This document shows, one piece after another, positions 1 through 39,418 of a stretch of 39,418 bases of DNA. A program made the position numbers and the translations under genes. Position 1 is the first letter of the stretch. Every line of letters begins with the position of its first letter. The stretch is taken from contig JALOQY010000016.1 of NCBI GenBank assembly GCA_025459285.1, positions 1-39,418 on the forward strand, written 5' to 3'. The notes beneath the pieces are model-generated. The model searched no databases, had not been told where the DNA came from, and saw only the letters and a list, made by a program, of their open reading frames with translations. Source of the stretch: Planctomycetota bacterium. Its GTDB lineage: Bacteria; Planctomycetota; JAJSAM01.

Positions 1-1
1 C

Positions 2-637
2 GGCGAGGGCTACCGCGCCCCGAAGCCGATCGAGTTCGACGACCCCTGGGTGGGGAACCCCGACCTGACCTCCGAGCGCAGCGCGAGTTTCGATGTCGGC
101 GCGGAGCAGGAGTTCCTCGGGGGAGACCTGGTCCTCGGCGTGACGTGGTTCTCGCTCCGCACTCGCGACCTCATCGCCTGGGACCCGGAGTCGATGATCC
201 TCGAGAACTTCGCGCGGGCCCGGGTGAGGGGGGCGGAATTCGAGGTCGTCGGCCGCCCGGCCGATGGGCTGCTCCTCCGCGCGTGGTTCACGCGGCAGCA
301 CCCGAAGGACCTCTCCGGTGGCGGGCGCCTCCCCGGCCGGCCCCGATGGTACAGCGGCGGTGAGGCGCGCTGGACCTCCGGGGACCTCACGCTCTCCCTC
401 GGCGTGGAGGCGGCCGGCGACCATCCGGGCACGGGGAAGATCGACCCCGATGGCGACGTGCGCCGCCACCCCGGGAAGCGTCTCCTCGTGGCTCTCCGCG
501 CGAGCTATGCCGCCACGGAATGGCTCTCGCTCCACGCCCGCGTGGAGAACCTCCTCGACCGGGACTGGTACGCCACCGAGGTCTCCCCTCCCGGCAACGG
601 AATCGGCTTCGTGCTGGGGGTGGAGGGGACCTTCTAG
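2..637 (+). CDS. TonB-dependent receptor, C-terminal beta-barrel fragment (5' truncated by window)
   Basis: Frame is open from window position 2 (GEGYRAPKPIEFDDPWVGNPDLTSERSASFDVGAEQEF...); ends LSLHARVENLLDRDWYATEVSPPGNGIGFVLGVEGTF, typical TonB receptor C-terminus (NLxD.Y..., terminal Phe). Confidence 0.85.
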   Translation, partial: GEGYRAPKPIEFDDPWVGNPDLTSERSASFDVGAEQEFLGGDLVLGVTWFSLRTRDLIAWDPESMILENFARARVRGAEFEVVGRPADGLLLRAWFTRQHPKDLSGGGRLPGRPRWYSGGEARWTSGDLTLSLGVEAAGDHPGTGKIDPDGDVRRHPGKRLLVALRASYAATEWLSLHARVENLLDRDWYATEVSPPGNGIGFVLGVEGTF

Positions 638-726
638 CCCGCCGTCCGGAGCCGCACCGGCCGGTGGTAGAATGGCCGTGGATGCCGGCCGTCCGGTGGC
701 GCGCGGGCGGCGGCGGGGAGGGCTTC

Positions 727-3700
727 ATGACGCGACGGGGCGCGGTCGTCGCCGCGGTGATTCTGGCCGCGGTGCTGGTTCTCGCGATCCGGGGTTCCCG
801 GGGGCCCCGACCACCCGCGCCGGAACCGCCGCGCGTCACCTGCACGGTCTTCGGCCGGGTCCGGGCGCCGGAGACCCGGCTCCCGGTGGCGGGCCGGGTG
901 GTCGTGGCGGTCCAGGAGGGGCGGACGTTCCGGAGCGAACCCCTCGGGGAGGACGGCCTCTACGCCATCGAGGGGCTTTCGAGCGGGGCCCTGGTCCTCC
1001 TCGCGGTGGAGGGATGCGCCCCGGCGCGGCAGGCCTTCCCCGCCTGGCCGGGGGATCGGTGCGGCGCGGACCTCGACCTCTTCGCGGGCGGACCGCTCGA
1101 CGCGCGCGTCGTCGACGGCGCCGGTCGACCCGTCCCGGGGGCGCGGGTCTCCGTCACCCCGTACTTCGAACTGGACTGGCCTGCCGACCTGGAGGTCGTG
1201 CCGGCTCTGGCTCCAGTGGCCGAGGCGTTCACGGGACCCGACGGGATCGCGAGGTTCACCGATCCTCCGCGGGCCTTCGCGCACTGGCGCGTGGAGGCAC
1301 CCGGGTCCGGTCGGATCGACACCTTCGAGGGGGTCGGTGACACCGGGGACCCGGTGCAGTTCACCCTCTCCGCACCGGCGTCTCTCACCGGACGAGTCCT
1401 CGACGCGGAGGGGCGCCCGGTGCCGGACGCGAGGGTCGTGGCCACCGAAGCCGGAATGAACGACGACATGGCGGCGGTCGTCTCGCCGGGGACCTGGACC
1501 GACGCCGCGGGAGGCTTCCACCTGACCGGGCTGCCGGCGGACCTGTTGGACCTCGGGGTGGCCCTCCCCGGGGCCGCCCCCCGGTTCCTCGCCCGCGTCC
1601 GCCTGCCGGGAATCCAGCGCATCGACCTCGTGCTTCCGCCCGCGGCGCGGATCCACGGCCGCGTCACCGACCGTCTCACCGGAAGACCGATAGCCGGGGT
1701 GCGGGTCCACGGTTCGTCGACGAATCAGTCAGTCCTCTTTGCCACCGCGGTAGCGACCACCGACGGGGATGGCCGATACGGGATCGACTCGCTGCCGGAG
1801 GGCCGCCTCGCGGTCTCCTGGGTCGTCAAGCAGGGCTACGCCCCGTTCTACTCGGAGCAGTCGTTCGAGGAACGGCCGGGCGCCGAACTCGAGCGCGACA
1901 TCGCGCTCCTCCCCGCCCGCTGCTTCATCGAGGGCCGGGTGACCTCGCCGGAGGGACCCGTCGGAGGGGCCCTTGTCGAAAGCGGCGACGAGGATGCCGT
2001 GACCGACGGCCGGGGGCGCTACCGGCTCGGGCCGCTGGTCGAAGGGGAACACGGGGTCTCGGCCCGCCACCCGGACTTCCTGTCCGGTGATCCGAAGACC
2101 GTGCGGGTCTCCGAAGGAGCGGTCGCGGCGGCCGACTTCGAACTGCGACCCGGTCTCGGTGTGGAGGTCCTGCTCCGGGACCCGGCGGGGTGCCCGCTCT
2201 ACTGGGGCGTGAGCGTGATGGTGGATGCAGAAGATGTCGGGTTGACGGCCGAAGGCGGGACGGAGAGGCGGTTCGAGGTGCGCGGTCTGTCTCCGGGCAG
2301 CGTCATCGTTCGGGTCCGTGCGCCCTGGTGTCCGCGGGAAGTGGTCCGTCGGGTCGAGCCCGCGGATCCCCCGGCGCGACTGGAGGTCGTCCTGCCGGCG
2401 ATGCCTGCCCTGCGATCGGTCCGGGTCCGCGTGCGGGCGGTGGACGGGCCGGTGCCCCCCGGAGCGGGGGTGGAGACCGTCTGGTCCCGATCCGGCGTCT
2501 TCGCCTGGTCGACCAGGGGAAGATGGCCGGTGGATGCCGACGGGGTGGCGGAGATCTCGGGCCGGGAACCTCGCGTCCTTCTGCGGGCCGTGGCCCCGGG
2601 CCGCACCCCGGGCGCGCCGGTGGAGGTCTCCCTCGACGAGGAGGAGTCCGCGGAGCGCGTGCTGGTGCTCGGGCCCGGCCACCCGGTCGCGGGCGTCGTG
2701 CGCGCGGGGGAGGACGGGGCGGCGGTCGGCGGGGCGTGGGTCTGCCTCTGCGCCGGCGGGAGCGAGGCGGCCGGGGAGGCGGCGCGGGATGACCCGTTCA
2801 CGGTCCACGCGGTCGCCGCGGACGACGGTTCCTTCGCCCTCGATCCCGTGCCGCCGGGAGACTATGCGGTGGTCGCGCGGGCGCCGGGTTTCCTCCCGGG
2901 CCTCGCGACGTTTCGCGTGCCGGCGGATGGACCCGTCGAGGTGGACCTGGTCCGGGCGCGGGTCCTCGCGGGGATGCTCCGCCAGGCGGACGGATCGCCG
3001 GCCGCCGGCGTGCTCTTGCGCGCGACCGCGGCGGGGGGGGAGGGAGAGGCAGAAGCGGAGGCGTTCACCCGCGGGGACGGCCTCTTCCTCTTCCGCGACC
3101 TGGCCCCGGGCCGGTGGACGATCGAGCCCGAAGCCGGCGACGCGACCTCGGCGGTCGTGCCCGGTGCCCTGGGCTCCTACGAGGCGGGGGCATACTGCCT
3201 CGTCCTGAGGCTGCCCGCCGGAACGGAGATCCACGGACGGGTCCTCGACGAGGAGGGGCGGGGGATCGCGGGCGCCAGGTTCCAGGCGTCCGACGGCGCG
3301 GGCGGGCGGAAGTCGGGGGAGACGGGTCCGGAGGGGGAGTTCGTCGTGCGGGGGGTGCGGCCCGGGACCGTGGACCTGCGGATCTCCGCCGCCGGATACC
3401 TGGGCCGGCTGCTCACGGGCGTCGAGGCGGGCGCCACGGGCCTCGAGGTGCGGCTGTCCCGGGGCCTCGGCATCGCCGGTGTCGTGCTGTCGGAAACAGG
3501 TGCTTCTGTATCCGGATTACGGATCGTCGCGGAGCCCGTGGACCCCGCGGACCCGTCGTTGGATGTGGAGCGGGTCGCCGACCCGTCGGACGCCGGCGGC
3601 CGCTTCGAGGTCCGCGGACTCGCGGCGGGGAGCTTTCGGCTCGCCGTGGCGCGGCCGCGCATGACACTGGCCGGCGAAGTGCTCCTGGGAGGCAAGTCCG

Positions 3701-4218
3701 TCGAGGCGGGCCGGACCGACGTGCGGCTCGTGCTCTCGCCGGGCGCGGTTGTCGCGGGGTTCGTGACGGATGAGGAAGGCCGGGCGGTCCCCGGCGCCCT
3801 GGTCTATGGGAGCACCGGGGAGGGGGCGGACGGCGGCGGCGACGAGAGCCTGCCCGACGGCTCGTTCGAGATCGGGGGGCTGGCTCCGGGCCGTAGCTGC
3901 CTCCTTTCGGCGCGCGCGCCGGGCCGGGCTGCGGCCCGCCTCCGGGACGTGCCGGCCGGCACCCGCGACGCGCGAATCGTCCTCCTGCGGACGAAGCCGA
4001 TCTCCGGCACGCTGCTCGACGCCGCTGGCCGGCCGGCCGCCGGGGTGCGGCTCACCTTCGTCCCCCGGGGGGACTTCGAGGAACTCCATGCGGAGACGGA
4101 CGCCGACGGCCGCTTCCGACTGGACGCGGCGCCCGCCACCTACGATGTGGTGCGGTGGCCTCGGCTGCTCGGCGTGGCGGAGGGAGGCGCGCGGGACGTG
4201 ATCCTTCGGATGAGGTAG
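727..4218 (+). CDS. Large secreted or membrane-anchored protein with about a dozen carboxypeptidase regulatory-like (CarboxypepD_reg) repeats
   Basis: Frame of ORF 520..4218; likely ATG at 727 gives an N-terminal hydrophobic segment (MTRRGAVVAAVILAAVLVLAI). Repeated motif G.V.D..GRPVPGARV...D..G.F.L..L..G. Confidence 0.85.
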   Translation: MTRRGAVVAAVILAAVLVLAIRGSRGPRPPAPEPPRVTCTVFGRVRAPETRLPVAGRVVVAVQEGRTFRSEPLGEDGLYAIEGLSSGALVLLAVEGCAPARQAFPAWPGDRCGADLDLFAGGPLDARVVDGAGRPVPGARVSVTPYFELDWPADLEVVPALAPVAEAFTGPDGIARFTDPPRAFAHWRVEAPGSGRIDTFEGVGDTGDPVQFTLSAPASLTGRVLDAEGRPVPDARVVATEAGMNDDMAAVVSPGTWTDAAGGFHLTGLPADLLDLGVALPGAAPRFLARVRLPGIQRIDLVLPPAARIHGRVTDRLTGRPIAGVRVHGSSTNQSVLFATAVATTDGDGRYGIDSLPEGRLAVSWVVKQGYAPFYSEQSFEERPGAELERDIALLPARCFIEGRVTSPEGPVGGALVESGDEDAVTDGRGRYRLGPLVEGEHGVSARHPDFLSGDPKTVRVSEGAVAAADFELRPGLGVEVLLRDPAGCPLYWGVSVMVDAEDVGLTAEGGTERRFEVRGLSPGSVIVRVRAPWCPREVVRRVEPADPPARLEVVLPAMPALRSVRVRVRAVDGPVPPGAGVETVWSRSGVFAWSTRGRWPVDADGVAEISGREPRVLLRAVAPGRTPGAPVEVSLDEEESAERVLVLGPGHPVAGVVRAGEDGAAVGGAWVCLCAGGSEAAGEAARDDPFTVHAVAADDGSFALDPVPPGDYAVVARAPGFLPGLATFRVPADGPVEVDLVRARVLAGMLRQADGSPAAGVLLRATAAGGEGEAEAEAFTRGDGLFLFRDLAPGRWTIEPEAGDATSAVVPGALGSYEAGAYCLVLRLPAGTEIHGRVLDEEGRGIAGARFQASDGAGGRKSGETGPEGEFVVRGVRPGTVDLRISAAGYLGRLLTGVEAGATGLEVRLSRGLGIAGVVLSETGASVSGLRIVAEPVDPADPSLDVERVADPSDAGGRFEVRGLAAGSFRLAVARPRMTLAGEVLLGGKSVEAGRTDVRLVLSPGAVVAGFVTDEEGRAVPGALVYGSTGEGADGGGDESLPDGSFEIGGLAPGRSCLLSARAPGRAAARLRDVPAGTRDARIVLLRTKPISGTLLDAAGRPAAGVRLTFVPRGDFEELHAETDADGRFRLDAAPATYDVVRWPRLLGVAEGGARDVILRMR

Positions 4219-4235
4219 AGACCCGCCGGGACGGC

Positions 4236-4292
4236 GGCAGCCCGTCGCCGAGAGGCTTCCACCAGTGCGGTGGCTCACGGCGACGGGCGGCC
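4236..4292. repeat. Intergenic inverted repeat (copy 1 of dispersed hairpin family)
   Basis: GGCAGCCCGTCGCCG ... CGGCGACGGGCGGCC; same arms as the element at 38225-38271. Confidence 0.75.
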
Positions 4293-4432
4293 TGCGGCGG
4301 AACGCGGTTCGGTGGGCGGGCGATCGAGTGCGGATCAATTTGGCGCGCGGGCGGTTCGGAAGTACGATGTTCGGCAACGCCCGCAACCGACGTGGAATTT
4401 CGAGTGTCGTCACCCAGCCGAGGACCCACCGC

Positions 4433-5692
4433 ATGTCCGATGTCCGCCCGTTCCGGGCCTTCCGCCCGAAGAAGGAACTCGCCGCCGAGGTGGCGGCGCC
4501 ACCGTACGACGTGCTGAACAGCGAAGAGGCGCGGGAGATGGCGAAGGGCCATCCCCTCTCCTTCCTCCACGTGGGGAAGCCCGAGATCGACCTCCCGCCG
4601 AAGACCGATCTCCATGCCCCCGAGGTCTACGCCAAGGGCGCGGAGAACCTGCGCCGGCTCGTTGGCGAGGGGGTCCTCGCGCAGGACCCGACGCCCTGCT
4701 ACTACGCCTATCAGCAGACGATGGGGAAACACGTGCAGGTCGGCCTCGTGGCCGCCGCCAGCGTCGCCGAGTACGACTCGGGACTCATCAAGAAGCACGA
4801 GTTGACCCGGCGTGACAAGGAAGACGACCGGACCCGGCACGTGGAGGTCCTGAACTCCCAGACCGGCCCGGTCTTCCTCACGTACCGGAAGAACCCCGCC
4901 ATCGACGCGATCATCGAGTCGGTGCGGCGCGAGCCGGCGTGGGTGGACTTCACCGCCCCCGACGGCATCGGCCACAAGGCGTGGGTGATCTCCGACCCTG
5001 GTCGGGTGGAGGGGCTCCGGCGCGAGTTCGGGAAGCTCAGCTGCCTCTACGTGGCCGACGGCCACCACCGCAGCGCCGCAGCCTCCCGCGTGGCCGCGAA
5101 CCGGAAGGCCGCGAACCCGAGGCACACCGGCCAGGAGGAGTACAACTACTTCCTCACCGTGATCTTCCCCGACGACCAGATGCAGATCCTCGACTACAAT
5201 CGCGTGGTCATGGACCTCCGGGGAATGACCGGGGAGCAGTTCCTTTCGAAGGTGGGCGAGAAGTTCACGGTGGCCCCGACGGACAGCCCGAAGCCCGGCG
5301 CGGCCCGCACGTTCGGCATGTACCTCGGCGGCAAGTGGTATCGGCTGGTCGCGAAGCCCGGAACCTTCCCCGAGAAGGACCCGGTGGGCTGCCTCGACAT
5401 CTCGATCCTGCAGAACAACCTGCTCGCGCCGGTCCTCGGCATCGAGGACCCGCGGACGGACAAGAGAGTAGACTTCGTGGGGGGCATCCGCGGGCTCACG
5501 GAGCTGGAGAAGCGTGTCTCCGGCGGCGCCGCGGTCGCCTTCGCACTTTTCCCGACGAGCATCCGGCAGTTGATGGCCATCGCGGACGCGGGGCAGATCA
5601 TGCCCCCGAAGTCCACGTGGTTCGAGCCCAAGCTCCGCGACGGGCTCTTCATCCACGCGCTGGACGACCGTCCCTTGGGAGGTCAGGCATGA
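4433..5692 (+). CDS. DUF1015 family protein
   Basis: MSDVRPFRAFRPKKELAAEVAAPPYDVLNSEEAREMAKGHPLSFLHVGKPEIDL and YVADGHHRSAAA are DUF1015 hallmarks; ATGA overlap with the next gene. Confidence 0.92.
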   Translation: MSDVRPFRAFRPKKELAAEVAAPPYDVLNSEEAREMAKGHPLSFLHVGKPEIDLPPKTDLHAPEVYAKGAENLRRLVGEGVLAQDPTPCYYAYQQTMGKHVQVGLVAAASVAEYDSGLIKKHELTRRDKEDDRTRHVEVLNSQTGPVFLTYRKNPAIDAIIESVRREPAWVDFTAPDGIGHKAWVISDPGRVEGLRREFGKLSCLYVADGHHRSAAASRVAANRKAANPRHTGQEEYNYFLTVIFPDDQMQILDYNRVVMDLRGMTGEQFLSKVGEKFTVAPTDSPKPGAARTFGMYLGGKWYRLVAKPGTFPEKDPVGCLDISILQNNLLAPVLGIEDPRTDKRVDFVGGIRGLTELEKRVSGGAAVAFALFPTSIRQLMAIADAGQIMPPKSTWFEPKLRDGLFIHALDDRPLGGQA

Positions 5693-6576
5693 AGATTCTC
5701 ATCCAGGACAAGTTCGACAAGTCGCTGCCCGGCCGGCTCGCGCGCTTCGGCGAGGTCTTCGAAGACCCCAAGCGCGTGGCGGAGGCCGAGGTGGTGCTCG
5801 TGCGCTCGGCGACAAAGTGCACGAAGGAGTACATCGACGGGGCGCCGAAGCTGAAGCTGATCATCCGCGGCGGCGTCGGCATCGACAACATCGACTCCGC
5901 GCACGCGAAGTCGAAGGGCATCCTGGTGATGAACACGCCGGAGGCGTCGAGCGTGGCCGTGGCCGAGCTGGCGATGGCTTTCCTCGTCGCGATCCCCGCG
6001 AAGCTCATCCCGGGCCACGTCGCCATGACGCAGAGCAAGTTCCTGAAGAAGGAGCTGAAGCGGACCGAGCTTTTCCAGAAGACGCTCGGCGTCCTCGGCA
6101 TGGGCCGCATCGGCACCGAGATCGCGAAGCGCGCGAAGGCCTTCGGCATGGAGGTCATCGGGTGCGACCCGCTCGTCCCGAAGAGCGAGCATGCGAAGAT
6201 GGTGAGCCTCGACGAACTGCTCGCGAAGTCGGACTTGATCTCCATGAACCTGCCGCTGAACGACTCCACGCGGGGCATGGTCAACGCCGCCGCGCTCGGC
6301 AAGGTGAAGAAGGGCGTGATCATCGTCAACACCGGCCGCGGGAAGACGGTGGACGAGGCGGCCCTGGCCGCCGCGCTGGCCGACGGCGTCGTCGGCGCCT
6401 ACGGGACCGACGTGTGGATGAGCGACCCGCCGGACTTCGAGAACTGCCCGCTCCTCAAGGCCCCCAACGTCTACATGACCCCGCACATCGGAGCGTCCTC
6501 GAACGAGAACCTGCTCCGGATCGGGGACTGCGTCGTCTCGATCCTCGACAAGCTCGCGAAGGAGGGAAAGCTGTGA
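5689..6576 (+). CDS. serA: D-3-phosphoglycerate dehydrogenase-like D-2-hydroxyacid dehydrogenase (short form, no ACT domain)
   Basis: GVLGMGRIGTEIAKRAKAFGMEVIGCDPL Rossmann motif, NTGRGKTVDEAAL, TPHIGASSNEN; followed directly by serC. Confidence 0.88.
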   Translation: MKILIQDKFDKSLPGRLARFGEVFEDPKRVAEAEVVLVRSATKCTKEYIDGAPKLKLIIRGGVGIDNIDSAHAKSKGILVMNTPEASSVAVAELAMAFLVAIPAKLIPGHVAMTQSKFLKKELKRTELFQKTLGVLGMGRIGTEIAKRAKAFGMEVIGCDPLVPKSEHAKMVSLDELLAKSDLISMNLPLNDSTRGMVNAAALGKVKKGVIIVNTGRGKTVDEAALAAALADGVVGAYGTDVWMSDPPDFENCPLLKAPNVYMTPHIGASSNENLLRIGDCVVSILDKLAKEGKL

Positions 6577-7667
6577 CGAACCGCGCCCACAATTTCAACC
6601 CCGGTCCCGCCGCCCTGCCGCTGGAGGTCCTGAAGGAGGTCCAGGAGGAACTCCTCGACTTCAAGGGCTCCGGCATGAGCATCCTCGAGCACTCCCACCG
6701 CGGGAAGGACTACGAGGCGGTCCACAACCAGGCCCAGGCGCTCTTCGCCGAACTGCTCGGGCTGACCCCGGACTACAAGGTCGTCTTCCTCGGCGGCGGC
6801 GCCTCCACGCAGTTCTACATGGTGCCCCAGAACCTCATCACCGGCGGGAAGAAGGCCGACTACGTGAACACCGGCTCCTGGGCCGAGAAGGCCATCAAGG
6901 AGGCGAAGAAGTTCGGCGACGTGGCCCTCGCCCACGACGTGAAGGCGAGCGGCGGCTACACCTACATCCCGACCCAGGACCAGCTGAAACTGCGCCCGGA
7001 CGCCGTCTACCTCCACATCACGACGAACAACACGATCGAGGGGACGCAGTACCACGCCTTCCCACAGGCTCCGGCGGGCGTGCCCCTCGTGGCCGACATG
7101 TCCTCCGACTTCCTGTGGCGGAAGTTCGACCCCAGGCCCTTCGGACTGATTTACGCCGGGGCGCAGAAGAACCTCGGTCCCGCCGGCGTGACGGCGCTCA
7201 TCATCCGGCAGGACCTCGCGGCGAAGTTCGTCGAGGGCCTCCCGACCATGTGCAACCTGAAGAAGCACATGGACGAGAACTCGCTCTACAACACGCCCCC
7301 GGTCTTCGCCATTTACGTCACCGCGAAGGTCCTCGAGTGGATCAAGCGCCATGGCGGTCTGGAGGCGATGGAGAAGCGCAACCTCGAGAAGGCGAAGCTC
7401 CTCTACGACACCATCGACGCGCACCCGGCCTACTTCAAGTGCCCGGTCCGCAAGGACAGCCGCTCGATGATGAACGTCGTCTGGCGGCTTCCGAACGAGC
7501 AGCTCGAGGAGAAGTTCGTGAAGGAGAGCAAGGCCGCCGGGCTGGTGGGCCTCAAGGGCCACCGGTCGGTCGGCGGGCTCCGCGCCTCGATCTACAACGC
7601 CGTGCCGCACGCCTCGGTGAAGGCGCTCGTCGACTTCATGACCGACTTCATGAAGAAGAACGGCTGA
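6573..7667 (+). CDS. serC: Phosphoserine aminotransferase
   Basis: GTG start overlapping serA; NFNPGPAALPLEVL, GMSILEHSHRGKDY, FLGGGASTQFYMVPQNL, GAQKNLGPAGVT. Confidence 0.95.
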   Translation: MTNRAHNFNPGPAALPLEVLKEVQEELLDFKGSGMSILEHSHRGKDYEAVHNQAQALFAELLGLTPDYKVVFLGGGASTQFYMVPQNLITGGKKADYVNTGSWAEKAIKEAKKFGDVALAHDVKASGGYTYIPTQDQLKLRPDAVYLHITTNNTIEGTQYHAFPQAPAGVPLVADMSSDFLWRKFDPRPFGLIYAGAQKNLGPAGVTALIIRQDLAAKFVEGLPTMCNLKKHMDENSLYNTPPVFAIYVTAKVLEWIKRHGGLEAMEKRNLEKAKLLYDTIDAHPAYFKCPVRKDSRSMMNVVWRLPNEQLEEKFVKESKAAGLVGLKGHRSVGGLRASIYNAVPHASVKALVDFMTDFMKKNG

Positions 7668-7687
7668 TCGAATTCCCGAACATCCCG

Positions 7688-7722
7688 AAGGGGGGCGCCT
7701 CCGGCGTCCCCCTTTCCTTTTT
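7688..7722 (+). terminator. Rho-independent terminator after serC
   Basis: AAGGGGGGCGCC-TCC-GGCGTCCCCCTT stem-loop followed by TCCTTTTT. Confidence 0.85.
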
Positions 7723-7786
7723 GTGCGGAGCAAAGAGGACGGTCATTGGGTATCTTCAGGGACTCATCGACACCCTGGAGGAACCG

Positions 7787-9994
7787 ATGCGACATGCCCT
7801 CGTACTGACCCTGATCGCCCTGGTGGCGCTCGCGCCCGCGGCGGCCCAGGACACGAAGACTCCGCGTCTCGAGGAACTCGTTCCGGAAAACACGTTCCTC
7901 CTGGCCTCCATTCCCGACCTGCCGGCGGTGACGGCGGGCTGCAAGCAGACGGCGCTCGCGGCCCTCGTCCACGATGAGGAGGTGCAGCGATTCCTCGCCC
8001 CGCTCGGGAAGTTCATCGAGCAGGGACTCGCCGAGGTGGAGCGGGAGCTGGGCCATCCCCTCTCCTCGATCTACGCCATGCTGAAGGGCCAGATCGCCGT
8101 GGCGGTGGTGCACTTCGACCCGATGCAGGGCGGGATGGTGCCGGACGTCGCGTTCTACGCGGATCTCGGATCCTCGGTCTCCGACTTCCGGAAGCTCCAC
8201 GAGGAACTGCTGGCGAAGGGCGGCGAGGAGATGGGTGTCCGGGAGTCGGAGCACCGCGGCGTGAAGATCTGGACGATGGCGGTGCCGCCGGGGATCGACA
8301 TCTCCATGGCGTGCCTCGGCAACGCGCTCGTGGTCACGACGAGGCCGGAGCGGATGGCCGCGATGATCGACGCGGCGCAGGCCGGCCTGCCGGCGAGCCT
8401 CGCGGCGAACCAGACATTCCGCCGGGTGGGCGAGCTGACCGGCGGGGCCGGGAAGATGCTCGACGTCTTCGTGAACGTCGAGTCGATCCTCGGTTACTTC
8501 GCGGAGCAGATGGAGCCGGAGGTGATGCGCGGCCTCGAGAAGAGCGGGATCACCTCGATCAAGGGCGCGGGGTGGGGCTCGTCGTTCTCCGCCGAGGGCG
8601 TGCGCGACTCGCTGACCGTCTACGCCCCGGGCGAGAAGCGGGGTTTCCTCGCCCTGCCTTACGCGAGCAAGGGCGACGGGACCGGGCTCCTCGCGAGGAT
8701 GCCGAGGGAGGCCTTCTATGCCGCCTCCGGCTCGATGAACTTCGCCGCCTTCTACGGGATCCTCCTCGAGACCCTCGGGGCGATCGAACCGTCGGCCCTT
8801 GACGAGGCGACGGGGTACATCCAGCACTTCGAGGAGGTGATGGGCCTCCGGCTGCTGGAGGATCTGCTCGTCCCCATGGGCGAGGAGTTCGGGTTCTACT
8901 CGGCCATGCCGGACGGCGGCGGGCTCATCCCGGACCTCGTCCTCCTGATGCGCCCGAAGGACCCGGCGAAGCTCCTCGCGACCCTCGACCAGCTCGTGGC
9001 GAAGATCGGCGCCATGGCGGAGGACTCCGGCGACGCGAAGGTGGAGCACCGGCGGATGGATTTCTCGGGCCGGGAGATCCACTACGTCCACGTCACGCAG
9101 CGCTGGGGGGACCCGTTCCCGGTCACCCCGTGCTACGTCCTCCACGGCGACCTGGTCGCCTTCGGGCTCTACCCGCAGGTCCTGAAGGACTTCGTGGCGC
9201 GGCCGATCGACGCCCCGGCGGTGCTCACGCGGCCCGACTTCCAGCGCGTGGTGAAGGGCCTCCCGGAGGGCCTCGCCTCGCTCGAGTACATGGACCTGGC
9301 GGCGGGGGTCCGGCTGCTCTACGGAACGCTCGTGCCCATCGCCCAGATGTTCGGGAAGTCCGAGGAGATCCCGCTGGACATGGCGCTCCTCCCGCGCACG
9401 GCGATCGTGGCCAAGCACTTCTTCGGCATGGCCACCGGGATGAAGCTCGACGCGGACGGCTTCACGATGCACTGCTACTCGCCCACCGGCCTCATGCCCT
9501 TCATGGCGGCCATGATGGGAGTCGGGTACTTCACGGCGAGCCGGGCGCAGGCGGTCCGACCTCCGGACGTCTGGGTCCAGCCCGAACCCTACCGGCCGGA
9601 CGAGGAGCCGATGGAGGCCGACGGCGTCGAAGCCCAGCGTCTGCACGACCTGTACGTGGCACTCCTCGAGTACTTCAGCAAGCGCGAGGACTACCCCGCG
9701 GAGATCGGCCAGCTCGTGGAGGCCGAGTGCCTCGACTCGGCGGAGGCGCTCGTCCTGCCGGGCGATCCGGAGCCGGCCTCGACCGCATCGGGCCACAAGA
9801 CCTCCTTCGGCTATGCCGGCGGGGGAGTCGGTCACGTCCTCGACCGGCAGGACGAGGCGGTCTGGATCTACGAGCGGGATGGTCTTCGTGAGGAGGCCCG
9901 GTGGGTGCTCTTCGCGAGCGGCCGCGTCCGGCTCGTGCCGGAGGAGGAGTTCCGGAAGCTCCTCTCCGAGACGCTGAAGTTGATCGGGAAGTGA
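7787..9994 (+). CDS. Secreted hypothetical protein (DUF3352-like)
   Basis: Signal peptide MRHALVLTLIALVALAPAAAQ; VPENTFLLASIPDLPAV near the N-terminus resembles DUF3352-type proteins; long ORF with consistent codon usage. Confidence 0.75.
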   Translation: MRHALVLTLIALVALAPAAAQDTKTPRLEELVPENTFLLASIPDLPAVTAGCKQTALAALVHDEEVQRFLAPLGKFIEQGLAEVERELGHPLSSIYAMLKGQIAVAVVHFDPMQGGMVPDVAFYADLGSSVSDFRKLHEELLAKGGEEMGVRESEHRGVKIWTMAVPPGIDISMACLGNALVVTTRPERMAAMIDAAQAGLPASLAANQTFRRVGELTGGAGKMLDVFVNVESILGYFAEQMEPEVMRGLEKSGITSIKGAGWGSSFSAEGVRDSLTVYAPGEKRGFLALPYASKGDGTGLLARMPREAFYAASGSMNFAAFYGILLETLGAIEPSALDEATGYIQHFEEVMGLRLLEDLLVPMGEEFGFYSAMPDGGGLIPDLVLLMRPKDPAKLLATLDQLVAKIGAMAEDSGDAKVEHRRMDFSGREIHYVHVTQRWGDPFPVTPCYVLHGDLVAFGLYPQVLKDFVARPIDAPAVLTRPDFQRVVKGLPEGLASLEYMDLAAGVRLLYGTLVPIAQMFGKSEEIPLDMALLPRTAIVAKHFFGMATGMKLDADGFTMHCYSPTGLMPFMAAMMGVGYFTASRAQAVRPPDVWVQPEPYRPDEEPMEADGVEAQRLHDLYVALLEYFSKREDYPAEIGQLVEAECLDSAEALVLPGDPEPASTASGHKTSFGYAGGGVGHVLDRQDEAVWIYERDGLREEARWVLFASGRVRLVPEEEFRKLLSETLKLIGK

Positions 9995-10011
9995 GCTTTC
10001 GTTCAACCGTT

Positions 10012-10050
10012 CCGGGGCCGCGCGTAGACTGGCGCGGCCCCGGTCGTTTT
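10012..10050 (+). terminator. Intergenic GC-rich hairpin, probable terminator
   Basis: CCGGGGCCGCGC-GTAGACTG-GCGCGGCCCCGG followed by TCGTTTT. Confidence 0.6.
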
Positions 10051-10075
10051 CACGACCGACCTCACGGAGAGGCGC

Positions 10076-11116
10076 ATGCATGAGGTGGCGGACTTCCGAA
10101 GCGACACGGTGACCCGGCCGACGCCGGCGATGCGCCGGGCCATGGCCGAGGCCGAGGTAGGGGACGACGTCCTCGGCGACGACCCGACGGTCAAGCGCCT
10201 CGAAGCCCTCGTGGCCGGGCTCTTCGGGAAGGAGGCCGGCCTCTACGTCCCCTCGGGCACGATGGGCAACTCCGTCTCGATCGGCGCCCAGGTCCGCCCC
10301 GGCGAGGAGATGATCGCCGAGGAGTGGGCCCACTGCGTGAACTTCGAGGGGGGCGCGGCGGGGGCCGTCTGGGGGGCGATGGTGCGGACCCTGCCCGGGG
10401 GGCGGGGGGCGCTCGACCCGGACCTGGTCGCGAAGTGGATCCGGCCGGGCAGCCTCCACACGCCGCGGACGGCCCTCGTGGCGGTGGAGAACACCCACAA
10501 CTTCCACGGCGGGGCCGTCGTGCCCCTCGGGACTCTCCGGTCGCTCCGGGACCTGACACGCGAGAGAGGCGTGCGCCTGCACCTCGACGGGGCGAGGATC
10601 TGGAACGCCGCGACGGCCAGCGGGGTGACGCTCAGGGAGTACGGCTCGCTGGCGGATACCCTCTCGGTCTGCCTGTCGAAGGGGCTTTGCGCACCGGTGG
10701 GCTCGGTGGTCCTCGGTGACCGGGAGTTCATCGACCGCGCCCGGCAGCTCCGCAAGAGGCTGGGAGGGGGCATGCGGCAGGTCGGAGTGCTCGCCGCGGC
10801 GGGAATCGTCGCGGTTGAGGAGATGCGAGGGCGGCTCGCCGAGGACCACGCGAACGCCCGGCTCCTCGCCGACGGGATGGCGCGTCTCCCGGGCCTCGAG
10901 CGGGCCGGGGAGCTCGTGGAGACCAACATCTTCTTCGTGCGCACGACACGGGGGCCGGCACGGGATCTCGTCGAACGTCTTTCGAAGGAGCGCATCCTCG
11001 CCCTCGCCATGGGCGAGCGCCTCTGCCGGTTCGTGACGCATCACGACGTGGATCACGGCGACGTCGAACGCGCCCTCGCGGCGATGGGACGGATCCTCGG
11101 GGGAGGAGGTTCGTAG
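10076..11116 (+). CDS. ltaE: Low-specificity L-threonine aldolase
   Basis: [77 protein letters not shown]. Confidence 0.95.
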
Positions 11117-12447
11117 TGGGGATCTTCAAGGCCTACGACATCCGCGGACTCTACGGCTCGGAGATCACGCTGGAGACGGCGGAGAGGATCGGGCGCGCTT
11201 TCGCGGAGTTCCTGAAGGGGAAGCGGGTGGCGGTGGGCCGGGACATGCGTTCCCACGGGGAGGCGGTGAAGACCGCGCTCGTCCGGGGGCTGATCCGGGG
11301 CGGCCTCGAGGTCCTCGACATCGGTATCACCTCCACGCCGATGGGCTACTTCGCGGTGGGGCACTACGGCCTCTGCGGCGGCATCCAGGTGACGGCCTCC
11401 CACAACCCGGCCGCCTACACGGGCTTCAAACTGACCCGGGCGGGAGCCGTTCCGATCTCCGAGAACACCGGGATCGCGGAGATCCGGAAGCTCACGGAGC
11501 GGCCGCCGGCGAAGGACGTCGAGCCGAAGGGCACGGTCAAGCCGCTCGACATCCGGCGGGACTACGTGGCGCACGTCCTCGCCCTCGCCGGCGGCGTCGG
11601 GCCGCTCCATGTCGCGGTGGACGCCGCGAACGGCATGGGGGGACTGGAGACGGAGATGATCCTGCCGCACCTCCCGGTGCGACTCTCGGCCCTGTACCTG
11701 GAACGGGACGGCAGTTTCCCGAACCACGAGCCGAACCCGCTCCGTGCCGAGAACCTGAAGGACCTGATCCGGCTCGTGAAGCGGTCGGGAGCGGACCTCG
11801 GGGTCGCCTTCGACGGGGATGCCGACCGGGCGTGCTTCGTGGACGAGAAGGGCGGGATCGTCACGAACGACCTGACCACCGCGCTCCTCGCGATGGAGAT
11901 CCTGCCCGGCAATCCCGGACCGGTGGTCTACGACCTGCGATCCTCTCGCGTGCTCCCCGAGGTGATCCGGCAGTATGGTGGCACGCCGATCCGGGAGCGC
12001 GTGGGCCACGCCTTCCTCAAGGACCGCCTGCGCCGCGAGAACGGGGTTTTCGGCGGCGAGTTCTCGGGCCACTACTACTTCCGGGAGAACTTCGGTGCGG
12101 ACTCCGCCATCATCGCGCTCGTCATGGTGCTGAAACTCCTCTCGAAGGCCGGAAAGCCCTTCTCCGAGGTCCTTGCGCCGCTCCGCCGGTACCACATGAC
12201 CGGAGAGGTCAACTTCGAAGTCGAGGACAAGGACGCGAAGATCCGGGAACTGGCCGAGGCGTTCCCCGACGGGGAGATCGACGACCTCGACGGAGTCACG
12301 GTGCAGTACCCGGACTGGTGGTTCAACGTGCGGAAGTCCAACACCGAGCCGCTGCTCCGCCTGAACCTGGAGGGCATGACCGAGGAGGCCTTCCACAAGG
12401 GACGGGAGCGGGTGATGAAGATCCTCGGCACCCCGGTGGACCGATGA
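11116..12447 (+). CDS. Phosphomannomutase/phosphoglucomutase
   Basis: GTG start; IFKAYDIRGLYG, GIQVTASHNPAAYTGFK, AFDGDADRACFVDEKG, NVRKSNTEPLLRLNLE. Confidence 0.94.
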   Translation: MGIFKAYDIRGLYGSEITLETAERIGRAFAEFLKGKRVAVGRDMRSHGEAVKTALVRGLIRGGLEVLDIGITSTPMGYFAVGHYGLCGGIQVTASHNPAAYTGFKLTRAGAVPISENTGIAEIRKLTERPPAKDVEPKGTVKPLDIRRDYVAHVLALAGGVGPLHVAVDAANGMGGLETEMILPHLPVRLSALYLERDGSFPNHEPNPLRAENLKDLIRLVKRSGADLGVAFDGDADRACFVDEKGGIVTNDLTTALLAMEILPGNPGPVVYDLRSSRVLPEVIRQYGGTPIRERVGHAFLKDRLRRENGVFGGEFSGHYYFRENFGADSAIIALVMVLKLLSKAGKPFSEVLAPLRRYHMTGEVNFEVEDKDAKIRELAEAFPDGEIDDLDGVTVQYPDWWFNVRKSNTEPLLRLNLEGMTEEAFHKGRERVMKILGTPVDR

Positions 12448-13385
12448 CCGACGGCACGCCGGACAAGGCCCCCGGCCTCGATGCCTACCGCGTCCGCCGG
12501 CCCGCGGCGGGGCGCTTTCCCGAGTGGCTCCGGAAGAAGCTGCCGGCCGGCGACCCCATGCGGCCGGTGCGGGACATCCTGAAAGGGCTGCGCCTCGTGA
12601 CGGTTTGTGAGGAGGCGCGCTGCCCCAACCTGTCCGAATGCTGGGGCGGCGGCACCGCCACCTTCATGGTGATGGGCGGTGTCTGCACGAGGAACTGCGG
12701 CTTCTGCGCCGTGGAAGGGCCGCGGCGCCCCGCGCCGCTCGACCCGGAGGAGCCGGAGCGCGTGGCGAAGGCGGCGGAGGCGATGGGTCTTCGCCACGTG
12801 GTCATCACTTCCGTGGACCGCGACGACCGGCCCGACGGGGGAAGCGCCCACTTCGCGGAGGTGGTGCGGGCGGTGAGGGCGAAACTCCCCCGGGCGAAGG
12901 TGGAGGTCCTCACGCCGGATTTCCGGGGCGTCCGCGAGGACATCCTGCGGGTCCACGCGGCGGGACCGCACGTCTACAACCACAACGTGGAGACCGTGCC
13001 GCGACTCTACGGGACGGCCCGGCCGATGGCGCGCTACGAGTGGTCGCTCTTCGTGCTCGACACGGCAAAGCGGGCGGGGGGCTGTTTCACGAAGTCCGGG
13101 CTGATGGTCGGCCTCGGCGAGACCTTCGAGGAACTCGTCGAGGTCTTCCGGGACCTGCGGGGGGTCGGCTGCGACATGCTGACGATCGGCCAGTACCTCC
13201 GGCCCTCGCCGGAGAACCTGCCGGTGGCGCGCTACGTGCCACCGGAGGAATTCGACGAACTGAAGCGTCGGGCGTTCGACCTCGGCTTCCGGGCGGTGGC
13301 CTCCGGCCCCTTCGTGCGATCGAGCTACCACGCGGCGGAGGTCTTCGACCCGGTCGGCGGCGAGACCACCGGGAAGGAGGGCTGA
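12444..13385 (+). CDS. lipA: Lipoyl synthase
   Basis: CEEARCPNLSECWGGGTATFMVMGGVCTRNCGFCAV (two CxnC clusters), NHNVETVPRLY, SGLMVGLGET. Confidence 0.97.
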   Translation: MTDGTPDKAPGLDAYRVRRPAAGRFPEWLRKKLPAGDPMRPVRDILKGLRLVTVCEEARCPNLSECWGGGTATFMVMGGVCTRNCGFCAVEGPRRPAPLDPEEPERVAKAAEAMGLRHVVITSVDRDDRPDGGSAHFAEVVRAVRAKLPRAKVEVLTPDFRGVREDILRVHAAGPHVYNHNVETVPRLYGTARPMARYEWSLFVLDTAKRAGGCFTKSGLMVGLGETFEELVEVFRDLRGVGCDMLTIGQYLRPSPENLPVARYVPPEEFDELKRRAFDLGFRAVASGPFVRSSYHAAEVFDPVGGETTGKEG

Positions 13386-14152
13386 TGGGACCGCTCATCA
13401 CCCTGACGACGGACTTCGGTGAGGGCACCTACGTGGCGCAGGTCCGCGGGGTGATCCTGTCCCTCCTGCCCGAGGCACGGGTGGAGGACCTCTGCCACGC
13501 CATCGCGCCGGGCGACGTGCGCGAGGCGGCGTACGTGCTGGAGACGGTCGTGCCGGCCTATCCGGAGGGATCGGTCCACCTCTGCGTGGTGGACCCGGGC
13601 GTCGGCGGGACACGCCGAGCGATCGCCGCGGCCTTTGCCGGGCGGATGCTGGTGGGGCCGGACAACGGCGTGTTCACGGCGTTCCTCGACCGGGCCGACG
13701 AGGTGCGGGAGGTCACGAACACCGCGCTCTTCCTGCCCGAGGTGAGCGCGACATTCCACGGCCGGGATGTCTTCGCTCCGGTCGCCGCGCAGCTCGCGGG
13801 AGGACTGCCGCTGCCAGTGGTGGGGCCCCTGCTGTCGGCGTCGCCGGTGCTCCTGTCGGACCTGCGGGCGGCCGGCGACGACGGCGTGGTGCTCCACGTG
13901 GACCGTTTCGGGAACCTCGTCACGAGCTTCCCGGCGAGGGCGCTGGAGGACCGGCCGGCGGCGGCGCTCTCCGGTCCGGGGGGCTCGGTGGCGGCCCGGG
14001 CACGCACGTTCTGCGAGGCGGAGGGGGACCGGCCCTTCCTCTACGCCGGGAGCGGCGGGCGGATCGAGGTGGCGGTGAACGGCGGGAGCGCCGCGGCCGT
14101 CCTCTCCTGGGGCCGGGGAACCGCGCTCGCGTTCCGGGAGGTGGTGTCGTGA
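13385..14152 (+). CDS. SAM hydroxide adenosyltransferase / DUF62 (S-adenosyl-L-methionine hydrolase) family
   Basis: ITLTTDFGEGTYVAQVRGVILSL, VVDPGVGGTRRAI, VGPDNGVFTAFL, HVDRFGNLVTSFP. Confidence 0.93.
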   Translation: MGPLITLTTDFGEGTYVAQVRGVILSLLPEARVEDLCHAIAPGDVREAAYVLETVVPAYPEGSVHLCVVDPGVGGTRRAIAAAFAGRMLVGPDNGVFTAFLDRADEVREVTNTALFLPEVSATFHGRDVFAPVAAQLAGGLPLPVVGPLLSASPVLLSDLRAAGDDGVVLHVDRFGNLVTSFPARALEDRPAAALSGPGGSVAARARTFCEAEGDRPFLYAGSGGRIEVAVNGGSAAAVLSWGRGTALAFREVVS

Positions 14153-15303
14153 CGGCGGCCCTGTTCGAGCCTTTCGGCGGCATCGCCGGCGACATGACGG
14201 TTTCGGCCTTCCTCGACCTGGGGATGGAGATCGAGGTGCTGCGCGCCGGTCTCTCGGCGCTGCCGCTGCCCGGCTATGCGGTTTCGGCGGAGAAGGTATG
14301 GCGCGGGGCGATCCGGGCCACGCACTTCTCGGTCGCCATCGACGAGCACCATCCGCACCGCGGACTCCGGGACGTCCGGGAGATCATCGAGAGGGGGAGG
14401 CTCCCCGCCCGCGTGACGGCGCGGGCGCTCGAAGTCTTCAAGCGCCTCGCGGAGGCCGAGGGGAAGGTCCACGGGGTACCCCCGGAGGAAGTGCACTTCC
14501 ATGAGGTGGGCGCCGTGGATGCGATCGTGGACGTGGTGGGGACGGCGCTGGCGCTGGAGCACTTCGGCGTGGAGAGGGTCCTCTGCACGAGGATCCGCAC
14601 CGGCACGGGGGAGGTCGAGTGCGCGCACGGCCGGATCCCGGCGCCGGGCCCGGCGACGCTCTCGCTCCTCACGGGGTTCCCCCTGGAGATCGCCGAGGGG
14701 GAGGGCGAGACGGTGACGCCCACCGGAGCGGCGATCCTCGCCGGGCTTTCGAAGCCCCTGGGCCACGGTGCGACCTTCACCCCGCGCGCCTGCGGCTTCG
14801 GCGCGGGCACCCGGGACGACACCGCCCGGCCGAACGTGCTGCGCATCACGCTGGGGGAGGCCGGACCCGGGGCCGCGGTCGACGAGGTGGAGGAGATCGA
14901 GGCGAACCTCGACGACCTCTCGCCGGAGGTCACGGCCCACGCGGCGGCGCAACTCCTTTCGGCGGGGGCCCTCGATGCGTGGCTGACCCCGATCGCCATG
15001 AAGAAGGGGCGGCCGGGGACTCTCCTCTCCGTCCTCGCCCGTCCGGTCGATGCGGACCGATTGGCGGAAATGGTGCTCCGGGAGACCAGCACGTTCGGCG
15101 TGCGGCGGAGCCGGAAGTCACGCACGGTCCTCGACCGCCGTCACGAGCGCGTGGAGACACCGTTCGGGCCGGTGCGGGTGAAGATCGGCCTCCGGCGCGG
15201 CGAAGTGCTCACGCGGGCCCCGGAGTACGAGGACTGCGCGCGACTCGCCGCGGAGAAGGGCGTGCCGGTCCGCGAGGTCTACCTCGCGGCGCTCCGGGCC
15301 TGA
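14149..15303 (+). CDS. larC: Nickel pincer cofactor biosynthesis protein LarC (single continuous ORF)
   Basis: FEPFGGIAGDMTVSAFLDLG, HFHEVGAVDAIVDVVGTALALE, TPTGAAILAGL, EANLDDLSPEV, MKKGRPGTLLSVL. Confidence 0.93.
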   Translation: MTAALFEPFGGIAGDMTVSAFLDLGMEIEVLRAGLSALPLPGYAVSAEKVWRGAIRATHFSVAIDEHHPHRGLRDVREIIERGRLPARVTARALEVFKRLAEAEGKVHGVPPEEVHFHEVGAVDAIVDVVGTALALEHFGVERVLCTRIRTGTGEVECAHGRIPAPGPATLSLLTGFPLEIAEGEGETVTPTGAAILAGLSKPLGHGATFTPRACGFGAGTRDDTARPNVLRITLGEAGPGAAVDEVEEIEANLDDLSPEVTAHAAAQLLSAGALDAWLTPIAMKKGRPGTLLSVLARPVDADRLAEMVLRETSTFGVRRSRKSRTVLDRRHERVETPFGPVRVKIGLRRGEVLTRAPEYEDCARLAAEKGVPVREVYLAALRA

Positions 15304-15376
15304 AGCCGGTCCGGAATTCGCGGCGCCGATCTTGCATCGCAGTTGCAGGAGCGGTAGGCTGCTCCGGGGCTTCATC

Positions 15377-16682
15377 GTGCCAGCCACAGACCCATCGAAG
15401 GACCGCGGGGGACGCGCCGGGGAGGATGTCCGGGCGGCGGCCGACACGCGCCGGTTGCCGGAGGAGGTGACCGACTGGTTCGTGCGTGAGCCTGTCGGCG
15501 AGAGGGTTTCCCCGATCGTCCCGGCACCGGGTGGGGCCGGCCCGGTGGACATGCCGGATCTCCGGGTGGTGACGGACGGCCGATATGCCGAGTTCGAGTT
15601 CGTGGGTCGCGGCGGCATGGGCAGCGTGTACCGGGCACTCGATCGGGAAACCAACCGGCGCGTGGCGCTGAAGATCGTCCGGACCGAGGGCGAGAGGATC
15701 GCGGACCCGCTCTCGGCGACCGCGCCGCCGACCGGAACCGCGGACCACGCCCTGTTCCTCCGGACCGCGGTGAAGTTCCTGCAGGAAGCCTGGGTGACGG
15801 CGGGTCTCGAACATCCCGGCGTCATCCCGGTCTACGAGGTGGCCCGCACGAAGTCCGGGGTGCCCTTCTACACGATGCGCTACCTCGCGGGGCGGCGGAC
15901 CCTCGACAAGGCGATCGAGGAGTCGGGGGGCCTCGATGATCGACTGGCGCTCCTCGATGCGTTCCTCACGGTGTGCGGTGCGGTGGAGTACGCCCACACC
16001 CGGGGGGTGGTGCACCGGGACCTGAAGCCCTCGAACATCGGGCTCGGGGCGTTCGGCGAAGTCGTCGTCTTCGACTGGGGGCTCGCGAGGCTCCTGGGCC
16101 GGCCGGACTCGGAGGCGGACCGCTGGCGCGCACGGATCAGGGACCTGCGCCGCGGCCGCGATCCGCACGAACCGCAGGGCGTGTTCGGGACCCCCGGCTA
16201 CCTCTCGCCGGAGGCCGTCTTCGGGGGGCCGGAGGAGACCGACGAGCGCAGCGATGTCTACGCCCTCGGGGTGATCCTCTACCGGATCCTGACGAAGCGC
16301 CTGCCCTTCGACTTCGCGGAGTTACCCGGGTGTTCCCGGAGCCCTCTCGGCGGTCTGTGCCGGAGCGCTGGCGCGGAACCCCGCCGCGCGGACCCCGTCC
16401 GTGCGGGCCCTGAGCGACGGTGTACGGGCGCACCTCCGGGAGAGCGCCGGCGAGGCGGAGGTCGGCCGGCTCATGCGTGAGGCCCGGAAGGCCTGGGACG
16501 GGGCCGAGGACCTCTCGGGCCTCGATCTCCTCGGCCGGGTGGAGCAGGTGCTGGCCCGAACGGCCCGCGTGCTCGAACTGCGTCCGGGGCGGCCCGATGC
16601 CCTGTTGCTCGCGGAGTGCGCCCGCGCGGGCCGCATCCGGGCCGTGGAGACGCTCACCGGCCCGGGGCGGCGCGAAGGGTGA
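15377..16682 (+). CDS. Serine/threonine protein kinase, apparent frameshift near 16320-16340
   Basis: FVGRGGMGSVYRALD, VALKIV, HRDLKPSNIGL, FDWGLAR, GTPGYLSPE in frame 2; the kinase C-lobe continuation (ALSAVCAGALARNPAARTPSVRALSDGVRAHL) is in frame 3 from about 16330 to 16682. GTG start at 15377 uncertain. Confidence 0.82.
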
Positions 16683-17781
16683 CGAGGAACATCTCGGAAG
16701 GCTTGAAGAGCCGCATCCGCGGTCCCCAGGTGCCCGTGCCCCGGCAGACGAGGACGTCCATCCCGTCGACCCGGTAGGGACCCGCCTGGAGCGGGTAGCG
16801 GATCGCCGACACGTACCCGAAGGGCCAGATCTGGCCGGCGTGGGTGTGGCCCGAGACCATGAGGTCGGCGCCGGCCGCGGCGGCCTCCCGGGCATCGAGC
16901 GGCGAGTGGGAGAGGAGGATCACCGGACCGGACGCGGCCCTTTCGAGCGCCGCGACGACCGCGTGGTCCGTCTCCCCGTACTGGCGCCGTGCCGTGAGGT
17001 CGTCCACGCCGGCCAGCCAGAGTCCGGGCACCAGTTCGCTCGCCTCGTCGCGCAGGACGGTGAACCCCGCGTCCCGGAGGAGCCGGACGGAACGCTCGAG
17101 CCCGGCGTAGTACTCGTGGTTCCCGGTGACGGCGAAGACGCCGAGGGGAGCGCGAAGGCGCGAGAGGACCGGTCGCAACGGCTCCACCCGCCGGACGTTG
17201 CCGTCCACGAGGTCTCCCACGACGAAGACGGCGTCGGGCCGCAGGGCCTCGATCCGGTCCACGAGGTCTCCGAGCCAGCGCTCCCCGAGAATCGTGCCGA
17301 GGTGCAGGTCGGAGATCACGACGAATCGCAGCCCGTCCCGCTCCGGGGGAAGGCCGGGGAGCGAAACCTCGTGCTCCACGACGACCGGCGGGCGGAGCGC
17401 CTGGAACATGGCGAATGCGGAGAGACCGACCGCCGCAAGGGACGCCGCGATCCGCAGCGGGCGTGCCACCGCCGGCCAGAGCCGGCCGAAACCCGTCAGG
17501 ATGTCCGCGGCCAGCAGGAAGACCGTGAGCAGGAAGAGCACGCCGAGCCACGTGGAGCCGAACCAGTCGAAGGCCCGGGCCAGCCCCGCGGGGGCGGTGC
17601 GGTCGAAGATGCGGGCAAGGGGAAAACTGGTCCAGAGGAGGATCGCCGCGGAGCGCCGCGACCAGGGGCCCGCGTACGGCGCCACGAGCGACCCGACACG
17701 CCAGAACACGTAGGCATTCATGGCCGTCCAGACCAGGAGGACGGTCGCGATGAAGACCGGCATGCGGAGCGACTCGGGCAT
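16654..17781 (-). CDS. Membrane-anchored calcineurin-like metallophosphoesterase
   Basis: Multiple N-terminal TM segments, then FVVISDLHLG, VVGDLVDG, VTGNHEYY, MVSGHTHAGQIWPF. Confidence 0.93.
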   Translation of the reverse strand: MPESLRMPVFIATVLLVWTAMNAYVFWRVGSLVAPYAGPWSRRSAAILLWTSFPLARIFDRTAPAGLARAFDWFGSTWLGVLFLLTVFLLAADILTGFGRLWPAVARPLRIAASLAAVGLSAFAMFQALRPPVVVEHEVSLPGLPPERDGLRFVVISDLHLGTILGERWLGDLVDRIEALRPDAVFVVGDLVDGNVRRVEPLRPVLSRLRAPLGVFAVTGNHEYYAGLERSVRLLRDAGFTVLRDEASELVPGLWLAGVDDLTARRQYGETDHAVVAALERAASGPVILLSHSPLDAREAAAAGADLMVSGHTHAGQIWPFGYVSAIRYPLQAGPYRVDGMDVLVCRGTGTWGPRMRLFKPSEMFLVTLRAAPGR

Positions 17782-17860
17782 CCGGAGATCATACGGGCTG
17801 CCAGGAGAAACGCGGCCTATCGCCGGAACCGGCGCCACGCGTCCGCCGGGAAGGGGAGGC

Positions 17861-18706
17861 TCACCGGGAACCGGCGGGGAGGGAGGAGAGGAAGGCCGCG
17901 ATCTCCCGCCAGAAGTCCTCGAACTGCGCACCCGAAGGCAGGCCGTTGTGGCCGGTGTCGTACTCGAGAAGGCGGGAACGGGGACAGAGGGCGGCGAGAC
18001 GGCGCGCGCCGGCGATCGGCGCGAGGCGGTCGTAGCGGCCGTGGAGGAACAGCACGGGAAGGTCGACCGACCGGAGCGCCTCGCCGGTGCGGTAGGGACT
18101 CCTCACGAGGAAGGACGGCGCTCCGTAACGGTTCGCGAGGGAGGCCACGCTCTCCGGCGTGGACTGGAGGACCAGCCCGGCGGGCAGCGGGTCGCCGCGC
18201 CGGGAGAGTTCCGCCGCGAGGTCCGCCGCGACGCCGCCGCCGATCGACCGGCCATGCAGGACGATGCGCCGCGGGTCGATGTCCGCGCGGAGCGGGAGAA
18301 GGCGCCAGAAACCGAGCGCGTCCTCGCGGATCGAGGCCTGCGAAGGCTTCCCGGTCGAGGATCCGTAGCCGGGATACTCCACGAGCAGCACCGACCAGCC
18401 GAGCCGGTGGTAGCCGTCGACGAGCCACTCCTGGTCCTCGGCGCGTTCGGCGTTTCCGTGGAAGAAGACGACCGCCGGCGCGCGGGCCGGACCGTCCGGC
18501 GCGCGTGCGAAGAACGCCCCGGTGCGGCGGCCGGGCCCCGCCTCGTGGACGAGGGTCTCCGCTCCGCGCGGAGCGGGCCGGTGGCCCCCCGGGACCATCT
18601 GGCGGGGGAAGACGAGGCGGTCCTGCAGGAGGTACAGGGCGGCGATCCAGAGGACGTAGAGGCCGGCCGGCACGAGGAGGAAGGTGAGCATCCTCCGGAC
18701 TCTCAT
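17861..18706 (-). CDS. Alpha/beta hydrolase (BEM46/DUF-type serine hydrolase)
   Basis: Single N-terminal TM; VVFFHGNAERAED, VEYPGYGSSTG, LHGRSIGGGVA nucleophile elbow, FLHGRYDRLAP, GHNGL. Confidence 0.92.
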   Translation of the reverse strand: MRVRRMLTFLLVPAGLYVLWIAALYLLQDRLVFPRQMVPGGHRPAPRGAETLVHEAGPGRRTGAFFARAPDGPARAPAVVFFHGNAERAEDQEWLVDGYHRLGWSVLLVEYPGYGSSTGKPSQASIREDALGFWRLLPLRADIDPRRIVLHGRSIGGGVAADLAAELSRRGDPLPAGLVLQSTPESVASLANRYGAPSFLVRSPYRTGEALRSVDLPVLFLHGRYDRLAPIAGARRLAALCPRSRLLEYDTGHNGLPSGAQFEDFWREIAAFLSSLPAGSR

Positions 18707-19779
18707 CGGAAGCGCGGGAGCGCCTCGTCGAGGTGGGCGAGGCCGGCGGTCAGTCGTTCGGCGGATGCGCCGGCGGCCACGCGGATCCGCGTCGGGTCGC
18801 CGAAGAACCGTCCGGGCACGAAGGCCGTGTCCCGCTCGCGGCGCAGCCAGTCGCACAGCGGTTCGGTGTCCGCGATCCCGTCGAGGCGCGGGAAGGCCAC
18901 CACGCCGGCATCGGGAAGGACGCAATCCACGTCCGTCCGTCCGGCGAGCCAGCGGCCGAATGCCTCCCGGCCCGCCATCGTGCTGCGGCGGGCGTGGGCA
19001 AGCCGCTCGTCGATCGTGTCGAGCGCGGCGTCCACGGCGGCGGCCACGGGCGTGGGGGGGACGACGGTCAGGTAATCGAGGAGTTCGGCGGCCCGCCTTC
19101 TGAGAACCGGCGGGCAGAGGATCCAGCCGGCGCGAAGGGACCCTAGACCGTACACCTTGGTGAAGGACGAGGTGACGACGACCGTGGGATCCTCGGCGCG
19201 GTACGAGGTGGAGACGGGGCCCTCGAGGAAGTCGCGGTAGACCTCGTCGATGAGCACCGTCGCGCCGTGGGAGGCCGCGAGTTCCCGGATGGCGTGAAGC
19301 TCGTCGTCCGCGAGGTGCACGCCGGTCGGGTTGTGGAGGTCGGTGAGGAGGACCAGGCGCGCCCCGCAATCAAGGGCGGCACGCGTCTCCTCCAGATCCA
19401 GACGGTAGCGAAGGGCCGGCCGCCGGTGGAGGCTCACCACGGTTCCGCGGAGCAGGTTCACGAGGCCGGGCAGGTTCTCGTAGACCGGCTCTTCCACCGC
19501 CACCGGACCGTCCCGCTCGAGGAGGAGATACACGAGGAGGAAGTTCCCCATCGTGCTGCCGGGTACGAACAGGACGTGGTCCGGGGGCATGCCGTACCGG
19601 GTGGCGATCCGCTCCTCCACGAGGCGGTCGCCGTCACCGGTGGGATGCTGGCGGTGACCCTCGTAGTCCCGGACCGGTGGCAGGGGAAGCGGAGGCGCGG
19701 AGGACACCGTCAGGTCGATGCCGTGGACGGCGCCGTGTTCCTTGGCCCAGCGCATGTAGGAGAAGACGGGATGGCGCAT
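18703..19779 (-). CDS. PLP-dependent aminotransferase class I/II
   Basis: DLHNPTGVHLADDEL, VLIDEVYRDFLEG, SSFTKVYGLGSLRAGWI (PLP lysine); 4-bp overlap with the downstream hydrolase. Confidence 0.92.
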   Translation of the reverse strand: MRHPVFSYMRWAKEHGAVHGIDLTVSSAPPLPLPPVRDYEGHRQHPTGDGDRLVEERIATRYGMPPDHVLFVPGSTMGNFLLVYLLLERDGPVAVEEPVYENLPGLVNLLRGTVVSLHRRPALRYRLDLEETRAALDCGARLVLLTDLHNPTGVHLADDELHAIRELAASHGATVLIDEVYRDFLEGPVSTSYRAEDPTVVVTSSFTKVYGLGSLRAGWILCPPVLRRRAAELLDYLTVVPPTPVAAAVDAALDTIDERLAHARRSTMAGREAFGRWLAGRTDVDCVLPDAGVVAFPRLDGIADTEPLCDWLRRERDTAFVPGRFFGDPTRIRVAAGASAERLTAGLAHLDEALPRFR

Positions 19780-19859
19780 CCGGGAATGAGAACCCCCGGC
19801 GGGTGGGGAACGAAGCTTTCCGTGCTCCCGCGCCGCCGTTTCCCGGTTAAGCTCTCACC

Positions 19860-20978
19860 ATGCGTGGGATCTCCTGTTTCGTCGCGGTCCTCCTTCTCCT
19901 TCCGGTGACGGCGGCCGCGGCCGACGGGCCGCGGGTGGCGGAAGCGGCGGCCGCCGATGTGCGCGTGCGCACCGGCCCGGCCATGAAGCACCCGGCCGTC
20001 GCGAAGCTCGCGCAGGGAGATCTCGTGCTCGTCCTCGGCGACGAGGGCCTCTGGAAGAAGGTGCGGCTTCCCGGCGGCTTCGCCTGCTTCGTCCACTCGT
20101 CACTGGTCCGGCGGGAACGGCCCGGGGAGGCGGTGGTGGACGCCGACCGTGTGCTCCTCCGTCCGACGGCGGGCAAGGAGCAGCTTCCTCTCGAGACCGT
20201 GCTGGGCAAGGGGGACCCGCTCGATGTGCTCGGAGAGGAGGGGGAGTGGCTCCGGGTGATCGCCCCGGAGTCCGCCCACCTCTACGTCTACGCGGAACTG
20301 CTGAAGGACCTCGGTCCGGCGGCGGAGTACCGGCGCCGCCTCGACGACGAGGCCTCGGCCCGGCGGGAGAGCCTGCTCTCCGGCCGGTCCCCGGAGGCCC
20401 TGAAAGCGGACCGCGAGGCGCGACAGAAGGCGCTCCGGGAGGAGGCGCTCGCTCTCGGCGAGCAGGTTCTTGCCGGGACGGGGGATGCGGCGGAACTCCG
20501 GCGGCGGATCGATTCCATCGCCCTCGCGGCCGAAGACGAACTGACGGGGGGGTACGCGAACGCCCTTCTCGCGCTGCTCGCCCTGCGGGAGAGCGTGGAG
20601 AGGCTCCGCCTCGAACTCGGATCCGCGGAGGCGGAGAAGAACCGGACCGCGGAGGAACTCCAGGCCATGCGGGGGCGCCTTTCGGCGGCGGAGCGGGACT
20701 ATCAGGCGTCCCTCGAGAAGGCCCGGGAGCTCCGGGCGCTGCGCGAGGGGGCCTTCCAGGCGGTGGGGGTGGTGGAGGCGCGGGAAGGTGGATTCGTGCT
20801 CGTCCACGGCGACCGTCCGCTCTACCGGCTGGAGTCGGAGCGGTTCCGACTGGCCGACTACCTCGGCCGTCGCGTGGCGGTGAGCGGGCGGATGGTCTTC
20901 GCCGGTCCGGACTCGACCTCGGGCCGCCTTCTCGTGGAGAAGCTGGAGATCCTGCCCGCGGAGCCGCGGCCGCGATGA
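19860..20978 (+). CDS. Secreted protein with N-terminal SH3-like domains and coiled-coil
   Basis: Signal peptide MRGISCFVAVLLLLPVTAAAAD; DVRVRTGPAMKHPAVAKLAQGDLVLVLGDEGLWKKVRLP SH3b-type; Ala/Glu/Arg-rich coil; ATGA overlap with the kinase gene. Confidence 0.8.
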   Translation: MRGISCFVAVLLLLPVTAAAADGPRVAEAAAADVRVRTGPAMKHPAVAKLAQGDLVLVLGDEGLWKKVRLPGGFACFVHSSLVRRERPGEAVVDADRVLLRPTAGKEQLPLETVLGKGDPLDVLGEEGEWLRVIAPESAHLYVYAELLKDLGPAAEYRRRLDDEASARRESLLSGRSPEALKADREARQKALREEALALGEQVLAGTGDAAELRRRIDSIALAAEDELTGGYANALLALLALRESVERLRLELGSAEAEKNRTAEELQAMRGRLSAAERDYQASLEKARELRALREGAFQAVGVVEAREGGFVLVHGDRPLYRLESERFRLADYLGRRVAVSGRMVFAGPDSTSGRLLVEKLEILPAEPRPR

Positions 20979-22339
20979 GCCTCCGGCTCCGGCTCGTGCT
21001 GTCCTTCGCCGTGGTGTTCGGCCTCGGCTTCGCCGCGCTCGGCTACGGGGCGGTGCGCATATCCGGGGAGATCGTGGAGCGCGAGCTCACCGCGCGGATC
21101 GAGATGGCGCGGGCGGTGATCGAGGCGAACCCGGCGTTCTTCCTCCATGAGGCATCGCTCCGACACAAGGAACTCGCCCAACTGGCGGCCCTCTCCGGGT
21201 TCGAGGTGGTCGTCCTGACCCGTGGCGAGGGGGCCGTGGTCGGAGCCAGTTGCCCCTTCGAGATGGCGGAGGAAGCGCGGATCCGGCTTCTCGGCACCTC
21301 GGAAGGGCGGACGGTCGAGGTGGGTGGATCGATGTACCGCGGCGTCAACGTCCGGGCGGCGGGACTGCCACTCCTCCTCCTGGCTCCCGAGAAGCACATC
21401 ATGGTCGCCAAAGCCCGCGCGCGCGAGCCGATCATCGTCGTCTCCATCGTCGGGCTTGTCGTCCTCCTGTGCCTCGGGACGCTGATCGCGGGGACCGTGA
21501 CGCGGCCGCTCCGGCGCCTCGCGGAGTGGGCGGGCCGGGCGCGGGAAGGAAGCCTCGACGAGGCGGTCCCGTCCGGGGGGACCGGGGAGGTCCGGGCACT
21601 GTCCCGGGCTTTCTCCGAGATGGTTTCGGGGCTTCGCCGGCACCGCGAGGAGATGATTGCCGGCGAGAAGCTCCGGTCGCTGGGACGGTTCTCCGCGGCG
21701 GTGGCGCACGAACTCCGGAATCCGCTCTCCGGGATGCGGATGACCGTCCAGCTGCTGCGCCGGTCCGCCACCGGGGAAGCCGCCGCCGATCTCGACTTCC
21801 TCCTGTCGGAGATGGCCCGGCTCGACCACTCCGTGGAGGAGTTGCTCTTCCACGCCGGGGAGCCGCGCTACGCGATGCGGGACGGCGACGTCCGGGAGGT
21901 GGTCCTCGCCACGGAGCGGGCGCTCGCGCCGCTGGCCGCCCACCTCGGAGTGACACTCGACGTAGAGCGGCCCGCCGGGGAGATCCGGCAGCGGGCCGAC
22001 GAGAGCCGGTTGCGGCAGGCGCTCATGAATCTCGTTCGCAATGCCCTGGAGGCCTCGCCGGTCGGGGGATCCGTGACGGTCTCGGTCGACGCCACCGCCC
22101 GCCTCGGGGTCGCCTTCACGGTCACCGACGGGGGGCCGGGAGTGCCTCCGGAGATCGAACCGCGCCTCTTCACCCCGTTCGCGAGCGGCCGGGAAGGCGG
22201 CACGGGCCTCGGCCTCTCCAACACGCGGGCGATCGCCCGCGCGCACGGCGGCGAGGTGAGATACGAACGGCGGGAAGGGCGGACGGTCTTCGTCCTCTCC
22301 ATACCCGCCGGGGAGGGCCCATGGCCCGCATCCTCGTGA
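20975..22339 (+). CDS. Two-component sensor histidine kinase (TM-HAMP-HisKA-HATPase)
   Basis: Two TM segments, HAMP-like linker, FSAAVAHELRNPLSGM H-box, LVRNALEAS N-box, VTDGGPGVPPE, GGTGLGLSNTRAIARAHGG. Confidence 0.94.
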   Translation: MSLRLRLVLSFAVVFGLGFAALGYGAVRISGEIVERELTARIEMARAVIEANPAFFLHEASLRHKELAQLAALSGFEVVVLTRGEGAVVGASCPFEMAEEARIRLLGTSEGRTVEVGGSMYRGVNVRAAGLPLLLLAPEKHIMVAKARAREPIIVVSIVGLVVLLCLGTLIAGTVTRPLRRLAEWAGRAREGSLDEAVPSGGTGEVRALSRAFSEMVSGLRRHREEMIAGEKLRSLGRFSAAVAHELRNPLSGMRMTVQLLRRSATGEAAADLDFLLSEMARLDHSVEELLFHAGEPRYAMRDGDVREVVLATERALAPLAAHLGVTLDVERPAGEIRQRADESRLRQALMNLVRNALEASPVGGSVTVSVDATARLGVAFTVTDGGPGVPPEIEPRLFTPFASGREGGTGLGLSNTRAIARAHGGEVRYERREGRTVFVLSIPAGEGPWPASS

Positions 22340-23694
22340 TCGACGACGAACCGGGCATCTGCCAGGCCCTGGAGAAGCTGTTCCGGGCCGAGGGGCACGA
22401 GGTGCGTACCTCCTCCCGGGCCGAGACCGGGGTCCCCCTGGCCGAGGCGTTCTGCCCGGACCTCGTGATCCTCGATGTCCGACTGCCCGGGATGAACGGG
22501 CTCGACGCACTGGCTCGCCTCCGCAAGGCCGATCCGCGCCTGCCGGCGATCGTGGTCACGGCCTACGGTACGGTGGACACCGCCGTGGAGGCCGTGCGGC
22601 GCGGGGCCTACGACTATCTCCTGAAGCCGCTCGACGTGGACCGGATCCTGGCCGTGGCGAACCGCGCGCTCTCGAGCCGGCGTTTCTCCGCCGAGATCGC
22701 GCTGAAGAGCGAGACGGAGGATTCGACACCGGTGCGCACCGCGATCGTGGGGCGCACTCCGGCGATGCAGGAGGTCTTCAAGCGGATCGGGGCACTGGCC
22801 CTCTCCGATGTCCCGGTCCTCGTGACCGGGGAGATCGGCACCGGGAAGGAACTCGTGGCCCGGGCCATCCACTACGCCTCGGCGCGGGCGCGCCGGCCCT
22901 TCGTCGCCGTTTCCTGCGGCGTGGTGCCGGAGGGCGAAGCGCGGGCGGAGCTCATGGGCGAGGCGGCGGCGGAGGGGCGGCCGGCCCGGGTGGGCCGCGT
23001 GGAGGGGGCGGAGGGCGGCACGCTCTTCCTCGACGACGTGACGGCGCTGCCCCCTGCGGTCCAGGTCGCCCTGCTGTCGCTGCTCGAGGAGCGAGCCTAC
23101 GAGCGGGGCGGCGACGCGGTTCGGCGCAAGGCGGATGTCCGCGTGATCTCGGCGGCCAGCGGCGACCTCCGGGGAGCCATCGACGGCGGGCGGTTCCGGG
23201 AAGACCTCTACTGGGGGCTGAACGTGGTGACGGTGCGCGTGCCTCCCCTGCGGGAGCGGCTCGCGGACCTGCCCGCCCTCGCTGCGCACTTCCTCCGGGG
23301 AACGGGCGCCGCTCTCTCCAAGGAGGCGCTGCGCGCGCTCCTCGGCCACTCCTGGCCGGGAAACGTCCGGGAACTCCGCGGTGCCCTGGAGCACGCAGTG
23401 GTTCTGTCCCGGGGGGGGGCCATCCTGGCCGAGCACCTGCCGGAGGCGGTGATCGGCGGTGCGGCGGAACGGCCCGGGCGGGACGAAGAGACGATCCGTG
23501 CCCTGGTCGGTCGCGCGGTGGAGGAGGCGCCGGAGGAGGGAAGCGACCTCTACGAACGACTGCTCGCGCGATTCGAGGCGCCACTGATCTCGGCCGTGCT
23601 GCACCGGACCGGGGGCAACCAGGTGCAGGCGGCGAAGCTGCTCGGCATCCACCGGACGACCCTGAGGAACAAGATCGACCGCTACGGGCTCTAG
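22321..23694 (+). CDS. NtrC-family response regulator (REC-AAA-FIS) lacking a recognisable GAFTGA loop
   Basis: ILVIDDEPGICQALE, DLVILDVRLPGMNGL, VTGEIGTGKELVARAIH Walker A, GGTLFLDDVTALP Walker B, HSWPGNVRELRGALEHAV, NQVQAAKLLGIHRTTLRNKIDRYGL FIS-type HTH. Confidence 0.94.
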   Translation: MARILVIDDEPGICQALEKLFRAEGHEVRTSSRAETGVPLAEAFCPDLVILDVRLPGMNGLDALARLRKADPRLPAIVVTAYGTVDTAVEAVRRGAYDYLLKPLDVDRILAVANRALSSRRFSAEIALKSETEDSTPVRTAIVGRTPAMQEVFKRIGALALSDVPVLVTGEIGTGKELVARAIHYASARARRPFVAVSCGVVPEGEARAELMGEAAAEGRPARVGRVEGAEGGTLFLDDVTALPPAVQVALLSLLEERAYERGGDAVRRKADVRVISAASGDLRGAIDGGRFREDLYWGLNVVTVRVPPLRERLADLPALAAHFLRGTGAALSKEALRALLGHSWPGNVRELRGALEHAVVLSRGGAILAEHLPEAVIGGAAERPGRDEETIRALVGRAVEEAPEEGSDLYERLLARFEAPLISAVLHRTGGNQVQAAKLLGIHRTTLRNKIDRYGL

Positions 23695-24947
23695 CGCGCC
23701 GGCGTATCCTTCAGCATCTGGTAGCGGCGCTCGTACAGCTCCTTGAAGATCCGCTCCAGGCTGACGCCCCACTGCTCCTCGGCCTTCTCGAAGAGTTCGA
23801 TCGCTTCGGTGTATGCCTTCAGGGCCTTCTCGCGGTGGGCGGCACGGTCGGGAGCGCCGGGCTGCGCCTTCAGGTAGTGCGCGTCACCCTCGGACTTGAG
23901 CTTCGCGGCCCGCTCCAGGACGGCGTTCAGCTCGGGGTTGGCGCTTTTCGGGATCCGGGCGCCCACCGAGCCGATGCCGCTCGCGGGTTCCGGGCCGGAG
24001 GCGGTTTCGTCGCCGTCGCCCGTGCCGCCGGCGGGAGGCGCGGTCCCGCCGCGTTCCGCCTTCATCGCGGCGCGCGTGAGTTCGCCACTCCGGAAGAAGT
24101 GGCCGAGGAGTTCGTAGGAGGCCGAGGACTTCGGGCGGTCGCCCGCGACGCAGGCCTTCCGGTAGACTTCGTAGAGGGCGCGTTCCACGCCGTCACCGGG
24201 CTCCTCGAGGGCCTTCTCCAGAAGGTAGGTCACGTGGCTCGAAAGACCGTGGGCGCGGCAGAAGCGCGCGAGGTCGAGCCACGCCGCGGCGCCGCGCAGG
24301 CCGGCGTGGCGTCGCTGGTACTCGGTTTCTGCGAGCGCCTGCTTCTGCTCCGGGGTCCGGGCGATCATGGAATCCCCGAGTTCACCGCGCTTCACGCGGG
24401 CGCTGATCCCGCCCTCCTTGCGGAACGTCACCTCGACGGGAGTCTCCTCGACGAGGTCGGCGAGGAACGGATCGCCGCCGGCGAGCTGGATCCGCGCCAT
24501 CGGGGGGCCGTCGAGGGCGGCGCCGAGCCGGAGGTCCTCGAGGAGGAAGCGGAAGAGCCGGGCGCGGGCGAGCAGGCTCGATCCGCCGGCGGAATCGACG
24601 CCCGCCGCGGGGCGGGCGAGCGCCTTCTCGAGGAGCGGCACCGCGCCGGCGAAGTCGGCCTCCAGGTAGGCGCGCCGGCCCCGGGCGTACTGGTCCGCCG
24701 CGGGAACGGATGTCGGGGGAGGTTCGATGATCGAGCCCGCCACGGCGGGCGGCGGATCGGAGGGGGGGGGCTTCGGCGCGCCGGCAAAGAGGCCGACGAA
24801 CTCGCGGACGAGGTCCCGGGGAGCGTCCACCAGGGAATAGGCGGTGCCCTTCTCGCTCTCGGCGGCCCGGCGGTGCAGGTAGTAGCCGCCGGTGGCGATG
24901 AGGAAGATGGCGCCGAGGGCGGCGAGCGAATTGCGGAAAGCTCGCAT
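23691..24947 (-). CDS. Hypothetical membrane-anchored protein (possible helical/TPR-like repeats)
   Basis: MRAFRNSLAALGAIFLIATGGYYLHRR N-terminal TM, then Pro-rich linker and helical region; overlaps the regulator stop tail-to-tail. Confidence 0.72.
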   Translation of the reverse strand: MRAFRNSLAALGAIFLIATGGYYLHRRAAESEKGTAYSLVDAPRDLVREFVGLFAGAPKPPPSDPPPAVAGSIIEPPPTSVPAADQYARGRRAYLEADFAGAVPLLEKALARPAAGVDSAGGSSLLARARLFRFLLEDLRLGAALDGPPMARIQLAGGDPFLADLVEETPVEVTFRKEGGISARVKRGELGDSMIARTPEQKQALAETEYQRRHAGLRGAAAWLDLARFCRAHGLSSHVTYLLEKALEEPGDGVERALYEVYRKACVAGDRPKSSASYELLGHFFRSGELTRAAMKAERGGTAPPAGGTGDGDETASGPEPASGIGSVGARIPKSANPELNAVLERAAKLKSEGDAHYLKAQPGAPDRAAHREKALKAYTEAIELFEKAEEQWGVSLERIFKELYERRYQMLKDTPAR

Positions 24948-25040
24948 TCCCGCATTCTGCCACCCCCTGCGTCGTTCGCCGAACAACCGTCGGCCCCGGA
25001 GGCGCCGGCCGGGCGAGACCGTGGGAGATCGGGAGGACGA

Positions 25041-26150
25041 TCAGTACAGCCGGGTCAGCGCTGCGCCGGGGTAGTAATGGGCGAGGATGTCGGAGGCGGA
25101 GGCGCCGGCGCGGCCCATCCCCTGGGCGCCCATCTGGCACATGCCGACCCCGTGACCCCACCCGCCGCCCGAAAGCACGAAGTCGGGGCCGGACCTCGCG
25201 ATGTCGAGAATCAGTGTGGAACGGAGCTTCTCCGCGCCGAGGCGCAATCGGAGGTCCGAGGCGGCGAGAGTCGCGGGGCGGGCCCCCTCCACGAGCACGG
25301 AAAGGGCGCGGCCGCCGAAGCCGCGCCGGAGCACCGAGATCCCCGTCGCCGGGGGTGGCATCGATGCGGCGCGGGCGACGTCGTCGGCGGAGAGGCGGGT
25401 CTCCCAGCGGTAGTACTTCGCGGATCGGCAGAACTCGCACGGGACGCCGGAGAGAGGCGGGATCCCGGCGAGCCCGAAGACCTCTTCGGCGGGGGCCGTA
25501 TGGCCGCCGCAGGTGGAGTGGAAGTAGGCGGGGATCGGTGCGCCGCGCCAGGCGAGGATCAGGCCGCCGGTGTCGGCGGCGGCCTTGCGGAAGATCGGCT
25601 CCGGGGGTACCCCGACGAAGACCTGCGCGGTCACGTCGTCGGCGACGTGCCACGGTTGCCCGGGCGGCGTGGACCGGAGGCGGGAGAGGACGTAGGTGCG
25701 CGAGGCGACCGCCTGCGCCCGGAGCGCGGCGAGGGTGAACCCGGAGCCGAGTTCGCCCGCCAGCACCCCGACCACGTAGGCCTCGAGGTCGGTCTCGATC
25801 ACCGGCAGGAGCCCCCGGTCACCAGGTGCGAGACGGAGCGCGCCGGGGTAGGGCTTCCCGTTCACGACGACCGGCCCCTCCTCGGCGCGGATCCGCCGGG
25901 CCGGCGCGCCCGCGGCGAGAGGGAAGTCCTCCGACAGGCCGGTGCCCGCGCGCGCCACGCCCCGCCCTCCGAGCGGCTCGATGCGGACTCGTCCGCGGAT
26001 CTCCACGCGGACCGACGGGGCGGTGGAGGCCCTGCGGAGCAGGACCAGGATCACCGGGGGACCTCCGGGCCGCGGGGAGGAGGGGTCCTCCACCGGGGTG
26101 GCGCAGCCCGCGGCGAGGAGGAGGATCAGGGAAAGCCGGTGCCGGTTCAG
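25041..26150 (-). CDS. SpoIID/LytB-domain lipoprotein
   Basis: VVGVLAGELGSGFTLAALRAQAVASRTYVLSR, YFHSTCGGHTAPAEEVFG, GGGWGHGVGMCQMGAQGMG. Likely CTG start at 26150 gives (M)NRHRLSLILLLAAGC lipoprotein signal. Confidence 0.88.
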   Translation of the reverse strand: MNRHRLSLILLLAAGCATPVEDPSSPRPGGPPVILVLLRRASTAPSVRVEIRGRVRIEPLGGRGVARAGTGLSEDFPLAAGAPARRIRAEEGPVVVNGKPYPGALRLAPGDRGLLPVIETDLEAYVVGVLAGELGSGFTLAALRAQAVASRTYVLSRLRSTPPGQPWHVADDVTAQVFVGVPPEPIFRKAAADTGGLILAWRGAPIPAYFHSTCGGHTAPAEEVFGLAGIPPLSGVPCEFCRSAKYYRWETRLSADDVARAASMPPPATGISVLRRGFGGRALSVLVEGARPATLAASDLRLRLGAEKLRSTLILDIARSGPDFVLSGGGWGHGVGMCQMGAQGMGRAGASASDILAHYYPGAALTRLY

Positions 26151-27172
26151 AAGAGCTCTCCCTTCTTGCCGGGCGCCGCCTCCTCGGGCAGGACCTCCGC
26201 GGCGCGCGGCGTGGCGAGCCGCCCGCGAGGGGTCTTCAGCACGAAGCTCTGCTGGATCAGCCAGGGCTCGTACACGTCCTCGATCGTCTGCTCCTCCTCG
26301 CCCACGGAGACCGCGATGGTCTTGAGTCCCACCGGGACGCCGCCGGCGCGGAGGAGCGTCGACAGGATCCTCCGGTCGACGGCGGAGAGACCGTGGGCGT
26401 CGATGCCGAGACGCGCGAGGCCCCTCTCGGCCACCGCGAGCGTGATCCGGTTTCCCGACTCCACCTGGGCGAAGTCCCGGACCCGCTTGAGAAACCGGTT
26501 CGCGAGGCGCGGGGTGCCGCGGGAGTGCCGCGCGATGCAGTCGGCGGCGTCCGGCTCGAGGGGGATGGCGAGCCGCTTCGCCGAGCGCAGGAGGATCTCG
26601 GTGAGCTCGGCGGCGGGGTAGAGATCGAGCTTCTCGTTCACCCCGAAGCGTCCGCGCAGTGGTCCGGAGAGCTGGCCTTCCCGCGTCGTCGCGCCGATCA
26701 GCGTGAAGCGCTTGAGGTTGATGCGGATGGAGCGCGCGGCGGGTCCCTGGTCGAGGACGATGTCGAGCGTGAAGTCCTCCATGGCCCCGTAGAGGTACTC
26801 CTCGACGGCCGCCGGGAGCCGGTGGATCTCGTCGATGAAGAGCACGTCGCCGGCCTCCAGGTTCGTGAGGATCCCGGCGAGGTCGCGCGGCCGGGCGAGG
26901 GCCGGGCCGGAGGTGGCGCGGAGCTCGGTGCCCATCTCCGTGGAGATGAGGAAGGAGAGGGTGGTTTTCCCGAGGCCCGGGAGGCCGGAGAAGAGGAGGT
27001 GGTCCAGGGGCTCGCCGCGTTGCTTCGCCGCCTTGATGTAGACGGACAGGTTCTCGACCAGACGCCGCTGGCCCACGAACTCGGCGAACGACCTCGGCCG
27101 GAGCGCCGTGTCGACGCTGCCGTCCTCGGGCAGCTGGCGTCCCGTGAAGACCGTCTCCTTGTCCTCGATCAC
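26147..27172 (-). CDS. ruvB: Holliday junction branch migration DNA helicase RuvB
   Basis: LRPRSFAEFVGQRRLVENLSVYIKAAKQRGEPLDHLLFSGLPGLGKTTL, FIDEIHRLPAAVEEYLYGAMEDF, IGATTREGQLSGPLRGRFG. Confidence 0.97.
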   Translation of the reverse strand: MIEDKETVFTGRQLPEDGSVDTALRPRSFAEFVGQRRLVENLSVYIKAAKQRGEPLDHLLFSGLPGLGKTTLSFLISTEMGTELRATSGPALARPRDLAGILTNLEAGDVLFIDEIHRLPAAVEEYLYGAMEDFTLDIVLDQGPAARSIRINLKRFTLIGATTREGQLSGPLRGRFGVNEKLDLYPAAELTEILLRSAKRLAIPLEPDAADCIARHSRGTPRLANRFLKRVRDFAQVESGNRITLAVAERGLARLGIDAHGLSAVDRRILSTLLRAGGVPVGLKTIAVSVGEEEQTIEDVYEPWLIQQSFVLKTPRGRLATPRAAEVLPEEAAPGKKGELF

Positions 27173-27347
27173 GCTTTCCCTCCGCAGGTCGGCCGTCGAT
27201 CGCCGGTGGCCGGTCGGGCCGGCCGCCCGGCGGATCGGCCGGGGGCATTATCCATGAAGGCGGCGACACTGCCGGCGGGAGATCGCGGGCCGGGCCGTGC
27301 CGGCGATAAAAATGTGCCTGGCACCGGGCGGAACTACACTCGGGCGC

Positions 27348-28070
27348 GTGGTGACGGAGCGGGACACGTTGCGCGAGGCGGGGGCGATCCGGAGCATGTT
27401 CGACGGGATCGCCCCGCGCTACGACTTCCTGAACCATCTCCTCTCCCTGAACCGGGATCGGGGGTGGCGGGACCGCGTCGTCGCCCTCTCCGCGCCGGCC
27501 GGGCCGGTCCTCGACGTCTGCGCCGGCACGGGGGACCTGACGCTCCGGTTCGCGGCCCGGGGGGAGCTTTCGGTGGGCGCGGATTTCAGCGAGCCGATGC
27601 TCCGGATCGGCCGGGAGAAGAGCGCCCGGGAGGGACGGCGGGCGGAGTTCGTGGCCGCCGACGCGCTGCACCTGCCGTTCCCCGACCGTGCCTTCGGGAC
27701 GGTCTCGGCGGCCTTCGGGGTCCGCAACCTCGCCGATCTCCGAGGGGGCCTCGAGGAGATGGCGCGGGTGGCGAGGCCCGGCGGCGAAGTCGTGGTGCTG
27801 GAGTTCACGACCCCCGAAAACCCGGTCCTCAGGGCCGTCTACCTCCTCTACTTCCTCATCGTCCTGCCGATCGTGGGAAATCTCCTGAGCGGGAGCCGGG
27901 ACGGGGCCTACTCCTACCTGCCCCGGTCCGTGCTCCGTTTCCCCGGCCGCGCACGCCTCGCGGCGATCCTCGCGGGGGTCGGTCTCATGGACGTCCGCGT
28001 CGTCGACCTGTCCCTCGGGATCGTGAACGTCCTCATCGGGCGCAAGCCCGGAGCCGGGGAGGGGCGGTGA
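27348..28070 (+). CDS. menG/ubiE: Demethylmenaquinone/ubiquinone methyltransferase family
   Basis: IRSMFDGIAPRYDFLNHLLSLNRDRGWRDRVV, VLDVCAGTGDLTL, FGVRNLADLRGGLEEMARVARPGGEVVVLEFTTP. Confidence 0.94.
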   Translation: MVTERDTLREAGAIRSMFDGIAPRYDFLNHLLSLNRDRGWRDRVVALSAPAGPVLDVCAGTGDLTLRFAARGELSVGADFSEPMLRIGREKSAREGRRAEFVAADALHLPFPDRAFGTVSAAFGVRNLADLRGGLEEMARVARPGGEVVVLEFTTPENPVLRAVYLLYFLIVLPIVGNLLSGSRDGAYSYLPRSVLRFPGRARLAAILAGVGLMDVRVVDLSLGIVNVLIGRKPGAGEGR

Positions 28071-28750
28071 GGGGATACCTGAAGCCCTCGCGGACGCTCT
28101 CGGTGAGCCTCGTTTCGGTCCTGCCGCTTCTCGCGGCCTACGAGGTGGGGCTCCTGCTCTCCGGCGCCACCGTGGAGAACCACGCGGGTCTCCTCGTGAA
28201 GCGGATGATCCGGCATCTCGGCTTCAACGTCTATGCGGCCCTCACCGCGGCGGTCTCCCTCGCCTTCATCATCGCGCTCGTCTCGAAGCTCAAGGGGCCG
28301 GAGCGGGACTTTGGCGGTTATCCCCTCATCATCCTGGAGGGGGCGCTCTACGGCATGATGCTCGGGCCGTTCACGGACCGTCTTCTGGACCTGTGGGCGG
28401 CCCTCGCGACCCCCGCCGGCGGCCGGGGAACGAGGTTCCTCCTCTACATGGGGGCGGGGGTATGGGAGGAGCTGGTCTTCCGCTTCGCGCTCCTCGGCGG
28501 GCTCCTCTGGCTCTCGACGAAGGCGATGCGGGGCCACCCGGCGGTCTTCGGGACGCTCGCCGTCCTGCTCTCGGCCTTCGTCTTCGCCGCCTTCCACCAC
28601 ACCGGGACCTGGGCCGAGCCGCTGACCGCCCGGGTCTTCGCCTTCCGGCTGCTCGCCGGCGGCGCGCTGGGCGCCATCTATCTCGCCCGAGGTCTCGGCG
28701 TCTGCGTCTACACCCACGCGTTCCACAACTTCTGGCTCCTCATCCTGTAG
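28067..28750 (+). CDS. CPBP family intramembrane metalloprotease
   Basis: GTG start overlapping menG stop; hydrophobic; GVWEELVFRFALLGGLLW, FAAFHHTG, YTHAFHNFW motifs. Confidence 0.85.
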   Translation: MRGYLKPSRTLSVSLVSVLPLLAAYEVGLLLSGATVENHAGLLVKRMIRHLGFNVYAALTAAVSLAFIIALVSKLKGPERDFGGYPLIILEGALYGMMLGPFTDRLLDLWAALATPAGGRGTRFLLYMGAGVWEELVFRFALLGGLLWLSTKAMRGHPAVFGTLAVLLSAFVFAAFHHTGTWAEPLTARVFAFRLLAGGALGAIYLARGLGVCVYTHAFHNFWLLIL

Positions 28751-28809
28751 CAGCCCGTCGGGGTAGATGGTCGCAGCGCAGAAATCGTCCCTGGCCCCGA
28801 CGGGCTGCT
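28749..28809. repeat. Intergenic 15-bp perfect inverted repeat (copy 2 of hairpin family; possible terminator)
   Basis: AGCAGCCCGTCGGGG - 31 nt - CCCCGACGGGCTGCT. Confidence 0.8.
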
Positions 28810-28863
28810 GGGGCGGGAGGGATGTGCACGCGGCGGGGCGGACTCCGGTAGACTCCGGCGCCG

Positions 28864-29469
28864 ATGGACCAGTCGGCGAAGCGAGTGTTCGTGGGGATCA
28901 CCGGAGCCAGCGGGGCGGTCTACGGGATCGCGCTCGTCCGGGCCCTGCTCCGGGCCGGGACGGAGGTGGTCCTCTGCGTCTCGGAGTCCGGGGCCAAGGT
29001 GCTGCGCCTCGAGATGGACTTCGAGCTGGACTACCGCGCGCCGGATCCGGACGCGCTCTTCCCCGGCCACGGCGGGCGCGTGATCGCGTTCCCCCCGGAC
29101 CGGGTGGAAGCCCCGGTCTCCTCCGGCTCCTACCGCACCGACGCCGCGGCGATCTGCCCCTGCTCCATGGGGACGCTCTCCGGCGTGGCCCACGGGGCCT
29201 CGGGCAACCTGATCGAACGGGTGGCCGACGTGATGCTGAAGGAGGGGCGGCCGCTCGTGCTCGTGCCGCGGGAGGCGCCCTACTCCCTCGTCCACCTCCG
29301 GAACATGACCCTGGCGGCGGAGGCCGGCGCGGCGGTCGTGCCCGCTTCCCCCGGCTTCTACCACCGGCCGAAGACGATCGAGGACCTCGTGGGCCACGTG
29401 GTCCAGAAAGTCACGGATCGGCTCGGGGTCCGGCTCGAACTCGTAGACCGGTGGGGCGGGGGCGGATGA
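28864..29469 (+). CDS. ubiX: Flavin prenyltransferase UbiX
   Basis: FVGITGASGAVYGIALVRAL, ICPCSMGTLSGVAHGASGNLIERVADVMLKEGRPLVLVPREAPYSLVHLRNM. Confidence 0.96.
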   Translation: MDQSAKRVFVGITGASGAVYGIALVRALLRAGTEVVLCVSESGAKVLRLEMDFELDYRAPDPDALFPGHGGRVIAFPPDRVEAPVSSGSYRTDAAAICPCSMGTLSGVAHGASGNLIERVADVMLKEGRPLVLVPREAPYSLVHLRNMTLAAEAGAAVVPASPGFYHRPKTIEDLVGHVVQKVTDRLGVRLELVDRWGGGG

Positions 29470-30335
29470 GCCTCCTCGCCCGCGCCGTCACGTACGGCCG
29501 CTTCGTGCGGTTCTCGCACACGGTCTTCGCACTCCCCTTCGCGCTGATGGGGGCGGTGCTCGCGGCGGGGGGGATCCCGGACCTGCGGACGCTCCTGCTC
29601 CTCCTCCTCGCCATGGTGGGGGCGCGGTCGGCGGCGATGGCCATGAACCGCCTCGCCGACGCGGCGATCGACGCGGCGAACCCGCGGACGAAGGGCCGCG
29701 AACTGCCCTCCGGCGCGATGTCCCGGGCGGAGGCGATCGTCTTCCTCGCGGTTGCCGCGGGCCTCTTCCTGCTCGCCTGCGGCCTCCTTTCCCGCCTCGC
29801 GCTCCTGCTCGCGCCGGCCGTGCTGCTCGTCCTGCTCTCCTACCCTTTCGCCAAGCGGTTCACCTCCCTCTGCCACCTCTGGCTCGGCGCGGCCCTCGGC
29901 CTCGCGCCGGTGGGGGCCTGGGTGGCCGTCCGGGGGGAGTTCGGCGAGGGGGTGCTCGCGCCGGTCCTCCTCGGCGCGGCGGTGACGCTGTGGACCGCCG
30001 GCTTCGACGTGATCTACGCCCTCCTCGACGTGGACTTCGACCGGAAGAAGGGTCTCTTCTCGCTGCCCTCCCGGCTCGGACCGGGGCCGGCGCTCGCGCT
30101 CTCGGGCCTCTTCCACGCGTTCTCCGTGGTCTGCCTCGCCCTTGCCGCCCTGCCCGGGGGCCTCGGCGCGATCTGGTTCTGCGGCGTCGGCGCCGCGGCG
30201 GTCCTCCTTCTCGTCGAGCACCGCATCGTGCGTCCCGGCGACCTCTCCCGGGTGAACACGGCGTTCTTCACACTGAACGGGATCGTCAGCGCGCTCCTTT
30301 TCGGCGTACTCCTGCTGGACGTCCTCGCGGCGTGA
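29466..30335 (+). CDS. ubiA: UbiA-type prenyltransferase (menaquinone/ubiquinone pathway)
   Basis: RFSHTVFALPFALMGAVLA, ARSAAMAMNRLADAAIDAANPRTKGRELPSG, DVIYALLDVDFDRKKGLFSLPSRLG. Confidence 0.93.
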   Translation: MSLLARAVTYGRFVRFSHTVFALPFALMGAVLAAGGIPDLRTLLLLLLAMVGARSAAMAMNRLADAAIDAANPRTKGRELPSGAMSRAEAIVFLAVAAGLFLLACGLLSRLALLLAPAVLLVLLSYPFAKRFTSLCHLWLGAALGLAPVGAWVAVRGEFGEGVLAPVLLGAAVTLWTAGFDVIYALLDVDFDRKKGLFSLPSRLGPGPALALSGLFHAFSVVCLALAALPGGLGAIWFCGVGAAAVLLLVEHRIVRPGDLSRVNTAFFTLNGIVSALLFGVLLLDVLAA

Positions 30336-30343
30336 TGGCCGGT

Positions 30344-30352
30344 TGATAGAAT
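30344..30352 (+). promoter_or_regulatory. Candidate extended -10 promoter element TGATAGAAT for the 30365-35074 operon
   Basis: TG-A-TAGAAT 12 nt upstream of the ATG at 30365; similar TGnTAGaAT elements upstream of 727, 35121 and 38398. No clear -35. Confidence 0.45.
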
Positions 30353-30364
30353 GGCCGCATCGGC

Positions 30365-31126
30365 ATGGGAGAGAACCTGAACCTCGACCGGGCGGCCGCT
30401 CTGGAAGCGGACTTCATGACACGGGTTTCGGCGAGTGTCGCGCGCACGGACACCTTCCCGGTCACGGGGCGGCTCCGGCGCCGGGCGCGACGCGACGAGG
30501 ACTACCCGCCGGATTTCGAGGACGAAGTGCGGCGGCTCCTCCTCGCCGAGGGGCTCCTCGCGGGGGAGGTCCCGGAGCGCCTGCCCCGCGGGGCTCGGGC
30601 GCTGTGGACCGTGCGGCGCTGGCCTCTGGTCGGCCGGCCCTCGCTCCTGATCGCGGCCGGGGTGCGCCACGCGTTCCGGGCGCTCGCCCTGTCGCTCCCC
30701 GCGCCACCGCTTCCCGCGGCGGAGGGGCTGACCGTCCTGCCCCCGGACCGGGGTTCGCCCGTCTCCGCCGTGGCGCTGTCCTCCTCGGGATGGGCCGGCC
30801 GGCCCGGGGAGGTTCCGGCCGGAACGGAGCTGTGGCTCGTGGAGCCCGCGCCGGGCGGGGGGTTCCGGTTGGCCTTCGGGCCCGCCCGGCCTCTGCCGGA
30901 GCACTTCGCCCTGGAGACGGAGACGGAACTCCTCCGCCGCGCCGCGCGCCACACCGCCGCCCGGAGAGCCGATCTGGTCCTCCACGGCCTCCCCGCGGAC
31001 CGGGTCGCCGCGGAGACCGGGGTGCCGCTCATGCTCGTAGAGCGGGCCTTCCGCGATGAAGCGGCCCGTGACGAGTTCCTGCTCCTGCGGGAAGAAGACG
31101 GTACGCTGGTGCTGAGGAGGGCCTGA
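30365..31126 (+). CDS. Hypothetical protein with possible C-terminal winged-helix domain; first gene of the ESCRT-like operon
   Basis: MGENLNLDRAAALEADFMTRV...; C-term ADLVLHGLPADRVAAETGVPLMLVERAFRDEAARDEFLLLREEDGTLVLRRA reads as helix-turn-helix plus beta-wing; zero-gap with next CDS. Confidence 0.75.
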   Translation: MGENLNLDRAAALEADFMTRVSASVARTDTFPVTGRLRRRARRDEDYPPDFEDEVRRLLLAEGLLAGEVPERLPRGARALWTVRRWPLVGRPSLLIAAGVRHAFRALALSLPAPPLPAAEGLTVLPPDRGSPVSAVALSSSGWAGRPGEVPAGTELWLVEPAPGGGFRLAFGPARPLPEHFALETETELLRRAARHTAARRADLVLHGLPADRVAAETGVPLMLVERAFRDEAARDEFLLLREEDGTLVLRRA

Positions 31127-31765
31127 TTGTCCATACTCGACCGGATCCGGAAGCTCTTCGGCGGGGAGGAAATCCCCGAGGAGGCCGCCCGCATCTACCG
31201 GATGAGCCGGGACGAGCGGGAGGCCCTCGAACGCTTCGAGGAAGAGCGGGGCCGCGCCCACCGCCATCGCCTGACGCTGATGGATGACGTGTCCGCGCTG
31301 GCCGAAGAGGAGGAGAAACTGCTCGACAGGGGGCGGGCGGAGACCTCCGGCGTCCGCCGCCGGCTCGTGGCGAAGCAGGTAGCGGAGGTGCGGTCGGCGG
31401 TGGAGGCGCTGCTCCATCGCGTGGACCTCCTGACGCGACGGATCGCCGTCTTCGACCGGCAGACGGGGCTCATCCGGGACCGTGCGGTACTGGCCGCGCC
31501 GCTTCCCGGCCTCGACGAGGTCGAACGGACGGCGGGCGACGCGCTGGCCGCCCGGCGGAGCTTCGAGGAGGTGGAGGCGGCCTCGGAGCTGGCCGCGGCC
31601 GTCGCGCGGCCAACGGACGTGAGCGAAGCGGAGCGGCGGGCGGAACGCGCCTTCGCCGCGGAGCACGAGATCGAACCCTCGTTCGAAGAGATGCTCGCCG
31701 AAGAGGAGGCGCGCCTCCGTCCCCGGCGATCGGACGAGAAAGCCACGGAGGCGCTCGAGGGGTGA
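31127..31765 (+). CDS. Small coiled-coil protein A, putative divergent ESCRT-III/Snf7-like
   Basis: TTG start directly after the previous stop; amphipathic N-terminus MSILDRIRKLFGG; long helices; VRRRLVAKQVAEVRSAVEALL resembles protein B; acidic C-terminus. Confidence 0.75.
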   Translation: MSILDRIRKLFGGEEIPEEAARIYRMSRDEREALERFEEERGRAHRHRLTLMDDVSALAEEEEKLLDRGRAETSGVRRRLVAKQVAEVRSAVEALLHRVDLLTRRIAVFDRQTGLIRDRAVLAAPLPGLDEVERTAGDALAARRSFEEVEAASELAAAVARPTDVSEAERRAERAFAAEHEIEPSFEEMLAEEEARLRPRRSDEKATEALEG

Positions 31766-31769
31766 ACGG

Positions 31770-32387
31770 ATGGGATTTCTCGACTGGTTCCGCCGTGACA
31801 AGAAACTGACCGACTACTCACCGGAGGACCTTCGCCGCGAGGAGGGGAGGCTCGAAATCCGGGAGGCGCAGGCCGTGTCCCGGCTGGAGAAGGCCGAGGA
31901 GGCGCGCAAGGAGGTCTTCCGGCAGGGACTGGCCGTGAAGTCCCCGGTCCGGCGGCGGATCCTCGCCCGGAAGTACGAGGAGAGGGAGACGGAAATCCGG
32001 CGCCTCGAATCGGAGATCTCGCGGATCCTCAAGGAGAACATGACCGTCTCCGCGCTGCGCTACCGGCTGGAGCGCAAGGGCAAGTCGGAGTCGGCGCTCC
32101 TGAAGAAGATCGGAGAGGCGGACGTCGAGGCGCTCCGCGAGCTCGTGGAGAACGACGGGGTCGGCGAGGAGATGTACCGGGAGAAACTCACGACCCTCCT
32201 CGGCGTGCTCGAAGGGGCGGAGGCCGAGGCCGACCCGCTCGCGGCCGTGGGCCGGGAGGGCCGCGCCGTCCTCGAGGTCTGGGAGCGCATGGACCAGGGC
32301 GCGATCGCCTCCGTGGAGGAGGGGCTCCGGGAGGCCCGGGACCTCGCCGGTGGAACGGTCCCCGAATCGGGGGAAAGCCAGGCCTGA
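31770..32387 (+). CDS. Small coiled-coil protein B, putative divergent ESCRT-III/Snf7-like
   Basis: MGFLDWFRRDKKL N-terminus, VRRRILARKYEERETEIRRLESEISRILKENMTVSAL helix, C-terminal SVEEGLREARDL resembling the MIM1-like motif of protein C. Confidence 0.77.
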   Translation: MGFLDWFRRDKKLTDYSPEDLRREEGRLEIREAQAVSRLEKAEEARKEVFRQGLAVKSPVRRRILARKYEERETEIRRLESEISRILKENMTVSALRYRLERKGKSESALLKKIGEADVEALRELVENDGVGEEMYREKLTTLLGVLEGAEAEADPLAAVGREGRAVLEVWERMDQGAIASVEEGLREARDLAGGTVPESGESQA

Positions 32388-32388
32388 C

Positions 32389-32994
32389 ATGGGGATCTTC
32401 AAGTCGAAGGCCGAGAAGCGGATCGAGTGGGAGATCACGGTCCGCAAGGGGCTCGCGCGCATCCGCCGGCAGATCGGGAGCCTCGAGCGGAACGAGCAGG
32501 GCTTCGTGGCGAAGGCGCGGCGCGCGAAGGCGATGGGGGCCGCCGACCAGTTCGCGTTCCTCCGGGCGACGCTGAAGAAGACGGCGTCCCAGCGGCGACT
32601 CCTCGAGCGGCAGCTCCTGAACCTGGAGACCGCGGTGCAGATCCGCGACCAGGTCGAGGCGAACGCCTCCTTTGCCGAGGCCATGGGCGCCGTGAGCCGG
32701 GCCATCGGACAGATGTTCTCGTCCGTGGACCTGACGAAGACCCAGATGCAGTTCGAGAAGGCGATGGGGCAGGCGCAGAGCATGGAGGAGCGCGTCGCCC
32801 TCTTCCTCGACATGTCGGCGGGAGCGATGACCGACTACGAGGGAGCGCCGGAGGATCTCGTGCCGGACGACGAGGTGGACCGCATGCTCGGCGAGGAGGC
32901 CGCCGCCGCGGAGGGCGCGGTGAACGACCGCGAGATCGCCGAGGGGCTGGCCGCCGTCCGGGACGAACTCCGGAAGGACCGGGAGCGGAAATAG
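32389..32994 (+). CDS. Small coiled-coil protein C, putative ESCRT-III (CHMP/Vps2-like) subunit
   Basis: Basic N-terminal helices, ANASFAEAMGAVSRAIGQMFSSVDLTKTQMQFEKAMGQAQSMEERV resembling CHMP1/CHMP2 alpha3-alpha4, EVDRMLGEEAAAAEGAV alpha5-like, C-terminal DREIAEGLAAVRDEL MIM1-like. Confidence 0.82.
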   Translation: MGIFKSKAEKRIEWEITVRKGLARIRRQIGSLERNEQGFVAKARRAKAMGAADQFAFLRATLKKTASQRRLLERQLLNLETAVQIRDQVEANASFAEAMGAVSRAIGQMFSSVDLTKTQMQFEKAMGQAQSMEERVALFLDMSAGAMTDYEGAPEDLVPDDEVDRMLGEEAAAAEGAVNDREIAEGLAAVRDELRKDRERK

Positions 32995-33007
32995 CGGGGA
33001 GCAGCGG

Positions 33008-34087
33008 GTGCTGGACTTCGAACTGCGCAACTTCCGGCGACTGCGCGAAGAGGGCCTTGCCGCGTTCCGCGCGGGGCGCCGCCGGGAGGCGCGGCTCACG
33101 CTCCTTCGTGCGTCGGAGGCGCTCTTCCGGATCGCCTCGAAGTCCGACGAGCCCTTCCGGTCGGAGCGGAGCCGGGGGGCGCGCGAACTCCTCGGCCTCG
33201 CGAGGAGCATCTCCGGGGAAGCGCCCGCGGAGGGGGTGGGGGGCGAGGGCGCGCGCTTCGTCCCCGCCGAGCGGCCCGCCGTCACCTTCGCTTCCGTGGC
33301 CGGGCTCGACGAGGTGAAGGAGGAGATCCGGCTCCGGATGGTCTACCCCTTCCTCCACCCGGAGGCCGCGGCACGGTACGGGGTGCGGACCGGCGGCGGG
33401 CTCCTCCTTTACGGGCCGCCGGGCACCGGGAAGACGCTCCTCGCCCGGGCCACGGCGGGGGAGATCGACGCGGCCTTCTACACCGTGCGCCCCTCGGACG
33501 TCCTGTCGAAGTGGGTGGGGGAGGCGGAGAAAAACGTCGCCGCCCTCTTCGCCGAGGCGCGTGCGCGGCCGCGATCGGTGGTCTTCATCGACGAGGCGGA
33601 GGCGCTCGCCCCGGTGCGCACGGGTGACGCCGGCTCGGTGATGAGCCGGGTCGTCCCGCAGTTCCTCGCCGAACTGGAGGGGGTCGCGGGACGCGGCACG
33701 AACGCCCTCCTCTTCATCGGGGCGACGAACGCCCCCTGGAACCTCGACCCGGCGATCCTCCGGCCCGGGCGGTTCGACGAGTTGGTGTACGTCCCCCTGC
33801 CCGACGCCGAGGCGCGCGCGGGGATCCTCGCCCTCGAACTGGCCGGCAAGCCGCTGGTGCCGGAGGCGGACCTGGAGGCCCTGGCCGCCGCGCTCGACGG
33901 TTACTCCGGCGCCGACCTCCGGCTCGTGGTGGAGAAGGCCGTGGGGGAGTCGTTCCTGTCGGAGGTCCGGGGGGGCGCGCCACGCCGGATCGGGGTCGAG
34001 GATCTGCTGGCGGCGGCCCGGGAAGTCGCGCCGTCCGTGGCCCCGGAGGCGCTGAAGCGGTACGAGGAGTGGGCCGGGGCGGCGTGA
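33008..34087 (+). CDS. Vps4-like AAA ATPase with N-terminal MIT-like domain
   Basis: N-term about 65 aa three-helix MIT-like; VTFASVAGLDEVKEEIRLRMVYPFLHP, LLLYGPPGTGKTLLARATAGE, SDVLSKWVGEAEKNV pore loop 1, VVFIDEAEAL, GATNAPWNLDPAILRPGRFDELVYVPLPD, DGYSGADLRLVVEKAV, terminal helix PEALKRYEEWAG. Confidence 0.88.
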   Translation: MLDFELRNFRRLREEGLAAFRAGRRREARLTLLRASEALFRIASKSDEPFRSERSRGARELLGLARSISGEAPAEGVGGEGARFVPAERPAVTFASVAGLDEVKEEIRLRMVYPFLHPEAAARYGVRTGGGLLLYGPPGTGKTLLARATAGEIDAAFYTVRPSDVLSKWVGEAEKNVAALFAEARARPRSVVFIDEAEALAPVRTGDAGSVMSRVVPQFLAELEGVAGRGTNALLFIGATNAPWNLDPAILRPGRFDELVYVPLPDAEARAGILALELAGKPLVPEADLEALAAALDGYSGADLRLVVEKAVGESFLSEVRGGAPRRIGVEDLLAAAREVAPSVAPEALKRYEEWAGAA

Positions 34088-34105
34088 GAGCGTGAGGAGG
34101 CGGGG

Positions 34106-35074
34106 ATGGAAGCCCGGACGCGGAAGACCGGCGCGCGGTGGGTGTTCCTGCGGGTGTACTTCATCGCGTCGACGGTCGGGTGGTTCGGCGCCGGGGCGGT
34201 CTGCGCGACCCTGATGCAGAGCGGCGATCCCCTCTTCCTGATCCCCTTCGGGACGATGCTGCTCTGCGTCCCGGGCGTGATCATGATGTTCGGGCTTTTT
34301 GTGTTCCGGGTGCCGTACTGTGCCTTCGGTCCCCTCCGGCGGACCCCCTGGCCCCCGGGACCGCCGGCCCTCTCCCGGAGGGGAGGCCGGATCGGCTGGT
34401 GGTTGAGGGGGTCGTACACGTTCCACGTCTGGCCGGAGGGGATCGGCTTCTCCGCCCCGCTCCTCGGCCGGGGCTTCGCGCGACGCGAGGAGGTGCGGAG
34501 CGTGGGCCGCTCCGGGCGCCTCCGGCGCGTCGAGCACGCCTCGCCGGAGGTCCGGGGGGCGCTCATGGTCCCGGCGGAGGCGGCCGAGGCGCTGGCCCGG
34601 GTGCTCGACGCGCCGGCTCCTCCTCCGACCCCGGCCGGAACGGTCCGGCCATTCCGTCCGCCGCGTCCCGAGCGGATCCTCTACGCGCTGGCCGGGGGCT
34701 TCGCGGCCGTCGTCTATGGCGTGCTCGTGTGGACCTCCCTCTCCGCCCATTCCGCCCGGGGCGACATCCGGGGATTCGTCGACGGTTGCGGGCCGGAGGC
34801 CGTCGTCGTCGTGGACGGCATGACGCTTCCCCGCAACCGCGAGTTGCTCCCCCTCCTCCGGGACCTCGATCGCCGGCTCCCTTCCCGAGGCGGGGGGCGG
34901 CTCCGTCTTCCGGCGCGGATCATCGACGGGGCGCGCCGGCTCGACTTCGAACTGGCCCGGGTCCGCTCCGATCCCCGGTGCTGGCTCGTCTACCTTCCGA
35001 CCGGGGCCGCGACCGCGTCGAACCCGATCGGCAGCTTGCGGACGGAGGTCCTCGGCCCGATCACGACCGACTGA
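34106..35074 (+). CDS. Hypothetical membrane protein with possible PH-like domain between TM segments
   Basis: TM segments WVFLRVYFIASTVGWFGAGAVCATLM, PLFLIPFGTMLLCVPGVIMMFGLFVF and ILYALAGGFAAVVYGVLVW; YTFHVWPEGIGFSAPLLGRGFARREEVRSV...PAEAAEALARVL PH-like pattern. Confidence 0.7.
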   Translation: MEARTRKTGARWVFLRVYFIASTVGWFGAGAVCATLMQSGDPLFLIPFGTMLLCVPGVIMMFGLFVFRVPYCAFGPLRRTPWPPGPPALSRRGGRIGWWLRGSYTFHVWPEGIGFSAPLLGRGFARREEVRSVGRSGRLRRVEHASPEVRGALMVPAEAAEALARVLDAPAPPPTPAGTVRPFRPPRPERILYALAGGFAAVVYGVLVWTSLSAHSARGDIRGFVDGCGPEAVVVVDGMTLPRNRELLPLLRDLDRRLPSRGGGRLRLPARIIDGARRLDFELARVRSDPRCWLVYLPTGAATASNPIGSLRTEVLGPITTD

Positions 35075-35086
35075 CCGATCCTTGTC

Positions 35087-35114
35087 TTGGCGTCCGAGCG
35101 CGGGGTGGTAGGAT
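35087..35114 (+). promoter_or_regulatory. Candidate promoter for SRP RNA: TTGGCG - 16 bp - TAGGAT with extended TG
   Basis: TTGGCG at 35087-35092, TGGTAGGAT at 35106-35114, about 7 nt before predicted RNA start. Confidence 0.5.
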
Positions 35115-35120
35115 CTTCCC

Positions 35121-35378
35121 CGCGGGCGCCTCGGCGACGGCCGTGCAACCGGGGAGTTAGCGGTGCCCTGTACCCGCAATCCGCTCCAGCGGGGGTGATG
35201 TCGGACCGAGGCCATCTTCGTAGTTGGTTACCGTGCGGCAAGTGGTGTCGAAGGCCATGTCCCGTGCAACGGGGGGCCGTGAACCAGGTCAGGCCCTGAC
35301 GGGAGCATCCTTAAGCGGAATTCCCCCGTGTGCCGCGGGGTAGCGTGGCTGGAGCCGGCTACCGACCGGGACCTTCTG
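35121..35378 (+). ncRNA. ffs: Signal recognition particle RNA, bacterial large type (with Alu domain)
   Basis: GGGGAGTTAGCGGTGCCCTGTACCCGCAATCCGCT (Alu) and GAACCAGGTCAGGCCCTGACGGGAGCATCCTTAAGCGGAATTCCCCCGTGTGCCGCGGGGTAGCGTGGCTGGAG closely parallel B. subtilis scRNA; located upstream of dnaX as in Bacillus. Ends approximate. Confidence 0.92.
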
Positions 35379-35440
35379 CGGAGTGGTCGACGCGAGACGC
35401 ACGGCCATCCTCGGGGCGCCCGCCCTGTTCGGGGGCGCCC

Positions 35441-37183
35441 GTGGAACCCTACGTCGTCATCGCCCGGAGATACCGCCCGCTCGCCTTCGGCGAGGTGCTG
35501 GGGCAGGAGCCGATCGCCCGCACGCTCGTCCACGCGATCGAGACCGGACGCATCGCCCACGCCTACCTCTTCTCCGGTCCGCGGGGCATCGGGAAGACCT
35601 CCATGGCGCGGATCCTCGCCAAGGCGCTCTGCTGCCAGAAGTCCGAGGGGCCGACCCCGAACCCCTGTGGAGAGTGCGAGGTCTGCCGTGGCGTGGGGCG
35701 GGGGGACGACCTCGACGTGATCGAGATCGACGGGGCCAGCAACCGCGGCATCGAGGAGGTGCGGACGCTCCGCGACAATGCCCGCTACCGCCCGGCCCGC
35801 GCGCGCCAGAAGATCTACATCATCGACGAAGTCCACATGCTCACGGTGGAGGCGTTCAACGCCCTGCTGAAGATCCTCGAGGAGCCGCCGCCCCACGTGA
35901 AGTTCATCTTCGCCACCACGGAGTCGCACCGGGTCCCGGCGACGATCCTCTCCCGCTGCCAGCGGTTCGACTTCCGGAGGATCCCCACCCGCACGATCGT
36001 GGAGCGACTCCGCGAGATCTGCGCGCAGGAAGGGATGAAGGCGGAAGATGGCGTCCTCTTCGGGGTGGCGCGCGCCTCGGCGGGCGGCATGCGGGATGCC
36101 CAGTCGCTCCTCGACCAGCTCATCACGCTCGGCGGCGGCGAGGCGCGGACGGAGGACCTCGAGGGGCTGATCGGAACCGTCTCGGGCCGGCGGATGGAGG
36201 ATCTCCTCGCCGCCGTGGCGAAGGGGGACGATGCCGGGGCCCTTGCGGTCTTCGGCGAGGCGTACGAGCGCGGGGTGGATGCCCCGGAGTTCCTGAAACA
36301 GCTCGTGGATACCGTGCGGGACTTCCTCGTGCTGCTCTCCTGCGGCCCCGACACCGACCTCGTGGAGCAGACGCCGGACGCCCGCGTCTCACTCGCCGCC
36401 ATGGCCCGGGAGTGGGGGAAGCCCCGCGTGCTCTATGCCCTCGGTCTCCTCACCGAGACCCTGAAGACGGTGAAGGCGGTGGGCGAGGGCCGCGCGCTGG
36501 TCGAGCTGGCCCTCGCACGGCTTTGCGGCATGGGCCGGCTGCGGACCCTCGACGAGGTGCTGGCGGACTTCGAGGACCTCGCGCGGCGGCTCTCCGCGGG
36601 CGGGGGGGCGCCGAGGCTCGCGGCCCCGGTTCCGGCACCGGCCGCGGCCCCGGCGCCGTCCGCCGCGGGGCCGGCTCCGCCGCCCGCCGGCCCGGCAAAG
36701 GGGCCGGAGCGCGGGCTCTTCGGCAACGCCGCCGTCCCGGAGGGGGCGCTGATCGGCGAGGAGGGCGAGAGCCTCACGATCGACCGGGTGCTCGCGGCGT
36801 GGGACGGAGTCCTCGCGAAAATCGCCGAGAGCAGCACCGCGACGACCTCGTTCCTGTCCGCGGGGCGGCCCGTGGGGCTCGAGGGGGACGCCCTGCTGGT
36901 CGGCTTCCCGGAGACCGCCGGGTTCCAGAAAGCGCAGTTCGAGGACCCGGACCGGATCCGTCTCGCCGAGCGGTCGCTCTCGGAGGTGCTCGGCCGGACG
37001 CTCCGGATCCGGACCACCGTGGCGGAGGCCGCCCCCACGCCGGTTCCGGAAGGCGCGGTTCCCGCCCCCGGCGCGGAACGCGCGGTGGGGCGGGAGGAGA
37101 TCGAGCGGATCCACCGCACCCCGATCATCGAGATGCTGAAGAGCCTCTTCCTGGCGAGGCTCGCGTTCGTGGAAAGGACCTGA
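35441..37183 (+). CDS. dnaX: DNA polymerase III subunit gamma/tau
   Basis: ARRYRPLAFGEVLGQEPIARTLVHAIETGRIAHAYLFSGPRGIGKTSMARILAKALCC, Zn-binding Cys cluster, IIDEVHMLTVEAFNALLKILEEPPPHVKFIFATTE. GTG start likely. Confidence 0.96.
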   Translation: MEPYVVIARRYRPLAFGEVLGQEPIARTLVHAIETGRIAHAYLFSGPRGIGKTSMARILAKALCCQKSEGPTPNPCGECEVCRGVGRGDDLDVIEIDGASNRGIEEVRTLRDNARYRPARARQKIYIIDEVHMLTVEAFNALLKILEEPPPHVKFIFATTESHRVPATILSRCQRFDFRRIPTRTIVERLREICAQEGMKAEDGVLFGVARASAGGMRDAQSLLDQLITLGGGEARTEDLEGLIGTVSGRRMEDLLAAVAKGDDAGALAVFGEAYERGVDAPEFLKQLVDTVRDFLVLLSCGPDTDLVEQTPDARVSLAAMAREWGKPRVLYALGLLTETLKTVKAVGEGRALVELALARLCGMGRLRTLDEVLADFEDLARRLSAGGGAPRLAAPVPAPAAAPAPSAAGPAPPPAGPAKGPERGLFGNAAVPEGALIGEEGESLTIDRVLAAWDGVLAKIAESSTATTSFLSAGRPVGLEGDALLVGFPETAGFQKAQFEDPDRIRLAERSLSEVLGRTLRIRTTVAEAAPTPVPEGAVPAPGAERAVGREEIERIHRTPIIEMLKSLFLARLAFVERT

Positions 37184-37184
37184 A

Positions 37185-37523
37185 ATGGCGAGAGGCATGG
37201 GCGGGATGGGCGATATCGGGAACCTGATGAAGCAGGCCCAGCAGATGATGAAGCAGCGGGAGAAGATCCTCGCCGACCTGAAGGAGCGCGTGGTGGACGC
37301 CACGGCCGGCGGCGGGATGGTCACCGCCTTCGTGAACGGGGTCCAGGAACTCGTGAAGCTGAAGCTCGAGCCGGAGGTCGTGGACCCCGCCGAGCGCGAG
37401 ATGCTCGAGGATCTCATCGTCGCGGCCGTGAACGAGGGCGTCCGCAAGAGCAAGGAGCTCTCGGAGCAGGAGATGGGCAAGCTGACCGGCGGGCTCGGTG
37501 GGCTCGGCGGGCTCCTGGGGTAG
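37185..37523 (+). CDS. ybaB: YbaB/EbfC family nucleoid-associated protein
   Basis: GNLMKQAQQMMKQREKILADLKERVVDATAGGGMVTAFVNGVQELVKLKLEPEVVD; between dnaX and recR. Confidence 0.95.
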   Translation: MARGMGGMGDIGNLMKQAQQMMKQREKILADLKERVVDATAGGGMVTAFVNGVQELVKLKLEPEVVDPAEREMLEDLIVAAVNEGVRKSKELSEQEMGKLTGGLGGLGGLLG

Positions 37524-37529
37524 GACACG

Positions 37530-38132
37530 ATGGCCCAGGGCTATTCCGAGCCGGTCGAGCGCCTCCTGTCGGAGCTGTCGAAGCTGCCCGGCGTCGGCCA
37601 GCGCACCGCCGAGAGGCTCGCCTACCACCTCCTCCGCCAATCCCCGGACGAGGCGATGAAGCTCGCGATCGCCATCCGCGACGTGAAGAAGCTCGTGAAG
37701 CCCTGCGGGGTCTGCGGGAACCCCGACGAGACCGACCCCTGCCGGGTCTGCGCCGACCCGGAGCGTGACCGGTCGGTCATCCTCGTGGTGGAGACCCCGA
37801 AGGACCTCGCGGCGATCGAGCGCTGCGGCGCGTACCGGGGCGTCTACCACGTCCTCGGGGGGCGAATCGCCCCGCTCGACGGCCTCGGTCCGGAGGATCT
37901 CCGGCTCGCCGAACTCACGAAGCGGATCGGCCCCGAGGTCCGCGAGGTCGTCCTCGGCACGAACCCCGACCTGGAAGGGGATGGCACCGCGCTCTACCTC
38001 CGGCGGATCCTCACGGGGAAGCCGGTGAAGCTCTCCCGCCTCGCCCGCGGCCTCCCCGCCGGCTCCTCGATCGAGTACGCCTCCGGCGCCGTCCTCGCCG
38101 AGGCCGTCTCCCGCCGCACGACGGTGGATTGA
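37530..38132 (+). CDS. recR: Recombination mediator protein RecR
   Basis: ELSKLPGVGQRTAERLAYHLL, CGVCGNPDETDPCRVC zinc finger, VVETPKDLAAIERCGAYRGVYHVLGGRIAPLDGLGPEDL Toprim. Confidence 0.97.
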   Translation: MAQGYSEPVERLLSELSKLPGVGQRTAERLAYHLLRQSPDEAMKLAIAIRDVKKLVKPCGVCGNPDETDPCRVCADPERDRSVILVVETPKDLAAIERCGAYRGVYHVLGGRIAPLDGLGPEDLRLAELTKRIGPEVREVVLGTNPDLEGDGTALYLRRILTGKPVKLSRLARGLPAGSSIEYASGAVLAEAVSRRTTVD

Positions 38133-38224
38133 CCGGACGATCCGCTCCGCCCCGCGCCGGACGGAGCGGGGAACGCGCGGCGGGGAGGGGATCGGGTCAG
38201 CGCCCTCCGGGCGGCGTCTCCCCT

Positions 38225-38271
38225 GGCAACCCGTCGCCGAGGGGCTGTCGTGCTTACGGCGACGGGCTGCC
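38225..38271. repeat. Intergenic inverted repeat (copy 3 of hairpin family)
   Basis: GGCAACCCGTCGCCG ... CGGCGACGGGCTGCC; close to copy 1 (CCCGTCGCCGAGRGGCT...ACGGCGACGGGC). Confidence 0.75.
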
Positions 38272-38397
38272 TGGACGGAGGGAGTTTAAGCAAACTCCGT
38301 GCCCGTGCTAGAATCCACTCCACGAAGCCCGGCGGGCGGGCCGATCAGGGAGCGGTGAACGCATGAGTGGCAGCAGGAACGAGCGGGAGCAGGGTCG

Positions 38398-39418
38398 ATG
38401 AGCAACATGCGCCTCGACATGTCCCTCCAGCAGCGACCGGAGCTCCAGCTTCGCCTCGCGCCGCAGATCATCCAGTCGATCGAGATCCTGCAGCTCCCCG
38501 CGCTCGACCTGAAGGACATGATCGAGGAGGAACTGCTCGAGAACGAGACTCTCGAGGTCCGGGACGCTCCGGAGGTCCGCGAGCCCACGCCCCTCGACCG
38601 GGCGAACCGGGAGGCCCACGAGAACGAGGAGTTCGAGGCCGCGTACGACCGGCTCGAACGGATGATGGAGGACGAGGGCTCCTACAGTTACGCCCGCCGG
38701 CGGCCCGAGCTGACGGAGGATGGCAAGGACAAGAAGCTCGAGGCGCTCCAGAACACGGCCGCGCGCGCCCCCGGACTGAAGGAGAGCCTCATCGCGCAGC
38801 TCACCTTCGAGAGCGTCCCCGACCGTCTCGTGCCGCTCGTGCGGGCGATCATCTACTCGCTCGACGAGGCCGGCTACCTCCTGTATCCCCTGGAGGAAGT
38901 CCTCCGCATCGTCAACGGGAACGCGGAGTGCGAGGAACCGTGGACGACGGAGGAGGCCGAGGCGGCCATCCGGATCGTCCAGGACCTCGAACCGCGGGGG
39001 GTGGGTGCGCGGAACCTCGCCGAGGGGCTGTTCCTCCAGATCAAGGACGACGCCGAGGACGTCGATCTCATGCGTCGCCTCGTACGCGACCACCTCGACG
39101 AGGTGGAGAAGAACCGGGTGCCGAAGATCGCCCGGGATCTCGGGGTCTCCGTGGAGAAGGTCAACGAGTTGATCGAGCGGGTGGCGCGACTCGACCCCCG
39201 GCCGGGGGCGGCCCTGGCTTCGACGGAGACCTACTACATCACCCCGGATGTGATGCTCGAGTGGGAGGACGGGGACTACCAGGTGCGGCTGGAGAACGGC
39301 TACATCCCGGCTCTCCGGATCAGCCCGCGGTACCTCCGCCTCCTCCACGATCACCGGCAGGACCCCAAGGTCCGCGAGCACATCAAGAAGAAGATCGAGG
39401 CCGCGCGCTGGCTCATCG
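38398..39418 (+). CDS. rpoN: RNA polymerase sigma-54 factor (3' truncated by window)
   Basis: MSNMRLDMSLQQRPELQLRLAPQIIQSIEILQLPALDLKDMIEEELLENETLE (region I), VQDLEPRGVGARNLAEGLFLQI; open to window end, so absent from + strand ORF track. Confidence 0.95.
   Translation, partial: MSNMRLDMSLQQRPELQLRLAPQIIQSIEILQLPALDLKDMIEEELLENETLEVRDAPEVREPTPLDRANREAHENEEFEAAYDRLERMMEDEGSYSYARRRPELTEDGKDKKLEALQNTAARAPGLKESLIAQLTFESVPDRLVPLVRAIIYSLDEAGYLLYPLEEVLRIVNGNAECEEPWTTEEAEAAIRIVQDLEPRGVGARNLAEGLFLQIKDDAEDVDLMRRLVRDHLDEVEKNRVPKIARDLGVSVEKVNELIERVARLDPRPGAALASTETYYITPDVMLEWEDGDYQVRLENGYIPALRISPRYLRLLHDHRQDPKVREHIKKKIEAARWLI

Follow-up and report, generated by a model that had tools for sequence, protein, structure and literature searches.

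A planctomycete operon pairing a Snf7-family ESCRT-III protein that bears a MIM1-like tail with an ATPase of predicted MIT-AAA architecture

Eukaryotic ESCRT-III proteins of the CHMP2/CHMP1/CHMP3 (Vps2/24/46) class combine a Snf7-type core with a MIM1 helix at the extreme C-terminus, and their ATPase, Vps4, has an N-terminal MIT domain followed by one AAA domain. In the archaeal Cdv system, the ESCRT-III gene (CdvB) adjoins that of a MIT-AAA ATPase (CdvC), and CdvB proteins use MIM2 and were reported to be without MIM1 (PMC7240154). Asgard Vps2/24/46 proteins have a MIM1-like tail with Ile in place of Leu (PMC7240154), and Asgard operons include ESCRT-II winged-helix genes (PMC11237479). In bacteria, the superfamily comprises PspA/Vipp1/IM30, PspA and Snf7 being homologous families (PMC8281802). 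A 2023 review described bacteria as without a clear Vps4 homologue (PMC7615534), and Makarova et al. 2024 placed ESCRT homologues in archaea and eukaryotes, not in bacteria (PMC10936438). The PSP survey described some operons in which bacterial Snf7-clade genes accompany AAA ATPases, as well as transfers of Vps4-like ATPases and bacterial Vps4 genes without snf7; its main text contains no Planctomycetota, no MIT-MIM pairing and neither of the genes called A and B below (PMC11237479).

The window analysed here, a stretch of 39,418 nucleotides, is a segment of a bacterial chromosome in which ubiE, ubiX, ubiA, dnaX, ybaB, recR and rpoN flank an operon of four genes read in the same direction, all on the + strand. 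The first encodes protein A (31127..31765, 212 aa, TTG start), which is alpha-helical and is kept at this place of the operon among its homologues, and the second protein B (31770..32387, 205 aa), also alpha-helical. The third encodes protein C (32389..32994, 201 aa), of the ESCRT-III/Snf7 family, and 13 bases downstream of it starts the gene for D (33008..34087, 359 aa, GTG start), a MIT-AAA, Vps4-like ATPase. The gene order A-B-(D2)-C-D, or subsets of it, was found again in dozens of Planctomycetota loci. D2 is a second MIT-like AAA ATPase, with pore loop SKYFGE, encoded directly upstream of C in many relatives (for example L048 6568-7761 and L057 9179-10414) and missing from the window. Upstream, the gene of a 253 aa protein, U (30365..31126, + strand), adjoins A and is possibly part of the operon; in L048, a weak homologue of U sits at the corresponding position (E 0.002).

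This arrangement shares with the eukaryotic system the Snf7-type core and C-terminal MIM1-like helix of C, and the succession of a MIT fold and one AAA domain in D. It differs in being bacterial, in the Gly that usually replaces the MIM1 arginine in C, in the AAA core of D, whose sequence is nearest to Cdc48, and in an operon that also holds A, B and a further ATPase; no ESCRT-0/I/II gene was recognised near the planctomycete operon. With the archaeal Cdv system it has in common an ESCRT-III gene adjoining that of a MIT-AAA ATPase, as well as fold matches of C to CdvB2 filaments and of D to the Sulfolobus Vps4 MIT domain. However, C has a MIM1-like tail whereas CdvB uses MIM2 (PMC7240154), no CdvA was recognised, and D scores far below the cut-off of the CdvC model (203 against 650 bits). 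The tail of C is like that of Asgard Vps2/24/46, including Ile in place of Leu, but the planctomycete operon holds A and B where Asgard operons have their ESCRT-II genes (PMC7240154, PMC11237479). Like the neighbourhoods of the PSP survey, it places a bacterial Snf7-clade gene with an AAA ATPase; unlike this operon, the cases described there are TM-bearing Snf7 proteins with transporters, or Vps4 without snf7 (PMC11237479). A search of mainly open-access journal literature turned up no description of an ESCRT-III operon with a MIT-ATPase from Planctomycetota, and for that reason we consider only provisionally that the operon is a new bacterial variant of the ESCRT-III/Vps4 machine.

Pfam, PDB profile comparison and fold all identify protein C as an ESCRT-III (Snf7) protein. 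The Pfam Snf7 model matched its core, residues 18-137 (32440-32799), with a marginal pass (27.6 bits against a cut-off of 27.3, E 2.7e-6), and matched 6 of 15 members of the C family at E<=0.01. When the profile of the family was compared with the PDB, 8 of the 9 sequences found at E<=5 were ESCRT-III chains, with Snf7, CHMP3 and CHMP2A at E 0.0016 to 0.15 and an unrelated chain at 1.7. An AlphaFold2 model containing C (mean pLDDT 90.7) shows the long helical hairpin of the ESCRT-III fold, with helices at 7-48, 52-109 and 115-148. Foldseek placed CdvB2 filaments and CHMP2A on top (7zcg_B, probability 1.00, TM 0.67 on target), although neither with C nor with the N-terminal domain of D did any match reach E<=0.001. 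Relatives of C in named genomes come almost all from Planctomycetota MAGs, the closest one, 69% identical, being from a Planctomycetota bacterium. Homologues also occur in records labelled Sumerlaeota and Hydrogenedentes (L070, L073), which suggests either that the family is more widely distributed among bacteria or that the bins are contaminated. Viral relatives were looked for, and none was found.

Since PspA and Snf7 are homologous (PMC8281802), C might be a mislabelled PspA/Vipp1, that is, the already known bacterial ESCRT-III with nothing new about it. We hold this to be extremely unlikely: Pfam assigns C to Snf7, with no match to PspA_IM30 at E<=1, PspA is encoded as a separate gene in 19 of the 44 C-carrying genomes, and a MIT-AAA partner of PspA is not reported in the literature surveyed. 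The missing PspA match and the separate PspA genes alongside C are our grounds for treating it as distinct from PspA. The same co-occurrence led us to reject the idea that C replaces PspA.

The presence of a MIT-like domain in the adjoining ATPase had been proposed in the first-pass annotation, and the predicted fold of D bears it out. Pfam MIT gave no match to the D of the window, found 1 of 29 family members weakly, and returned nothing from the genome to which the window belongs. Nevertheless, AlphaFold2 predicted three helices (2-21, 25-45 and 50-68) for residues 1-76, with pLDDT 93 and pTM 0.79, and residues 1-70 (33008..33217, + strand) correspond to a MIT fold. In Foldseek, a few designed bundles came first, after which MIT domains of the Vps4 family and others predominated, with full-length coverage and TM mostly 0.7-0.86 on target. 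They include the Sulfolobus Vps4 MIT domain 2v6y (TM 0.84/0.85, 1.3 Å), the VPS4B MIT-IST1 structure 4u7y (TM 0.79/0.73, 1.6 Å), MITD1 4a5x (TM 0.82/0.86) and the Vps4p MIT domain. As every E-value was above 0.1, which is expected for an all-helical query of 76 residues, the assignment is based on the TM-scores and on which structures were matched. By predicted fold, then, D has the N-terminal MIT domain of Vps4.

The remainder of D is an AAA core at residues 132-264 (33401..33799, + strand; Pfam AAA, E 2e-36), with Walker A GPPGTGKT and pore-loop region SKWVGEAEK, followed by a Vps4_C-like segment at residues 326-356 (33983..34075, + strand) that PF09336 recognised below its cut-off (18.1 bits against 21.3, E 0.0027). 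By sequence, D is not closest to Vps4 or CdvC: the nearest PDB sequences to its AAA core are Cdc48/p97, and the NCBIfam models for CdvC (203 bits against 650) and CDC48 (216 bits) both matched below their cut-offs. For this reason we call D Vps4-like and do not count it as a member of Vps4/CdvC. This kinship of the AAA core, together with the TPR profile and Pfam matches obtained on the N-terminal domain, could be taken to mean that the N-terminus of D is TPR-like and that the operon encodes a Cdc48-like unfoldase system mechanistically unrelated to ESCRT. We find this improbable, because TPR domains, which also match residues 1-76 in the fold search, do so with less target coverage and a TM of 0.41 on target, well below the MIT domains, and because the partner gene next door encodes an ESCRT-III protein.

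We turn to the tail of C, for which the first-pass annotation had claimed the spacing of the eukaryotic MIM1 consensus, (D/E)xxLxxRLxxL(K/R). The string IAEGLAAVRD is present at residues 183-192 of C (32935-32964), within a C-terminal MIM1-like helix, DREIAEGLAAVRDEL, that starts at residue 180 (32926..32973, + strand), is strongly conserved in homologues and is helical in the model. The segment DREIAEGLAAVR has the hydrophobic spacing of the consensus at the extreme C-terminus, with G, not R, at position 7; after DELRK, the protein runs on with DRERK, 5 residues past the end that had been quoted. Of 29 non-redundant C homologues (under 70% identity), 19 have within their last 32 residues a relaxed form of the motif, [DE]xx[LIVM]xxx[LIVMF]xx[LIVMF][KRED], against 0.7 +/- 0.8 in shuffled sequences, so that the claim stands for C. 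The strict pattern was found in 2 of the 29. Among all 81 C tails, 34 match the relaxed pattern, with D/E at position 1, I/V/M at 4, L at 8 (33 of 34) and I/L/V/M at 11. Position 7 is G in 21 of them, R in 7 and E in 5; a conserved Arg is thus not a property of the C family, and as judged from these sequences G is the majority variant, within this family only. Tails with the canonical R occur in L055, L057, L058, L104, L105 and L122, for example DDEIAERLKKLEKEL (L057) and DAKMGDRLDALRERF (L058). The former presumably resembles the end of human CHMP2A closely, which we mention as a lead only.

The same had been claimed for protein B, with the further proposal that B and C share one deviation from the consensus, co-adapted to the ATPase, so that both would dock to D. 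B does contain VEEGLREARD, at residues 182-191 (32313..32342, + strand), although it does not end there: ten residues, TVPESGESQA, follow LAGG. The best 10-residue window between the B and C tails has 5 identities, a score equalled in 54% of shuffles (p = 0.54). The pattern [IV]xEGLxx[AV]RD is found in 1 of 79 B homologues, namely the window's own, and relaxed MIM1 likewise in 1 of 79. B also has I instead of the acid at MIM1 position 1, and at position 11 an Ala that is invariant in the window-type B subfamily. A B motif that is neither conserved nor MIM1-like leaves no shared co-adapted deviation, and the absence of conservation in B refutes the shared motif; the match to C is, on sequence comparison, a coincidence and a chance look-alike. 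What the tail of window-type B (32280-32342) does have is a conserved signature of its own, WxxMDxGxI......[GA][LF]xxA, with W171, D175, G177 and A189 invariant in the 24 sequences of the subfamily, and this conserved tail is unrelated to MIM1. It may have some binding role, and to that extent favours docking of both proteins, as does the presence of the two strings; we nevertheless judge such joint docking through a shared motif to be very unlikely. The second B subfamily, homologous to the first (hhalign 94.7%), ends in another conserved segment.

Protein A had been credited with a weak MIM1 candidate. Relaxed MIM1 was found in 3 of 42 A homologues, and the candidate is not a MIM1. The residues in question belong to a short motif, [SPDT]-hydrophobic-[ED][ED]x[LIM], that 8 of 27 non-redundant A sequences carry (0.5 in shuffles) and that is a candidate for a separate docking motif; its forms include SFEEML in the window and SLEEEL, PIEEEL and SIEELM in distant relatives. 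Neither A nor B gave a Pfam match or an informative PDB match, and the possibility that either is a detectable relative of Snf7 was rejected, the probability of alignment with C being 11.6% for B (E 0.0026) and 2.7% for A.

Whether the tail of C goes together with D was scored across genomes. D was called from operon-linked matches in a first set; in a second, matches had to reach about E 1e-85, a cut-off chosen because weaker matches, near 1e-70, are a different paralogue. With position 12 of the motif restricted after a first scoring, the MIM1-like tail was present in 22 of the 23 D-bearing genomes and in 0 of the 12 without D; the latter belong mainly to a single family, with one or two further families besides, and represent about two or three lineages. 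In the single exception among genomes with D (G161), C is interrupted by a stop codon. With position 12 left free, 2 of the 12 genomes without D matched (DKEIAKELGEMG and DKEIARELGEMG). At the level of loci, D lies nearby in 34 of the 46 informative cases whose tail has MIM1 or an L-x3-L-x2-L-[KR] core, against 2 of 26 for other tails, and several of the 12 core-positive loci lacking D seem to come from genome families that have D elsewhere. Most Phycisphaerae with D have another tail, keeping only the L-x3-L-x2-L-K core. A second Phycisphaerae tail type, LDELESEIAKELGATKQKD, accompanies the absence of D from the locus (L115, L120, L123, L124, L126, L131, L132 and L135).

The C-terminal region of ESCRT-III proteins is also known to fold back on the core. 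The conserved tail might thus be a regulatory or autoinhibitory helix, or a ligand of D2 or of A/B, in a C that is ESCRT-III-like and does not bind the N-terminus of D. A model of C fused to the MIT domain of D, for which the fusion alignment was built with full-length C, left the tail undocked in one continuous helix (160-227) that gives no view of docking. Moreover, in a distance test tail and MIT domain did not co-vary beyond what the other parts of the proteins show (partial r 0.16, against 0.32 for tail-AAA). Both observations are compatible with a tail that does not bind D, but the MIM1 spacing sits at the extreme C-terminus, and the tail tracks D even though the family without D retains D2. 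On balance we regard this alternative as unlikely.

The locus is therefore read here as a probable bacterial ESCRT-III/Vps4-type membrane-remodelling module, in which C would be recruited to the MIT ATPase D by its MIM1-like tail. From the homology of C, the predicted MIT fold, the conservation of tail and operon and the co-occurrence of tail and D, we infer binding, polymerisation, disassembly and a cellular job that may be membrane repair, vesiculation or division. C, as a Snf7-family filament protein, would assemble on membranes. Its amphipathic C-terminal helix, from residue 180, would act as the MIM1-like ligand of the MIT domain, through which the tail would hand C subunits to D, and D would use ATP to extract or reshape them from membrane-bound filaments, in the manner of Vps4. 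For A and B, a role as co-factors or as divergent partners in the filament is probable. Mutation of L64 in VPS4A blocks MIM1 (PMC11218997), and L62 of D is the residue inferred to align with it; if the tail of C occupies the helix 2/3 groove, L62 should be essential.

A Snf7-type ESCRT-III protein with a MIM1-like tail and a MIT-AAA ATPase in bacteria would widen the known range of the ATP-driven form of this machine. It would also bear on whether MIT-MIM1 recruitment is older than Asgard archaea, was transferred, or arose by convergence. The operon would, in addition, offer candidate membrane-remodelling genes for a phylum whose internal membranes are unusual and in which FtsZ is almost absent. 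C was detected in 46 of 246 Planctomycetota genomes and FtsZ in 5 of 246; none of the 43 C-bearing genomes tested (43/43) has FtsZ, and the genome of the window (G000, 88% complete) gave neither FtsZ/tubulin nor PspA/Vipp1. A universal replacement of FtsZ by the system was rejected, C being in 46 of 246 genomes and FtsZ missing from nearly all. The data leave room for a role in division without pointing to one, because FtsZ is missing also from most genomes without C. The stronger proposal, that the ESCRT-III/Vps4 machine of Planctomycetota is genuine, has been maintained for long, recruits by MIT-MIM1 as in eukaryotes and performs membrane scission (possibly budding or division) in cells that have no FtsZ, is made tentatively, and we consider it rather doubtful.

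Some features of the surroundings were recorded as well. Near some of the operons, downstream in relatives (L048 9513-14259, L057 3131-7374, L047 676-1590), lie genes for an SPFH-domain (SPFH/Band_7-like) protein, a TM protein, a PDZ protein, a Memo-like protein and a Ser/Thr kinase that has an RDD domain; SPFH proteins were previously tied to archaeal ESCRT loci and bacterial PspA loci (PMC11188069). Downstream of D in the window, gene T (34106-35074, 322 aa) encodes possibly a membrane protein, with no family match above cut-off, and relatives carry other genes in its place. Finally, each of A, B and C starts with a few residues of hydrophobic and basic character (MSILDRIRKLF, MGFLDWFRRDK and MGIFKSK, respectively), which recalls the membrane-binding N-terminus of ESCRT-III proteins.

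Follow-up and report, generated by a model that had tools for sequence, protein, structure and literature searches.

A candidate ESCRT-III/Vps4 membrane-remodelling operon in uncultured Planctomycetota

ESCRT subunits polymerise on membranes, and the ATPase Vps4, recruited through the binding of MIT domains to MIM motifs, remodels the polymer by extracting subunits from it. In the literature, machinery combining ESCRT-III with a Vps4-type ATPase is limited to archaea and eukaryotes. No Vps4-type partner is known for the related PspA and Vipp1 proteins (PMC8281802), and the question of a bacterial ATPase was left open (Liu et al., 2021; PMC8281802). The available portions of a more recent survey report VPS4-like genes without snf7 in scattered bacteria, as well as bacterial Snf7 proteins with a transmembrane segment, encoded together with AAA genes in longer operons that contain transporter genes (Ravi et al., 2024; PMC11237479). 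Bacterial Snf7-AAA neighbourhoods have already been mentioned in passing, then, and in what could be consulted of prior descriptions the planctomycete system presented here was not found. A literature search on planctomycete ESCRT, incomplete in its coverage so that earlier work may exist, likewise returned no account of the operon. What makes the case worth attention is that uncultured planctomycetes, members of a phylum devoid of canonical FtsZ, the division protein most bacteria rely on, carry genes of ESCRT-III-type filaments and of Vps4-type motor ATPases in one operon.

The window, that is, the whole stretch of 39,418 nucleotides that we analysed (contig JALOQY010000016.1 of assembly GCA_025459285.1), contains five genes in the order X-A-B-C-V1, all on the forward strand and spaced by 13 nt at most. 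Gene X (30365-31126, 253 aa) opens the cluster; it matched no Pfam family, and its C-terminal 65 residues or so form a candidate winged helix, recognised by eye only. It is followed by A (31127-31765, 212 aa, TTG start), a long-helix protein with a hydrophobic N-terminus, by B (31770-32387, 205 aa), by C (32389-32994, 201 aa, running from ATG to TAG) and by V1 (33008-34087, 359 aa, GTG start). The reading frame of C is as the preliminary description of this DNA had given it, and all the peptides quoted there are present. We hold it to be very probable that these genes encode a bacterial ESCRT-III/Vps4 membrane-remodelling module. The contig itself is bacterial and planctomycetal: besides dnaX, recR and UbiA, it encodes a sigma-54 regulator and a large SRP RNA of the bacterial type, and its nearest named relatives are metagenome-assembled genomes of Planctomycetota. 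The SRP RNA, at 35141-35404, lies just upstream of the dnaX frame and overlaps its start. At the other end of the window, a 1232-aa open reading frame (520-4218) displays several carboxypeptidase-regulatory-like beta-sandwich domains.

Protein C had been read, from the letters alone, as a CHMP1/CHMP2-like ESCRT-III subunit rather than a PspA-like one. As regards the family, profile comparisons agree. The Pfam Snf7 model matches C at E 2.7e-6, with a score of 27.6 bits that exceeds the curated cut-off of 27.3 by a margin of 0.3 bits (31.1 bits in the genome search), and it also matches 21 of 22 relatives (E≤1), whereas PspA_IM30 (PF04012) has no match to C at E≤1. Across 250 genomes of the phylum, none of the PF04012 matches falls at a C locus, and 19 of the 47 genomes bearing C have a separate PspA gene elsewhere. 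Homologues of C, aligned over the full length at 38-69% identity, are found in dozens of genomes of many families, which marks C as a real gene. While the family is clear, the subtype cannot be assigned, because a single C sequence finds CHMP2A and CHMP1B as its best PDB matches and the family profile finds CHMP3 (E 1.5e-4); Snf7 is also among the closest solved proteins. The CHMP1/CHMP2 half of the earlier reading is thus not established.

The predicted fold points the same way. An AlphaFold2 model of C, built with 44 homologues, has helices at residues 7-49, 52-109, 115-149 and 160-200; the alpha1-alpha2 hairpin is present with a pLDDT of about 90 (73 overall), and further C-terminal helices lie beyond it. 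When this model was compared with the PDB by Foldseek, CHMP2A ranked first (probability 1.00, E 0.07, not significant), followed by archaeal CdvB2 and CdvB and by IST1-CHMP1B, while no Vipp1 chain appears before rank 41; none of these E-values is significant, which is to be expected of long helices, and the list is consistent with the sequence result rather than a proof of it. Profiles and model together support the assignment of C to ESCRT-III, in the Snf7 family, and not to PspA, and independent support comes from the linked gene for a Vps4-type ATPase with an MIT-like domain.

Other features of the family concern its charge and its C-terminal half. The mean charge is +11.9 in the N-terminal part and -12.8 in the C-terminal part. 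An alpha5-like segment (residues 159-167; 32863-32889, forward strand), of consensus SDxEIDRMI, aligns with EIDRIL of CHMP3 and carries more information than the linkers on either side (3.21 versus 2.0 bits per column); this segment and the C-terminal helix are both better conserved than the linkers between them. For the C-terminal MIM that had been proposed in C, the wording needs correcting: residues 180-194 (DREIAEGLAAVRDEL; 32926-32970, forward strand) form a MIM1-like helix fitting a relaxed MIM1 pattern, but the canonical Arg is replaced by Gly (DREIAEGLAAVR). With Gly allowed for Arg, the pattern occurs in 29 of 35 non-redundant relatives, against a mean of 0.26 in shuffled sequences, an excess to be taken as descriptive because the pattern was relaxed after the sequences had been inspected. 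The strict pattern is found in five of the 35, and C of one sister lineage has a strictly canonical MIM1.

Judged from their sequences, V1 and V2, the latter being a second ATPase encoded in many relatives, are Vps4-type ATPases, in which an MIT-like domain at the N-terminus is followed by one AAA cassette. The single cassette of V1 (33287-33943, forward strand) has the Walker A motif GPPGTGKT, the Walker B motif FIDE, the pore loop SKWVGE and the signature ATNxPWxLD, in an alignment with CdvC, VPS4B, Vps4, Cdc48 and FtsH. The signature ATNxPWx[LIM]D, common to Vps4 and CdvC, is present in all sampled V1 and V2, and the Vps4-type pore loop SK[WYF]xG[ED] in most of them. V1 scores slightly higher on the CDC48 profile (216 bits) than on that of CdvC (203 bits), and its Vps4_C match (18.1 bits) is below the cut-off of 21.3. 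In a tree of AAA domains whose references were few PDB chain sequences, without katanin, spastin or Asgard Vps4, V1, archaeal CdvC and eukaryotic Vps4 share a clade (UFBoot 100) to which neither Cdc48 D1/D2 nor FtsH belongs; V2 is placed as sister, weakly supported.

The MIT-like domain of V1 is predicted to be a three-helix region of about residues 1-72 (33008-33223, forward strand), on the basis of profile matches. Its profile matches residues 9-69 of chitin synthase 1 (2mpk) at 2.4e-4, a region that we take to be an MIT domain, and the N-terminus of archaeal Vps4 (2w2u) at 0.5. For V2, the top PDB matches of the corresponding profile are the MIT domain of VPS4B (E 0.001-0.003), and the N-terminal domains of V1 and V2 are homologous to each other (hhalign, 5.6e-9). 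The Pfam MIT model matches single members weakly, at 0.006-0.01. A stand-alone protein encoded between B and V2 in three relatives (L070:6642-7730, also L069 and L072) has an N-terminal part homologous to the MIT-like domain of V2.

The status of A and B is less direct. Neither matches Snf7 or has a Pfam family. Profile comparison gives a weak link between A and B (E 1.1e-4) and another between B and C (E 2.4e-4), with no signal between A and C. The AlphaFold2 model of B (pLDDT 84) contains a confidently predicted helical hairpin (18-55/59-103); for this model Foldseek lists CdvB and CdvB2 first, with E-values that are not significant, and Vipp1 chains lower down. Loci without a direct B match have a divergent B-like open reading frame between A and V2 or C. 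These profiles and models suggest that A and B are probably ESCRT-III-like partners and candidate divergent paralogues of C.

The cluster recurs widely. Our set comprises 54 loci, namely 53 named relatives and the window, obtained by an alignment-based search; a search of the named genomes with the single C sequence found nothing. None of the named loci belongs to a cultured carrier. A profile of the C family picks out 47 of 250 sampled genomes of the phylum, belonging to 22 families, and separates these sharply from the remainder. The order in relatives is often X-A-B-(B')-V2-C-V1, where B' is a second copy of B present in some of them; certain lineages are without V2 or V1. In the window V2 is missing, and a search of the genome to which it belongs yielded no other close V-type gene. 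Full context is available for 33 loci: 32 of these keep X, 31 keep A, and all 33 have a Vps4-type ATPase gene near C, 12 of them two. In 23 of the 54 loci a syntenic SPFH/Band_7-like gene lies either after V1 or ahead of X (e.g. L095:9357-11234), and its product matches Band_7 at E 2.6e-5 in one member; SPFH-type genes also adjoin ESCRT loci of archaea and PspA loci of bacteria (PMC10936438). Three loci (L055:4636-5235, L056 and L105) encode a lipoprotein-like coiled-coil protein shortly upstream of C, and two relatives (L062 and L059) carry the labels 'Hydrogenedentes' and 'Sumerlaeota'. No FtsZ above the curated cut-off was found in the 250 sampled genomes; nine Planctomycetota genomes, none of them bearing C, have weak FtsZ-like proteins below it. 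With canonical FtsZ missing throughout the phylum sample, co-occurrence with FtsZ is uninformative about function.

Gene order, conservation, homology to Snf7 and Vps4, the MIT-like domain, the MIM-like motif and the polarity of charge are observed. From these, a scenario may be drawn along the lines of known ESCRT systems. C, with A and B, would embed a hydrophobic N-terminal segment and the basic alpha1 in the cytoplasmic membrane, and would polymerise via an open alpha1-alpha2 hairpin. The MIT domain of V1 could then bind the MIM1-like helix in the acidic tail of C, and V1, together with V2 in many relatives, would pull subunits through the SKWVGE pore loop. Extraction of subunits would change the composition of the filament, so that the membrane may be constricted or cut.

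Several other explanations have to be weighed against this one. C could be a divergent phage-shock-type PspA or Vipp1, with the AAA gene an incidental neighbour. PspA and Snf7 form one superfamily (PMC8281802), so that C must share the hairpin in either case, and Vipp1 chains do appear lower in the Foldseek lists of both C and B. Against this, PspA_IM30 is silent at every C locus of the 47 genomes, 19 of which own a separate PspA, Snf7 recognises nearly all relatives, and the Vps4-type ATPase is linked to C wherever full context is available; we regard this explanation as very improbable. Little more credit goes to the idea that a Cdc48-like unfoldase acting on soluble proteins uses A, B and C as coiled-coil adaptors, their likeness to ESCRT being convergent. 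The marginal preference of V1 for the CDC48 profile would fit, as would the lack of a recognised family for A and B and the tendency of Foldseek to match long-helix proteins to many coiled coils without significance; yet V1 groups with CdvC and Vps4 at full bootstrap support and carries ATNxPWxLD, an MIT-like domain and a MIM-like tail co-occur, and ESCRT-III chains top the Foldseek lists of both C and B, which makes such adaptors improbable. As for archaeal or eukaryotic DNA brought in by contamination or mis-binning, the named relatives are all metagenome-assembled genomes, but the bacterial markers sit on the same contig and dozens of independent assemblies show the same order of genes; the chance of an artefact is negligible. 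Mere chance resemblance of C to ESCRT-III was also considered, and rejected in view of the Snf7 E-value, of its matches to 21 of 22 relatives and of the profile match to CHMP3.

If the module is ESCRT-III/Vps4 by descent, its use is another matter. The leading roles would be the division or budding of FtsZ-less lineages, or the repair or shaping of cell and internal membranes. The lack of canonical FtsZ in the sampled Planctomycetota makes a role in division possible, though unproven, and the presence of the module in only about a fifth of them means that the phylum does not depend on it as a general division machine. That the module serves membrane repair, vesiculation or the shaping of internal membranes, and not division, has in our opinion an even chance of being right: most planctomycetes divide without it, as 47 carriers among 250 FtsZ-less genomes attest, and the syntenic SPFH/Band_7-like gene fits this role, but no gene of the operon is specific to repair or secretion, and some carriers also keep PspA for repair. 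More tentatively, and at less than even odds, FtsZ-less planctomycetes may divide or shape their internal membranes by a full ESCRT-III/Vps4 machine, with three to four paralogues, two Vps4 types, SPFH-like partners and possibly winged-helix ones. Were this true, ESCRT with Vps4 would not be an archaeal-eukaryotic invention, or else would have crossed early into bacteria.

How, then, does this ensemble compare with the systems already described? PspA and Vipp1 (IM30) belong to the same superfamily as C and share with it a hairpin core and a hydrophobic N-terminus; they differ in that C goes unmatched by their profile and coexists with true PspA. The available portions of the survey of bacterial neighbourhoods (Ravi et al., 2024; PMC11237479) give no account of a planctomycete X-A-B-V2-C-V1 cluster equipped with MIT and MIM. 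Eukaryotic ESCRT-III (CHMP1-7/Snf7/Vps24/Vps2) with Vps4 resembles the planctomycete set through the Snf7 domain, the alpha5-like segment, the MIM1-like tail and the MIT-AAA ATPase, whereas no ESCRT-0, ESCRT-I or ubiquitin parts were found in the planctomycete cluster, and its ATPase is without an obvious Vps4 beta-domain insertion. The Cdv system of Sulfolobales (CdvB/CdvC) likewise combines several small subunits of ESCRT-III type with an MIT-AAA Vps4; V1 groups with CdvC, and CdvB and CdvB2 chains stand high among the Foldseek matches of both C and B. By contrast with Cdv, no CdvA was recognised in the planctomycete cluster, whose genes X, A and B match no Pfam family, and many planctomycete loci have an SPFH-like partner as well as two Vps4 types, in hosts that are FtsZ-less bacteria.
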